Source of the DNA: an uncultured SAR86 cluster bacterium
GTDB lineage: Bacteria; Pseudomonadota; Gammaproteobacteria; Magnimaribacterales; D2472
Direction of reading: 5' to 3'
Assembly (NCBI GenBank): GCA_902626385.1
Contig: CACOEZ010000002.1
Coordinates: forward strand, 124,001-188,000
DNA: 64,000 nucleotides
Below are positions 1-64,000 of this stretch, piece by piece (position 1 is the stretch's first letter; every line of letters starts with the position of its first letter). The notes beneath the pieces were generated by a model that ran no database searches, was not told the origin of the DNA, and saw only the letters and a program-made list of their open reading frames with translations. The position numbers were made by a program, and so were the translations under genes.

Positions 1-1386
1 AGTAGTGAGCCTCTTAGTCAAGCTGCTACTATGAGTCGCAAGCGCGGACGGATTGTTCTTGTTGGGGTTATCGGACAAGAAATTTCCCGAGCTGATTTCT
101 ATGAAAAAGAATTGAGCTTTCAAGTTTCATGTTCTTATGGACCAGGTCGTTATGACATGGATTATGAAGACAAAGGTAATGATTATCCTGTTGGATTTGT
201 ACGATGGACAGAACAGCGAAATTTTGAGGCTATTTTAGATTTGATGGCTTCAGGTTGCATCGATGTCAAGCCATTAATAAGTCATAGATTTAAAATTGAT
301 TCTGCTTTATCAGCCTATAATGAGCTCAATAATAACTCTTCGTTAGGTATTCTGATTGACTATACCAATTCTCAAAAAAAATCATTAAACAAAAACATAG
401 TTAAACTCACTGAGAATCATCAAAATCAAACACAAAAAGGAAATGTTGCCTTTATAGGCGGCGGAAATTATGCTTCAAGAATTCTTATACCAGCATTTAA
501 AAAAGCTGGAGCAAATTGTACTGCTATAGTAACTAGTGGGGGTATCAGTGCCGTTCATCATGGAAAGAGAAATGGGTTTCTTTTCGCCTCAACTGACATC
601 GAGCAAGCGCTTGGTGATTCTGTTGATACTGTGGTTATTGCTACTCAGCACAATCTTCATGCGCAACAAGCTGTATTAGCATTAGAAAAAGGTAAGCACG
701 TTTTTGTGGAAAAACCATTAGCGCTTAATCATGAGGATATTAATGCGATTGAGGCAGCACAAAAATCATCCAAGACAATGCTAATGGTTGGATATAATCG
801 TCGGTTTGCTCCGCATATTAGAAAAATTAAAAGCTTGCTTGATAAGAAAGTCATGCCAAAAACATTCATTATGACAATGAATGCAGGTGAAATTCCTCAG
901 GATCATTGGACACAAAATGCTGAGATTGGCGGAGGGCGTATTATTGGGGAGGCATGTCATTACATTGATTTGATGCGTTATTTGTCTGGATCAAAAATAA
1001 AATCCTTTAATGTTGTTAAAATGGGTGAAAGTGATTTTATCAAAATAACCGAGGACAAGACTATAATTTCACTTACCTTTGAAGATGGATCAATAGGGTC
1101 TATTCACTACTTCGCTAACGGAGGAAAATCCTTTCCCAAGGAGCGTGTAGAAATTTTTTGTGAAAATGCGGTGCTACAACTTGATAATTTCAGAAAACTG
1201 CGTGGTTTTGGTTGGAAAGGTTTTTCTAGAATGAATCTTTGGTCGCAGGACAAGGGCCAAAGAAATTGTGTGGATACTTTTATGAAAAGCGTCAGAGATG
1301 GTGGAAAAAATCCGATTGCACAGAATGAAATATTTGAGGTAGCAAGAGTTTCTGTTGATATTGCAGAAATGCTGAGAAATAACTAG
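1..1386 (+). CDS. Bi-domain oxidoreductase (C-terminal part of a zinc-type alcohol dehydrogenase fused to a Gfo/Idh/MocA dehydrogenase), 5'-truncated by window edge
   Basis: Reading frame is open through base 1 (SSEPLSQAATMSRKRGRIVLVGVIG); Gfo/Idh/MocA motifs VAFIGGGNYASRILIPAF and KHVFVEKPLALN. Confidence 0.85.
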   Translation, partial: SSEPLSQAATMSRKRGRIVLVGVIGQEISRADFYEKELSFQVSCSYGPGRYDMDYEDKGNDYPVGFVRWTEQRNFEAILDLMASGCIDVKPLISHRFKIDSALSAYNELNNNSSLGILIDYTNSQKKSLNKNIVKLTENHQNQTQKGNVAFIGGGNYASRILIPAFKKAGANCTAIVTSGGISAVHHGKRNGFLFASTDIEQALGDSVDTVVIATQHNLHAQQAVLALEKGKHVFVEKPLALNHEDINAIEAAQKSSKTMLMVGYNRRFAPHIRKIKSLLDKKVMPKTFIMTMNAGEIPQDHWTQNAEIGGGRIIGEACHYIDLMRYLSGSKIKSFNVVKMGESDFIKITEDKTIISLTFEDGSIGSIHYFANGGKSFPKERVEIFCENAVLQLDNFRKLRGFGWKGFSRMNLWSQDKGQRNCVDTFMKSVRDGGKNPIAQNEIFEVARVSVDIAEMLRNN

Positions 1387-1418
1387 TTAAATTAATTTAA
1401 AATTTTTAACTAATTAAA

Positions 1419-3053
1419 ATGAAAAAGATTATTCTGTTTTTTAACACTCTGCGATTTTTAAAGTGGCAGCAAATCTACTTCAGAGTAGTTCGCAAATTAA
1501 TAAAGCCAAAGATCACAGAAATATTTAATGGAGTTGATCCTAAACGCTCTGTAAATTGGAAACATATTACTCTATACGAGGATTACATAAACCACGATTT
1601 AGACGTATGTTTCCTAAATCATACTAAAAAAATTGATTTACCAACAGATTGGAACAATAAATCACTCAGCAAATTATGGGTCTACAATTTACATTATTTT
1701 GAGGATTTATTATCTTTAAATGCTAAGAAAAAAATTGAACTCCATAAAGAATTATTAGATTGTTGGATTGATCAAAATCCAGTTGGATTTGGCAATGGTT
1801 GGGAGCCTTATACTTTATCTTTGCGGATTGTTAATATCTTAAAAGCATGGCTTGGTGGTTTTGAATTAAATAAAAAACAATTTAACAGTACCTTTGCACA
1901 GGCGAGCTATTTATCAAATAACCTTGAAAAGCATTTATTAGGAAATCATTATTTTGTAAATCTAAAGGCGTTGCTATTTGCAGGTACTATTTTTGGAAAT
2001 AATCGCTGGCAAGGTATTGCTGAAGATGGGTTAATTGCTGAAATTCCTGAGCAAATTCTTGATGATGGCTCCAATTTTGAACTGAGTCCTATGTATCACT
2101 CATTAATATTGGTAGACATGTTGGATATTTTAAATTTAAGCAGAGCTTTTTCATCAAATATTTCTAGTGAGTTAACGTCTATGGTAGAAGAGCGCATTCC
2201 TAAAATGCTAGCATTTATGGAATCGATGGCTCATCCAGATGGCGGCGTGTCTTTTTTTAATGATTCTGTGGACGGAATTGCTCCAGCAAAAGATAAAATT
2301 GAAATTTATGCCAAAGAATTAGGATTTAAAATAAACCGTATTGATTCTAAAAAGTATCAAATAATCGATAATGCCAGCAGCGGTTATATTTGCTCAACAG
2401 CTGATAATAACAAGCTAATCTTTGATGCATCAGCAGTTGGGCCTGATTATATTCCAGGCCATGCGCACGCAGATACGCTATCGTTTGAATTATCAATTGG
2501 TAAACAGAGGGTATTCGTGAATTCAGGTACGTCTGAATATGGCTTAAGTTCATTACGACATAATCAAAGAAAAACAAGATCTCATAATACAGTTGAGGTG
2601 GATGGGAAAGATTCATCTCAGGTTTGGAGTAGTTTTAGAGTTGCTAATCGAGCAAAGATTATCGCTAGAAATGCCCAGCTAAGCCAAGATCACTGCATTG
2701 TATTGAATTCTTCGCATAATGGTTATAAGTCAATATTCGGTGGGTGTATTCATTCTCGAAAATTGACTTTCGGCAAAAACAGTCTTTGTGTATCTGACAC
2801 ACTTCAAGGAAAATTTAAATATGCAATATCTCGTTTTTATTTTCATCCCGATTCAATCGTAAATCTTGAGGATAATTTATTGAGTGTTAAAGGATCAAAG
2901 TTTTTTTTGCAAAGTAATCTTTCAGGCTTATCAGCATCACTTGTTAATTCATATTGGTATTATGAGTTTGGCTCAGAAAAGCCTAATAAAATGTTAGAGT
3001 TACAATTTGATAAATCTAAGCTAGATGTTGTTTTTAAATGGTCAAAGCATTAA
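1419..3053 (+). CDS. Heparinase II/III-like family protein
   Basis: 544 aa; FGNGWEPYTLSLRIVN, GNHYFVNLKALLFAG, PGHAHADTLSFELS, SGTSEYG motifs typical of heparinase II/III-type proteins in capsule loci. Confidence 0.85.
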   Translation: MKKIILFFNTLRFLKWQQIYFRVVRKLIKPKITEIFNGVDPKRSVNWKHITLYEDYINHDLDVCFLNHTKKIDLPTDWNNKSLSKLWVYNLHYFEDLLSLNAKKKIELHKELLDCWIDQNPVGFGNGWEPYTLSLRIVNILKAWLGGFELNKKQFNSTFAQASYLSNNLEKHLLGNHYFVNLKALLFAGTIFGNNRWQGIAEDGLIAEIPEQILDDGSNFELSPMYHSLILVDMLDILNLSRAFSSNISSELTSMVEERIPKMLAFMESMAHPDGGVSFFNDSVDGIAPAKDKIEIYAKELGFKINRIDSKKYQIIDNASSGYICSTADNNKLIFDASAVGPDYIPGHAHADTLSFELSIGKQRVFVNSGTSEYGLSSLRHNQRKTRSHNTVEVDGKDSSQVWSSFRVANRAKIIARNAQLSQDHCIVLNSSHNGYKSIFGGCIHSRKLTFGKNSLCVSDTLQGKFKYAISRFYFHPDSIVNLEDNLLSVKGSKFFLQSNLSGLSASLVNSYWYYEFGSEKPNKMLELQFDKSKLDVVFKWSKH

Positions 3054-3055
3054 GT

Positions 3056-4279
3056 ATGCATATACTTTTTTTAACCGATAATTTCCCTCCTGAGGGAAAT
3101 GCTCCTGCAACAAGAACTTTTGAGCATTGCCGAGAATGGATAACTAAAGGCAATAAAGTTACAGTAATTACCTGTGCTCCAAATTTTCCTGAAGGCAAAG
3201 TATTTGAAGGTTACAAAAATAAATGGTTGTCAAAACAAAAAATTGAAGGAATTAATGTTTGGCGAGTAAAATCCTATATCACCGCTAATGAAGGTTTTAT
3301 AAAAAGAACAATTGATTTTGTTTCATTTATGATCTCTAGTCTATTTTTTGGCTTATTTACCCGAAAAGTAGACGTCGTAATTGGAACATCACCTCAGTTC
3401 TTCACGGTTATCTCAGCGTGGGCTCTGGCTAAATTAAAGCGCACTCCTTTTGTATTTGAACTGCGTGATATTTGGCCTGCTTCAATAGAGACTGTTGGGG
3501 TAATAAAAGGAAGTCGGATAATAACAATCTTCGAAAAAATAGAATTATTTTTATATCACCAAGCTGATTTAATCATAACAGTAACAAATAGCTTTAAAAC
3601 AGAACTTCAAAATAGAGGTGTTTCAGCAGGAAAGATCAAACCTGTTCTTAATGGCGTAGATTTGTTTAGACATAGTCCTATTAAAGAAAAAGATGAAAGT
3701 CTTGCAAATAAGTATGGGTTAAAAAATAAATTTGTTATAGGGTATGTAGGTACTCATGGTTTAGCTCACGGTTTAGACAATGTTATCGAAGCAGCTAGGC
3801 TGATTGTGAAAGATGATAATATCAGAATTATTCTTGTTGGAGGAGGAGCGGATCGGCCAAGACTTGAAAAAATACTTCGCGAAGATCCTTTGAAGAATCT
3901 TGTTATGATACCGCTACAGACAAAAGATCAAATGCCAAAATTTTGGAGCTTGTGCGACATTTCTTTGGTACATTTGAAAGACGCACCTTTATTCAAAACT
4001 GTAATTCCTTCAAAAATATTTGAGTCTATGGCAATGGGTCTGCCAATTCTAATATCCTTACCGAAAGGAGAAGCTACAGACATCATAAAGGAACATAAGG
4101 CCGGTGTTAATGTTCTACCTGGAAATCCAGAGCAATTAAGCAAGAAATTTTTGGAATTAGCTAATGATAAAGAGTTGGTTAAAACTTTATCTAGCCAGAG
4201 TTTAAATGCTGCTCGAAATTACGATAGAAAAAAGTTAGCATTGGAGATGCTAAATCATATAAAGGAAGTTGTAAGTTGA
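3056..4279 (+). CDS. Glycosyltransferase family 4 (WbuB-like)
   Basis: GT-B fold motifs (DNFPPEGNAPATRTFEH, ELRDIWPASIE, IPSKIFESMAMGLPIL). ATG at 3056 (MHILFLTDNF) fits better than the track start at 3038, which overlaps the previous gene. Confidence 0.85.
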   Translation: MHILFLTDNFPPEGNAPATRTFEHCREWITKGNKVTVITCAPNFPEGKVFEGYKNKWLSKQKIEGINVWRVKSYITANEGFIKRTIDFVSFMISSLFFGLFTRKVDVVIGTSPQFFTVISAWALAKLKRTPFVFELRDIWPASIETVGVIKGSRIITIFEKIELFLYHQADLIITVTNSFKTELQNRGVSAGKIKPVLNGVDLFRHSPIKEKDESLANKYGLKNKFVIGYVGTHGLAHGLDNVIEAARLIVKDDNIRIILVGGGADRPRLEKILREDPLKNLVMIPLQTKDQMPKFWSLCDISLVHLKDAPLFKTVIPSKIFESMAMGLPILISLPKGEATDIIKEHKAGVNVLPGNPEQLSKKFLELANDKELVKTLSSQSLNAARNYDRKKLALEMLNHIKEVVS

Positions 4280-5409
4280 AAAAAGTAATGGTTGTTTTTG
4301 GTACCCGCCCTGAAGCTATAAAGATGGCTCCTTTATGCCATAAATTGCTAGATCAAAAAGATATTAAAACTATTATCTGCACTACCGCACAGCATAGAGA
4401 GATGCTAGATCAAGTGCTCAGTATCTTTAAGCTAACTCCTGATATTGATTTAAATTTGATGAAGAAAGATCAAGATCTATTCGATGTAACTTCAAATATA
4501 TTGCTTAAGATGCGCGACATCTTAAAACTAGAAAAGCCAGATATGGTTTTAGTGCACGGTGATACAACTACCACATTTGCAACATCTTTAGCATGTTTTT
4601 ATATGGGAGTTAAAGTGGGACATGTTGAAGCAGGGCTTCGAACTTATGATATAAATGCCCCTTTTCCTGAGGAATATAATCGTCAAAGCACTGGAATAGT
4701 TGCTGATTATCATTTTGCACCAACTGATTTGAGTAAACAAAATCTTCTTACAGAGGGTAAAAATAAAGATAGCATTATTGTTACAGGAAATACCGTGATC
4801 GATGCTCTTAATCTCGTATTAAAAACAATAGATATTGATAAGAACAAATCAAAGAATATAACTCTTCGGATGAATAAACTTTTATTGTTTGATTGGAAAG
4901 TCACTCGCTTTGTTTTGATAACAGGCCATAGAAGAGAAAATTTTGGCCAAGGTTTTCTTGATATTTGTGAAGCTATTAAAGAGATCGCTACAAAAAATCC
5001 AGATGTTCACTTTGTATACCCTGTTCATTTAAATCCCAGTGTACAAAAACCAGTCAATAAGATTTTATTAGAGTTAGATAATGTTTGGTTGATAAATCCT
5101 CTTGATTATGAGGATTTTGTTTACTTGTTAAAACATTCTTATATGATTTTGACTGACTCTGGTGGCATACAAGAAGAAGCACCAAGTTTAGGAAAGCCAG
5201 TTCTAGTAATGAGGGATGTAACGGAGCGTCCAGAGGCAGTAGAGGCAGGAACAGTTAAACTCGTAGGCGCTTCAAAAGAGAATATTATTTTAAATATTGA
5301 TCTTTTATTAAATGATGAAAATCAATATAAAAAAATGTCGCTAGCCCATAACCCCTATGGTGATGGTAGGGCCTGTGATCGAATAGTTAAACACATTAAA
5401 GAAATTTAA
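4276..5409 (+). CDS. wecB: UDP-N-acetylglucosamine 2-epimerase (non-hydrolysing)
   Basis: GTRPEAIKMAPL, HVEAGLRT, GHRRENFG, TDSGGIQEEAPSLGKPVLVMRDVTERPE motifs. Confidence 0.95.
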   Translation: MKKVMVVFGTRPEAIKMAPLCHKLLDQKDIKTIICTTAQHREMLDQVLSIFKLTPDIDLNLMKKDQDLFDVTSNILLKMRDILKLEKPDMVLVHGDTTTTFATSLACFYMGVKVGHVEAGLRTYDINAPFPEEYNRQSTGIVADYHFAPTDLSKQNLLTEGKNKDSIIVTGNTVIDALNLVLKTIDIDKNKSKNITLRMNKLLLFDWKVTRFVLITGHRRENFGQGFLDICEAIKEIATKNPDVHFVYPVHLNPSVQKPVNKILLELDNVWLINPLDYEDFVYLLKHSYMILTDSGGIQEEAPSLGKPVLVMRDVTERPEAVEAGTVKLVGASKENIILNIDLLLNDENQYKKMSLAHNPYGDGRACDRIVKHIKEI

Positions 5410-5412
5410 ATT

Positions 5413-6624
5413 ATGAATAGAAGAAAAAGTATTTCGGTAATTGGGCTTGGATATATAGGCTTACCAACGGCAGCATTGCTTGCATCCAAGGGCTATTCAG
5501 TAAATGGTACAGACGTCGATGATTATGTAGTTAAAACAATTAATAAGGGTAAAATTCACATCGTTGAGCCTGATTTGGACGCGTATGTTCGGTCCGGAGT
5601 AGCTAAAGGAAAGTTAAAGGCGTATTCAAAGGTTCAGGCAGGAGATATTTATATCATTTGTGTGCCTACTCCTTTTCATATCGACTCAGAACCCCCTAAA
5701 CCAAATGTTGATTTTGTGATAGAAGCCGCCAAGAATATTAGTCCTCATCTCAAAGCTGGAGATATGGTAATTTTAGAATCAACTTCTCCAGTTGGAACCA
5801 CTGAAATGATTAAAGATGTATTGTTTAACAATGGAGTAGATATAAATTCGATTTTCATAGCATATTGTCCTGAACGTGTTATGCCGGGTAGGGTAATGGT
5901 TGAACTTGTAGATAACGCTAGAGTTATTGGTGGCATCAATAGTCAATCTACTGAGATAGTTTCAGCCTTTTATAAAACTTTTGTAAATGGAAGAATACTT
6001 GAAACTGAAGCCAAGACAGCAGAAATGTGTAAATTAACCGAGAACAGTTTTAGGGACGTAAATATAGCTTTTGCAAATGAATTATCAATTTTATGTGATA
6101 AGAATGGAGTCGATGTATGGGAGTTAATCAAATTAGCAAATCATCACCCTCGTGTAAACATATTACATCCAAGCACAGGAGTTGGCGGTCATTGTATTGC
6201 AGTGGATCCTTGGTTCATAGTTTCACAAGATCATGAGAATTCTCATATTATAAGAGCTGCCAGAGAAGTTAATGATTCAAAACCAGATTGGGTAGTTAAT
6301 AAAATAAAAGCAGCTGCAAAAGCAAATAATACAAAAAAAATAGCCTGTTTAGGTTTAGCATTCAAACCAAATATTGATGACTTAAGAGAGTCTCCGGCTG
6401 TTCAGGTGGTTGAATCACTTTTGAAACAAGGCTTCGAAGTTTTTTGTGTTGAACCCAATATCAATAGTCATGAAAAATATAATTTAATTGATATTAAAGA
6501 AGCTATTGCTAAATTAGATGTGATTGCTATCTTGGTCAAACACGACGAGTTTAGCAACGCCAAAACATTAACTGAGCTTGAGAGTAAGGGCTCGCTGGAT
6601 TTCTGTGGTATATATTCTAATTAA
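5413..6624 (+). CDS. wecC: UDP-N-acetyl-D-mannosamine dehydrogenase
   Basis: UDP-sugar dehydrogenase motifs (GLGYIGLPTAALLA, TSPVGTTE, GGHCIAVDPWF, GLAFKPNIDDLRESPA); next to wecB. Confidence 0.93.
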   Translation: MNRRKSISVIGLGYIGLPTAALLASKGYSVNGTDVDDYVVKTINKGKIHIVEPDLDAYVRSGVAKGKLKAYSKVQAGDIYIICVPTPFHIDSEPPKPNVDFVIEAAKNISPHLKAGDMVILESTSPVGTTEMIKDVLFNNGVDINSIFIAYCPERVMPGRVMVELVDNARVIGGINSQSTEIVSAFYKTFVNGRILETEAKTAEMCKLTENSFRDVNIAFANELSILCDKNGVDVWELIKLANHHPRVNILHPSTGVGGHCIAVDPWFIVSQDHENSHIIRAAREVNDSKPDWVVNKIKAAAKANNTKKIACLGLAFKPNIDDLRESPAVQVVESLLKQGFEVFCVEPNINSHEKYNLIDIKEAIAKLDVIAILVKHDEFSNAKTLTELESKGSLDFCGIYSN

Positions 6625-6687
6625 ATGATGCCATTGTCTTTGAGATGCAAAGAGCGAAATTATAGATCTTTAAAGATAAAAATGGTC

Positions 6688-6714
6688 AAAAGCTGCTATA
6701 TGCAGCTTTTTTTT
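6688..6714 (+). terminator. Rho-independent terminator after wecC
   Basis: AAAAGCTGC-tatat-GCAGCTTTT perfect 9-bp stem followed by a T run. Confidence 0.85.
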
Positions 6715-6784
6715 GTATATAGATTTTGTTCCTGAAGTTTTTTATTATCAATAAGACATATATAATTTGCTTATATTTTATGTC

Positions 6785-7381
6785 ATGATCAAATTTAGTA
6801 ACTTAAATCAAGAAACGCCTTATCTTCTTTTTAAAGAGAAATATGACGAAGCACTAAATAAAGGTCAAAAGGTAATAGAGGGTATTTCTATCTCCTCTTT
6901 CAACAAGGAAATAAATCTGGTCGATTCCAGATATGTAAATCTTAAATATATTACAGACAAAGAGTTTATTTTTTTTAGTAATTATAACTCTCCAAAAGCG
7001 TCTTCCTTTAATTCTCATAATCAAATAGCTGCATTGATATATTGGCAAAGCATTAATGTTCAGATAAGAATGAGGGCCAAGATAAAAAAAACTCCAAATG
7101 ACTTCAATCAAAAATATTTTTTTGATAGATTAAAACAAAAAAATGCATTAGCTATTTCGTCCAAACAGTCAAAACCGATAGATTCCTACGATCAAGTTAA
7201 AGAAAATTTCAATAAATCTTTAAAAAACGATGATTTAAAAAAATGTCCTGAATACTGGGGTGGTTTTTCATTTACCCCATATTATTTTGAGTTTTGGGAG
7301 GGACATGAATCAAGAATTAATAAAAGAGAGGTTTTTAATCAAGTTAATGGCGTATGGAAGCATTCATTTCTTCAGCCATAA
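6785..7381 (+). CDS. pdxH: Pyridoxamine 5'-phosphate oxidase
   Basis: RYVNLKYITDKEFIFFSNYNSPKA, WQSINVQIRMRA, GGFSFTPYYFEFWEG; start at MIKFSNL. Confidence 0.85.
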   Translation: MIKFSNLNQETPYLLFKEKYDEALNKGQKVIEGISISSFNKEINLVDSRYVNLKYITDKEFIFFSNYNSPKASSFNSHNQIAALIYWQSINVQIRMRAKIKKTPNDFNQKYFFDRLKQKNALAISSKQSKPIDSYDQVKENFNKSLKNDDLKKCPEYWGGFSFTPYYFEFWEGHESRINKREVFNQVNGVWKHSFLQP

Positions 7382-7517
7382 ATATTGCCAAATATAATTT
7401 TTAGTATAAAATTCAGCATCTAAATGATAGATAATGTAACTCATTCATTCAAATTAAACTTCTTGATAAATTCTTAATGTTGTTCACTTTAATTTTTTCT
7501 AGCATGAGGGTATTCTC

Positions 7518-8051
7518 ATAGTTTCTCCAAAAAAAAATACTAATCCAGTTAATGAAAAAATAAGGGCTGATAAGGTTATGCTAATCGGTGCTAATGGAGA
7601 GAAAATTGGATTATTATCATTCAGCGAGGCTCTTGAATTGGCTAGAGAAAAATCGTTAGACCTCGTTCAAGTTTCTCCCTCTAACTCTGATCCAGTCGTA
7701 TGCAAGCTTTTAGATTATGGTAAACATCTTTTTGATAAGAAAAAAAGTGCATCCTCCTCTAAGGTCAAAGTAAAAAGAAACACTACTAAAGAAATTAAAT
7801 TTAGACCATCTACAGATGTAGGTGATTACAATATCAAATTAAAAAAAATAAAAAGCTTTATTCTTGGCGGAGATAAGACTAAAATAAGCGTCCGATTTAG
7901 AGGCAGAGAGATTTTAAACAGTGATATGGGCCTTAATTTATTAAATAAGTTGAGAACAGAGCTTGAAGATATAGCTCAGGTTGACCAGGAACCTTCACTA
8001 GAAGGAAGACAACTTCTCATGGTTTTATCTCCTTTGAAAAGGAAAAACTAA
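7518..8051 (+). CDS. infC: Translation initiation factor IF-3, apparent AUA start
   Basis: IF-3 motifs ([26 protein letters not shown]). The first ATG (7578) omits conserved N-terminal residues ([12 protein letters not shown]); the in-frame ATA at 7518 is about 7 nt after GAGGG. Confidence 0.9.
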
Positions 8052-8059
8052 AATACATT

Positions 8060-8254
8060 ATGGGATATAAACTTAAAACACATTCAGGAGCTGCTAAACG
8101 CTTTAAAAAAAATGGATCATCTGTAAAAAGCAAAAGCGCTAACAGAAATCATATTTTAACTAAACAGTCTACCAAAAGAAAAAGACATAACAGGGGATTA
8201 AATAAACTTTCAGGCACTGTACTAAAAATGGCCTCAAAGCTTATAAATAAATAA
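8060..8254 (+). CDS. rpmI: 50S ribosomal protein L35
   Basis: [18 protein letters not shown]-like start, canonical position after infC. Confidence 0.95.
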
Positions 8255-8255
8255 T

Positions 8256-8603
8256 ATGCCTAGAGTAACAAAGTCAGTAACTGCAAAAAATAAGCATAAA
8301 AAAGTATTAACTGCTACAAAAGGACATTATGGAGCTAGAAGCAGGCTTTATAAGACCGCCAAACAGTCAAACATCAAAGCACTTCAATATGCATATAGAG
8401 ATAGAAAAAATAGAAAAAGAGAATTTAGATCTTTGTGGATTGCTCGTATAAATGCTGGCACTCGGGGACTTGGAGTTTCATATTCTGTTTTTATGAATAG
8501 TTTAGCAAAAAATGAAATATTGCTTGATAGGAAAACTTTGTCTGACATAGCAATAAACGATGCTCCAACATTTGAGAAGATTGTTAAAAAAGCTGTAAAC
8601 TAA
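8256..8603 (+). CDS. rplT: 50S ribosomal protein L20
   Basis: GHYGARSRLYKTAKQ, YAYRDRKNRKREFRSLWIARINAG. Confidence 0.97.
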   Translation: MPRVTKSVTAKNKHKKVLTATKGHYGARSRLYKTAKQSNIKALQYAYRDRKNRKREFRSLWIARINAGTRGLGVSYSVFMNSLAKNEILLDRKTLSDIAINDAPTFEKIVKKAVN

Positions 8604-8610
8604 ATTCATA

Positions 8611-9336
8611 ATGTCTAATTTAGACAACTATAAACCTCCAATTATTCCTGATAATTCTGGAACACTTCATCCTATAAATCAAACCAAAGACTATCTTTTG
8701 AAAGTTCTTGCTGAGATGGGTTTTAAAAAGGTTCATGGACCTGAAATTGAAACTGAGGAATTTAATTTTGACATGTTAAATATTAAAAAATCTCACCCAG
8801 CAAGACAGATGCATGATACTTTTTATGTCGAAGGCAAGAATAATGTTTTAAGAACTCATACGTCTCCAATTCAAATAAGAACTATGCTTGAGAGTAAACC
8901 ACCGATAGCATTTTCATCTGCTGGCAAGGTCTATAGAAAAGACGATGATGCTACACATCTTCCTATGTTTCATCAGGTCGAGGGTATTTATGTAGATGAG
9001 AATGTTACTTTTGCCAATTTAAAAGATTTAGTACATAGGATACTCCACGAATTATTTGGTAATAATGTTGAAATAAGATTTAGGCCTTCCTACTTTCCAT
9101 TTACAGAGCCTTCGGCTGAGGTTGACATACTTTCAGAAAGCGGAAAGTGGCTCGAGATACTTGGATGCGGCATTGTAAATCCTATCGTCTTAAGAAACTG
9201 CAACATCGACTCCAAAACGTATAGTGGTTTGGCATTTGGTTTGGGTGTTGAAAGAATAGCCATGCTTAAATATGGAGTTAATGATATCAGAGAATTTTAT
9301 AAATCCAATCTAGATTTTCTAGCTCAATTCAAATGA
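8611..9336 (+). CDS. pheS: Phenylalanine--tRNA ligase alpha subunit, short form lacking the N-terminal coiled-coil domain
   Basis: Class II motifs HPARQMHDTFYV, FRPSYFPFTEPSAEVD, GLAFGLGVERIAMLKYGVNDIR; 241 aa; only 7 nt separate it from the rplT stop. Confidence 0.95.
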   Translation: MSNLDNYKPPIIPDNSGTLHPINQTKDYLLKVLAEMGFKKVHGPEIETEEFNFDMLNIKKSHPARQMHDTFYVEGKNNVLRTHTSPIQIRTMLESKPPIAFSSAGKVYRKDDDATHLPMFHQVEGIYVDENVTFANLKDLVHRILHELFGNNVEIRFRPSYFPFTEPSAEVDILSESGKWLEILGCGIVNPIVLRNCNIDSKTYSGLAFGLGVERIAMLKYGVNDIREFYKSNLDFLAQFK

Positions 9337-11243
9337 AATTAATATATACGGATTTAATAAACCTTTTGTCTAAAAAACCCTCAAAAGAATTGCTTTCAGA
9401 AAAGCTTTTTCAACTTGGTCATGAGCATGAAATTCATGCTGATATATTTGATATGGAATTAACACCTAATAGAGGAGATTGCTTGTCTCTTTTGGGACTG
9501 TCAAGAGATCTAAATATTTTTTTTGGCAAATCTGAGCCTATAGATATATTTAAAGATAACATTGAAGAACTTGAAATTGATTTTGAAAACCGCTCTCCAT
9601 CAGACTGTCCTCAGATTTCTTTTTTGGAAATCGAGATTGATGAGACAACAGATAGTTATAAACCCTACATAGAGAACTACTTTAATAAATTAGGTAATAA
9701 AAAAACGAATATATTTACTGATATATCAAACTTTGTTTCATATGAGTTAGGTCAGCCAACACATTGTTTTGATAGAGAAACCATAAAAAATAAGTTAATT
9801 TTTGAAAATAAAGAATGTAACAACACTTTTAAAACATTATTAGGTTCTGAAGTTATCTTAAAAGATAGCAACTGTGTATTTACAATTGACGGAGAGATAA
9901 TAAGTCTTGCTGGTGTTATGGGTGGTGCATCAACTGCATGTTCAACCAAAACTAGAAAGGTATTAGTAGAGTGTGCTTACTTTAATTCAGAATCTATTAT
10001 TGGAAAATCTATAAAATATAACTTAACTTCAGATGCTGCTCATAAGTTCGAAAGAGGTGTTGATATAGGATCACAAGAGATGGTGCTAAGAAGGTTTGCA
10101 AAAATCGTTCAAGATCATGCAGAAATTAAATCTATAAAATTAAAATCATTTAGATCAGATAACTTTCAAAATATATCAATTCCAATAGATATCAACAAAG
10201 TTAACAAAATACTTGGAACTAATCTCGATGAATCTGAATATTTAGGATATTTAAAAGATCTTGGCTTTAATATTTCAAATGAAATAGAAGTACCATCTTT
10301 TAGACATGATATTAAAACGAATAATGATCTAGCTGAAGAAATTGCCAGAATTATAGGCTATGACAACTTAAAAAGCTCTCCCATAAAGCTCGGTAAAATC
10401 GATCATAACAATGAGAGCGAGGTTGAGAAGTTAGAATCATTTCTTGTTGCAAATGGCTTTACTGAAGTTATCAATTTCCCATTTAGTTCAAAAAATGAAA
10501 AGAATTCCATTAATATAATTAACCCACTTGATTCAAATAGAAATAATTTCCGAATTTCTTTAAAAGACTCTCTTGTTAAGAACCTCTTGTATAATGAAAG
10601 AAGGCAGAAAGATTCCATAAAACTTTTTGAAATCAGCGATATCTACACTAAAGAAACAGAAATACTACAACAAAAGAAACTAGGGTTAATAATTAGCGGA
10701 AGGTTCGGCAATAATTATAGAGATTTTACAAAAACGCTTGATAATAAATACCTCAATGAATTATTAAATGAACATCTTAGCGAAGATATTTTTGAAATAA
10801 TTGAGATTCCAAGAAATGAACTTGACACAAAGAGGAAAGAAAAAATTTATTATGTAGAAATTTCTTTGGAGGACATACCTAAAAATTTTTTTTCAAAACT
10901 TACCAATCACAAAAAAGATATAAATTTTGTTAGCTATAAACCGGTTTCCGAGTATCCATCTAGTATGCGAGATATCTCATTTTCTATTACCAACCCTGAA
11001 ATGCTAGAAAGTCTTCAAAAATTAATATTAGAATATAAAAATGATTTATTAAAAGAAGTTTTTATTTTTGATTATTATTTAAATGATAAAGTTGGTGAAA
11101 TTAAAATTGGCTTTAGATTTGTTTTTCAATCTAGTTTAAAAACTATTACCGATAATGAAATTAACTTTGTTATGAATAATATTATTGACTCTGCACTGAG
11201 TATTGATTCAATAAATATACCTGGCTTAATGAAAGATTTATAA
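9333..11243 (+). CDS. pheT: Phenylalanine--tRNA ligase beta subunit, short form lacking the N-terminal EMAPII/OB-fold tRNA-binding domain
   Basis: TPNRGDCLSLLGLSRDL, B3/B4 region (FVSYELGQPTHCFD, AGVMGG), B5 (RHDIKTNNDLAEEIARIIGYDNL), C-terminal FDX-ACB-like region; 636 aa. Confidence 0.93.
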   Translation: MKLIYTDLINLLSKKPSKELLSEKLFQLGHEHEIHADIFDMELTPNRGDCLSLLGLSRDLNIFFGKSEPIDIFKDNIEELEIDFENRSPSDCPQISFLEIEIDETTDSYKPYIENYFNKLGNKKTNIFTDISNFVSYELGQPTHCFDRETIKNKLIFENKECNNTFKTLLGSEVILKDSNCVFTIDGEIISLAGVMGGASTACSTKTRKVLVECAYFNSESIIGKSIKYNLTSDAAHKFERGVDIGSQEMVLRRFAKIVQDHAEIKSIKLKSFRSDNFQNISIPIDINKVNKILGTNLDESEYLGYLKDLGFNISNEIEVPSFRHDIKTNNDLAEEIARIIGYDNLKSSPIKLGKIDHNNESEVEKLESFLVANGFTEVINFPFSSKNEKNSINIINPLDSNRNNFRISLKDSLVKNLLYNERRQKDSIKLFEISDIYTKETEILQQKKLGLIISGRFGNNYRDFTKTLDNKYLNELLNEHLSEDIFEIIEIPRNELDTKRKEKIYYVEISLEDIPKNFFSKLTNHKKDINFVSYKPVSEYPSSMRDISFSITNPEMLESLQKLILEYKNDLLKEVFIFDYYLNDKVGEIKIGFRFVFQSSLKTITDNEINFVMNNIIDSALSIDSINIPGLMKDL

Positions 11244-11298
11244 AAATTAAAAATATATTGATATATAATGTTTAGCGTTATAGTTATCTTGAAATAAT

Positions 11299-13107
11299 AT
11301 GTTAAAAAAATATTCTATAGTCCTTTTTTTGTCCTTTTTTGCTCTTTCGATAATTTCTCAAGAGTTTGATAGTTCATACCTTGAGAGTTTGCCTGCTGAT
11401 ATAAAAGATGATGTTCTTGATAGAGTTGATAAAAAAGACGAGGATAAAAAGGTATATAGAAGTTCTGAATTTTCTTCAAAAATTCAAAAAGAAGAGGATC
11501 TTAAGGAGCTTAAGAAAAGAATTGAAGAAAGCTTAAAACAAATTGAGGAAAAGTTACAACAGGAAGATTCAAAAAAATCAGATGAATTCGTTTTATTTGG
11601 AAACGATTTTTTTAATACCATCCAGACCTCATTCATGCCTGTTAATGAACCAAATTTTGATTCATCTTATGTTCTAGACTATGGAGATGTAATTGAAGTT
11701 CAGCTAATTGGTAATTCGGACTCTGAAGATACTTATACCATATCTAGAGATGGTTCAATATTAATTCCAGAAATTGGTAAGGTCAATTTATCCGGCCTTA
11801 CATTTTCAGATGCATCAAACTTAATTAAAAATAAGGTAAATGATGTATTTCTTGCTACAGAAGCTCTTATATCTCTTGTAGATGTTAGAGATGTAAATGT
11901 GCTTGTGTCTGGTAATTCTTTAAACCCAGGTGTTTATACGCTGAGTGGCAATTCAAATATTTTGCATGCAGTAAGTGTTTCTGGAGGAATTAATAAATAT
12001 GGTAGCTATAGAGAAATAAATCTTGTTAGAAACAATCAAATAATAGAAACTCTAGACGTTTATGATCTTTTAATAGCTGGCAAATATAATCTTAAAAAAC
12101 GTTTGCAAACTGGTGATATTATATTTGTTGAACCATTAAAAAATATTGTCACAATTGATGGAGCAGTGAAAAGACCAGGTAAATATGAATTAAAAGAAAA
12201 TCAGAACTTAATTGATGCAATCTCATACTCAAATGGATTATCAAAAGAGGCAGATCAAAAGTATATAAACCTTCAGAGAATTCTTGACGGAAAAATAAAA
12301 TCAATACCGATCACAAACATCTCTCAGTTTGAATCCTTGCAGGTTAAAGATGGCGATCATATTTTTATAAGAAAACATTCATTTAGAAATGTTGATATAG
12401 ATGGTGCAGTTCTCAAGCCAGGAAGGTATGTCATGGTCGAAGGGGAAACTGTGGCTGATCTAATCAAAAAAGCAGGAGGCTATACGAAAAATGCATATCC
12501 TTTTGGAGCTGTGTTTGAAAATGAAAATGCATTAGAAATCAATAAGAAATCTAAAGAAATTTTATATCAAGAGTTTTTAGATAATATAATTGCCTTAAGT
12601 GAGCAGAACCCAACCGGCGATACTGATTTTGGCTCTATAATTGCTCTTACTAGAGACATTAAAAATTCAATGCCTAGTGGCAGAATAGTTATTGATCTTT
12701 CAGATGAAAATTACTCTGTGCCATTGTCAAATAATGATAAATTGTTAATACCTGAAAAAGTAAATCATATCTACATCTATGGAGAAGTTTCATCAGAAGG
12801 GACAATTGAATTCAATCGAAAACAAGATGTTGATTTTTATGTTCGTCAATCCGGAGGCTATAAAAAATATGCAGATAAAGAAGCCATTTACATCCTTCAG
12901 CCAAATGGAAACACCTTGAGATATGAAACAAAAAGAAGTTTATTTGCTTCACAACCTCTTGATATTCAAATATATCCTGGTTCTATAATATATGTACCAA
13001 GGAAGCTGGATAATTCAGCTTTTCAACGTTTATCCGCTCAAGCTTATGTATCAATTCTAGGTAATTTAGGAATTGCTCTTGCATCTCTATCTTCAATTAC
13101 TGACTAG
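11299..13107 (+). CDS. Wza-like polysaccharide export outer-membrane protein with multiple SLBB domains
   Basis: Signal peptide; LDYGDVIEVQLIGNSDSEDTYTISRDGSILIPEIGKVNLSGLT and repeated SLBB-type segments. Confidence 0.85.
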   Translation: MLKKYSIVLFLSFFALSIISQEFDSSYLESLPADIKDDVLDRVDKKDEDKKVYRSSEFSSKIQKEEDLKELKKRIEESLKQIEEKLQQEDSKKSDEFVLFGNDFFNTIQTSFMPVNEPNFDSSYVLDYGDVIEVQLIGNSDSEDTYTISRDGSILIPEIGKVNLSGLTFSDASNLIKNKVNDVFLATEALISLVDVRDVNVLVSGNSLNPGVYTLSGNSNILHAVSVSGGINKYGSYREINLVRNNQIIETLDVYDLLIAGKYNLKKRLQTGDIIFVEPLKNIVTIDGAVKRPGKYELKENQNLIDAISYSNGLSKEADQKYINLQRILDGKIKSIPITNISQFESLQVKDGDHIFIRKHSFRNVDIDGAVLKPGRYVMVEGETVADLIKKAGGYTKNAYPFGAVFENENALEINKKSKEILYQEFLDNIIALSEQNPTGDTDFGSIIALTRDIKNSMPSGRIVIDLSDENYSVPLSNNDKLLIPEKVNHIYIYGEVSSEGTIEFNRKQDVDFYVRQSGGYKKYADKEAIYILQPNGNTLRYETKRSLFASQPLDIQIYPGSIIYVPRKLDNSAFQRLSAQAYVSILGNLGIALASLSSITD

Positions 13108-13115
13108 ATTTATGC

Positions 13116-15092
13116 ATGTCAAAGTACTTGGTAAATAATTTTATTGCTAGAAAAATATTATTAGTATTTTTTGTTTTTATTTCTAACATTATTTTAAGTG
13201 ATAGCTTTGTATATAATTCTTACAATAACCATGGAGTAGTTGGCCTAATTAATACACCTAGCGCAAGGTTTTTTAATGAATCTGTGCATGGTGTGACAAT
13301 ATATGATGGTTCTCCTGATCAAAAGATAACCTTGACTTCAAATCCGTTTGACTGGATGGAGGCCTCATTTTTTTATACTAACATTCAAGGAAAACCCTAT
13401 TGTTCTCAACAATATGACCCTGTTTGTAGACAGGACTACAAAGATAAGGGCTTTAACGTTAAATTGAGATTGAAGGAGGAGGGAATACTTCCAGCAATAG
13501 CGATTGGTTTAAATGATTTTGCTGGAACTGGTTACTACAGCTCTGAATACCTTGTTGGAAGTTATGGATTTTCAAATATTGATATTCATTTTGGCCTTGG
13601 ATGGGGAACTTTAGATGGATCTAGTGAAAGTCTCAAGAACCCACTTGGCTATTTGAGTGATAATTTTTTTAATCGACCAATTGAGTTTGCAGATAGGGGT
13701 GGGCAATTTCAACCTTCAAGATATTTTTCTGGTAAAACAGCTTCACCATTTTATGGTTTTTCTTATATTTTAAATGATAAAACTATTATTAAAGCTGAGC
13801 GAGATACGACTCTAACATCAGGAAAGATGCCATATGAAATAAAAGAACACGAATATTCATTTTCTTTTGAATATATGATTAACGATAACTTTAGTGTTGG
13901 AATTGCCCATGAAAGAGGAAATTACCTCTCTTTTAAATTTTTGTATAAAAACAATCCTAAAAACGCTCAAAAATCTTACGAGTATAAGACAGCAGAGTCT
14001 AATCAAAACGATAGTAAATATGACAAATTAATTAGGAATCTAGAACAAAACGGCATAGGCGTTCAAAAAATATCAGAAACAAGCAGATCAATTGGACTAG
14101 AGTTGACTCAGTTTATTCATCCTAATTTAAATTTAGTAGAGGAAATTATTAAAGAAGCTTCAAGAGACGCAGGCATAGAAAAAAATATTAAAAAAAATAT
14201 CAAAATTGCTGATTTAAACGCAATAAATGAGATAGACAATGCTTTTCAAAGGAGCGCAAAAACAATATATGAGAGAGCCTCATCAAGTTCTGTTAACAAC
14301 TCTACACGTTTAAAGTTTAGACCATTTATTGCATCGAGAGAGGAGTTTTTTAAAGGCGCTATCCTAATAGAGAACGATACTGAATTTATTCTAAAAAAGA
14401 ATTTATTCTTTAATGTGAACCTAAAATACAGTCTTGCTAATAATTTTAGTGACTTAAAGTATCCTCCAGTCGATACTTTTCCAGCTCAAGTTAGATCAGA
14501 TGTGAAACAATATCTTAAAAGAATGGATAAAGGTATTCTTCTTGGACGGGCACAATTAGATTTTCATTTAACACCTAAAAAAAATCATCATTTAATGTTT
14601 TCTGGAGGAGTTTTTGAGGATATGTTTTCTGGAGCAGGGTTCGAGTATTTAAATTTTAAGGAAAATAATAATTATTCATTTGGTTTTGAAATGTTTAAGG
14701 TCTACAAAAGAGACTATGAATGGAGATTGGGGCATCTCGATTATGAAAATATTATATATTCAGCAAATTTTTATTATAGAAACTACGGATTAATTCCTTT
14801 TGACATGAAAATTAGTGCAGGGGAATATTTAGCAGGTGACAAAGGTTCAACCATAGAGTTTTCCAGAAGTTATAAAAGTGGTGTTCGTTTTGGTGTTTTT
14901 GCATCTTTAACAGACGTAAGCACTGCTGACTTTGGAGAAGGTTCCTTTGACAAGGGTATTTTTTTTAATATACCTATTTATGGAAACTTAATAAATTATA
15001 CATGGAGACCACTTACAAAAGACCCTGGAGCAAAGCTTATCAGAAAGAATTCATTGTATGATCTATTAGTAAAGTTAAGACCAATAGAATAA
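13116..15092 (+). CDS. YjbH-like outer-membrane exopolysaccharide protein
   Basis: NNHGVVGLINTPSARF start, long beta-rich sequence, adjacent to a Wza-like gene. Confidence 0.75.
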   Translation: MSKYLVNNFIARKILLVFFVFISNIILSDSFVYNSYNNHGVVGLINTPSARFFNESVHGVTIYDGSPDQKITLTSNPFDWMEASFFYTNIQGKPYCSQQYDPVCRQDYKDKGFNVKLRLKEEGILPAIAIGLNDFAGTGYYSSEYLVGSYGFSNIDIHFGLGWGTLDGSSESLKNPLGYLSDNFFNRPIEFADRGGQFQPSRYFSGKTASPFYGFSYILNDKTIIKAERDTTLTSGKMPYEIKEHEYSFSFEYMINDNFSVGIAHERGNYLSFKFLYKNNPKNAQKSYEYKTAESNQNDSKYDKLIRNLEQNGIGVQKISETSRSIGLELTQFIHPNLNLVEEIIKEASRDAGIEKNIKKNIKIADLNAINEIDNAFQRSAKTIYERASSSSVNNSTRLKFRPFIASREEFFKGAILIENDTEFILKKNLFFNVNLKYSLANNFSDLKYPPVDTFPAQVRSDVKQYLKRMDKGILLGRAQLDFHLTPKKNHHLMFSGGVFEDMFSGAGFEYLNFKENNNYSFGFEMFKVYKRDYEWRLGHLDYENIIYSANFYYRNYGLIPFDMKISAGEYLAGDKGSTIEFSRSYKSGVRFGVFASLTDVSTADFGEGSFDKGIFFNIPIYGNLINYTWRPLTKDPGAKLIRKNSLYDLLVKLRPIE

Positions 15093-15124
15093 AATTCAAG
15101 CTATCTATGTATTAAAATTAGACA

Positions 15125-15157
15125 TTTATTATAAAAACGTGTGTTTTTTATAATAAA
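15125..15157. terminator. AT-rich stem-loop, possible bidirectional terminator
   Basis: TTTATTATAAAAAC-gtgt-GTTTTTTATAATAAA, about 13 paired bases with a single T bulge, 33 bp after the yjbH-like stop. Confidence 0.55.
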
Positions 15158-15256
15158 GTAGTATTATAATTAATTCGCGGTGATGATTTTGCCGAATAGT
15201 TTTATGATTAGAGAGGAATCAGCTTCGTAACTTAAGAAGCAAAAACGGGAAAAATT

Positions 15257-16687
15257 ATGAGTAAATTATTAAAATTTTCATTTTCAATTTTAGCAATTTT
15301 TGCTATGAGCTATTCTCATACTTTATATGCTGAAAATGATGTTTCAGAAGTCAAATTAATTGAAATAGAGGACAGAGTTAATTCTCTTGGTGTTAAACAA
15401 CTTTTCGATCAAAGAGCAGACCTTATTTCTGAAAGGGATAGTCTAATTGAAGAAAAAGATAGTACTCAAAGTCCTAGTAGAAGCAAAGGAATAACTTCTA
15501 GACTTGCCGAAATTACCGCTGAGCTTTCAGCAATCCAAAAAGCCTTAGTGGCTCTTGTTGGAGCTGGGGCAATTGCTGCAATTACAGACGATGGTTATGA
15601 TGATAATGTTCCGCCAGTTATAACAATAATTGGATCAAATCCAGATAGCGTTGAATTAGGAACTTCATACACTGACCCGGGAGCTACTGCATTCGATGAA
15701 TTTCATGGTGACACACCGGTAAGTGTTTCAGGTTCAGTCAACACAAATGAAGTTGGTTCATATACTCTTACATACACTGCAACAGATTTAGATGGAAACA
15801 CTGCAACTGCAACAAGAACTGTTAACGTTGTTGATACTACAGCTCCTGTTGTAACCGTTACTGGAGATAATCCGGCTACTGCTGAGTTAGGGGTTGCATA
15901 TACCGACGATGGCGCTACTGCAACAGATGCTTCAGGTAGTGTGACTGTAGTAACCACTGGTACTGTTGATACAGATACTTTGGGTTCATATACTCTTACT
16001 TATACATCCACTGACGCATCAGGAAATGTCGGTACTGCAACAAGAACTGTTAACGTTGTTGATTCGACTGCACCAGTCTTCACATCCTCAGCTACATTCG
16101 TTGTAGATGAAGGAGCTACTGCAGTTGGAACAGTTACTGCTACCGACATACAGACAGTCTCTTTTTCAATATCAAATACTACCGATCTTCAAATAACTTC
16201 TGGAGGTGTACTAACATTCATCTCTCCTGCTGATTATGAAGCACAGTCCAGCAATCCAGTTGAGCTACCTTATGACGGAAGCACTTATGATATCACTGCA
16301 ACTGTTACAGCTACTGATGCAAGCTCTAATGCTGCAACACAAGAAATTACTGTAAGTATTCGTGATGTTGGCGGAATCGATGATAATACCGAAACTGGAA
16401 CCGGAACAAATACAAGTACAAGCACTGGAGAAAGCACAAGTACTGGAACAAGTACAAGTACTGGAACAAGCACAAGTACTGGAACAAGCACAAGTACTGG
16501 AACTAGCACAAGTACTGGAACTAGTACAAGTACTGGAACTAGCACAAGTACTGGAACAAGAACAAGTACTGGAACAAGAACAAGTACTGGAACAAGCACA
16601 AGTACTGGAACTAGTACAAGTACTGGAACAGGAACTGGGACAGGAACCGGAACAGGCACAAGTACCGGAACAGGCACAAGTACTTAA
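15257..16687 (+). CDS. Secreted/surface Ig-like (DUF5011/HYR-type) repeat protein with a Ser/Thr/Gly-repeat C-terminus
   Basis: Signal peptide, helical segment, two PPVITI..NPDSVELGTSYTDPGATA..GSYTLTYTATD-type domains, cadherin-like segment, then (TSTGTS)n. Confidence 0.8.
   Translation: MSKLLKFSFSILAIFAMSYSHTLYAENDVSEVKLIEIEDRVNSLGVKQLFDQRADLISERDSLIEEKDSTQSPSRSKGITSRLAEITAELSAIQKALVALVGAGAIAAITDDGYDDNVPPVITIIGSNPDSVELGTSYTDPGATAFDEFHGDTPVSVSGSVNTNEVGSYTLTYTATDLDGNTATATRTVNVVDTTAPVVTVTGDNPATAELGVAYTDDGATATDASGSVTVVTTGTVDTDTLGSYTLTYTSTDASGNVGTATRTVNVVDSTAPVFTSSATFVVDEGATAVGTVTATDIQTVSFSISNTTDLQITSGGVLTFISPADYEAQSSNPVELPYDGSTYDITATVTATDASSNAATQEITVSIRDVGGIDDNTETGTGTNTSTSTGESTSTGTSTSTGTSTSTGTSTSTGTSTSTGTSTSTGTSTSTGTRTSTGTRTSTGTSTSTGTSTSTGTGTGTGTGTGTSTGTGTST
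16436..16633 (+). repeat. In-frame tandem repeat, 18-bp unit acaagtactggaac(a/t)ag(c/t/a), about 11 copies
   Basis: Direct reading; unit encodes TSTGTS; degenerate copies on both sides. Confidence 0.95.
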
Positions 16688-16697
16688 TCTAAAAATT

Positions 16698-16973
16698 ATG
16701 AGCCTCGGCAAAAGAGATATTGAAAAAAATATCTCAAACGAGGCTCAAATTCCTTTAAAATCGTCTCAGCTTTTTTTAGAAGCATTTCTGAAATTAATAA
16801 AAGAAAAGTCTGTTGAAAAAAAAATAAAAATTTCAAACTTTGGTAGCTTTTATATTGATGAAACACCTCAAAGGATAGGAAGGAATCCTAAAACAAAAGA
16901 GGAATTTATCATATCTAAAAGATCAAAGTTGTATTTTAAGTCTTCACCGAGAGTAAAGAACTTTTTTAATTAG
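16698..16973 (+). CDS. ihfA: HU/IHF-family DNA-binding protein (IHF alpha-like)
   Basis: MSLGKRDIEKNISNEAQIPLKSSQLFLEAFLKLI...VKISNFGSF-type core and GRNPKTKEEFIISKR. The track ORF 16362..16973 extends this frame artefactually through the repeat. Confidence 0.8.
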   Translation: MSLGKRDIEKNISNEAQIPLKSSQLFLEAFLKLIKEKSVEKKIKISNFGSFYIDETPQRIGRNPKTKEEFIISKRSKLYFKSSPRVKNFFN

Positions 16974-16978
16974 TGTGT

Positions 16979-17055
16979 TGGTCGGGATGGCCGGATTTGA
17001 ACCGACGACCACTACACCCCCAGTGTAGTGCGCTACCAGACTGCGCTACATCCCG
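16979..17055 (-). tRNA. tRNA-Pro (anticodon GGG), CCA encoded
   Basis: Reverse complement CGGGATGTAGCGCAGTCTGGTAGCGCACTACACTGGGGGTGTAGTGGTCGTCGGTTCGAATCCGGCCATCCCGACCA (T-arm read from the + strand as ggatttgaaccgacgacc; small base-level differences possible); 7-bp acceptor stem, anticodon loop CTGGGGG. Confidence 0.95.
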
Positions 17056-17106
17056 AAATTAATATATAATAGTTACTCACAATTTATATAACATTTATCA
17101 TTTAAA

Positions 17107-18894
17107 ATGAAATCTTTTTTAATTTTTTTAATTAGCTTATTTTTAGTAAATTCTTTATTGGGATCATCTGATCTATCAGTTAATACATCAAGTGGAGAAG
17201 TCATTGGTTCCAAAAAGAAAAATGTAATTGTTTATGAAGATATACCATATGCAAAACCTCCCCTTGGTGAGCTTAGGTGGAAGGCGCCAAGAGAATATTT
17301 TTCAAAAGATTTAATAATACCAAAAGATAATAATTTTTGTGTTCAAAGGCCATCAAATCTAGGCGGAGTTAATGGTGAAAGTTTTTTTGTAGGTTCTGAG
17401 GATTGTTTATATCTTGATGTTTTTACTCCAAAAAAAAATGATACGAGTAAAAAAATTCCAGTTATGTTTTGGATTCATGGAGGAGGCAACACTTCAGGCT
17501 TAAAAGACCTATATGACTTTTCTAAAATGGTCAAAAAACATGATGTAATTGTAGTTAGGATTAATTATAGATTAGGACCTTTTGGTTGGTTCACGCATCC
17601 TTCAATCCAGGACCTTCAAGAAGGTATTGATAAAACATCTAACTTCGGCACATTGGATATTGTTATGGCTTTGAAATGGGTAAAAAATAACATTTCAGAA
17701 TTTGGAGGAGATCCTGAGAACGTAACAATTTTTGGTGAATCAGCTGGTGGACACAATGTTTTATCACTTCTTGTATCAAAAAAAGCTAAAGGCCTCTTTC
17801 ATAAAGCTATATCGATGTCAGGTTATACCACTTCTATCTCCAGTGAAGATGCTTTTTCTCAATCAAAAAAATCACCAACATCTAATTTTTCTTCTAATCA
17901 AGTTGTAAGCAGCCTGATTAAAAAGTTTCATTCAAATACCTCAGATTTTGGAAATGAAATAAAAATAAGAGAAATGCTTTTAACCTTATCAACTGAACAA
18001 TTTTTTCAAGAGTATGCAAACAGGGAGCCATATGAAGAAATTCCTTTGCTAACAGCTGATGGAATTGTGATACCTAAAATCGGATTAAGGGAATCTCTAT
18101 CAAATTCAAAATATGTTAATTTAGTCCCAACAATAGCAGGGTACAATCGAGATGAGGTTAAATTATGGCTTGCAACTGCAACTTACTTCGTTGATTTGGA
18201 TTATTCTTTGATTGGTTCTGTTTTAAGAATCCCAAAAGTAAAACTTTCAAACGAGGACTCGTTTGAGGCTTTCAATTTTTATAGAAGTTCAGCATGGAAA
18301 ATTAGAGGTGTAGATTATCCTTTAATGTCTCTTGCCAAAGCTGGAAATAATAATTTGTATGCTTACAGATATGATTGGGATGACCATAGGAGATTAGTTG
18401 TTGCAGATTTTCAAAAGCTGATAGGAGCTGCTCACGCCACTGAAATTCCTTTACTAGCTGGAAACACAGATTTAGTAGGAGGCTACCCATTGTCAGATTT
18501 AATTTATCCACCTAGTTTTTCAAAGAGATTTACTTCAAAAAACATGATGAGATTTTGGACAAATTTTGCAAAAAATGGTGTGCCTGGAGATTCTACAAAT
18601 TCAATTAGTTGGGATCCATACAAAATAAGTGATCAACAATCAAACTATATGATTCTTGACAAGAAAAATAATTTAAAGATGATTAGTGATTCAATATCTT
18701 TTGAATCACTAACAAAAAAATTGGTGAACGATAACAGATTAAATAATCTTGAAAAATGTGTTGTTCTACTTCAAATGTTTACATTTGTTGGCGATGATTT
18801 ATATGATGAATACATTAAAGATTATCCAATAGAATGTTTAAGAGAAGATTCAGAAAAATTCCTTATTGAAAACGCAAGCTATATAGAATATTAA
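17107..18894 (+). CDS. Carboxylesterase type B family protein
   Basis: VIVYEDIPYAKPPLGELRWKAP, SEDCLYLDVFTP, FGGDPENVTIFGESAGGHNV. Confidence 0.9.
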   Translation: MKSFLIFLISLFLVNSLLGSSDLSVNTSSGEVIGSKKKNVIVYEDIPYAKPPLGELRWKAPREYFSKDLIIPKDNNFCVQRPSNLGGVNGESFFVGSEDCLYLDVFTPKKNDTSKKIPVMFWIHGGGNTSGLKDLYDFSKMVKKHDVIVVRINYRLGPFGWFTHPSIQDLQEGIDKTSNFGTLDIVMALKWVKNNISEFGGDPENVTIFGESAGGHNVLSLLVSKKAKGLFHKAISMSGYTTSISSEDAFSQSKKSPTSNFSSNQVVSSLIKKFHSNTSDFGNEIKIREMLLTLSTEQFFQEYANREPYEEIPLLTADGIVIPKIGLRESLSNSKYVNLVPTIAGYNRDEVKLWLATATYFVDLDYSLIGSVLRIPKVKLSNEDSFEAFNFYRSSAWKIRGVDYPLMSLAKAGNNNLYAYRYDWDDHRRLVVADFQKLIGAAHATEIPLLAGNTDLVGGYPLSDLIYPPSFSKRFTSKNMMRFWTNFAKNGVPGDSTNSISWDPYKISDQQSNYMILDKKNNLKMISDSISFESLTKKLVNDNRLNNLEKCVVLLQMFTFVGDDLYDEYIKDYPIECLREDSEKFLIENASYIEY

Positions 18895-19322
18895 TTTTTA
18901 GAAATATCCTTTAGTTTTAAAACATCAATATCTTTTATATTTATCATCACAGCTAGTCTTCTTATCAATCTTTCCTCATCTACTTCTAAAACTCCATCCG
19001 CATATGCAATTTTCCACATAAAATTTAACAATGATAATTTTTCATTTTTTGAATAGTGTTCATTAATATCTTCAACAAATTCATAGAAAGAAACACTGTC
19101 TTTTGAGTATATCTCAATAATTTTTAGTATTTCAAATTCATCTTTATTGACTTTTTTTGAAATGAGTTTTATCTCTTCCATGAGAATAGCTAATTCATCA
19201 TTACTTATTTCACCGTCTATTCTAGCTATCTCATATGCTAATACAGCAGCGGTCAATTCAATCTCAAAATTTGCTTCATTTGATTCTTGATTGGGACTAT
19301 TTTTCTTAAAAAAATTGAACAT
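18891..19322 (-). CDS. TerB-family protein
   Basis: LTAAVLAYEIARIDGEISNDE and MWKIAYADGVLEVDEERLIRRLA. Confidence 0.75.
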   Translation of the reverse strand: MFNFFKKNSPNQESNEANFEIELTAAVLAYEIARIDGEISNDELAILMEEIKLISKKVNKDEFEILKIIEIYSKDSVSFYEFVEDINEHYSKNEKLSLLNFMWKIAYADGVLEVDEERLIRRLAVMINIKDIDVLKLKDISKN

Positions 19323-19323
19323 G

Positions 19324-20382
19324 TTATTTTTTATTCATATCATTGTTTATTTCATAGTAACTTGCAAAAACATAATATATAGCACCATATGTTAGAAATA
19401 GTATCAAAGAAACTGAAGGTGAAGAGAAATTTTCAATGAATATACCTAACATCCCAGAAAAAAGAGTTATCAAAAGAATAATTAATAATGTGCCCTCAGG
19501 AGAAAAACTTTTCATTAATTTATGATGAATGTGATCTCTTCCTGCTGAAGTCCAGCTGATACCTTTCTTAACTCTTGAAAATATCAAAATAATACAGTCT
19601 AAAAAGGGTATTGCAACAAACCAAAGCATAGTAATCGGTTCAACATCATATATTTCATTTTGGGAAGCATATATTGCAGACCAGGCAACCCAAAAACCAA
19701 TTAAGTTGGAGCCGCTATCACCTAAAAACACTCCTCTTTTTTTACCGAAAAGCCCTATATTGAATAAAAGGAAACCCAGCATTGAACCAATAATTAGAAC
19801 TAGCATAGAGTCATATATTAGACCAGAGAAAAATCCTATTAAAAGTAATGCAAGCATGGCACATCCAGCGCATAATCCATTTATACCATCCATCATATTA
19901 AATGCATTCATAATTCCAACAACGCAAAAAACAGTTATAGGAATGCTAAAAATGCCTAGCTTAATTTCACCAAATCCAAACAAATCACCTAAGGATTCAA
20001 TATAAACATTTGTGCTCAATATCATATAAATTGTTAAAAAGGATTGCATGAATATTCTAATTTTTGCACTTAATCCTTTTAAATCATCAATTAAAAAAAG
20101 CACAAGTAGGGGGACTGAAATTAGCATTAATTGAAATGTAAAATCCGGAACATATCCATTTAAATTATTTAAGTCAATATACAATTTTCCAGTTATCAAT
20201 AGAGCAATTAGAATTCCTATGCCGCCAGTTAATGGAGTAGGTCTTTTATGAAATTTTCGACTTCTGTCTGGAAGATCAACAAGAACATTATATTTTTTTG
20301 CATAATTTCGTAAAACTGAATTAATAGCCATTGATGCAATTATGCTTATAATTATGTAATCTAGTATTATTGTTAATTCCAT
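19324..20382 (-). CDS. WecA/MraY-family undecaprenyl-phosphate sugar-1-phosphate transferase
   Basis: KFHKRPTPLTGGIGI, NAFNMMDGINGLCAG, FLGDSGSNLIGF, RDHIHHKLM. Confidence 0.9.
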   Translation of the reverse strand: MELTIILDYIIISIIASMAINSVLRNYAKKYNVLVDLPDRSRKFHKRPTPLTGGIGILIALLITGKLYIDLNNLNGYVPDFTFQLMLISVPLLVLFLIDDLKGLSAKIRIFMQSFLTIYMILSTNVYIESLGDLFGFGEIKLGIFSIPITVFCVVGIMNAFNMMDGINGLCAGCAMLALLLIGFFSGLIYDSMLVLIIGSMLGFLLFNIGLFGKKRGVFLGDSGSNLIGFWVAWSAIYASQNEIYDVEPITMLWFVAIPFLDCIILIFSRVKKGISWTSAGRDHIHHKLMKSFSPEGTLLIILLITLFSGMLGIFIENFSSPSVSLILFLTYGAIYYVFASYYEINNDMNKK

Positions 20383-20402
20383 TTCTATATTTTATAACTA
20401 TT

Positions 20403-21554
20403 ATGATTAAATTTAATACATGCTTTATCGATAATAAGAATATATCAATTATATATTTAATATACTTTTTTTCATTTTTTACAAATGCTGAAACTTATAT
20501 AGATAAATTAAATGTGCCAGAGGGTTTTAAAATATCTATTTTTGCAGATGAACTTGATACCCCACGACAAATTACTGAAACTATGGACGGCCATATTGTG
20601 GTTGGATCAAAAAAAGGAGATAAAATTATTGCACTTGTTGACAGCAATGAAGATGGTAAATTTGAGGATAAATTCGTTTTAGCAGAAGGACTTCAAAATC
20701 CTACTGGAGTATCTTTTTTTAGAGGCGATTTATATTTTGCAGAAATTGATACGATATGGATTATCAAGGATATTGATAAATGGCTAGGATCAAATAATAA
20801 ATCTAAACCAGTAAAAGCGATTTATATGAATAATCTACCTTCCGACACCTGGCATGGATTTAAATATATAGATTTTGGACCTGATGGAAATTTATATATT
20901 CCTGTTGGAGTTCCTTGTAATATTTGTATCGAGCCTCAGACCAAAGATCCTAGATTTGCAGCCATTCATAAATTTGTTGATGGAGAATTAATTACTATTG
21001 CTGACGGTGTCAGAAATAGCGTAGGTTTTGATTGGCATCCTGTAACTAAAAAAATGTATTTTTCTGATAATGGAAGAGATTGGCTTGGGGATGACACTCC
21101 TTCATGTGAGCTGAATGTTGTCAATGAAGAAGGAAGTTTTTATGGTTATCCATATAAACATGCAATCGACGTTATTGATCCAGAATTTGGACATCTTATC
21201 CCAGGAGTTGATAAAGAATTCGTTGATCCTATTGCAGAACTTGGTCCACATGTTGCTCCTCTTGGCATCACTTTTTATGATAACGACAAATTTCCAAGAA
21301 AATATAAAAATAGTGTTTTTGTAGCACTGCATGGATCATGGAATAAATATAATGGTAAATCTGGTTACAAAGTGGTCTTTGTTAAACTCGATGAGAATGG
21401 AGAATATTTATACCAAGAAGATTTTATAACTGGCTGGCTATCTAATGAAAATGCTTGGGGAAGACCTGTTTCACCTTTTGTTATGAGCGATGGCTCGATG
21501 TTAGTCTCTGATGATAAGCATAATGTAATCTATAAAATCACTTACGAAGGTTAA
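20403..21554 (+). CDS. PQQ-dependent sugar (glucose/sorbosone) dehydrogenase-like protein
   Basis: LNVPEGFKISIFADELDTPRQI, GVRNSVGFDWHPVTKKMYFSDNGRDWLGDD, VALHGSWN. Confidence 0.85.
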   Translation: MIKFNTCFIDNKNISIIYLIYFFSFFTNAETYIDKLNVPEGFKISIFADELDTPRQITETMDGHIVVGSKKGDKIIALVDSNEDGKFEDKFVLAEGLQNPTGVSFFRGDLYFAEIDTIWIIKDIDKWLGSNNKSKPVKAIYMNNLPSDTWHGFKYIDFGPDGNLYIPVGVPCNICIEPQTKDPRFAAIHKFVDGELITIADGVRNSVGFDWHPVTKKMYFSDNGRDWLGDDTPSCELNVVNEEGSFYGYPYKHAIDVIDPEFGHLIPGVDKEFVDPIAELGPHVAPLGITFYDNDKFPRKYKNSVFVALHGSWNKYNGKSGYKVVFVKLDENGEYLYQEDFITGWLSNENAWGRPVSPFVMSDGSMLVSDDKHNVIYKITYEG

Positions 21555-21557
21555 ATT

Positions 21558-22310
21558 TTGGGTAAAAATTTTTCAATTGAAATTGATTTAGCAAAAAAAG
21601 CTGCATATGCTGCTGGGAAGCTTTTAGTTGAAAATAAAGCTGATCTAAATATAACCTCATCAAGTGATCCCAGAGATACTAAGCTTAAAGCAGACGTATC
21701 TTCAGAGAATTTGATCAAAAAAATTATTAAAAAAGGTTCTTCTTATGAGGTTCTTGCTGAGGAAAGTGGCAAGACATCAAATAATTTGGGAGATACATTC
21801 TGGGTTATAGATCCTCTTGACGGGACAGCGAATTACAACAGAAATATTCCAATATGTTGTATTTCTATTGGCATGGTTGTATCGCTCAAGCCTGTTTTTG
21901 GTGTCATATATGATTTTAATAATAATGAAATTTATGTTGGTGATAATTCAAATAACAGTGCAACGTTAAACGATGTTCCAATAAGCGTCTCTAATGTAGA
22001 TCAAAAGAATAAGGGAATATTAGTTACAGGCTTGCCATTTAAGACTGACTATTCTGATATTGCACTGGATAAGCTGATATCGGATATGCAAACATGGAAA
22101 AAAACTCGCATGATCGGATCTGCTGCAATAGCATCCTGTTATATTGCATCTGGAAGGGCAGAAATGTACAAAGAAAATGGAATTTTCTTATGGGATATAG
22201 TTGCTGGAGCTGCAATTGTCGAAGCGGCAGGAGGTTCAGCCGAAATAATGAATATGAAAGACAATTTCCAAGTTGATGTAATTTTTTCTAATAAAAAGAT
22301 AAAGGACTAA
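21558..22310 (+). CDS. Inositol monophosphatase-family / 3'(2'),5'-bisphosphate nucleotidase
   Basis: VLAEESGKT, FWVIDPLDGTANYNRNIP, LWDIVAGAAIVEAAGG; TTG start. Confidence 0.85.
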   Translation: MGKNFSIEIDLAKKAAYAAGKLLVENKADLNITSSSDPRDTKLKADVSSENLIKKIIKKGSSYEVLAEESGKTSNNLGDTFWVIDPLDGTANYNRNIPICCISIGMVVSLKPVFGVIYDFNNNEIYVGDNSNNSATLNDVPISVSNVDQKNKGILVTGLPFKTDYSDIALDKLISDMQTWKKTRMIGSAAIASCYIASGRAEMYKENGIFLWDIVAGAAIVEAAGGSAEIMNMKDNFQVDVIFSNKKIKD

Positions 22311-22313
22311 AAA

Positions 22314-23732
22314 ATGAAGAGCTTAGTTTGGTTTAGAGCCGATCTTCGTATTGACGACAATCCTGCTCTTCGAGAAGCGTGTAAATTATCGGATGAAGTT
22401 CATGCTGTTTATATTTATTCAGCGATGCAAAATGAAGAGCATAGTGAAGCTAATTGCAAAACAGAGTTTATTATTAACAACCTTAAACTTTTACAGGAAT
22501 CCTTAGATGAACTCAATATTCCACTCATAATATTTGATTCAGAGGGATTTCATGATAATCCAAAAATTTTGCTCGAATATGTTGAAAATCATTCTATAAA
22601 TAATGTTTACCTTAATAATCAGTTTGGGGCAGACGAGGAGCAAAGAGATAAAAGAGTTGAGGAACATTTAAAAGCTAATAGAATCAATGTTCATACATTT
22701 GACGAAAAAGTAGTATTTGCTCCTGGAACCATTCTTACTGGTGATGGAAGGCCTTATTCTGTATTTACACCTTTTAAAAGAAGATGGATTGAAAACTTTA
22801 ATTTAGACCTGCTTGATATCGAGTTCGCTTATACTCAAAAAAAACCACCCAGCTTAAACTCTAATTTCTCTGAATTTAATTTTAACTTCAAAAAATCACA
22901 TAATGTAGATATGAGCCTTTGGCCAGCTGGTGAGAGCGAAGCACTTTTGAGATTAAATACATACTTGGATAAGGAAATTTTTAAATATGCTCAAGACAGA
23001 AATGATCCTATTATTGATGGAACTAGTAGACTTTCAGCATATTTAGCATCAGGGATTATTTCTCCAAAAAGGTGCATTTTGGAGGCTTTAAAAATTAATA
23101 ATTTTCAATTAGATTCAGGAGAAAAAGGAGTCGTAAAATGGATTGATGAGATTATTTGGCGTGAATTTTATAAAAATATAATGTTTTCTTTTCCAAGAGT
23201 TAGCAAAAATAAACCTTTCCAAGAATATACAAACAATATTAGCTGGCGTTATGACGAAAAAGAATTTCAAGCATGGAAGAATGGCAAAACCGGGTTCCCT
23301 ATTATTGATTCAGCAATGAAACAATTGGAATCTGAGGGCTGGATGCATAATAGATTAAGAATGGTTGTTGCAATGTTTTTTACAAAAAACATGCTTCATG
23401 ACTGGAGGCTAGGTGAAGCCTTTTTTATGGAAAACTTAATCGATGGAGATTTTTCCTCAAATAATGGTGGGTGGCAGTGGAGTAGCTCCACCGGAACAGA
23501 TGCTGCTCCGTACTTTAGGATCTTTAATCCTTTAACACAATCTAAAAATTTTGATTCAAATGGCTTATTCATTAAAAAGCATATAATCGAATTATCTGAT
23601 GTTGATAAAAGTGAAATTCATGATCCAAGTGAAAGCACAAGAAAAATTTGTAATTATCCCTCGCAGATTTTAGATCTCAAGCAATCAAGACTGAGAGCAA
23701 TTGAAGCATTTAATCGTGTTAAAAATACTTAA
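22314..23732 (+). CDS. phrB: Deoxyribodipyrimidine photolyase
   Basis: LVWFRADLRIDDNPAL, TSRLSAYLASGIISP, EIIWREFYKNIM, FSSNNGGWQWSSSTGTDAAPYFRIFNP. Confidence 0.93.
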   Translation: MKSLVWFRADLRIDDNPALREACKLSDEVHAVYIYSAMQNEEHSEANCKTEFIINNLKLLQESLDELNIPLIIFDSEGFHDNPKILLEYVENHSINNVYLNNQFGADEEQRDKRVEEHLKANRINVHTFDEKVVFAPGTILTGDGRPYSVFTPFKRRWIENFNLDLLDIEFAYTQKKPPSLNSNFSEFNFNFKKSHNVDMSLWPAGESEALLRLNTYLDKEIFKYAQDRNDPIIDGTSRLSAYLASGIISPKRCILEALKINNFQLDSGEKGVVKWIDEIIWREFYKNIMFSFPRVSKNKPFQEYTNNISWRYDEKEFQAWKNGKTGFPIIDSAMKQLESEGWMHNRLRMVVAMFFTKNMLHDWRLGEAFFMENLIDGDFSSNNGGWQWSSSTGTDAAPYFRIFNPLTQSKNFDSNGLFIKKHIIELSDVDKSEIHDPSESTRKICNYPSQILDLKQSRLRAIEAFNRVKNT

Positions 23733-23800
23733 ATTTTTCTAGTTAAGAATATTCCACTTATGTATACTAAAGTTTCAATTTTAGGGGAATAATTATAGAC

Positions 23801-25480
23801 ATGAGTAAGTATTTGAGTGACTTAGAGATTGCAAATTCTGCTTCCAAAAAATCAATAGATGATATAGCTAGATTATTAGATATTGATATAGGAGATTTAA
23901 TAAAATTTGGTGATGACAAGGCAAAGCTTTCATCAGATTTAATTAACAGAGTTTCAAATAAAGAGGATGGAAAGCTGATATTGGTGACTGCAATTTCTCC
24001 AACGCCTGCTGGTGAAGGTAAAACAACAACAAGTGTAGGGTTAGTTGATGGTCTTTGTCATAATGGTAAGAAAGCAATGATATGTCTGAGGGAGCCCAGT
24101 CTTGGTCCATGTTTTGGTATGAAGGGCGGCGCAGCTGGCGGTGGATATGCGCAAGTTATTCCAATGACTGACATTAACCTCCATTTTACCGGAGATTTTC
24201 ATGCTATAGGAGCAGCTCATAATTTGTTGTCCGCACTTATAGATAACCATATTCATTGGGAAAACGAATTAAATATAGATCCAAGACGGATAACTTGGAA
24301 ACGAGTTGTCGATATGAATGATAGGTCTTTAAGAGATATAACATGCGGTCTCGGCGGAACTGGAAATGGCATTCCAAGACAAAGTGGATTTGATATAACA
24401 GTAGCCTCTGAGATTATGGCTGTATTTTGTTTGGCATCAGATATTGACGACCTCCAAAAAAGAATCGGAAATATAGTTATTGGTTATACAAGAAATAACG
24501 AACCTGTAAGAGCGAAAGAACTTAAAGCGGATGGTGCAATTACAGCTCTATTAAAAGATGCATTTAAACCAAATTTAGTTCAAACGTTAGAAAATAATCC
24601 AGCATTTATGCATGGAGGTCCTTTTGCAAATATTGCTCATGGGTGTAACTCAGTAATCTCAACAAAAACCGCGTTAAAATTAGCTGACTATGTAGTAACT
24701 GAGGCTGGTTTTGGTGCTGATCTTGGCGCTGAGAAATTCTTTAATATTAAATGTAGAAAATCTGGGCTAAAGCCTGATGTTGTTGTTTTGGTTGCAACAA
24801 CAAAAGCACTTAAGATGCATGGAGGGATGAAGAAAAATGAACTAGATACAGAAAATATTCAGGCTTTAATAAAAGGATGTGAAAATCTTGGTAAGCATGT
24901 TGAGAACATATCAAAATTTGGAGTACCTGTCATTGTGGCAATAAATGATTATGTAACTGATACCAAGGAGGAACATGAGCAAATAGTTGGATTTTGTAGA
25001 AATATCGGTGTTCAATGTAAAATTTCCTCACACTGGGAACATGGTGGAGATGGCGCAAAAGATTTGGCTGAAGAGGTTTCAAAAATTGCTGATTCAAACA
25101 TATCTGAGTTTAAAACATTATATTCTAATGAAATGTCCTTATGGGACAAAACTGAGCAAATTTCAAAGAGTATATATGGTGCATCTGGAATAATTGCAGA
25201 TAAAAAAGTTAGAAATCAATTTGCAAAATTAGAAAAAGACGGCTTTGGTGAATATCCAATTTGTATGGCTAAAACCCAATATAGTTTCTCTACAGATCCT
25301 TTACTAATGGGCGCACCAAAGGGTCATGAAGTGCCAATTAGAGAAGTAAGACTTGCAGCTGGTGCAGAATTTATCGTTGTTGTCTGCGGTGAGATAATGA
25401 CAATGCCTGGACTTCCCAGGATACCTGCAGCTGAAGCAATCGGATTAGATGAGAATAAAGAAATAAAGGGTCTCTTCTAA
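23801..25480 (+). CDS. fhs: Formate--tetrahydrofolate ligase
   Basis: [48 protein letters not shown]. Confidence 0.97.
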
Positions 25481-25547
25481 TTAAAACTTTCTAGTTCATT
25501 TATAAGTATTTAGTTATAATTTTATATCTTAATTGATGGAGTAAAGT

Positions 25548-26972
25548 ATGAGCAATGATTTAAATTTTTATATTGATGGTGAATGGGTTCAATCAAACTC
25601 TAATGAACTTATAGATGTTATAAATCCTGCAAATGAAGAAGTTATTGGACAGATAACAGCAGGAACAAAAGAAGATATTGATATGGCAGCAAATGCTGCA
25701 AGCGAAGCATTTAAGACATTTTCAAAAACAACCCAGCAAGAGAGAGTTGAGCTATTACAAAACATTATCAAAGAATATGAAAATAGATACAAAGATTTTG
25801 TAGAAGTTATTACTAAAGAAATGGGTGCTCCAGTCTGGTTGTCTGAAAGAGCTCAGGCTAACACAGGATTAATAAATTTTAAAGAAACATTAGAGGCTCT
25901 TCAGTCTTATGAGTTTGAAAAGGAAGAAGATGGATATTCTCTTCGCAAGGAACCAATCGGAGTTATTGGGATGATTACTCCATGGAATTGGCCAATGAAT
26001 CAGATCACCACAAAAGTTTCTGCAGCAATTGCTGCAGGCTGTACCATGGTCTTAAAACCAAGCGAAATATCTCCATACTGCTCCATGTTACTTGCAGAGG
26101 TGATGCATGAAGCGGGCGTGCCCAAAGGAGTTTTTAATTTAGTAAATGGTTATGGGCCAATAGTTGGTGCAGCCCTATCAGAGCATGAAAAAATTGATAT
26201 GATGTCATTTACTGGATCAACACGGGCTGGTATAGCTGTTGCTCAAGCATCTGCAGTCACTGTAAAAAGAGTTCAGCAAGAATTAGGTGGGAAATCAGCT
26301 AATATTATTTTAGATGATGTTGCTGATCTTGAAAAATCAGTTAAAGGTGGTGCTGGACATTGTTTCCTAAATTCTGGCCAATCATGTAATGCACCGACAA
26401 GAATGTTGGTATCAGCAAATAATTATGATAAGGCCGTTGAAGTTGCTGCTGCTACAGCAGAAACAACAACTGTTGGTGATCCTTACGGAGAATCTAGGCT
26501 AGGACCAATATCAAATAAAACTCAGTATGAAAAAGTGATAAAAATGATTGAGATTGGTATTGAGGAGGGTGCTAGGTTGGTTGCAGGAGGCGTTGAAAAA
26601 CCTGAGGGTTATGACAAGGGTTATTATGTTAAGCCAACAGTTTTTGCAGATGTTACTAATGATATGACTATTGCAAAAGAAGAAATATTTGGACCAGTAT
26701 TATGTGTTATGAAATATGAAACTGAAGAAGAAGCAATTCAGATAGCTAATGATACTGAGTATGGTCTAGCTGGATATGTGCAAGGAGAATTATCGCATGC
26801 CATTGAAGTTGGTAATCAAATCAGAGCAGGACAGATAACCATTAACGGGGGTGCAAGAGGTAATGCAGCACCATTTGGAGGCTATAAAGCTTCAGGAAAT
26901 GGAAGAGAGCATGGAAAGCACGGAATAGAAGAGTGTCTTGAAACTAAGGCTGTTATTGTCCCTGCAAGCTAG
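25548..26972 (+). CDS. NAD(P)-dependent aldehyde dehydrogenase
   Basis: ITPWNWPMNQITTKVSAA, FTGSTRAG, QELGGKSANII, NSGQSCNAPTRM. Confidence 0.93.
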   Translation: MSNDLNFYIDGEWVQSNSNELIDVINPANEEVIGQITAGTKEDIDMAANAASEAFKTFSKTTQQERVELLQNIIKEYENRYKDFVEVITKEMGAPVWLSERAQANTGLINFKETLEALQSYEFEKEEDGYSLRKEPIGVIGMITPWNWPMNQITTKVSAAIAAGCTMVLKPSEISPYCSMLLAEVMHEAGVPKGVFNLVNGYGPIVGAALSEHEKIDMMSFTGSTRAGIAVAQASAVTVKRVQQELGGKSANIILDDVADLEKSVKGGAGHCFLNSGQSCNAPTRMLVSANNYDKAVEVAAATAETTTVGDPYGESRLGPISNKTQYEKVIKMIEIGIEEGARLVAGGVEKPEGYDKGYYVKPTVFADVTNDMTIAKEEIFGPVLCVMKYETEEEAIQIANDTEYGLAGYVQGELSHAIEVGNQIRAGQITINGGARGNAAPFGGYKASGNGREHGKHGIEECLETKAVIVPAS

Positions 26973-27778
26973 TCCAAAAGATCTGGTTGCATCTTGATAA
27001 TTTTGTCGAAAGCAGGCTGATAGCTTGCCCAAGCTGCAATATCATTTGCAATAAATTCCCTTGTTTTAATTGCAGTTTCGTGAGGAATTACAACTGGTTT
27101 TCCAGCTGCCTCAGCCATCAATTGAGCTTGGCAACATCTCTCCATGGACATATAAAACCATAAAGCAATGTCTACTGAGGGCCCTGTAGTTAATATGCCG
27201 TGATTTTGGAGAATTATGACTTTTTTTTCACCAAGAGCTTTTGCTATTTCATCACCTTCGTTAACTTCCTCAACCACTCCTGAAAAGTCTTTGTAGATAG
27301 CTTGATTTTCATAAAATGCACATGAGTCTTGAGCGATTGGATCTAAAAGTTTTCCAAGTGTTGAGAATGTTCTTCCATAAATTGAATGTGAATGAGCTGC
27401 AGCATTGACATCAGGTCTTGCTTTATGAAGTCTTGAATGAATTGCAAATGCAGCTACGTTGACATCTCGGTCACCTTGAACCACTTTACCGTCGTGGTTT
27501 ACAAGCAAGAGATCAGAAACAGATATTTGTGAAAAATGAACTCCTAGCGGATTTACCCAAAAGTGATCACTAAATTCAGGGTCTCTATACGTAATATGGC
27601 CAGCTACGCCCTCATTGAAACCAAAATAATCAAAAAGTCTAAAGCCAGCAGCTAGCTTTTCAAGCTGGTTTCTTCTTTCTTCTGCTGGCGAGGCAAACTC
27701 TTGAAATACTAACCCCTTATCCTTTATAGGAAGTCTACCATCTGTTGTGTCTATTTTAATGGGTGCAACATTTGACAT
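26969..27778 (-). CDS. Class II aldolase/adducin-family protein
   Basis: GHITYRDPEFSDHFWVNPLG, AAAHSHSIYGRTFS, ILQNHGILTTG; start at MSNVAPIKID. Confidence 0.9.
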   Translation of the reverse strand: MSNVAPIKIDTTDGRLPIKDKGLVFQEFASPAEERRNQLEKLAAGFRLFDYFGFNEGVAGHITYRDPEFSDHFWVNPLGVHFSQISVSDLLLVNHDGKVVQGDRDVNVAAFAIHSRLHKARPDVNAAAHSHSIYGRTFSTLGKLLDPIAQDSCAFYENQAIYKDFSGVVEEVNEGDEIAKALGEKKVIILQNHGILTTGPSVDIALWFYMSMERCCQAQLMAEAAGKPVVIPHETAIKTREFIANDIAAWASYQPAFDKIIKMQPDLLD

Positions 27779-27837
27779 AGTTTTTATTCTCCTTTGCTCA
27801 TTAATGTTAAAATAGCTTATCAAGAAAAAGGAAAAAT

Positions 27838-29229
27838 ATGAAATTTAGAACAGAAAAAGATAGTCTAGGCGAAGTTAAAGTTCCTTCAAAAGCGCTTTGG
27901 GGAGCACAAACTCAGCGTGCCATAAATAATTTTCCAATAAGCGGGATAAAAATGGATTTTCCTTTTACTAAATCATTCGTCTCATCTTTAGGACTTATAA
28001 AAGATGCTGCAGCCAAGGCAAATTTAAAACTCAAATTAATATCCGCAAAAAAATCAAAAGCTATTTCAAGGGCAGCTAAAGAAGTATGGAAAGAAAAACA
28101 TCATCATCAATTTCCTATAGATGTTTTTCAAACTGGATCTGGAACAAGCTCAAATATGAACGCAAACGAAGTAATAGCCTCTCTTGCAACAAAATTTGCA
28201 AAAACTCAGATAAAACCAAATGATGATGTAAATATGAGCCAAAGCAGTAATGATGTAATTCCAACTGCTATAAAGATTAGCGCTCACATGGACCTAACAA
28301 AAAAAATGTTACCTGCTCTTAATGAATTAATTAAAGCAATTGAGAGAAAATCTCAATCAATCAAAGGAACTATAAAAACAGGAAGAACACACTTAATGGA
28401 TGCAATGCCAATTGATTTTTCAGAGGAGCTTTTAGCATGGTCTAGTCAGTTAGAATCCTCTAAGGAAATGATCAATATTCTGAGTGAAAAATTACTAATA
28501 CTCCCTCAAGGAGGAACGGCTGTTGGCAGTGGAATAAATGCGCATAAAAATTTCGCAAAATATTTTGCTCAGGAAATGACAAATATATATGATAAAAAAA
28601 CTAGGTTTACAGCCAGTAAAAATTTCTATCATGAATTAAGTGCCCAGGATTGCTCTGTTCAATTATCAGGTGAGCTTAAAAACCTTGCAATAATCTTAAT
28701 GAAGATATCAAACGATTTGAGATGGATGAATAGCGGTCCATTGAATGGATTGTCTGAGATTGAACTTAAAGCGCTTCAGCCTGGTAGCAGCATTATGCCA
28801 GGCAAAGTAAACCCAGTAATTCCTGAAGCAGTAGCAATGGCATCAGCAGATGTAATTGGAAATGATGTTTCAATTACTGTTGCAGCGCAATCCGGAAGTT
28901 TTCAATTGAATGTTATGTTGCCGGTGATTGCTTATAACTTACTCAAAAGTATCAATCTTTTGTCAGGAGCAATGAAGGCATTATCAAAGAATGCTATTAA
29001 GAGCTTTAAAGTAAATCACAAAAATTTAGAAATTTCTCTTTCTAAAAATCCAATATTGGTAACAGCTCTAAATCCTATAATCGGATACGATAAAGCGGCT
29101 TTAATAGCAAAAAAAGCATACAAGGAAAATAGACCGATACTAGAAGTTGCTGCCGAAATTACAAAAATTAGTGAAGCAAAACTTAAAAAATTATTAGATC
29201 CTTCAAAATTGGCAAAAGGAGGTGTATAA
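27838..29229 (+). CDS. fumC: Class II fumarate hydratase
   Basis: ALWGAQTQRAINNFPISG, TGSGTSSNMNANEV, GRTHLMDAMP, LQPGSSIMPGKVNPVIPEA. Confidence 0.95.
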   Translation: MKFRTEKDSLGEVKVPSKALWGAQTQRAINNFPISGIKMDFPFTKSFVSSLGLIKDAAAKANLKLKLISAKKSKAISRAAKEVWKEKHHHQFPIDVFQTGSGTSSNMNANEVIASLATKFAKTQIKPNDDVNMSQSSNDVIPTAIKISAHMDLTKKMLPALNELIKAIERKSQSIKGTIKTGRTHLMDAMPIDFSEELLAWSSQLESSKEMINILSEKLLILPQGGTAVGSGINAHKNFAKYFAQEMTNIYDKKTRFTASKNFYHELSAQDCSVQLSGELKNLAIILMKISNDLRWMNSGPLNGLSEIELKALQPGSSIMPGKVNPVIPEAVAMASADVIGNDVSITVAAQSGSFQLNVMLPVIAYNLLKSINLLSGAMKALSKNAIKSFKVNHKNLEISLSKNPILVTALNPIIGYDKAALIAKKAYKENRPILEVAAEITKISEAKLKKLLDPSKLAKGGV

Positions 29230-29231
29230 AA

Positions 29232-29582
29232 GTGCCAGAAAATTTATCAAAAAAAAGCTGCGAAGCATGTAGAGAAGGCGTTCCCGTTTTATCAGACAGA
29301 GAAATAAATGAACTAATGCCACAGATACCTTCATGGATTGTTCATGAAGAAGATGGATTAAAAAGATTAGTATGTTCTTTTGCTTTCTCCAGCTATCAAG
29401 ATTCGGTAGATTTTACTAACAATATTGCCAGATTGGCTGAAGAAGAGGATCATCATCCTGAGATCGTATTAGAGTGGGGTAATGTAACAGTTTCTTGGTG
29501 GTCGCACAAAATAAAAGGCCTTCATAAAAATGACTTCATATGTGCCTCAAAAACTGACGATATTTTCAAAGCAGCCAATTAA
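29232..29582 (+). CDS. phhB: 4a-hydroxytetrahydrobiopterin (pterin carbinolamine) dehydratase
   Basis: CSFAFSSYQDSVDF, ARLAEEEDHHPEIVLEWGNVTVSWWSHKIKGL; GTG start. Confidence 0.9.
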   Translation: MPENLSKKSCEACREGVPVLSDREINELMPQIPSWIVHEEDGLKRLVCSFAFSSYQDSVDFTNNIARLAEEEDHHPEIVLEWGNVTVSWWSHKIKGLHKNDFICASKTDDIFKAAN

Positions 29583-29597
29583 GAAAATATAAATAAA

Positions 29598-29825
29598 ATG
29601 AATCAAAATGAAAAACCTTTTCAGTTTTTAGCATGGATGGCAACTACAATATTAATTTTGGCTGCAATACTGGCAAGTTTTGTTCCAGCTCTTGAATATC
29701 ATCATTGGGCTTTTATAATTGCAAACTCACTTTGGGTCATAGTTGGATTGTTATGGAAAGAGGCAACTTTGATAGTTCTTAATGCTGGGTTAACAATAAT
29801 TTATGTTCTTGGATTAATTTTATAA
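29598..29825 (+). CDS. Small 2-3 TM membrane protein, function unknown
   Basis: 75 aa hydrophobic ORF in a dense gene array. Confidence 0.6.
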   Translation: MNQNEKPFQFLAWMATTILILAAILASFVPALEYHHWAFIIANSLWVIVGLLWKEATLIVLNAGLTIIYVLGLIL

Positions 29826-31118
29826 GAAAATAAATTTTGATATGAATATTAAAGTTAAAAACCAAGCACCATATGAAATAGTTTTTATTTCTCCATTAGA
29901 AATCTTTAAAGATACGTAAGTCAAAAAACCTAAAGCAATACCATCAGCAATTGAGAACGTTAATGGAATCATTACAATTATTACTAGTGCTGGTAAAAGC
30001 TCAATTACATTTGACCAGTCTAGCTTTTCCATCCCACCAAGCATTAAAATAGCAACATATATCAATGCTCCTGCTGTTGCGTATGCTGGAATTACTGTTG
30101 CAAGGGGCGATAAGAACATTGCAAAAATAAATAGAATACCTACGATAACTGCTGTTAATCCTGTTCTTCCTCCTGCTTCGACACCAGCAGAACTTTCTAC
30201 GTAACTTGTGACCGGTGAGCATCCAAAAAAAGTACCTAATATACTTGCTCCACTATCAGCTTTCAAAGCCTTATTAAGACCTATCGCTTCACCATCATTA
30301 TTAATAAGACTTGCTCTAGTTGCCACTCCAACTAATGTGCCAGTTGTATCAAATAAATTTACAAAAAGAAAAGACATGATAACTGTTAGCATACCAAGAT
30401 TAAGAGCTCCAACAACGTCCAATTTCATTAAAGTAGGGCTAATATCAGGCGGCATAGATATTATCCCGTTATACTCTATTAAACCTAATGTAACAGCAAT
30501 TAAAGTTACTGAAAGGATACCAATAATTATTGCGCCAGGAATTTTTCTTACCGAAAGTGCAGATATTATTAAAAATCCAGCAACAGATAATAAGGTTTCA
30601 ATATTTGTAAAATCTCCCAAAGACAATAAAGTTGCATCATTATTTATAATGATTCCACCATTTTTCAAACCGATAAGGCCTATAAATAATCCTACTCCAG
30701 CACCCATAGCTATTCTAAGGTTTAGAGGAATACTTGAGATCATCCAACCCCGAAGTTTCGTAATGCTCATTATGAAAAATAAAATACCTGCTAAAAATAC
30801 CGCTCCAAGAGCAACCTCCCATGAATATCCCATCTCACCGACTACCGTGAAGGTAAAGAATGCATTTAATCCCATACCTGGAGCAAGTCCAATTGGCCAA
30901 TTAGCAAAAAAACCCATCAAAAAAGAAGCTAATGCAGCGGCAAGACAAGTTCCTACAAATATTGCACCAAGATCCATGCCTGTGGCTGACATCATTTGTG
31001 GATTAACAAAAATGATGTATGCCATTGTTATAAACGTTGTAAAACCGCCTAATATTTCTTTTTTTATGTTTGTATTATTTGCTTCAAGTTCAAACAATTG
31101 GTTCAGATAGTCTTTCAT
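29820..31118 (-). CDS. NCS2/AzgA-type purine permease
   Basis: GGFTTFITMAYIIFVNPQMMSATGMD, PGMGLNAFFTF, NLFDTTGTLVGVATRA, GCSPVTSYVESSAGVEAGGRTG. Confidence 0.92.
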   Translation of the reverse strand: MKDYLNQLFELEANNTNIKKEILGGFTTFITMAYIIFVNPQMMSATGMDLGAIFVGTCLAAALASFLMGFFANWPIGLAPGMGLNAFFTFTVVGEMGYSWEVALGAVFLAGILFFIMSITKLRGWMISSIPLNLRIAMGAGVGLFIGLIGLKNGGIIINNDATLLSLGDFTNIETLLSVAGFLIISALSVRKIPGAIIIGILSVTLIAVTLGLIEYNGIISMPPDISPTLMKLDVVGALNLGMLTVIMSFLFVNLFDTTGTLVGVATRASLINNDGEAIGLNKALKADSGASILGTFFGCSPVTSYVESSAGVEAGGRTGLTAVIVGILFIFAMFLSPLATVIPAYATAGALIYVAILMLGGMEKLDWSNVIELLPALVIIVMIPLTFSIADGIALGFLTYVSLKISNGEIKTISYGAWFLTLIFISKFIFL

Positions 31119-31279
31119 TTCACTAAGTATATTCCATATGTAAATATTTATGCGTGATTAGCAAATTTTTTTAAATTTATTGGCATTAATTTCATATATC
31201 CATACTTTTTACTTTTTTTTTGGCATAATAGTTGCATCTAACATCATTAACTATTTTTTATAATTTAGAGGTTTAACCT

Positions 31280-33604
31280 ATGAAATTTTCTTTTTTTTCG
31301 AAGACTGCTATAGCATTTTCTTTTTCTATTTTATTAACACCAAATATCATTTCTCAGGAAGACGAGCCTGTTTTTGAGGAAGTTATTGTTACAGCTGAAA
31401 AAAGAAACGAAAGTTTGCAGTCTGTATCACAAGCAGTTACCGCAATTACAAGCTCAGAAATTGAAAATAAGAATATAAATTCGTTCGTTGATTTGAGTAG
31501 CATTGTTCCAGGCGTAACTGTTGCTAAAAATGAAGGATATAAAACTGTTATATCCATCAGAGGTGTGGGTAACGAAACAAATCAGAATGCTATTGCAGCC
31601 CCATCTGTTGCTTATCATATGGATGGTATTTTTATTGCTTCCCCTTTTTCATTACAAACAGATTTTATAGATGTTCAAAGAATAGAAATTTTAAGAGGAC
31701 CTCAGGGAACCTTATTTGGACAAAACTCTACTGGTGGTGCAATAAATGTAATTAGCAATGTGCCTACATCTGATGAAAGATTTACTAAAGCTGACTTAAC
31801 AATTGGAGATTTTGGTCTTAGAAAAATTAGGACTACCTCAAATTTACCAATCTCTAATAAGGTTAGTACTAAATTTTCTTTTGCCTCGACTGAACGTGAT
31901 GGCTTTTCAGAAAATATATTTACTGGTCAAGATTTAGATGATGCTTCAAATATTAGCATCAGATCAGATTGGATGATTGAATTATCTGATACATCAAGCA
32001 TGAGAATTTTTGGACAATATTTTGATGTTGATAGAAATGGAGCAGCAATAAGAGGTATTGATGATCAATCATCTGGCATGAGAAAATTATCGCAAGATAC
32101 CATATCTAAACAAGAATTAACCTCTTCAGTTTTTGCTCTTATATATGAAAATGATTTAGGTTATGCAAACTTAAAAATATTAGCTAGCACACAAGAAGAC
32201 GATATTTTAGTAGTCAGGGATAACGACAGACATAACTTTGGAGACTCAGTTCTCTCAATACCTGGTTTGGGTGCTGGCGCAACATATCAAAGAGCAGAAT
32301 TCAATCCTGAAACTTCAAAAGTTGATACTAAAACCCTTGAAATTAACTTAATTTCTAATGAAGCTGCGATGGACGGAAAGCTCGATTGGACCGTTGGAGC
32401 TTTTTACATGGAGCATGAAATTGAAAATCATATAAGAGGTTACAGAGACAATGATTTAACTGGACAATTAAAGTATGAATGCAGTGAAAGTTTTGCTAAT
32501 CAAGCCTATTGTTATACTCATGATCCTGGTATTCCAGGAAGGTTTGCTGTGTTTGATGCCACAGCTGATTGGGATTTTGTTACTGATTCATATCCAAGTA
32601 GAGAATCATATTCTGTATATGGCCAAACAACATATAGCTTTACAGATACTTTTAGACTTGTTTCAGGGCTAAGATACTCTGAGGATACATTTACTACAGA
32701 TGTGACTAATTTTTTCAATGTTGAGAGCTTTCAGGAAGAGGGAACATCTGATGAGATAACAAGCAGAATTACCGGAGAGTATGACGTAGCTGAAGCTACA
32801 ATGGTGTATTTAACTTTTTCAAAGGGCTTTAAGCCTGGTGGAAGTAATTTAACTTTTGGCTTTGCTGATGATAACGCTCCGCCAATGGTATTTCCTACTT
32901 TTGAAGCTGAAACGGTAGACTCAACTGAATTTGGTGTAAAAACAGATTTGTTTGATGGTCAAGCTAGAGCAAATATTGCAGCTTTTATGTACGATTATGA
33001 AAATCTACAATTTCAGGCTACTGATCCAGATCCATACAGGGGCGGTGTTGCAAATATACCTGAATCTGAGATGTCTGGAGTTGAAATTGAGTTCACAGGA
33101 CTAATTTCTGATAACTTAACATTTGATATGAATCTTGCATTCTTAAATTCTGAAGTGACTGCAGATTATGATGTCTTAGACAATGTTGATGCATATCAAT
33201 ATTTTTTTGGAGAAGAAGATCTTAGGTATGGACTCAGAGAAAATGTTAAAGGAAATAAGTTAGCTAAAACGCCAGAATTTACAGCAGATGCCAGCCTAGT
33301 TTACGAGACTGATTTAGCCTCAGGCAACTATATGACAGCAATTCTTCAATACGTTAAACGTGGCAAGTTTGAACAAAGGGTATCTAACAATCCTGCTGTT
33401 GACTCAATACCAGGTTACGATATTGTTAATCTTACTATTGGAGTTGAATTTCAAAATAATATGAGTATTGATTTTATGCTTTTAAATGCAACAGATGAAG
33501 ACGGAATAAACTCAAGCATGACAGATGTTTTCGGTGTTGCAGCAACTGGATTAGAGCTAATTCCTCCGAGACAGATTATGACAAGAATTAGTTATGATTT
33601 TTGA
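31280..33604 (+). CDS. TonB-dependent outer-membrane receptor
   Basis: Signal peptide, EEVIVTAEKRNESLQSV TonB box/plug, RIEILRGPQGTLFGQNSTGGAINV, C-terminal ISYDF. Confidence 0.95.
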   Translation: MKFSFFSKTAIAFSFSILLTPNIISQEDEPVFEEVIVTAEKRNESLQSVSQAVTAITSSEIENKNINSFVDLSSIVPGVTVAKNEGYKTVISIRGVGNETNQNAIAAPSVAYHMDGIFIASPFSLQTDFIDVQRIEILRGPQGTLFGQNSTGGAINVISNVPTSDERFTKADLTIGDFGLRKIRTTSNLPISNKVSTKFSFASTERDGFSENIFTGQDLDDASNISIRSDWMIELSDTSSMRIFGQYFDVDRNGAAIRGIDDQSSGMRKLSQDTISKQELTSSVFALIYENDLGYANLKILASTQEDDILVVRDNDRHNFGDSVLSIPGLGAGATYQRAEFNPETSKVDTKTLEINLISNEAAMDGKLDWTVGAFYMEHEIENHIRGYRDNDLTGQLKYECSESFANQAYCYTHDPGIPGRFAVFDATADWDFVTDSYPSRESYSVYGQTTYSFTDTFRLVSGLRYSEDTFTTDVTNFFNVESFQEEGTSDEITSRITGEYDVAEATMVYLTFSKGFKPGGSNLTFGFADDNAPPMVFPTFEAETVDSTEFGVKTDLFDGQARANIAAFMYDYENLQFQATDPDPYRGGVANIPESEMSGVEIEFTGLISDNLTFDMNLAFLNSEVTADYDVLDNVDAYQYFFGEEDLRYGLRENVKGNKLAKTPEFTADASLVYETDLASGNYMTAILQYVKRGKFEQRVSNNPAVDSIPGYDIVNLTIGVEFQNNMSIDFMLLNATDEDGINSSMTDVFGVAATGLELIPPRQIMTRISYDF

Positions 33605-33651
33605 TATAAATCTCACAACATTGGAGATCTAATATTAGTTAATTACTTAAT

Positions 33652-34215
33652 ATGGAAAAGCTGTTTATTAAGTCAGATGACTTACTCAAAGATTCGTTTC
33701 AACTTGCTTGGAATGTCTATGAAAGTGGTTTTAAACCAAATTATATTGTTGGTGTATGGAGAGGAGGAGCTCCAATTGGAATAGCCGTTCAAGAATTTCT
33801 AAATGTGCTTGGAATTAAATCAGATCATGTCGCAATCAGAACTTCATACTATACAGGCATAGATAGCCATAAAGATAATGTTCAAGTTTATGGACTTAAT
33901 TATGTAATAAGGCAACTTGAATCGGAAGACAGGTTACTTATTGTTGATGATGTGCACGATACTGGAAATTCAATAGCACAAATAATTTCTGATCTTAAAG
34001 CTGCATGCAAAAAAAACACACCAGAAATTAAGGTTGCTACGCCTTACTATAAGCCATCAAAAAACGAATCAAATTTCAAACCTGATTATTATCTTCATGA
34101 AACAGATCAATGGTTGGTTTTTCCTCATGAATTAGATGGTTTATCGCTCTCAGAAATTGAAGCTAATAAGCCAGAATTAAAGGATTTAATTAAAAAAATT
34201 AAACCACACATTTAA
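33652..34215 (+). CDS. Purine phosphoribosyltransferase-family protein
   Basis: GVWRGGAPIGIAVQEFL and PRPP motif RLLIVDDVHDTGNSIAQI. Confidence 0.85.
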   Translation: MEKLFIKSDDLLKDSFQLAWNVYESGFKPNYIVGVWRGGAPIGIAVQEFLNVLGIKSDHVAIRTSYYTGIDSHKDNVQVYGLNYVIRQLESEDRLLIVDDVHDTGNSIAQIISDLKAACKKNTPEIKVATPYYKPSKNESNFKPDYYLHETDQWLVFPHELDGLSLSEIEANKPELKDLIKKIKPHI

Positions 34216-34281
34216 TCGTACAAAAAATAATCAATTAATTTTCGGCCTTTTTTTTCTATTTTGCTTTAGTTATAATCTGTC

Positions 34282-35745
34282 ATGGAAAAATTAAAACAAA
34301 AAGCGTTAACATTCGATGACGTTCTACTTTTACCAAAATATAGTGACTTTCTTCCAAGCGATGCAATTACTGAGTCAAAATTAACACGTAATATAAATCT
34401 AAAGTTACCTTTGATTTCTGCGGCTATGGATACAGTTACTGAGTCAAGTATGGCTATTGCTCTCGCTGAGGCTGGAGGAATAGGAATTATTCATAAAAAT
34501 AATTCAATTAAAGATCAGGCAAATTTGGTTAGAGCCGTAAAGAAATATGAGAGTGGGATTGTTAGAGATCCTGTAACGATTAGCTCATCTAAATCTATCA
34601 GAGAATTAAAGCAACTTACCGCAGAACTAAGCATTTCCGGAATGCCGGTCGTTGATGATGGAGAATTAAAAGGTATTGTCACCAGCAGAGATTTTAGATA
34701 TGCCGATAATATGGATTCGAATGTTTCCTCGATCATGACTCCCTTTGAAAAATTAGTAACTGTAAAAGAGGGTGTTTCTCAAGATGCAGTAATGCAACTT
34801 ATGCATAAAAATAGAATCGAGAAAGTACTTGTTCTAGATGAAAAAGAAAAATTATCTGGATTAGTTACAATGAAAGATATTGAGAAGTCTGTACAAAATC
34901 CTGATGCAACAAAAGATGAATCAGGAAGATTAAAAGTTGGCGCAGCTTTGGGTACGGATAGCGATTCTCTCATAAGAGCGCAAGCTTTATTTGATGAAGG
35001 TGTTGATGTTTTTGTTATCGATAGTGCGCATGGACATTCTAAAAATGTTATTCAAATGATAAAAGACATAAAGTCAAAATTTCCTACTGTTGAGGTCATC
35101 GGAGGTAATATTGCTACAGCAGAAGCAGCAATTGCTTTGGAAAAAGCTGGAGCTGATGCAGTAAAAGTTGGCATGGGTCCTGGATCAATTTGTACAACTA
35201 GAATTATTGCTGGAATAGGTGTTCCTCAGATTACAGCTATCTTTGAAATAAAAAAAGCGCTTGCAAAAAGTGATGTGGCTATTATCGCTGACGGAGGTAT
35301 TAGATTCTCTGGTGATATTGCGAAGGCAATTGCTGCTGGAGCAGATTCAGTGATGCTGGGGAGTTTATTTGCCGGAACTGAGGAAGCTCCAGGTAAAGTT
35401 GAGTTATTTCAGGGAAGAAGTTTTAAAACCTATCGTGGCATGGGTTCTCTAGGAGCGATGACAGAGAGAGAGGATGCCAACAGATATATGCAAGAAGACA
35501 TTGATACTGATAAGCTAGTGCCAGAGGGTATAGAAGGAAGAGTTCCTTATAAAGGCTTAGTTTTAAATGTAATCAATCAATTAATTGGTGGCCTAAGGCA
35601 AAGTATGGGATATATAGGTTGTAAAAGTATTTCCGAAATGCACAAAAATAGTGAATTTGTAGAAATTACAAATGCTGGAATGACAGAAAGTCATGTCCAT
35701 GATGTCATGATAACCAAAGAGGCTCCAAATTATCAAAGAAGTTAA
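34282..35745 (+). CDS. guaB: IMP dehydrogenase
   Basis: [50 protein letters not shown]. Confidence 0.97.
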
Positions 35746-35749
35746 TTAA

Positions 35750-37318
35750 TTGATGAAAGAGTTATCTGTTAATAGTAAAAACATAGATACAATCTTAGTT
35801 TTAGACTTTGGCTCTCAATATACCCAATTAATTGCGCGACGAGTAAGAGAGAGCAATGTTTACTCAGAAATACTCCCTTGGGACATTGACGAAAGTAAAA
35901 TTAAACTTTTAAATCCAAAAGGAATTATCCTTTCGGGCGGACCAAATTCTGTAACAGAAGCATATACTCCTAGAATTCCTCAGATTATTTTTGATCTCTC
36001 AGTGCCTATATTGGGTATCTGTTATGGCATGCAAACTCTTGCTGAGCAGATGGGAGGACAAGTAATATCAGCTGATAATAAGGAGTTTGGACACTCAGAA
36101 TTAAATATTCATGTTGAATCAGCCATGCTGAAAGGTATTGATAAAAGACTAAATGTGTGGATGAGTCATGGAGATCAAGTCCAAGACTTACCAGATAATT
36201 TTAAACTAATAGCCTCTACATCTACTGCTCCAATTGCGGTTATGGAGCATGAGTCTCTGCCTATATACGCATTGCAATTTCATCCCGAGGTTACTCATAC
36301 AGATAAAGGCCAAAATATTATTGAAAACTTTATATTAGATATTTGCAATGCTGATACTGCATGGAAAATGGATCATCTAATTAATAAAAGAATAGAAGAA
36401 ATAAAAGAAAAAGTTAAAGATGGAAAAGTTTTACTGGGATTATCTGGGGGAGTTGATTCGTCTGTAACTGCTGCTTTATTACACAAAGCAATTGGAAAAA
36501 AATTAACCTGTGTTTTTGTAAATAATGGATTGCTTAGAAAAGGAGAAGTTGAAGAGGTAATGCAAACTTTCAAAGAAAATATGAACTTAAACGTTATTAA
36601 ATCTGAGAGTGAGGAAATTTTTCTTAGACATCTTAAAAATATTGACGATCCAGAGCAAAAAAGAAAGATAATCGGGAGGACTTTTATTGATATTTTTGAT
36701 GCTGAAGCTATTAAGTTGAAGGAAATTAAATTCCTTGCACAAGGAACTATTTATCCAGATGTAATAGAATCGTCCGGAAGTGAGTCTAACGAGGCAAGAG
36801 TAATCAAATCGCATCACAATGTTGGAGGACTGCCGGAAGAGATGGAACTTGATTTGGTTGAACCGCTCAGAGATCTTTTCAAAGACGAAGTCAGAAAAAT
36901 GGGTGTTGAGCTCGGCATTCCAAAAGAAATGCTTGAAAGACATCCTTTTCCAGGACCAGGACTTGGAGTAAGGATAATAGGTGAGATAACTAAAGAAAAA
37001 ACAAAAATACTACAACATGCAGATCATATTTTTATTGAAGAATTAATCAAAGCAGATTTGTATGACAAGGTTAGCCAAGCTTTTGCTGTACTATTACCTG
37101 TTAAGTCGGTTGGTGTTGTTGGTGATGAAAGAAGATATGCTGAAGTTATAGGTTTACGCGCAGTTGAAACGGTAGATTTTATGACTGCAAGATGGGCCCA
37201 TCTTCCTTATGAGTTTTTAGAACATGTCTCTAACAGGATAGTAAACGAAATAGAGCAGGTGAGCAGAGTTGTATATGATATTTCAAGCAAACCTCCAGCA
37301 ACTATTGAGTGGGAATAG
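35750..37318 (+). CDS. guaA: GMP synthase (glutamine-hydrolysing)
   Basis: [50 protein letters not shown], ends KPPATIEWE. Confidence 0.98.
37301..37317. repeat. Left direct repeat actattgagtgggaata (att-like), within the guaA 3' end
   Basis: Exact 17-bp match to 39559..39575. Confidence 0.9.
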
Positions 37319-37356
37319 TTACATTGGCTCAAACCCTTATTCCTAAGCTGTTTCCC

Positions 37357-37417
37357 TTGTTGTAAAGTTGTTGTAAAAACGCATTCCTTCGCTTTTGTTG
37401 TAAACATTATTGTAAAG
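37357..37417 (+). repeat. Cluster of four TT(G/A)TTGTAAA(N) motifs, left flank
   Basis: Copies starting at 37357, 37368, 37395 and 37407. Confidence 0.8.
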
Positions 37418-37477
37418 TTTTGCTATTACTGCACTTCATAAGAAATAATATAATTTATTTAAGGTTAAAATCTAAAT

Positions 37478-39364
37478 ATGAAATACAGAGCAGAAATTGA
37501 TGGCTTAAGAGCATTGGCAGTATTGCCTGTTATTTTCTTTCATGCTGGTTTCGAGTTTTTCAACGGAGGGTTTGTTGGAGTTGACATTTTCTTTGTTATA
37601 AGTGGGTACTTAATTACAACCATTATTATTTCTGAGATGGCTGAGGACAACTTCAGCATCGTTAATTTTTATGAACGTCGTGCTCGTAGGATTCTACCAG
37701 CCTTATTTTTTGTTATGGCTGCCTGTTTGCCCTTTGCTTGGCTGTGGTTTTTGCCTAGTGACTTAAAAGACTTTGGTCAAAGTTTGGTTGCCGTGTCAAT
37801 ATTTTCTTCTAACATTCTTTTTTGGATAGAAGGTGGTTACTTCGGAACAGCTACTGAACTAAAACCTTTAATTCATACATGGAGTTTGGCAGTTGAAGAA
37901 CAGTACTACATACTTTTTCCAATTTTCTTAATGCTCACTTGGAAGCTGGGTATTAAATGGATATTAATTTTATTATCGATAATTTTTCTGATTAGTTTAG
38001 GAGTAGCTGAATGGGGTGCTTACAATTCTCCATCTGGCGCTTTCTTCTTACTACCAACAAGGGGTTGGGAAATACTTGTTGGTGTATTTGCTGCTTTTTA
38101 CCTTAATTATAATACTCACTTAAAATCTCATACTATAAACCAAGTATTGAGTTTGCTAGGTTTTGGAATGATCAGTTATTCAATTATCGCTTTTAATGAA
38201 ACAACTCCTTTTCCGAGTTTATATACTTTGATACCTACAATTGGAACAGGGTTATTAATTTTATATGCTGTTCCAAAAACTTATGCTCACAAATTACTAA
38301 GCATGAAATTTATTGTTGGGATCGGGCTTATTTCATATAGTACTTACCTTTGGCATCAACCCTTATTGGCGTTTACGAAGTATAGAGTTTTGGGAGAGCC
38401 TTCTGACCTCAATCTTATTATTTTATGCGCTGCCTCATTAGTGATAGCTTGGTTTAGTTGGAAGTTTGTTGAGATGCCTTTTAGATCAAAAACGAAAGTT
38501 AGTAGAAGATCTATTTTTAAATTTGCATTAATTTTTACTCTTTTCTTTTCGGTCACTGGACTTTGGTTACATAATAATAATGGGGCCTTAGAGTATTATC
38601 CTAAAGAAAAGCAAAAAATATTAGTAAATTTTATTAATCCTTCAGCCTATGTAAACAAAAGGCATAAACAAATCAGACTTTTAGAGTTCTCTAAAAGTAA
38701 TGATAAAAATGATATTTTAATAATTGGAGACAGTCATTCAGAAGATTTAGTTAATGCTGTTTTTGAAGCAGGCTTGAATAATGATATGGAATTTTCTTCA
38801 TATTATATTCCAGTAGGATGTGGCGTCTTATTTGTAAGAGATAAAAAGGACAGGGAGGCCACTAACTTAAATTGTCAAAGAGAGGACGGTTCTTTTTTTA
38901 ATAATGATCTGCAAATACAAATGTCTTTGGCTGATGAAGTATGGATCATTTCAAGTTGGACACAAAGAGATCTAATTTACATGTCTAAATCCATAGAGAA
39001 TATTAAGACTATAAATAAAAATATTAAATTATTTGGCACTAAAAACTTTGGAACCCCAAGCTCCAAATGGTACAACACAGTGGACATAGATGATTGGTCT
39101 TCTGCAATATTTGATGATTCTGACAAAAGCAAATATGCAACAATCTCAAAAGTTAATAATGATTTGAGTAATATATCTAAATCTTTAAGTGTTGAATTTT
39201 TTAATACACAGCATCTTATATGCAGAGGTGAAGCTTTTTGTTCTAACTATATTGATGGAAATATCATCTCATATGATGGAACTCATCTAACAAAACATGG
39301 TGCAAAAATATTAGGTTTATCTCTAAAGAACGAGCTTAATAAAAATAATAGGTTAAAAGACTGA
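37478..39364 (+). CDS. Acyltransferase-3 / SGNH fusion (OafA/OatA-type O-acyltransferase)
   Basis: YRAEIDGLRALAVLPVIFFHAG, FFVISGYLIT, HTWSLAVEEQYY, C-terminal SGNH motifs IIGDSHSED and YDGTHLTKHGAKIL. Confidence 0.93.
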   Translation: MKYRAEIDGLRALAVLPVIFFHAGFEFFNGGFVGVDIFFVISGYLITTIIISEMAEDNFSIVNFYERRARRILPALFFVMAACLPFAWLWFLPSDLKDFGQSLVAVSIFSSNILFWIEGGYFGTATELKPLIHTWSLAVEEQYYILFPIFLMLTWKLGIKWILILLSIIFLISLGVAEWGAYNSPSGAFFLLPTRGWEILVGVFAAFYLNYNTHLKSHTINQVLSLLGFGMISYSIIAFNETTPFPSLYTLIPTIGTGLLILYAVPKTYAHKLLSMKFIVGIGLISYSTYLWHQPLLAFTKYRVLGEPSDLNLIILCAASLVIAWFSWKFVEMPFRSKTKVSRRSIFKFALIFTLFFSVTGLWLHNNNGALEYYPKEKQKILVNFINPSAYVNKRHKQIRLLEFSKSNDKNDILIIGDSHSEDLVNAVFEAGLNNDMEFSSYYIPVGCGVLFVRDKKDREATNLNCQREDGSFFNNDLQIQMSLADEVWIISSWTQRDLIYMSKSIENIKTINKNIKLFGTKNFGTPSSKWYNTVDIDDWSSAIFDDSDKSKYATISKVNNDLSNISKSLSVEFFNTQHLICRGEAFCSNYIDGNIISYDGTHLTKHGAKILGLSLKNELNKNNRLKD

Positions 39365-39400
39365 AATCTTTAAGAATGATAGATTTAGGAGGCATTAGCG

Positions 39401-39552
39401 TTGTAAACTTTACAACAACAGAAATACTAAACTACTGATAATAGAAGGATATTAAGATAGTGAGACACACAGAAACAAACCACAAATGTTGTAAAAATGT
39501 TCTAAAGACACATTTGCCCCTCGCAAACCTTTTCTGCATACGGGATTGTAAA
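39401..39552. repeat. Cluster of TTGTAAA motifs, right flank, including the palindrome TTGTAAACTTTACAA
   Basis: Palindrome 39401..39415 plus direct copies at 39489 and 39546. Confidence 0.75.
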
Positions 39553-39558
39553 ACTGCG

Positions 39559-39575
39559 ACTATTGAGTGGGAATA
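39559..39575. repeat. Right direct repeat actattgagtgggaata (att-like), intergenic
   Basis: Exact copy of the guaA 3' end, followed by aa (giving a TAA stop in the equivalent frame). Confidence 0.9.
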
Positions 39576-39592
39576 AATTAAAAATATAAAAA

Positions 39593-40843
39593 ATGAAGTT
39601 TTTTGGTTGGAGAATGGTATTTACGGGTCTTGCTGTTGAATTCACTGTTATAGGTTTCCTCTTTTATAGCTTTCCTGTTTTTTGGCCTTACCTAATATCA
39701 GAACTTGGTATGACCGAAAGTCAGCTTGGCATGATCACCGCATTTTATTTTATACCTGTTTCAATTTTGGCTATTTTTATAGGCCGCGGTCTTGATAAGT
39801 ATTCTGTCAAAAACTTTATGATGATAGGATCCATATTTTATGCTGTAGGACTATTTTCTTTAAGTTTCATAAATTCTTATTGGTCGCTTGTGATGATTTA
39901 TCTGACTATTCTTGCCTTGGGATCAATTATGATGGGAAATTTAGCTGTAGCTAAATTAATATCAAATTGGTTCGATAAAAACGCTGGAAGAGCGTTGGGT
40001 ATTGCAGCAGTCGGCATTTCATTTTCAGGAGTTGTGCTTCCATTGGTTGTAGATCCTCTTCTTGACTTAGTGGGCTGGAGAAATGTTTATGTAATCTTTG
40101 CTTCTGTTGTTCTTTTTATCATCTTACCTCTTATTTTTTTTGTTGTGATCGATGATCCAAAGACCGTCAACCAAGTTAAAGATGGTATTAAAAGAGATAA
40201 TGAAGAAGAATCCTCACCACAAGAAATGACTTCAAAAGATCTTTTATCTAAAAAAGTATTTTGGATAATTTCTTTAGCGTTTGCTTTCCAATTTCTTTCC
40301 ATGATGGGTGTAATTGCTTTCTTACCTATTCATGCAAGTAAAATGGGGTTAGATGAAATATGGAATCTTTTAGGTTTTCCGGTTAAACAATATGTTTTTG
40401 CATATGCCTTAGCTGCTTTCGGAGGAGTCTTAGGAAAATTAATATTTGGATATCTTATGGATCTTATGAAGGCAGCATATCCTTCAATGATAGCAATGTC
40501 TCTTCAAGCAATCGGAATCTTTGGGTTTACTTATTTTAATGAACCAATTATCTTTTTTTTAAGCGCATTGATATTTGGTTTGGGTTATGGAGCTGCAACG
40601 CCACTTATGACTGCGTGTTATCTGAGAGCATTTGGTTCACATAATCTTGGGAAAGCCAGAGGTATATCATCTCCAATTGTTGCTCCGCTTCAACCAATCG
40701 GAATTCTTATAACAAGCATTCTCATAGGTTTTCAAGATACTTACTTTTTAGCTTTCAATATTATGGGATGTTTTGCTCTATTAGCATTAGTTTTGGCAAG
40801 CCAAATACAGGAGCCTCATAAATCTGAGATGTTTACCGATTGA
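39593..40843 (+). CDS. MFS transporter
   Basis: About 12 TM segments; FIGRGLDKYSVKNFM, GNLAVAKLISNWFDKNAGRALG. Confidence 0.85.
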   Translation: MKFFGWRMVFTGLAVEFTVIGFLFYSFPVFWPYLISELGMTESQLGMITAFYFIPVSILAIFIGRGLDKYSVKNFMMIGSIFYAVGLFSLSFINSYWSLVMIYLTILALGSIMMGNLAVAKLISNWFDKNAGRALGIAAVGISFSGVVLPLVVDPLLDLVGWRNVYVIFASVVLFIILPLIFFVVIDDPKTVNQVKDGIKRDNEEESSPQEMTSKDLLSKKVFWIISLAFAFQFLSMMGVIAFLPIHASKMGLDEIWNLLGFPVKQYVFAYALAAFGGVLGKLIFGYLMDLMKAAYPSMIAMSLQAIGIFGFTYFNEPIIFFLSALIFGLGYGAATPLMTACYLRAFGSHNLGKARGISSPIVAPLQPIGILITSILIGFQDTYFLAFNIMGCFALLALVLASQIQEPHKSEMFTD

Positions 40844-40859
40844 TATAAATTTATATCAA
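40840..40859. promoter_or_regulatory. 20-bp perfect palindrome TTGATATAAATTTATATCAA
   Basis: Direct reading; overlaps the MFS stop codon. Confidence 0.4.
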
Positions 40860-40952
40860 CCATAGTTGAAAAAAAAGAAAATGATATTACCTATTTAGAT
40901 GATATATTGAGATAAGCAATTTTAGAGATTCAAATGATAAAAATCATATTTT

Positions 40953-41906
40953 GTGACAAAAACTTTACAGATTTTGCTGGGAAACTTTTTTAGAGGAGTT
41001 TCAAAGGTGCTTTTATATCCATTCAAAATAAAGATTAATAAATTAATAATCTCATCACTTTTATTTTTTACATGTCTAATGCACAGCAATCAAGAAGTTG
41101 ATATTAATAGTCCAGAAGGTTGGGGAATGGCATTTATGACAAGCGCTGGTCTTAATCTTGGGCAATCACCACCAAGCTCAGGAGATGACATTGGAACTTT
41201 TTCAATTTCTGCAGAGCTCAGTTCAATACCTCATCTTACTAGAGAACAGCAAAAAATTGGATTTGGAGGTTTTAAAGATGAGGATTTAAATAAATCTCCA
41301 GTTTTTGGAAAATTGCGGGCTAACATTGTATTACCATTAGATTTCAATGCAGAAATATCTTGGACTCCCCCCTTCAAAATTGACGATAGCAAACCAGATG
41401 ATATTTGGGGCGCAGCTATTTCTAAATCCTTAGTTAACAACGATCGCTTTGGTTTAGGACTCAGACTATTTATGCTTAGGGGTGGAGCCATAGCTAGCGT
41501 TACATGTAGTAAAGATGTTATTGAATATGAGCCTTATACTCCAAAAAATACTTCAGGATGTATTGATAAGTCAAAGGATAAATTACAAATGGATCATGAA
41601 GGAGCTGAACTTTTTATATCCTTTAATGCTCCATCAAATGTTCATCCCTGGATATCATTAGCTTCAATAAATATTGATACTTCAGTAGAAATTGATGCTC
41701 TACTTAAAACAGGCAGAGAAAATTTAATTGTTCGCTCAGATGGATCCCTTAAAACATATTCTATTGGAATAAACTACGATTTTGATGAAAATAGGGCGCT
41801 AAGTTTTGCAAGTTCTTATACACCACTTGATGTTGAAAGGCCAAGAAATACATCAGGAAATGATAACTTCTGGAACTTAAGAGTTGGAATAATTATCAAG
41901 TTCTAG
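40953..41906 (+). CDS. Predicted outer-membrane beta-barrel protein, function unknown
   Basis: Hydrophobic N-terminal segment, beta-rich body, C-terminal NLRVGIIIKF; GTG start. Confidence 0.55.
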   Translation: MTKTLQILLGNFFRGVSKVLLYPFKIKINKLIISSLLFFTCLMHSNQEVDINSPEGWGMAFMTSAGLNLGQSPPSSGDDIGTFSISAELSSIPHLTREQQKIGFGGFKDEDLNKSPVFGKLRANIVLPLDFNAEISWTPPFKIDDSKPDDIWGAAISKSLVNNDRFGLGLRLFMLRGGAIASVTCSKDVIEYEPYTPKNTSGCIDKSKDKLQMDHEGAELFISFNAPSNVHPWISLASINIDTSVEIDALLKTGRENLIVRSDGSLKTYSIGINYDFDENRALSFASSYTPLDVERPRNTSGNDNFWNLRVGIIIKF

Positions 41907-41952
41907 AAAATTTATTTCTCAATCTATTAAACACCCCATATAATTGGTTGTC

Positions 41953-43260
41953 ATGGGGGAAACAAGTAAAAATTATAGAAATTTTGTATTAGTTCTTCTT
42001 ACAATTGTCTACGGCTTTAATTTTATTGATCGACAAATAATGGGCATTCTAGCCCCATTTATTCAAAAAGATTTAGGACTTACAAATACTGAACTTGGTC
42101 TTTTGATAGGGCTAGCTTTCGCTGTTTTTTATACTTTTGTTGCAATTCCGATAGCATGGTTAGCTGATAGATATAACAGGGTAAATATCTTATCTATAGC
42201 GCTAGCAACATGGAGTGGTTTTACAGCATTAACTGGATTAGCTAATAATTTTATTCAAATAGGTCTTGCTAGAATGGGCGTAGGTATTGGAGAAGCAGGA
42301 GGAAGTCCTCCTTCGCATTCAATAATTTCAGATTTGTTTCCAAAAGAAGAGAGAGCTAGCGCGCTTGGTGTTTATTCAATGGGAATTCCTCTAGGTATCA
42401 TGGCGGCATATTTCGTAACAGCATCTTTGATGGGATCATCTGAAAGTGTTGATTGGAGAAGGATATTTATTGTTTTAGGCTTAACTGGAATTGGCCTTGC
42501 TGTTATTGTAAAACTTGTTCTTAGAGAGCCAGTAAGAGGAGCAATGGAGCTTAAAAAAGATACGGTTATTCAGAAACCTCCATTTAAAGACTCTTTAAAA
42601 ATATTAATGAAAATTCCAGCTTGGTGGGCAATGTGTTTTGGAATAGCATTTGGCTCATTTGTTTCATATTCAAAATCCGCATTTCAAACTAAATATTTAG
42701 TTACTTTAGATCCAAGTTTTGATTTTCAAACTCTAGTAATAATTTTAGGTATTATGAACGGAACAACTTATGCTGCAGGTGCATTTTTTGGTGCTCGACT
42801 AGCAGACAAGTGGGGGAAAAAGGACGTTAGAGCATATGGATGGCTTCCTGCTATATCAATTGCTTTGTGCCTGCCTGTCGGAATATTAACTTGGTGGGTC
42901 CCTTCAATAGAAGTGCATCTAGTTTTTGCCACTTTATTTTTACTCTTAATAGGAATATATCTAGGCCCAAGTTTTGCTATAGCACAAACCTTAGCTCCAA
43001 TTCATATGAGAGCAATGTCTACAGCCTTATTTTTCTTTATTTTGAATATGATAGCCTTAGGAGGAGGCCCAACATTTGCTGGATGGATAATGGATATTTT
43101 TAAGGAAAGTTATAATGATCTTGAGTCTATAAGATTTTCTATGACTGTTACCTCTTTAGTTTTTATTCCATCGGTTTTAAGTTTTTTATTAGTATCAAAA
43201 TTTTTACCAAGAGACTGGAAGAAAGCTGAGGAGAGGAACTTAAACCTAGCAAAAGAGTAA
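41953..43260 (+). CDS. MFS transporter (spinster-like)
   Basis: YGFNFIDRQIMGILAPFIQKDLGLTNTELG, AWLADRYNRVNILS, GEAGGSPPSHSIISDLFP. Confidence 0.9.
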   Translation: MGETSKNYRNFVLVLLTIVYGFNFIDRQIMGILAPFIQKDLGLTNTELGLLIGLAFAVFYTFVAIPIAWLADRYNRVNILSIALATWSGFTALTGLANNFIQIGLARMGVGIGEAGGSPPSHSIISDLFPKEERASALGVYSMGIPLGIMAAYFVTASLMGSSESVDWRRIFIVLGLTGIGLAVIVKLVLREPVRGAMELKKDTVIQKPPFKDSLKILMKIPAWWAMCFGIAFGSFVSYSKSAFQTKYLVTLDPSFDFQTLVIILGIMNGTTYAAGAFFGARLADKWGKKDVRAYGWLPAISIALCLPVGILTWWVPSIEVHLVFATLFLLLIGIYLGPSFAIAQTLAPIHMRAMSTALFFFILNMIALGGGPTFAGWIMDIFKESYNDLESIRFSMTVTSLVFIPSVLSFLLVSKFLPRDWKKAEERNLNLAKE

Positions 43261-43262
43261 CT

Positions 43263-43871
43263 ATGAAAAAGATTTGTATCATATTTGGTCATCACAATAC
43301 TAAAGATTCTTTCAATGCTGCAATTAGGGACACTTTTATTGATGAGGCAACTAAGATAGGCCATCAAATAGATTTAATAAATTTATTTGATGAAGAAGAA
43401 CAACTGCCTTTTTATAGAAGTGACATAAATCCACCTCCTGAGCTTGTGTTGAAATATAGAAAAAGATTAGAGAATGCTGATGTAATGTTTCTTATGAGTG
43501 CATGTCATAACTTAAGAATGAATGGCATACTTGAAAATTGGATAGATTGGGTACTTCATCCAAAATGGTTTTTCTCATATAGATCACTACTTCCAGATAG
43601 TAAATTTTTTGGAAATTATGGATTTCCAGTAGCTGGCGCAATGAAAAACAAGATTGGAGTGGTGTCAATGACCTATGGTGGGCCGATGGTTAGCTATTTC
43701 AATTTTTCTTTATTTGATAATATTCCTTTTCGAAGGTTAAAGAAGTCTGTTTTTCAACTAGGCGGCCTAAAAACAAAATATCTGAGATTTTACTCTGTTT
43801 TACCAAACATGGATCAGCAGATGTTTGAAAGAAATATGAAAAAGGTAAGAGCATTTGCCAGAAAGTTATAA
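43263..43871 (+). CDS. NAD(P)H-dependent oxidoreductase, flavodoxin-like fold
   Basis: KKICIIFGHHNTKDSFNAA, NADVMFLMSACHNLRMNGILENWIDWV. Confidence 0.75.
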   Translation: MKKICIIFGHHNTKDSFNAAIRDTFIDEATKIGHQIDLINLFDEEEQLPFYRSDINPPPELVLKYRKRLENADVMFLMSACHNLRMNGILENWIDWVLHPKWFFSYRSLLPDSKFFGNYGFPVAGAMKNKIGVVSMTYGGPMVSYFNFSLFDNIPFRRLKKSVFQLGGLKTKYLRFYSVLPNMDQQMFERNMKKVRAFARKL

Positions 43872-43879
43872 CCTGAAGT

Positions 43880-44275
43880 ATGTCTAGAGAGCCTAAGGAA
43901 ATTTTACGAGATATCAAGACAATTGCTGTTGTAGGCATTAGCAAAGATGAGTATAAAGACAGCTTTAAAGTAATGAAATTTCTTATTGATAAAGGTTATA
44001 CAGTTTTTCCAGTTAATCCAAAACATAAAGATGAATTTATACAAGACAGAAAATGTTATGCAGGATTAAAAAACATAGATGAAAAGATTGACATGGTAGA
44101 AATATTTAGAAAAAAAGAATTTGTATTTGAGCATACAAAACAGGCAATAGAAATTGAAGCTAAAGTTTTATGGACTCAGCTAAATATCTTTTGCGATGAT
44201 TCGAAAAAACTAGCAAAAAGTGCAGGATTAGAAGTGGTCATGAATAGGTGTCCTAAAATAGAACTACAACAATGA
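43880..44275 (+). CDS. CoA-binding domain protein
   Basis: IKTIAVVGISKDEYKDSFKVMKFLIDKGYTVFPVNPKH, LEVVMNRCPKIE. Confidence 0.88.
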   Translation: MSREPKEILRDIKTIAVVGISKDEYKDSFKVMKFLIDKGYTVFPVNPKHKDEFIQDRKCYAGLKNIDEKIDMVEIFRKKEFVFEHTKQAIEIEAKVLWTQLNIFCDDSKKLAKSAGLEVVMNRCPKIELQQ

Positions 44276-44312
44276 TATTGGACATATAAAAAAATATAGA
44301 TTTAAATTAATT

Positions 44313-45101
44313 ATGAAGAATATTCTAGAGATTGAAAATAATCACGAATCAATTACTCGTTTGGTAATGAATGACGAAAAAACAGGAAATTCATTATCTA
44401 ATGAGATGATATCAAGAATGAAAGAAGCCATAGAAGAAATTGTGCAAGATCGACATGCAAAGGTAGTTATTATTGCTGCAAAAGGCAACATATTTTGTGC
44501 AGGTCATAACTTAAAGGAAATGACTGAGGCGAGGAGCAGTAGAGATGAAGGAAAAAATTATTTCGAAAAATTATTCAACTCATGCTCAGAGCTTATGCAG
44601 TCTTTGGTGAATTGTCCAATACCAGTCATTGCTGAAATTAATGGAATTGCAACAGCAGCAGGATGTCAGTTAGTAGCAAGTTGCGATTTGGCTTTAGCAT
44701 CTGAATCCTCTTCTTTTGCAACTCCAGGTGTAAATTTAGGATTATTCTGTTCAACTCCAATGGTCGCTTTATCAAGAAATGTAAAGAAAAAAGATGCCAT
44801 GAAAATGCTATTAACAGGAGAAATGATTGATTCAAAAGAAGCAAAAAGAATTTCCTTAATTAACGATTATTTTTCGTCTGAAAAATTATCTGAAGAGGTA
44901 TTAATTTTAGCAAAGAAGATCGCAAGTAAGTCTTCAGAGACAGTAAAAATTGGCAAGTCTGCATTTTACAAGCAATCAGAGCTAAGCTTGTCTGAAGCTT
45001 ATAAATACACATCCGAGGTGATGGCAAAAAATGTAATGAAAGATGATGCGAAAGAAGGAATTGAATCTTTTTTAGAAAAAAGAGATCCAAATTGGAATTA
45101 A
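44313..45101 (+). CDS. Enoyl-CoA hydratase/isomerase-family protein
   Basis: AAKGNIFCAGHNLKEM, CPIPVIAEINGIATAAGCQL. Confidence 0.9.
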   Translation: MKNILEIENNHESITRLVMNDEKTGNSLSNEMISRMKEAIEEIVQDRHAKVVIIAAKGNIFCAGHNLKEMTEARSSRDEGKNYFEKLFNSCSELMQSLVNCPIPVIAEINGIATAAGCQLVASCDLALASESSSFATPGVNLGLFCSTPMVALSRNVKKKDAMKMLLTGEMIDSKEAKRISLINDYFSSEKLSEEVLILAKKIASKSSETVKIGKSAFYKQSELSLSEAYKYTSEVMAKNVMKDDAKEGIESFLEKRDPNWN

Positions 45102-45107
45102 GACATT

Positions 45108-45653
45108 ATGGATGACAGATTAAACTTAAAGAGATTTATAAGAACCGTAAATAACTTCCCTATAGATGGAATTGTTTTTCGAGATATAACAAGCCTAATT
45201 GAAACTCCGGAGGCTTTTATAAAAACTTGCGATGAACTTACAAGAATTACGAAAGATTTTGGAGCTGACTTAGTTGCAAGTATAGAGAGCAGAGGCTTCA
45301 TTTTTGCAGGAACAATTGCTAGAGACCTTTCCTTGCCTTTTGTCCTTGCAAGAAAACCTGGCAAGCTTCCAAATAAAACATATAAAAAAAGTTTTGATTT
45401 GGAATATGGCAGCACTTCTATCGAGATACAGCAGAATACTCATGCTAAAAAAGGTCAAAAAATTGTAATTGTTGATGACTTAGTTGCAACTGGCGGCACT
45501 GCAATTGCGTGCGCTGAACTTTTTACACAAAATTTCGGTATTAAAGAATCAGATATTTTAATCCTTGCAGTGATAGACTTGCCAGATCTGGGAGGTAGCA
45601 ATTTAATAATCAATAAAGAATATAATCTTGAATGTTTAGTTTCATATGAGTAG
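45108..45653 (+). CDS. apt: Adenine phosphoribosyltransferase
   Basis: FPIDGIVFRDITSLIETPEAF, SIESRGFIFAG, IVIVDDLVATGGTA. Confidence 0.93.
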   Translation: MDDRLNLKRFIRTVNNFPIDGIVFRDITSLIETPEAFIKTCDELTRITKDFGADLVASIESRGFIFAGTIARDLSLPFVLARKPGKLPNKTYKKSFDLEYGSTSIEIQQNTHAKKGQKIVIVDDLVATGGTAIACAELFTQNFGIKESDILILAVIDLPDLGGSNLIINKEYNLECLVSYE

Positions 45654-46335
45654 TAATGATAAAAGTGTAATCTTTAACTTAGAGAGCGTTCTGGTTGAAA
45701 TTGAAAAAGAAGAAAAAAAATTTCCAATTGGTAATGTATATTGCGTAGGCAGAAATTATGAAAAACACGCGATTGAAATGGGCAATGATACTAAAGAAGA
45801 GCCATTTTTCTTTTCAAAGTTTCCTCAATCAGTAACAAATAAGACAGAAATTTTTATTCCCGAAGATACAAATAATTTTCAACATGAAGTTGAATTAGTT
45901 GTTTTCATTGGCAGGAACTGTTCAAATATTGAGCCTAATCAGGCAAAAGAATATATTTTTGGTTATTCAGTTGGCATTGATTTAACTAAAAGAGATCTTC
46001 AGAAAATTGCTAAAGATAAAAGCAGGCCTTGGACCTTAAGTAAAGGATTTGAATATTCAGCCCCAATTTCCAAAATTAAAAGAAATGAAAATTTTTCTAT
46101 TAATAATGGAGAAATTAGTTTAATTAAAAATGGTGTGATATCTCAAAAAGGAAATATTTGTGAAATGACATGGTCTGTTGATGAAATTATTAGCAAACTT
46201 TCAAAAAATTTTAAACTTTTCCCAGGAGACTTAATCTTCACAGGAACTCCCTCAGGAGTTGGCAGAATTGAACAAGGTGACAGAATAGAGGCAATTATTG
46301 AAAATGTAGGAATTTTAGAACTAACATTTTTATAG
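45646..46335 (+). CDS. Fumarylacetoacetate hydrolase-family protein
   Basis: NVYCVGRNYEKHAIEMG, HEVELVVFIG, DLIFTGTPSGVG. Confidence 0.9.
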   Translation: MSSNDKSVIFNLESVLVEIEKEEKKFPIGNVYCVGRNYEKHAIEMGNDTKEEPFFFSKFPQSVTNKTEIFIPEDTNNFQHEVELVVFIGRNCSNIEPNQAKEYIFGYSVGIDLTKRDLQKIAKDKSRPWTLSKGFEYSAPISKIKRNENFSINNGEISLIKNGVISQKGNICEMTWSVDEIISKLSKNFKLFPGDLIFTGTPSGVGRIEQGDRIEAIIENVGILELTFL

Positions 46336-46339
46336 TTAA

Positions 46340-47092
46340 TCAATTTTTTTTTGTAAGTTTGTTCCAAATATTTGTAGCAATTTTGAATCCTAATAAAGGC
46401 TTAACAATCTTATAAACAAAACCAGGAATAATCTCTGATTTACCTTTTAAAGATGCTTTTTCAGTTTCTAAGACCACTTGTTCTGGATTAATCCACATCC
46501 ATTGAGGTACTTTTTTTATAAGGTGACTCAAGCCTGATCTTTCATGAGCGTTAGTTCTCACATATCCGGGCAAACTCACAGTTACAGAAATATTATTATT
46601 TCTTAATTCAGTCGATATAGATTTACCATATGCATAAATACCAGCTTTTATTGAGGAATAAAGTGAAGATTTGGGCATAGGGGTTGTTGCACCAATACTT
46701 GAAATAATAACAATTCTCCCAGAGCCTTTCTCAATCATTCTTGGAACAAAGCCCTCAATGAGGTCAATAACACCACCGCACATAAGATAATAATAGTAAT
46801 CTTTATCTTCCAGACTTAATTCACCTATTGCTCCATTTATGGCAATACCAGCATTTGCTACAATTAAATCAGGCACATCAATATTTTCAACAATAAATTG
46901 TATTGATTCCTTTTTACCTAAATCATATGTATGAAAATTAGCATTTTCATATGACAAATTTTCTTTAGATTTGATCGATCTTTCTTCATTTTGAGATATT
47001 AATTCTAGTTTCCAACCCTTCAATGCTAAATATTTAGCATACTGGTAGCCAATACCCGTTGAAGATCCTGTAATTAAAGCTTTATGACTCAT
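46340..47092 (-). CDS. Short-chain dehydrogenase/reductase
   Basis: KALITGSSTGIGYQYAKYLA, VANAGIAINGA, SSLYSSIKAGIYAYGKS; start at MSHKALITG. Confidence 0.9.
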   Translation of the reverse strand: MSHKALITGSSTGIGYQYAKYLALKGWKLELISQNEERSIKSKENLSYENANFHTYDLGKKESIQFIVENIDVPDLIVANAGIAINGAIGELSLEDKDYYYYLMCGGVIDLIEGFVPRMIEKGSGRIVIISSIGATTPMPKSSLYSSIKAGIYAYGKSISTELRNNNISVTVSLPGYVRTNAHERSGLSHLIKKVPQWMWINPEQVVLETEKASLKGKSEIIPGFVYKIVKPLLGFKIATNIWNKLTKKN

Positions 47093-47141
47093 AAACAATC
47101 TTATAATAACCTCAATCATTTTTCTTTGATATGATTTAGTT

Positions 47142-48152
47142 ATGAAAGATTTGTTTGGAAGAATAATGATTGATGTTGCCGGTACATCACTCTCACAAGA
47201 AGACAAGCATCTTATTGCAAATAAAAATATTGGCGGGATAATTTTTTTTTCTAGAAACTATGTTTCACTTGAGCAAATACGAAACCTAGTAAATGAAATT
47301 AAATCTGTCAAAGAAAATATTTTATTTGCAGTAGATCAGGAGGGTGGAAGAGTTCAAAGATTTACTGGTGAATTTTCAAAATTACCTTCCTTGCAAGATA
47401 TATATAAATATTCAAAAAAAAATAATGATTCTGATTTTTGTAAAGAAATTGCATGGCTGACATCATCTGAATTAATCGCTGCCGGTATTGATATAAATTT
47501 TGCACCTGTTGTTGATCTAAATGAGAGCAGCTCATTGATAATTGGCGATAGATCATTTTCTTCAAACAGTCATGATGTGATTAAATTTGCAGAAGATTAT
47601 ATTGAAGGAATGCATCAGGCCGGCATGAAAGCAACCGCAAAGCATTTTCCGGGACATGGAGGAGTGGTTGAGGACAGTCATATAGTATTACCTGAGGACA
47701 AAAGATCTTTAGATGAGCTTATGTTGTCAGATATTCAGCCGTATTTAAAATTATCTGAAAAAATAGATGCTGTAATGTGTGCTCATGTTCTATTTTCATC
47801 TATTGATAAAAATATACCAAGTTATTCAAATTTTTGGCTAAATGAATTTCTTAGAGAGCAATTAAAATATAAAGGTATAGTTTTTAGTGATGATTTATCA
47901 ATGGTTGGAGCTGGAGATCATGAATGCAAATACAGAGCTCAAAAATCTATTGAAGCTGGTTGTGACATGATACTGATATGTAACAGCAGACAGGATGTAA
48001 TTGATACGGTTAAACATTTTGATGAGTTAGGCGTTGATCCTGTCAAAAAAATTTCTAATATGAAAATAAATAATCAGATTAATTGGGATAAGTTGATTGA
48101 ATCTGAAAAAGTGATAAAAATAAAAAATAAACTTAAACAGATATGGAGATAA
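47142..48152 (+). CDS. nagZ: Beta-N-acetylhexosaminidase
   Basis: AVDQEGGRVQRF, INFAPVVDLN, ATAKHFPGHGGVVEDSH. Confidence 0.95.
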   Translation: MKDLFGRIMIDVAGTSLSQEDKHLIANKNIGGIIFFSRNYVSLEQIRNLVNEIKSVKENILFAVDQEGGRVQRFTGEFSKLPSLQDIYKYSKKNNDSDFCKEIAWLTSSELIAAGIDINFAPVVDLNESSSLIIGDRSFSSNSHDVIKFAEDYIEGMHQAGMKATAKHFPGHGGVVEDSHIVLPEDKRSLDELMLSDIQPYLKLSEKIDAVMCAHVLFSSIDKNIPSYSNFWLNEFLREQLKYKGIVFSDDLSMVGAGDHECKYRAQKSIEAGCDMILICNSRQDVIDTVKHFDELGVDPVKKISNMKINNQINWDKLIESEKVIKIKNKLKQIWR

Positions 48153-48153
48153 T

Positions 48154-48675
48154 ATGAGAAGAATCGTTACCGGGCATAATGAGAAAGGAAAATCAATAAT
48201 CACACTTGATGGACCGCCAGCAAGATCAATTGGAGAGGATGTTGGAGGCCTTTTTGAATTATGGAATACAGATGGAGAAGAAGTAATTTCTACTGATAAT
48301 CTAGATCGTGCAGATCAAGAAATAATCCTATCTCCACCTAGTGGAGGTACAAAGTTTAGATACTTCCAAATAAATCCTATACCAGAAGGAATACCTGAGG
48401 ATGTAATGCAAGATATGGCAGCCGAAGCTTTTGAAAAAATTGGTGCCGCTCATCACAGGATTGATACATCAAAGCATCCTGCAATGCACAAAACCGAAAC
48501 AATTGATTATATTATTTTGTTGAAAGGCGATGTCACACTAATTTTGGATGAGGAGGAGATAGATCTCGAGCCATTCGATGTTGTGGTGCAAAGAGGTACA
48601 AATCATGCATGGGTAAATAATGGAACGGAACCGGCACTCCTGATAGCAGTTTTAGTTGATAGTAAGATTATTTGA
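48154..48675 (+). CDS. Cupin-domain protein
   Basis: MHKTETIDYIILLKGDVTLILDEEEIDLEPFDVVVQRGTNHAWVN. Confidence 0.85.
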   Translation: MRRIVTGHNEKGKSIITLDGPPARSIGEDVGGLFELWNTDGEEVISTDNLDRADQEIILSPPSGGTKFRYFQINPIPEGIPEDVMQDMAAEAFEKIGAAHHRIDTSKHPAMHKTETIDYIILLKGDVTLILDEEEIDLEPFDVVVQRGTNHAWVNNGTEPALLIAVLVDSKII

Positions 48676-48677
48676 AA

Positions 48678-50486
48678 TTAGAAACCAGCTGAGCCATTCA
48701 TTATGACTTCATAAAAATCCTTATCTAGAGGGACATAGCTATTTTCACCTGGCTTTTTAACAAATATATTGTCATCACTTACTTTATCTAGATGATAGGC
48801 CTCTTCCCTTAAGTCATTTTTTTTCAATTTAAATGTTCCAGTAGTTTCAAGCTCCTCAATGATTCTTATAAATACTGGCTGTGCATAACTTGGGAGTTTA
48901 TTTGAAACAAATTCAGAAAATTCGTTCCACTTAAAATCATTTATTGCACAATTAAATGCAACCATACCGGCTCTACCTTCGCTTTGTGGAACCTTCACTC
49001 CAAAAACATTTGCCATATTTACTTGATCAAATGTGTTGAGGATTTCTGCAACCTCATTAGTTGAAACATTTTCAGATTTCCATCTAAAAGTATCTCCGAC
49101 TCTATCTACAAATTGATAATGTTTTCTTCCAAGAGAAAATCCAACATCCATCGTTTTTATTAGATCGCCAGTATTAAACCATCTATCACCATCCTCAAAA
49201 ACATTAGATATAACTTTTTCTTCACTAGCTTTTTTATCCGTATAGCCGTTATAAACTGCATTTGGACCAATTTTCACTAATGCTAAACCGGGTTGATGTT
49301 CTTTAACTTCTATATATTTTCCATTTTCATCAGTCTTTAATTTATCTTCGGCAACATCGTATTCAAGTAGAGTGAGATCTACATTTGTCATACCAATTGT
49401 CTGATCTTTATTTAATAAGTTCATGAACATTCCATTTCCTTCACTTGCGCCGTAAATTTCACAGATCCTATCAACACCAAATCTGTTTCTGAAACAATCC
49501 CAAAGATCAGGCCTAAGCCCGTTACCGACCATCTTTGAAATAGGGTTATTTTTTTCCTCTTCACATGGCTCCTGAAAGCTTAAATATCTGCAAAGTTCTC
49601 CTACATACACAAACGCAGTAGTATTAAATTTTTGAGCTTCTTTCCAAAATGATGATGCTGAAAATTTACGTCTTATAAAAGTTGAAGCTCCTACATGAAC
49701 ACAGGCACATAATCCAAGCATGAGCCCTGTAGAATGATACAAAGGCAAACAGTTATACATACAATCATTTTCATTCATTCTGTATCCGCCTCTTGTGATA
49801 TTTGTCGAAGCAGCAACAATTTTAGTATTTGGAAATAAGGCTGCTTTGGGAACACCAGTTGTTCCAGAGGTAAATATATAAAATGCAGTGTCTTTGGCTG
49901 TTACATTCTCAATTTCTTTAGGCGTATCAGTTTCAGATTTATTTAATAAGTTATTGAGATCAGATGCCCATTCTGGACATGAGTAGCTTTTACCATCTGC
50001 AACCCAATATAAATTAGTTTTATCTTTAACATTGATTTCCTCTAGAACATCCTCAATTGAGGAGGCAAGCTCTGCACCAACAATGCATTTTTTTGAATCT
50101 GAAGCATTTATACAATGAATTAATGGGGTTCCAGTAAGACTAGTATTAATTAGAACACCAATAGCACCAATCTTATTTAAAGCCAAAATAGATATTACAA
50201 ATTCTGGCCTATTTTCCATAAGCAGTACAACTCTATCACTATGCACAATACCTTCTTTTACAAGTTTATTTGCAAGAATATTTGCGGCTTCATTAGTTTG
50301 AGAATATGTCCAAGTTTGATCTTCAAAGTAGATAAAATCTTTTTCCCCAAACTTATCAACACTTTCTTGAAAAGTGTGTGCAAGTGAAGCACTATCATCT
50401 GGCTCAGGCCATTTATATGTTAAAAGTGGAACAATAAATCGAAGTTCGCCGATAACTCTGAAAAATTCAAGAATATTTTTAATCAT
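48678..50486 (-). CDS. Long-chain/very-long-chain acyl-CoA synthetase
   Basis: AFYIFTSGTTGVPKAALFPN, YGASEGNGMFMNL, FVDRVGDTFRWKSENVSTNEV. Confidence 0.9.
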   Translation of the reverse strand: MIKNILEFFRVIGELRFIVPLLTYKWPEPDDSASLAHTFQESVDKFGEKDFIYFEDQTWTYSQTNEAANILANKLVKEGIVHSDRVVLLMENRPEFVISILALNKIGAIGVLINTSLTGTPLIHCINASDSKKCIVGAELASSIEDVLEEINVKDKTNLYWVADGKSYSCPEWASDLNNLLNKSETDTPKEIENVTAKDTAFYIFTSGTTGVPKAALFPNTKIVAASTNITRGGYRMNENDCMYNCLPLYHSTGLMLGLCACVHVGASTFIRRKFSASSFWKEAQKFNTTAFVYVGELCRYLSFQEPCEEEKNNPISKMVGNGLRPDLWDCFRNRFGVDRICEIYGASEGNGMFMNLLNKDQTIGMTNVDLTLLEYDVAEDKLKTDENGKYIEVKEHQPGLALVKIGPNAVYNGYTDKKASEEKVISNVFEDGDRWFNTGDLIKTMDVGFSLGRKHYQFVDRVGDTFRWKSENVSTNEVAEILNTFDQVNMANVFGVKVPQSEGRAGMVAFNCAINDFKWNEFSEFVSNKLPSYAQPVFIRIIEELETTGTFKLKKNDLREEAYHLDKVSDDNIFVKKPGENSYVPLDKDFYEVIMNGSAGF

Positions 50487-50555
50487 TTATTAAACTATTG
50501 TTTATTTACTTTATATTATAATCTGCAGACACTTTAATATATAGGATTAATCGCA

Positions 50556-51725
50556 ATGAATGATTTAAAAAATTTTGACTTTGTAATTTTTGGAGCTACT
50601 GGATTTACAGGTAAATTAGTAGTTGAGTATGCTTTAGAAAACTATTCTGATAGAGAAATAAGTTGGGCAATTGCTGGAAGAAACACTGAGAAACTTCAAG
50701 ATCTTAAAAATAAAATGAATCTCCCTGAAGAAATTCAGATTTTCAAAGTGGATGGCGATGATCAGGATTCAATAGATAATATGATCAACCAGACTAAATG
50801 TGTTCTGACCACAGTAGGACCATACCAATTATACGGAGAGAAATTGATAAGAAGTTGTATTAGATCTGGCACGGATTATGTTGACTTATGTGGTGAGCCT
50901 GGCTTTATGCATAAGATAATAAACGAATGTTCTGATGAAGCCAAAAACTCTGGTTCAAGGGTGGTATTCTCATGCGGATTTGACAGCATTCCTTTTGATT
51001 TGGGAGTTCTTTTTGTTCAAGAAGAGGCAATGAAACAAACAAATAAATATGCTACTTCAGTAAGAGGCAGGGTAAGAGTAATGGAAGGTGAATTCTCAGG
51101 AGGCACTGCGGCATCTATGAAAGCAACAATGTCGTCACTCAAAACAAATCCAGACTTGATAAATGTCCTTATAAATCCCCATGGATTATGTGAAGGATTT
51201 CAAGGCGCTCAGCAAGAAGATGATACAAAACCTAAATATGATGAAGAATTAGAAACTTGGGTCGCTCCTTTTTTTATGGCGCCGATAAATACAAAAAATA
51301 TCCATAGAACTAACAAATTAATGAATCATCCTTATGGCGAAGATTTTCTATATAACGAGATGTGGATATCTGGGCCTGGTGAAGAAGGAAAAGCAGTTGC
51401 TGAAATGATAGGAAGCACCAATCCAATTGCAGGTGATGATGTTCCTAAACCAGGAGAGGGACCGTCCAGAGAGAAAAGAGAAAACGGAAGTTACGAAATA
51501 CTTTTTTGTGCTGATGTTGATGATGATGTTTTTAAAATATCTGTTTCTGGAGATATGGATCCTGGATATGGATCAACTTCAAAAATGATCGCTGAAAGTG
51601 CAATTTGTCTTGTTAAAGATATGGTTGATCTTGAAGGTGGGATATATACTCCTGCAGCTTCTATGGGGAAGAAATTAATAAAAAGACTTGAGGATAACGC
51701 TGGTTTAACTTTTAAAGTTGAGTAG
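50556..51725 (+). CDS. Saccharopine dehydrogenase-like NADP-binding (trans-acting enoyl reductase-type) protein
   Basis: FVIFGATGFTGKLVVEYAL, TVGPYQLYGEKLIRSCIRSGTDYVDLCGEP. Confidence 0.85.
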   Translation: MNDLKNFDFVIFGATGFTGKLVVEYALENYSDREISWAIAGRNTEKLQDLKNKMNLPEEIQIFKVDGDDQDSIDNMINQTKCVLTTVGPYQLYGEKLIRSCIRSGTDYVDLCGEPGFMHKIINECSDEAKNSGSRVVFSCGFDSIPFDLGVLFVQEEAMKQTNKYATSVRGRVRVMEGEFSGGTAASMKATMSSLKTNPDLINVLINPHGLCEGFQGAQQEDDTKPKYDEELETWVAPFFMAPINTKNIHRTNKLMNHPYGEDFLYNEMWISGPGEEGKAVAEMIGSTNPIAGDDVPKPGEGPSREKRENGSYEILFCADVDDDVFKISVSGDMDPGYGSTSKMIAESAICLVKDMVDLEGGIYTPAASMGKKLIKRLEDNAGLTFKVE

Positions 51726-52115
51726 TTAAAGATCACCCTTTTTTCTGAGCTCAGCTCTAATTTTTGTAGCGCTTATTTTAGAAATTTCCTCTTCAAATAC
51801 TTCTTCCTCAATTTTATAACCTACGCCTCTACCATAAGTAATATTAGTAATGTTTGGTACTAACATAATTTCATAATCAAATCCTCTTTTATAGCCATCT
51901 TCTAAAAGATTTTCTTCAATACTTTTACAAACAGTATCCCAGCAAAAAGGATTATCGTCTTGTCCATCTCCACCAGAAACACCTTCGACATCTCTTACTT
52001 GAATAATAACTTGACCCGTCTTCTCAATACATCTTTTGAATAGCTCTTGATGACCTCTGTGCCATGGTTGCCACCTACCTAACATCTGGACAGTAGGCTT
52101 TTTCCAATCAAACAC
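51726..52115 (-). CDS. HxGH-type nucleotidyltransferase (cytidylyl/adenylyltransferase-like)
   Basis: GRWQPWHRGHQELFKRCIEKTGQVIIQVRD; ISATKIRAEL near the C-terminus. Confidence 0.8.
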   Translation of the reverse strand: MFDWKKPTVQMLGRWQPWHRGHQELFKRCIEKTGQVIIQVRDVEGVSGGDGQDDNPFCWDTVCKSIEENLLEDGYKRGFDYEIMLVPNITNITYGRGVGYKIEEEVFEEEISKISATKIRAELRKKGDL

Positions 52116-52518
52116 GTTTTAAAATCTCCTCAGCAATAACTTTGTGATTTTCATTATTTTTTTCTTTAATTCTAAAGTCTACCTCACTTGGTTCTTCAAA
52201 CATTTTATTCGTATCTTCATATCTGCCTGACTTGATAGTATTCATCCAAACTGTAATATCGGGATCAAAATTTTTCTGAGTTTCCTTGGTTGGGCAAACA
52301 AAATCACATATTACCAATCGACCATGTCTTTTCTCAAAATCTGCTAAATTCTTCATTCTTAAACTTTGTCTTATTCTTCCTTCTGGAGAGAAATCCCAAT
52401 CATTTGCCATCTCTCTAACAATGTCAGCGTTATACCACGCTGCTTTAAGCAATGGCTGTAATTTTTTTGCTAGATAGGTTTTACCACTTCCAGGTAAGCC
52501 CATAATTAATATTTTCAT
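52108..52518 (-). CDS. P-loop kinase related to adenylylsulfate kinase
   Basis: Walker A GLPGSGKTYLAKKL, WYNADIVREMANDWDFS. Confidence 0.8.
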   Translation of the reverse strand: MKILIMGLPGSGKTYLAKKLQPLLKAAWYNADIVREMANDWDFSPEGRIRQSLRMKNLADFEKRHGRLVICDFVCPTKETQKNFDPDITVWMNTIKSGRYEDTNKMFEEPSEVDFRIKEKNNENHKVIAEEILKRV

Positions 52519-53621
52519 TACCTCACTTTTACAATACTAAAAATTTCGTTTTTAAATTGAATTTGCCTCTCACTTGCTATTAATTTTTTTACTTTATTAT
52601 AGAGCGTTTTATTTTTTTCTAACCTTAAAATATCTTTTTCCGGGATTTGTCCTACATAAAGAATATTTGCCCATTTCGCGTCAACGTTGTGTCCAAATAA
52701 TTCAGATACTGTCTGATCAGGAGCTTTTTTAAAATTAAATAAGTAACTTTTTGGAGTTATATATTTGAATATACTATTTTCACCAATTGGATTACTTTTT
52801 AGATATTCAATAATTTCCTTTCCTGAGTTAGGAAATGCTTCTTTGTCTTTAAAGGCAAGCTTAAGAATTTTTTGTATATTATCTCCACCTAAAGAATGTG
52901 TAATCAATAATTCACCAGATTTATTTAGCAATCTCATCAAAGGACCTATTACATTATTTACCTTAGTTTTTACAGAGGATGCAGCTCTATATGCTTGAGA
53001 TGCAATTATCAGATCATAGTTATTATTTTCATAATCATTTTTTAAGAATTGTTTTAGATGTCTTTCATGATCTTCTCTATAAATCTTTATCAAACAAGGA
53101 TTAGAATACGAAGTCCTATCATTTTTATCTATCTCAATGCCCCAATTTTTCTTTATGAAATTACCAAGACTATTACCTGTGATTTGTGAATTAAAATCAT
53201 ATGAATTATCACTCTTGAGAACTAAGTTATATTCTTTGACTTTTTTGTTATTTATTTTTGAGGAGTTCTCGATTAAACCAAGTTCTGAGAATTTAACATT
53301 TGTCATTGTTATCAAAAGATTGGGATGTTCTACAAATCTATCTGGCATTTTTTCTAAAGTATTTTTTAGATCTTCATAACTGATCTCTTTTCCTGTTATT
53401 AGAAGCGATGTGTAAGGGTGATATCTGTGAAAAGCTTTTATTACATTTGATTTAATCGTCCCATCACCAGTGCCAGCATCCAAAATTCTTAAATAGGATT
53501 TATTTTGTGACATATTAGCTAGATAGGGATAAATTTTGGATGAAATTGCCTTTTTTTCGCTTGTATTTTGAATAAAAGATAAATACTTCAGCCTGTCGTC
53601 GAAGAATCGTTTTTTCCCCAT
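52518..53621 (-). CDS. SAM-dependent methyltransferase-like protein
   Basis: Motif I-like LRILDAGTGDGTIKSNVIKAF; NYDLIIASQAYRAASS; LLNKSGELLITHSLGGDN. Confidence 0.65.
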   Translation of the reverse strand: MGKKRFFDDRLKYLSFIQNTSEKKAISSKIYPYLANMSQNKSYLRILDAGTGDGTIKSNVIKAFHRYHPYTSLLITGKEISYEDLKNTLEKMPDRFVEHPNLLITMTNVKFSELGLIENSSKINNKKVKEYNLVLKSDNSYDFNSQITGNSLGNFIKKNWGIEIDKNDRTSYSNPCLIKIYREDHERHLKQFLKNDYENNNYDLIIASQAYRAASSVKTKVNNVIGPLMRLLNKSGELLITHSLGGDNIQKILKLAFKDKEAFPNSGKEIIEYLKSNPIGENSIFKYITPKSYLFNFKKAPDQTVSELFGHNVDAKWANILYVGQIPEKDILRLEKNKTLYNKVKKLIASERQIQFKNEIFSIVKVR

Positions 53622-53727
53622 AAAAGTCCTCTAAATAAGATTTTTAATGATAATCTAATTAAGTAAATAATGCATTTACTCGAGTGATATTTTGCTATTA
53701 AAATATGGTTAAATTTTAGGGAGCATA

Positions 53728-54879
53728 ATGTCTAATTCAAAAAATAAACCTCTTATAGGTATAGGAACTCGTGTAAGAAAATCTCCCTACTATGATTCAA
53801 ATATTAAGTATGGAGTAAAAGGTTTTACGATCTACAATAAGATGTATCTACCTACTGGTTTTGATGATCCAGAAAAGGAATATGAAAGTCTTATAAATGA
53901 TGTAACTTTCGGTGATTTTGCTGCAGAGAGACAAATAGAAATAAGTGGATCTGATGCATATGATTTTATAAGGTACATTCAACCTAGGAACCTTGAAAAA
54001 TGTCAGATTGGCTATTGTAAATATATTATCCTGACTGACAATGAGGGTGGCATAATAAATGATGCTTGCTTACTGAGACTGGAGGATGATAAGTTCTGGA
54101 TTTCTCCTGGTGACGGTGATGTAATTCTGTGGCTTCAAGGTCTGGCTATTAATTCAGGCATGAACGTATCTATTCACGAGCCAGATGTTTCACCACTTCA
54201 GATAAGTGGACCAAAATCAGGAAAGCTAATCCAAAAATTATTTGACGGAGAGCATGACGATTTAGGATATTACAAAGCACGAAAAACTGCTTTGGATAAT
54301 ATTCCAATGGTCATTGCAAGAACAGGCTGGAGTGGTGAATTAAGTTACGAGCTATATCTTCAAGATGGTTCATTAGGCAACGATCTATTTGAAAAAGTTT
54401 ATGATGCTGCAAAAGAATTTAATGGTAGGGTAATTGCTCCAAATACCATAAGAACTATAGAGGGCGGTATCCTCTCATACGGAAGTGATTTTGACAGAAG
54501 TCATAATCCTTTCACTATTGGATTTGACAGACTTGTAGATCTTGATCAAAAGAATGATTTTATTGGCAAAGACGCATTGAGAAAAATTAAAGAAAGGGGA
54601 TTAACAGAAAAATTAGTTGGTATTGAATTAGAGGGCGACCCAATTATGAAAGCACCAGAAAATTTTTGGAATGTTAAAAGTAATAACTTAAAAGTTGGAA
54701 GAGTTTCAAGAGCATTTTTCTCACCCAGACTAGAAAAAAACATTGCGCTTGCAATTGTTGATATTGATAATGCTGAAGAAGGTACATCCGTGGTTGTCGA
54801 AACACCCAATGGTGATTTAAACTCTACAATTGTATCTCTGCCTTGGTTTAAAGCGGATAAAGATACACACTTAGATTAA
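53728..54879 (+). CDS. GcvT/aminomethyltransferase-family protein, DmdA-like (candidate DMSP demethylase)
   Basis: GFTIYNKMYLPTGF, AAERQIEISGSDAYDFI, GDVILWLQGLAIN, EPDVSPLQISGPKSGKL resemble DmdA-type sequences from memory. Confidence 0.65.
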   Translation: MSNSKNKPLIGIGTRVRKSPYYDSNIKYGVKGFTIYNKMYLPTGFDDPEKEYESLINDVTFGDFAAERQIEISGSDAYDFIRYIQPRNLEKCQIGYCKYIILTDNEGGIINDACLLRLEDDKFWISPGDGDVILWLQGLAINSGMNVSIHEPDVSPLQISGPKSGKLIQKLFDGEHDDLGYYKARKTALDNIPMVIARTGWSGELSYELYLQDGSLGNDLFEKVYDAAKEFNGRVIAPNTIRTIEGGILSYGSDFDRSHNPFTIGFDRLVDLDQKNDFIGKDALRKIKERGLTEKLVGIELEGDPIMKAPENFWNVKSNNLKVGRVSRAFFSPRLEKNIALAIVDIDNAEEGTSVVVETPNGDLNSTIVSLPWFKADKDTHLD

Positions 54880-54881
54880 TT

Positions 54882-55394
54882 ATGCATACTAAATATAATT
54901 TATTGCTTTTATTTTTAATTTTATCAATTAATGCCATGTCTGATATTTCAAATAATCCCTCAAATTGGTATGTTGTTACCGATCAGGTCATGGGGGGTAA
55001 ATCAGAATTAAAAGCAGATTATGATAACGGAGTTTTTAGTTTAAGTGGATTTGTGACAACTGAAAATAATGGTGGTTTTGTTAGGTTGGCATATAGGCCA
55101 AAAAATATAGATGAAGAAGTCAATGGGATTCGTTTTATGGCAAAAGGTAATAACGAAACATACGAAGTCCATGTAACTATGCAAGGTGTGAGGATACCAC
55201 CTTGGGCATATCACAGCTCAACTTTTGATGTTAAAAACGATTGGCAAATGTTTGAAATTAATTTCTCTAACTTCGAAAAAAAATCTGGAGTATCTCCAAA
55301 ACTTCGTCCAAACAATATAAGAGACATTAGCTTTGCAGGATACGGTAGAGATTTTAATGTTGACCTTCATATAAAAGAGATAAGCTTTTATTAA
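54882..55394 (+). CDS. CIA30 (complex I intermediate-associated protein 30)-like protein, probably exported
   Basis: WYVVTDQVMGGKSELKAD, GFVTTENNGGFVRLAYRP, FAGYGRDFNVDLHIKEI. Confidence 0.8.
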   Translation: MHTKYNLLLLFLILSINAMSDISNNPSNWYVVTDQVMGGKSELKADYDNGVFSLSGFVTTENNGGFVRLAYRPKNIDEEVNGIRFMAKGNNETYEVHVTMQGVRIPPWAYHSSTFDVKNDWQMFEINFSNFEKKSGVSPKLRPNNIRDISFAGYGRDFNVDLHIKEISFY

Positions 55395-55849
55395 TGTTCT
55401 CACCCAAAGAAAGGCTGTTTATGGAAAGAGCTTTTGAGTTGGCTGTAGAATGCTTTAATAATGAAGAGGTGCCAGTTGGAGCAGTTGTCGTCAAAGATGA
55501 GAAGATAATAGGTGAGGGTAGAAATAAAGTCATATCTGAAAATGACGTAACTTCTCATGCAGAAATAAATGCAATAAGAGATGCATCTCGCAACATAAAA
55601 AATTATCGACTTAATAATTGTTCTATGTATGTGACGCTTGAGCCATGTCATATGTGTGCAAAAGCTTTAGTTGATGCAAGAATAAGCTCAATGGTTTTTG
55701 CAGCATTAGAACCAAAAACCGGAAGTGTAGTTTCTATTGATAATTTTTTAGATAAAAAGATACTTAATCATCATGTCACTTACAACTATGGGTTGATGGC
55801 AGACGAGAGTTCAAACTTGCTCAAGGAATTTTTTAAAATAAGAAGATAA
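55394..55849 (+). CDS. tadA: tRNA-specific adenosine deaminase
   Basis: EVPVGAVVVKD, DVTSHAEINAIRDA, YVTLEPCHMCAKALVDARI. Confidence 0.93.
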   Translation: MFSPKERLFMERAFELAVECFNNEEVPVGAVVVKDEKIIGEGRNKVISENDVTSHAEINAIRDASRNIKNYRLNNCSMYVTLEPCHMCAKALVDARISSMVFAALEPKTGSVVSIDNFLDKKILNHHVTYNYGLMADESSNLLKEFFKIRR

Positions 55850-56287
55850 TCAAATGTCTTTTGACATTGTGGTGTGAGGTATTCCGGTGTCAGAGCCAAA
55901 ATATTTTTTTAAGGTTTTGTATTTAGATGCTGCGTAGAAATCTATCGCATGATCTCTAGCATTGAGAATAATTTTCTTCGCATTATTTTCAATAGCATGA
56001 TTTTCCAGAACAGCAAGTATTTTAGAGCCAATGCCTTTACCTCGATATTTTTCGTCTACAGCCATGTATCTTATTTGAGCTTTTGTTTCATTGATAAAGT
56101 GCAGTCTGCCACACGCAATTATTTTTTTATTAATAACTCCTATTATGTGAAAACTACCTTCATCATAATCATCCTTAAGAGATTCAATAGTTTTTCCAAT
56201 AGGTTCTCTTAACATTCGCCATCTAAACAAATCATATTCTTTGAATTCTGATTTACTTTCAGGACATCTAAATTGAATTTTACTCAC
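55850..56287 (-). CDS. GNAT-family N-acetyltransferase
   Basis: QIRYMAVDEKYRGKGIGSKILAVLENHA, ILNARDHAIDFYAASKYK. Confidence 0.9.
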   Translation of the reverse strand: MSKIQFRCPESKSEFKEYDLFRWRMLREPIGKTIESLKDDYDEGSFHIIGVINKKIIACGRLHFINETKAQIRYMAVDEKYRGKGIGSKILAVLENHAIENNAKKIILNARDHAIDFYAASKYKTLKKYFGSDTGIPHTTMSKDI

Positions 56288-57092
56288 TGATTTCTAACCA
56301 AACAGGACAATGATCAGATGGTTTTTCCATTGCTCTAGCATCATAATCAATTCCAACATCCTTTATAGAACCTACAAGATTATTTGTAACTAAAATATGG
56401 TCAATTCTGAGACCTCTTTTAGGATTTTGATCAAACATTCTCGAACGATAATCAAACCATGAATAGATAGAAGACTCATTCGGATGAATTACTCTCCATG
56501 AATCTGAAAAACCTAGCTCTTTTATACTATTCCACATATCTCTTTCTTCAGGTTGAAAAGAGGTCTTACCATCTCTTAGCCATCTTTTTGCATTTTCTTC
56601 ACCGATGCCTATATCAATATCCTCTGGCGATACGTTAAAATCACCCATAACAATAAGATTACTTTTAGTTTTCATGAATGATTCAATATGTTTTTTTAGA
56701 TCCGCGTAATATTTTATTTTTTTTGGAAATTTGGTTTCGTGCTTGATATTTTCTCCCTGTGGAAAATATCCATTCATAATTGTTATTTCTTCATCTCCAT
56801 AATTAAAAGTAGCTTGAATAAACCTTTTTTGATCTTCCTCAGTATCATTGATAAAACCTTTAACTGTATCTATGGGCTTATCTTTGCTTAAAATAGCTAC
56901 ACCGTAATGGCCTTTTTGACCCCAGAATTCAACGTGATAGCCTATTTCATTAATGACCTCAATGGGAAATTCAGGATCATTTACCTTTGTTTCTTGAAGA
57001 CCAATAACATCAGGATCTAATGTATCTCTTAAATGCTCAATTTGATGAGGTCTGGCACGTATGCTATTGATATTAAATGATACGATCTTCAT
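56280..57092 (-). CDS. xthA: Exodeoxyribonuclease III
   Basis: MKIVSFNINSIRARPHQIEHL, IGLQETKV, VMGDFNVSPEDIDIG, GLRIDHILVT, SDHCPVWLEI. Confidence 0.95.
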   Translation of the reverse strand: MKIVSFNINSIRARPHQIEHLRDTLDPDVIGLQETKVNDPEFPIEVINEIGYHVEFWGQKGHYGVAILSKDKPIDTVKGFINDTEEDQKRFIQATFNYGDEEITIMNGYFPQGENIKHETKFPKKIKYYADLKKHIESFMKTKSNLIVMGDFNVSPEDIDIGIGEENAKRWLRDGKTSFQPEERDMWNSIKELGFSDSWRVIHPNESSIYSWFDYRSRMFDQNPKRGLRIDHILVTNNLVGSIKDVGIDYDARAMEKPSDHCPVWLEISE

Positions 57093-57093
57093 A

Positions 57094-59136
57094 TTAATTT
57101 ACCATTGTAATGATTTTTTTCTCTTGTAGATTTATAAAATCATTTACTATTCTGGCCGATTCAATTAGCTGAAAGTCATTTTGAAGATCAATTCTGTTGG
57201 ACGATATTTCATCATCATTATTTTTATTAAAATCCTCTAATTCTTCATATGAGATAAATTGTTTCAGGCCATTAGAATCTCTTCTTTTATTTTCAATTTC
57301 AAGCAACCAATCTTTTCTTAGGTCCTTTTGAATATTTCTTTCCCCAAGCTTCAAGCTTAAGAATTTTTTATTTTTATTTAAATCGTATCTTTTTCTAACT
57401 TCCTTTAAATAATTGAGGTTAGGCTCAAAGTCCAGCCTTGATTCATGAAGTTTTAAAACATTTTCAATAATTGTGTTATCTATTGCGAATTTTTTGTGCC
57501 TATATGGTCTGATTTCATCCCAAGCTAATGCAGTAGGGTATGAGCTTTCTCCGACTGAATTAATGTCCCAAGTTGCAGGAAGTTCGATATCCGGTGAGAT
57601 CCCCTTATTTTGAGTGCTCATTCCATTAATTCTGTAATATTTTGATTGTGTAATTTTAATTTGGCCTTCTGATAATTTTTCTAAACTTTGTACAGTACCT
57701 TTGCCAAAAGTTCTCTGTCCAACTACAAGTCCTCTTCTATAATCTTGAATTGCACCCGCGACAATCTCGGATGCCGATGCAGAGTATCTATTTACAAGAA
57801 CTACTAGGGGCTTATTCCAAACTTGGACTGCTCTGGTATCTCCATAAGGTTGAATGTAACCTCTACTTTGTTTTACTTGCACTGTAGGACCAGAAGAAAC
57901 AAATAATCCAATAATTTTATTTGCTTCTACTAGAGCTCCGCCACCATTATTTCTTAAATCCAAAACAACGGCATCAACATCGTTTTTGTTAAAATCTTCA
58001 AGGATATTTTTTACATCTTTACTACTACTTTTATAATCGGCATTTCTTTTTGAATATTCATCAAAGTCTATATAAAAGGAGGGTAGGTCAATTACTCCTA
58101 TTTTATTTTCATTTATTTCATAAATATCTGCTTGAGCTGCTCTGTCCTCAAGCTTTACTTCCTCTCTTTTTAAAGTAACAATTTTAGTGCTGTCAATATC
58201 TGATTCAAATGAAATAAATTCAATTTGAACTTCCGTATCAATTTCACCTCTTATCAAATCAACAACCTCATCAATTCTCCAACCAACAACATCAGTAAAT
58301 TCATCATCACCTTTTTGTTTTATTTTAGAAATCCTATCCTCTGGCTGAATTTTCCCAGACTTTTCAGCAGGACCGCCTGGAACTAGACTAATTACTTTTG
58401 TATAGTCATCTTCAACACCTAATAACGCTCCAATCCCACTTAATTTTAGACTCATATTCATGTCAAAATCTTCAGCTGATCTTGGAGAAAGATATGATGA
58501 ATGAGGGTCAAATTGATTTGTTAAGATATTCATAGCCAATGAAAAAATATCTTCTTCTTTCTGTTGTCCAATTCTTCTAATTCTATTTTTATACCTTTTA
58601 AGAATATCTTTTTTAGGATTATCGCTTGCAGAATCTGATAATTTTGCAACCAATAAATCATTTTTAGTTTCTAATCTCCATATTTCTTTAAGATCAGATA
58701 AATTAATTTGCCAAATATTATCTTCTTCATAAATATCGAGGTATTCTTCAATAGTAAAATCAAAAGTTGAGTTTTCTATCAAATCAATTTGAAACTCTGA
58801 AAATATTATTAATTTTTCAAAATATAGATTTATTAGTTCATATGCTAATTCAATATCGTATTCATTATTTTCAAATTGATTTGCATTATTTATAAAATAA
58901 TTAAACTCTTCTTGAGTAAAGTAATTTTTCTCTTTGTCTAATCTTTCAAAAACTGCTTCTATATATTTTTTGTTGAAATCTTTATCTTTAAAATTTCTGA
59001 CGTAATGTTCCCGAGATAATTTTTTAAAAATCTCATTACTTAATTTTTTTTTCTTTTCACTTATCTCAATTACTTCATAATTATCTGAAGAAATAAAAAA
59101 AGAAAAAAAGAATACTAAAACGTATAGAATTTTCAT
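57094..59136 (-). CDS. prc: Carboxy-terminal processing protease (S41, tail-specific)
   Basis: PDZ (GIGALLGVEDDYTKVISLVPGGPAEKSGKI), LDLRNNGGGALVEANKIIGLF, RYSASASEIVAGAIQDY, GKGTVQ; start at MKILYVLVF. Confidence 0.93.
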   Translation of the reverse strand: MKILYVLVFFFSFFISSDNYEVIEISEKKKKLSNEIFKKLSREHYVRNFKDKDFNKKYIEAVFERLDKEKNYFTQEEFNYFINNANQFENNEYDIELAYELINLYFEKLIIFSEFQIDLIENSTFDFTIEEYLDIYEEDNIWQINLSDLKEIWRLETKNDLLVAKLSDSASDNPKKDILKRYKNRIRRIGQQKEEDIFSLAMNILTNQFDPHSSYLSPRSAEDFDMNMSLKLSGIGALLGVEDDYTKVISLVPGGPAEKSGKIQPEDRISKIKQKGDDEFTDVVGWRIDEVVDLIRGEIDTEVQIEFISFESDIDSTKIVTLKREEVKLEDRAAQADIYEINENKIGVIDLPSFYIDFDEYSKRNADYKSSSKDVKNILEDFNKNDVDAVVLDLRNNGGGALVEANKIIGLFVSSGPTVQVKQSRGYIQPYGDTRAVQVWNKPLVVLVNRYSASASEIVAGAIQDYRRGLVVGQRTFGKGTVQSLEKLSEGQIKITQSKYYRINGMSTQNKGISPDIELPATWDINSVGESSYPTALAWDEIRPYRHKKFAIDNTIIENVLKLHESRLDFEPNLNYLKEVRKRYDLNKNKKFLSLKLGERNIQKDLRKDWLLEIENKRRDSNGLKQFISYEELEDFNKNNDDEISSNRIDLQNDFQLIESARIVNDFINLQEKKIITMVN

Positions 59137-59146
59137 GTTCAATTTC

Positions 59147-60235
59147 TTATAAACCTTGAATCTTTGCAGCTTCACTTCTGATTATTTCTGGAGCTCCAAG
59201 CAATTGTCTATTTAGGCCAATCCTTTTAAACCAAAAATGTAATCCTAACAGATCAGTAAAACCCATTCCACCATGAACTTCCGTAGCTTTTTTTGATACT
59301 TTTTTTGCAACATCTGAAACATGTGATTTTGCATGACAAGCCATCAATCTCGCATCGTTTTCATCTTTATCAAAACTATGCGCTGCGTGCCAAACCAGTG
59401 AGTAACAGGGTTCAAGCTCAGCTACCATTTCGGCACACATATGTTTAACAGCCTGAAATGATCCAATTGCTCTATTAAATTGTTTCCGTTCTTTAGAATA
59501 TGAGACTGCCTTATCAATCATTGCCTGAGCTGCCCCAAGTGAGTCTGCTGCTGTCACTATCCTGCCTGCATCAAGAGATTTTTCAATTGCAGTTGAAGAG
59601 CTCAATGTCTTTTCCAAAACTTCCACTGTGACATTATTAAAATTGATTTCTTTGAATACTCTCGTTTTATCAACTGTTATTAAATCAACACAATCAATAC
59701 CCTGACTATCTAAAGATACACTTCCAATTACTCCGTTTGAGTTTGATACTAAAAGATGAGATGCATGGTCACAATCAAGAGCAAATAGGGTAGTTCCATT
59801 AACCTTTCCATTAGAAAAAACGATCTTAGAATCACCTCTTGATCCAAAATATTCAGAAAAACTGATTCCGAAATTCACTTTACCATTACTCATTTCATTA
59901 AAGATTTTATTAATTTGATCTTTGCTGCCGCCATGACTAATGGCAATTGGTGCCATTACATAAGCTCCAAAAAATGGAATTGGTGCTAAGGCTTCACCCA
60001 GGCTTTGACTGATTGCAGTGGCAAATAAAAGGTTTAATCCCAAGCCTCCATTTTCTTCAGGTATCAATAAGTTATTTATGCCAAGATTTACTATTCCTTT
60101 ATGAATATCTTTTTTATAAATTGACTCATGATCTTCGATAATCTTTCTAATGATGTCCAAAGAGGCATTATCCTCAAGATATTTCTTGACGTTATCTTGA
60201 AAGAAAACTTGATCCTCAGAAAGTCCAAAATACAT
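59147..60235 (-). CDS. Acyl-CoA dehydrogenase-family protein
   Basis: ENGGLGLNLLFATAISQSLGEALAP, SKERKQFNRAIGSFQAVKHMCAEM, EVHGGMGFT. Confidence 0.92.
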   Translation of the reverse strand: MYFGLSEDQVFFQDNVKKYLEDNASLDIIRKIIEDHESIYKKDIHKGIVNLGINNLLIPEENGGLGLNLLFATAISQSLGEALAPIPFFGAYVMAPIAISHGGSKDQINKIFNEMSNGKVNFGISFSEYFGSRGDSKIVFSNGKVNGTTLFALDCDHASHLLVSNSNGVIGSVSLDSQGIDCVDLITVDKTRVFKEINFNNVTVEVLEKTLSSSTAIEKSLDAGRIVTAADSLGAAQAMIDKAVSYSKERKQFNRAIGSFQAVKHMCAEMVAELEPCYSLVWHAAHSFDKDENDARLMACHAKSHVSDVAKKVSKKATEVHGGMGFTDLLGLHFWFKRIGLNRQLLGAPEIIRSEAAKIQGL

Positions 60236-60236
60236 C

Positions 60237-61463
60237 TTATTCTCCCTTTTGAACCTTTGGTTCTCTGGGCATACCCAACCCTCTTTCAGAAATTATATTT
60301 TTTTGAATTTGACTTGTTCCACCACCAATAATCAATCCAAGAAAATACATATACGCTACTTGCCATGAGCCACCATCTCTTATGTGAGGACTATTTTCAT
60401 ACAATGTCCCCAATTCACCCATAACATCTATTGCGAAGCCTTCTAATTCATGTCTAAGCTCGGTTCCAACTAGCTTTTGAATCATCCCAGCAATTTTCGT
60501 ATTTTGATTTTTATTTAACTTTGCTGACAGCACTCTTAATGAATTAGATTGAAAGGCAATTACTTTTCCTTGAATTTTCATTAGTCTATCCCTATAAACT
60601 GCGTTATCAATTGCTTTTTCACCATTTATTGTTTCATTTTTCATTATCTCAATTAAAGCATTTAACCGATTCATCATTGCATTAGGATCTGAAAGTGATC
60701 CTCTTTCGTGCCCTAAAGTTGCATTTGCTACAGCCCAACCATCACCTCTTTTTCCGACAATATTTTTTTCAGGAACTGTTACATCTGTAAAAAATACTTC
60801 GTTGAATCCAGCGTTAAGAGTCATATCTACCAATGGCCTAATTTCAATTCCTGGAGTATCCATTGGAATTAATAGATAACTTATTCCAGCATGCTTTGAA
60901 GCATCTGGCTCTGTTCTTACTAAACAAAACATCATTTGAGAGTACTGGGCAGTGCTTGTCCATATTTTTTGACCATTAATTACCCAATTTCCATCAATTA
61001 ATTCACCTTTGGTTTGTAAACTAGCTAAATCACTACCAGCATTTGGTTCTGAATAACCTTGGCACCATATAATTTCACCATGTAAAGTAGGTTTTATATA
61101 CTGCTTTTTTTGCTCCTCAGTTCCAAGCTCTAGAAGTGTAGGCACTAGCATATCTATTCCTTGACCACCCATAGGAGGTGGTATATTTTCCTTCGAAAAT
61201 TCTGTAGCAATTATTCTATTTTTGATTATGTCGCTTTCGCCACCATAACCGCCATACTCTTTTGGAATTGATCTCGCAAAATATCCTTTTTCAATTAGAA
61301 TTTTTTGCCACTCAGACCTTTTCATCTTAATTCCGCCAGATTTAAATGAACCTGACAATGGAACTTTTGCAGAGTCTGAAAAGTGTATACCCGAGTATTC
61401 TTTACAAAATTCTCTCACTTCATTTGTAAAACTTTTATATTCTGATCCGTAGTTTAAGTCCAT
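60237..61463 (-). CDS. Acyl-CoA dehydrogenase-family protein
   Basis: WCQGYSEPNAGSDLASLQTKGE, NGQKIWTSTAQYSQMMFCLVRT, GGTSQIQKNIISERGLGMP. Confidence 0.95.
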   Translation of the reverse strand: MDLNYGSEYKSFTNEVREFCKEYSGIHFSDSAKVPLSGSFKSGGIKMKRSEWQKILIEKGYFARSIPKEYGGYGGESDIIKNRIIATEFSKENIPPPMGGQGIDMLVPTLLELGTEEQKKQYIKPTLHGEIIWCQGYSEPNAGSDLASLQTKGELIDGNWVINGQKIWTSTAQYSQMMFCLVRTEPDASKHAGISYLLIPMDTPGIEIRPLVDMTLNAGFNEVFFTDVTVPEKNIVGKRGDGWAVANATLGHERGSLSDPNAMMNRLNALIEIMKNETINGEKAIDNAVYRDRLMKIQGKVIAFQSNSLRVLSAKLNKNQNTKIAGMIQKLVGTELRHELEGFAIDVMGELGTLYENSPHIRDGGSWQVAYMYFLGLIIGGGTSQIQKNIISERGLGMPREPKVQKGE

Positions 61464-61469
61464 ATTTGT

Positions 61470-62255
61470 TTAATCCCAGTTCGGCTTTCTTTTTTCTAGG
61501 AATGCTGTAATTCCTTCTTTAGCATCTTTTCCCTCAAAACACTTTGCTATTTGTTCTTTAAGATATGGTAACGCTTCATTAAAGTCTTTTGAATCTTGTT
61601 TTTCGTATGCCTCAAGACCAAACTGCATAGTTTCTGGTGCTAAAGATGCTAATTCTTCTGCAAGTGATTGTACTTTTTGATCTAAATGTTCTACCTCGAC
61701 AGATTCATTTATTAATCCCCATTTTTCTGCTTCTGTAGCATCAATAGGTTGACCCCGCATGATGAAATCTAGACCAGCTCTTTTTGGCATTACTCTAAAA
61801 AGACCAGCCATTACCATAAAAGGCCAAAGCCCTCTATGGATCTCTGGAGCAGAAAATTTGGCAGTATTGACTGAGATTGCGTGTGTGGAGTTTGTAACCA
61901 TTAAAAGCGCTCCCGCAAGAACAGATCCTTGAATTTTGCATATCACAGGTTTATAGATATGTCTTAGAGATAGACTTATATCTTCAGCATGAGGCAATTT
62001 AGGAACATTTGAGTGAGATTCCGATCTATTAAGATCAGCACCGGCACAAAAAATATCTCCTTCAGCAGCAATTACAATTACTCTGATAGATTTTTCTTGT
62101 TTTGCAAAAGCTAGAGAATAGTTTAATTCATTCATCATTACATTATTAATAGCATTCTTTTTTTCAGGTCTATTAAGAGTAATAGTTAAGATTTTTTCTT
62201 TTATTTCTAAATTGATTGTTTCAAAATTAAGACCCTCAAGAGATAATTTATCCAT
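61470..62255 (-). CDS. Enoyl-CoA hydratase/isomerase-family protein
   Basis: LTITLNRPEKKNAINNVMMNEL, AAEGDIFCAGADLNR, KPVICKIQGSVLAGALL. Confidence 0.9.
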   Translation of the reverse strand: MDKLSLEGLNFETINLEIKEKILTITLNRPEKKNAINNVMMNELNYSLAFAKQEKSIRVIVIAAEGDIFCAGADLNRSESHSNVPKLPHAEDISLSLRHIYKPVICKIQGSVLAGALLMVTNSTHAISVNTAKFSAPEIHRGLWPFMVMAGLFRVMPKRAGLDFIMRGQPIDATEAEKWGLINESVEVEHLDQKVQSLAEELASLAPETMQFGLEAYEKQDSKDFNEALPYLKEQIAKCFEGKDAKEGITAFLEKRKPNWD

Positions 62256-62257
62256 AC

Positions 62258-64000
62258 TTAAGCTCCCTCTAGTATTTCTTTAGGTACAAGAATTTTCTTT
62301 GCTCTCAAATATTCTCCAAGTGACTTGGCTTGGCTATCTTTGCGATTATTTGAAGATACTCCATCTTGCAAGATATCATGTATATAAAAATTGAGTGAGT
62401 AAATATTTGGTAACTCAAATCTTTCTATTTTGTATTTATTTAAATCAGGCATTAATTCTTTAATTCTTTCAACAGTCAAAAAATTATATAGAAAAGAATA
62501 TGTATTTTTATTTTTTGCCCAAACGCCCAGATTAGCACATCCACCTTTGTCGCCAGATCTAGTTCCAAAAAGATCACCAAAAAAGATTTCTAATTGATCA
62601 GTCATTTTGATTTCTTCAATGTTAAAAGGCTCCCTTTGATAATAAATCTCCTCAAAATCTAGTTGAGTTGTAGGTAATACCTCTATTTCTTTTCCATCAA
62701 TATGAACTTTTTCTTTAACATGTTTGCTATCGATTAATGCTGGCCAGTAAACAATTACTGGGCCACTAGATTTAGGTCCGCTTTGAGCAAAAAAACCTGG
62801 AATATTTGCAAGAGCAAGCTCAATTATTTTTGCACTAAAAAGTCTTCCAACAAGATCAGGATTGCTTGATTTAACTGATATTACCAATGATGCCATTGCC
62901 TCTTCGTTTGTTATTGGATTTTCTTTATCGGTTCTGTGTAACTGGATAGATACTTCTTCAAATTGATCTTGGCCGCCAACTGAATTGAAAAGAGCGTCTG
63001 TAAAAACTTTTGCTTTTTCATCTATATCAATCCCTGTCAATATTATTTCCATTCCGTTTCTGAAGCCGCCAGCTAAATTGATGCATACTTTATGATCTTT
63101 CGGTGGAGAGCTCCCCCTACATCCGGATATATGTACCTTATCTTTTGCTATTTCTTCAATTTTAAGAGTATCAAAATGAGAAATAACATCAGGATTTATA
63201 TACGCAGGAGAGCTAATTTCATATAACAATTGAGCCGTAACAGTTCCCTTAGAAACTAATCCACCAGTATTAGGATGTTTTGTTATATTAAAACTGCCAT
63301 CCTCAAAAATTTCTGCAATGGGGTAACCAACGTTATCAAAGCTAGGAACTTCTTTAAAAAATGAATAATTTCCACCAGTTGCCTGACAACCACATTCAAT
63401 AATATGACCTGCAGCTAATGCTCCCGCCAATGCATCATAATCATTTCTTTTCCAATTAAATTTCCATGCAGCTGGACCAATAACAACTGCTGCATCTGTT
63501 ACTCTTGGACAAACTACAATATCTGCATCATGATCAAGCGCTTCTTTTATACCCCACGCTCCTAAATAGATATTTGAAGTAAGAGGGCTGTAACCTGAAT
63601 CTTTCAGAGAAATATTTTTATCAATATTCATGAATTTCTCGCCTTCGCCCATTAAAGAATCCATTTTTGGCAACAAGTCATCTCCATCAATATATGCAAC
63701 TTTCATTTCAATAGACTGATCTATAAGAATTTTTTCAATTTCAGACGCCATAGATTTAGGATTAAGTCCTCCAGCATTTGTAACAATTTTTATATTTTTT
63801 TCGTTACAAGTTTTAGCAATTTCTTTAATTTGTTTTAAAAATGTTCCAACGTATCCTTTATCCTCACCCCTTTGTAATTTTTGACTATAAAGAATTGTCA
63901 TAGTTAACTCAGCTAAGTAATCACCTGTTAAAACATCTATCGGACCGCCATCAACTAATTCTTTGGCTGCAGATAGCTTATCCCCATAGAAACCACTGCA
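62258..64000 (-). CDS. AtuA-like (DUF1446) acyclic terpene utilization-family protein, truncated at window edge
   Basis: Frame stays open upstream of the track start (SGFYGDKLSAAKELVDGGPIDVLTGDYLAELTM); VTNAGGLNPKS, CPRVTDAAVVIGPAAWKFNW, GTRSGDKGGCANLGVWAKN. Confidence 0.88.
   Translation of the reverse strand, partial: CSGFYGDKLSAAKELVDGGPIDVLTGDYLAELTMTILYSQKLQRGEDKGYVGTFLKQIKEIAKTCNEKNIKIVTNAGGLNPKSMASEIEKILIDQSIEMKVAYIDGDDLLPKMDSLMGEGEKFMNIDKNISLKDSGYSPLTSNIYLGAWGIKEALDHDADIVVCPRVTDAAVVIGPAAWKFNWKRNDYDALAGALAAGHIIECGCQATGGNYSFFKEVPSFDNVGYPIAEIFEDGSFNITKHPNTGGLVSKGTVTAQLLYEISSPAYINPDVISHFDTLKIEEIAKDKVHISGCRGSSPPKDHKVCINLAGGFRNGMEIILTGIDIDEKAKVFTDALFNSVGGQDQFEEVSIQLHRTDKENPITNEEAMASLVISVKSSNPDLVGRLFSAKIIELALANIPGFFAQSGPKSSGPVIVYWPALIDSKHVKEKVHIDGKEIEVLPTTQLDFEEIYYQREPFNIEEIKMTDQLEIFFGDLFGTRSGDKGGCANLGVWAKNKNTYSFLYNFLTVERIKELMPDLNKYKIERFELPNIYSLNFYIHDILQDGVSSNNRKDSQAKSLGEYLRAKKILVPKEILEGA

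Follow-up and report, generated by a model that had tools for sequence, protein, structure and literature searches.

Islands inserted at the 3′ end of guaA are known from GIsul2, whose published core is GAGTGGGA and whose integrase excises the integrase-less CR2-sul2 and inserts it at guaA (PMC9376610). The locus described here lies in a 64,000-nucleotide stretch of DNA from an uncultured SAR86 cluster bacterium, analysed as a whole and hereafter called the window. It and its relatives resemble GIsul2/CR2-sul2 in their guaA 3′-end insertion, in the core, in having an integrase-less unit between att repeats and in that more than two att sites may follow in a row; GIsul2, however, is large, carries resistance genes and encodes its integrase in cis, whereas the SAR86 islands are mostly single-gene units with a median size of 1.2 kb and no integrase nearby. 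A second relevant class are the CIMEs, cis-mobilizable elements that keep attL and attR, have lost their integration and transfer genes and are described as decayed ICEs or IMEs (PMC5704250). Retention of attL and attR, absence of integration and transfer genes and a tandem arrangement at one site are common to both, but the guaA units are tiny, mostly single-gene and numerous, with many arm-motif classes in a conserved geometry.

The architecture also recalls lambda-type att sites, where a core is flanked by several arm sites and the integrase has an N-terminal arm-binding domain; the guaA units differ in that their arm sequences vary at one chromosomal site and that several of them have a palindromic double arm about 167 bp from the core end. 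Tycheposons use tRNA genes as sites, measure 4–200 kb and carry a recombinase (PMC10872708). They too are cargo islands of streamlined aquatic bacteria with tyrosine recombinase chemistry, whereas the units described here use guaA and mostly lack a recombinase; the window island has neither a tRNA gene as its site nor a recombinase of its own. The microcin H47 island is a small E. coli island that recombines at direct repeats with proteins from the rest of the cell (PMC3191183); it differs in its site and its size of 13 kb, and its abstract mentions no arm arrays. Non-autonomous att-flanked islands, tandem accretion and guaA islands are already known. New, as far as we searched, is that SAR86 has a large set of mostly single-gene units at one site whose many arm motifs follow one geometry; full-text searches of open-licence papers returned no account of guaA islands in this group.

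We conclude that the TTGTAAA arrays on both sides of the window island are very probably arm-type sites for a lambda-like tyrosine integrase whose target is the 3′ end of guaA, and that the island is non-autonomous and may be mobilised in trans. Sequence comparison shows a precise insertion relative to the empty site and an end in common with an integrase-bearing element. It also shows that the arm motifs of a unit match between its left and right ends and that the arm layout stays fixed across unrelated cargo. The features of the locus are as follows.

35750–37318, forward strand: guaA (GMP synthase), an open reading frame with Pfam domains GATase and GMP_synt_C, whose 3′ end is the attachment site
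37301–37317, forward strand: attL core at the end of guaA, ACTATTGAGTGGGAATA, which includes GAGTGGGA; an exact direct repeat of 39559–39575
37332–37442, forward strand: conserved left-end module with all four left arm sites, matching one end of an integrase-bearing SAR92 element at 89% identity over 111 bp
37357–37366, forward strand: putative left arm site 1, TTGTTGTAAA, aligned in seven elements
37368–37377, forward strand: putative left arm site 2, TTGTTGTAAA, 11 bp past site 1
37395–37404, forward strand: putative left arm site 3, TTGTTGTAAA
37407–37416, forward strand: putative left arm site 4, TTATTGTAAA, 12 bp past site 3
37478–39364, forward strand: cargo gene for a 628-aa acyltransferase-3 plus SGNH protein of the surface-polysaccharide O-acyltransferase type
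39369–39575, forward strand: conserved right-end module, common to islands with unrelated cargo
39400–39416, no strand: putative palindromic double arm site, GTTGTAAACTTTACAAC, about 167 bp ahead of the core end
39489–39495, forward strand: putative right arm site at -86, TTGTAAA
39500–39506, forward strand: putative right arm site at -75, degenerate, TTCTAAA, exactly 11 bp past 39489
39546–39552, forward strand: putative right arm site at -29, TTGTAAA, 6 bp ahead of the 17-bp repeat
39559–39575, forward strand: attR core, the second copy of the guaA 3′ end, ACTATTGAGTGGGAATA
39593–40843, forward strand: MFS transporter gene outside the island, directly behind guaA in empty-site relatives

The island occupies 37318–39575 (2.26 kb). 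When its flanks are joined at the repeat, they align unbroken to three loci where this MFS gene comes directly after guaA (L033, L050 and L158), with 88% identity over 1,551 bp in the empty-site locus L050, which indicates that 2.26 kb were inserted at the 3′ end of guaA. The island thus has the hallmarks of guaA islands: 3′-end insertion, the core GAGTGGGA, direct repeats and alignment to an empty site. It has attL and attR and no integrase, which is the make-up of a CIME. In the ORF list and by Pfam, the acyltransferase is its only large ORF, and neither an integrase adjoining guaA nor a transposase was found in it. The acyltransferase matches PF01757 (6.7e-33), PF19040 (6.5e-15) and PHROG 6705, ‘O-antigen acetylase’ (1.3e-153), and PADLOC gave no defence assignment for this cargo. 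Acyltransferases at L051, L170 and L032 are 65–69% identical to it over about 430–450 residues, and the one at L254 is the sole one to align over the full length (52%); faster divergence or exchange of the SGNH part may explain this. Of these window-type acyltransferases, that of L032 follows TTTGACAAA arms, whereas that of L254 stands immediately after guaA with no arms.

Every motif copy listed in the original prediction is present. The four left copies start at 37357, 37368, 37395 and 37407, the first pair in the direct 11-bp tandem that had been claimed and the second pair 12 bp apart; the palindrome placed at 39401–39415 is GTTGTAAACTTTACAAC and spans 39400–39416; and the right copies lie at 39489 and 39546, the latter 6 bp before the repeat. 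The TTCTAAA at 39500–39506 had been overlooked. The palindrome was also considered as a terminator, and this was rejected because no T-run follows it in the sequence. In the 387 bp of flank, TTGTAAA occurs eight times on the two strands, whereas 20,000 first-order Markov shuffles averaged 0.38 copies and never exceeded 5; the rough estimate made earlier was well under one copy of a given heptamer per about 390 bp. Nor is the motif dense in ordinary DNA of the window, the densest other 390-bp stretch having two copies. A genome-wide count, proposed in the original prediction, gave 34 copies of TTRTTGTAAA in 1.09 Mb, five of them within these two flanks. The copies in the flanks are not due to chance. 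A shuffle test open to any heptamer is weaker, since some heptamer occurs at least eight times in about 3% of shuffles, likely because of A/T runs. For this reason, the strong evidence is conservation in other genomes and not the motif count.

Such conservation is seen at both ends of homologous islands, the left array in integrase-bearing genomes and the right set in islands with unrelated cargo. A 425-aa tyrosine integrase lies directly behind guaA in SAR86 (L263), UBA7415 (L264) and SAR92 (L265), the proteins being 85–100% identical. The left end of the window island is 89–91% identical to these integrase-bearing ends over 85–104 bp, with the arms at the same places. L263 lies in genome G178, the SAR86 record JADHSF010000012.1, of the same order as the window, and in GTDB genomes of SAR92 and UBA7415 integrases 85–86% identical to that of G178 stand behind guaA with the same TTGTAAA array. 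The reading as arm-type recombinase sites, put forward from the letters of the window, is thus supported by three genomes in which the same array, identically spaced, separates guaA from a tyrosine integrase. When 203 genomes of the order were searched at the protein level, strong relatives of the integrase appeared only in G178, G073 and G060, all directly behind guaA and each preceded by a tandem arm motif of its own (TTGTTGTAAA, CATACAAACTT and AACTAAG, respectively). By a home-made profile, an integrase stands behind guaA in two of 133 loci of the order (L225 and L237). A similar relation holds for ends with ATACAAACTT arms, which precede an integrase in the Cellvibrionales genome L268 and are 91–98% identical on the integrase-less SAR86 islands L203, L222, L241, L223 and L042.

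The structure model of the integrase, of moderate confidence (pTM 0.51), has an N-terminal domain of beta-strands and a helix, and its best PDB match is full-length lambda integrase (1z1b). N-terminal strands with a helix have been described for arm-binding domains (PMC8138268). The model therefore suggests an arm-binding type of N-terminal domain for this integrase, which is found in relatives and not in the genome of the window: a protein search of that genome, 72% complete, detected no relative of it. The three integrase contigs of the TTGTAAA type (L263, L264 and L265) all stop 314–623 bp past the integrase and thus lack the right end; these stops may mark a variable or repeated region. 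With contigs of this arm type breaking off so close to the integrase, and with mobile DNA tending to drop out of metagenome bins, helpers may be less rare than they seem.

Relatives of the integrase were found neither in viral contigs nor in phages, tblastn gave no match in a plasmid collection at 1e-5, and a class-wide DNA search for the left end in 369 genomes produced no further convincing host. A viral origin of the arms was considered and rejected: an exact search of IMG/VR for the TTGTAAA arm pattern returned no contig, and the one contig for ATACAAACTT was unconvincing and without a convincing guaA core. The guaA core alone is present in 53 viral contigs, many of which are guaA ends of other bacteria followed by other integrases.

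Arm sequences vary between units while the offsets stay fixed, with pairs at +44/+55, +82/+94 and -86/-75 and a single site at -29. Right ends of the TTGTAAA type have offsets of -86, -75 and -29 from the core end, and other islands, whose cargo is unrelated, have the right-hand arms at these offsets too; the right-end module of the window is 73% identical over 211 bp to that of L229 and 79% over 175 bp to that of the second unit of L241. Of 55 distinct right ends, 19 have tandem repeats spaced at exactly lag 11, as do 12 of the 78 left ends (0–3 at other lags), and nine left ends have the second left pair at lag 12. A palindrome of the unit's own arm motif is located at -164 to -169 in the window and several other units, and at -155 in the second unit of L241. 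The left and right ends of one unit share 7.18 7-mers, against 3.19 after permutation (SD 0.29), a value which the partial relatedness of units should raise rather than lower. Tests for recurrence of the right-arm motif in a unit's own far-right or left region were positive but modest, less strong than this comparison of the two ends. With arms flanking the core to left and right at constant distances, the units have the layout of a lambda-type att site. Many units have no recognisable arms, and not all of them need therefore be movable.

Of the 141 loci analysed (133 of the order and eight from the integrase search), 67 contain one or more units, and in 23 two or more units stand in tandem. 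The 133 loci of the order hold 99 att-delimited units with a median of 1.19 kb; exactly one ORF of at least 90 aa is present in 64 of them, and an integrase, by profile, in one, the first unit of L237. At L225, the other integrase locus, the sequence stops short of a second repeat. Units are bounded by duplicated guaA DNA accompanied by arm sites. Direct att repeats, detected with a tolerance of two mismatches, number 96 in forward and none in reverse orientation in 969 kb, and the zero count on the reverse strand bounds the false positives. Among the matches listed for the 127 cargo ORFs are restriction-modification enzymes, HNH nucleases, flavodoxin-like reductases, FkbM methyltransferases and acyltransferases, and some of these ORFs (e.g., a flavodoxin-like reductase behind guaA) may be resident genes between repeats. 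Some loci deserve separate mention. The units of L163 (119 bp) and L057 (294 bp) are very short, with little or no space for a normal gene, and at G160:C2:288652-289409 (L201) a tandem duplication covers about 120 codons of the C-terminal part of guaA, much more than the usual core. A TTGAAAGTCATAAGTTCATGGCATAAT-like stretch about 112 bp after guaA precedes different genes at L039, L045, L047, L052, L054 and L060; it is common, at the same offset, to units of the TGACACA and TTTGACAAA classes and may serve as a promoter or bind a protein instead of marking a coding start.

One case bears on how units without an integrase may arise. The second unit of L241 (genome G072), 2570–3705 after guaA, is 96% identical over 221 bp to the G178 element as far as the start codon of the integrase. 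There follows ATG GAG GAG TGA, which resembles the integrase start joined to its last two codons and stop, and then a methyltransferase gene. Both TTGTAAA-type ends are kept, and the integrase gene appears to have been deleted. The window island keeps no such remnant of an integrase gene.

On these grounds we propose that the window holds a non-autonomous 2.26-kb island that retains attL, attR and arms, with one cargo gene and no integrase. The integrase of a helper would bind core and arms, excise the island in trans as a circle and insert it at another guaA, and successive insertions would stack in tandem; the cargo may alter the cell surface. We infer mobilisation in trans because the GIsul2 integrase recombines the integrase-less CR2-sul2 at the same core, and by this analogy helper integrases would be the simplest mechanism.

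Possible, but in our judgement unlikely, is that the arms are real but belong to a relic: the island would descend from an integrase-bearing element, would have lost the integrase and would now be immobile, a decayed CIME. A relic would look similar to a mobile island, and the degenerate arm at 39500 (-75), a genome (72% complete) in which no integrase was found, and the second unit of L241, with its integrase seemingly deleted down to the start and the last two codons, would all fit; so would L051 and L170, SAR86 loci with TTGTAAA ends and acyltransferase cargo that show no matching right repeat past the cargo. However, despite differing cargo the two end modules are conserved over lengths of 111 and about 207 bp, the same ends recur across genera and orders with different cargo, and most units are compact and single-gene, not decaying large islands.

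Operators typically consist of short motifs clustered close to a gene, often with a palindrome, and we consider it very improbable that a regulator of the cargo gene or of guaA accounts for the motifs seen here: the same arrays stand ahead of an acyltransferase, a methyltransferase and an integrase, the motifs lie at both ends and match within a unit, and their offsets are fixed relative to the recombination core. Still less probable is movement by the chromosomal XerC/XerD without a dedicated integrase. Nearly all relatives do carry only two Phage_integrase proteins, both of XerC/XerD size, yet the arm motifs vary between units although the hosts share XerC/D, and dedicated integrases with the same arms exist directly behind guaA. 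Repeated motifs at both ends of a segment would also be expected of transposon ends bound by a transposase, an option included in the original prediction. This part of it is not supported, and it is the least probable of these alternatives: the island has no transposase, long direct repeats of the guaA 3′ end bound it and such repeats always share one orientation (96 forward, 0 reverse), and the associated enzyme is a tyrosine integrase.

Returning to arm-type sites and mobilisation in trans, we put forward, as a tentative idea that may well need revision, that guaA in SAR86 is an integron-like capture platform on which recombinase-less single-gene cassettes stack, the arm motif being a code that chooses the helper integrase shuttled between marine proteobacterial orders. 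The series of integrase arm motifs in constant geometry is a natural one and should be useful for studying co-evolution of arm domains and arm sites. SAR86 bacteria are abundant in the surface ocean and have small genomes. Mostly integrase-less, single-gene elements at one site would give them a route to gain surface-sugar, restriction-modification and metabolic genes, and the units suggest how bacteria with such small genomes may swap single genes.
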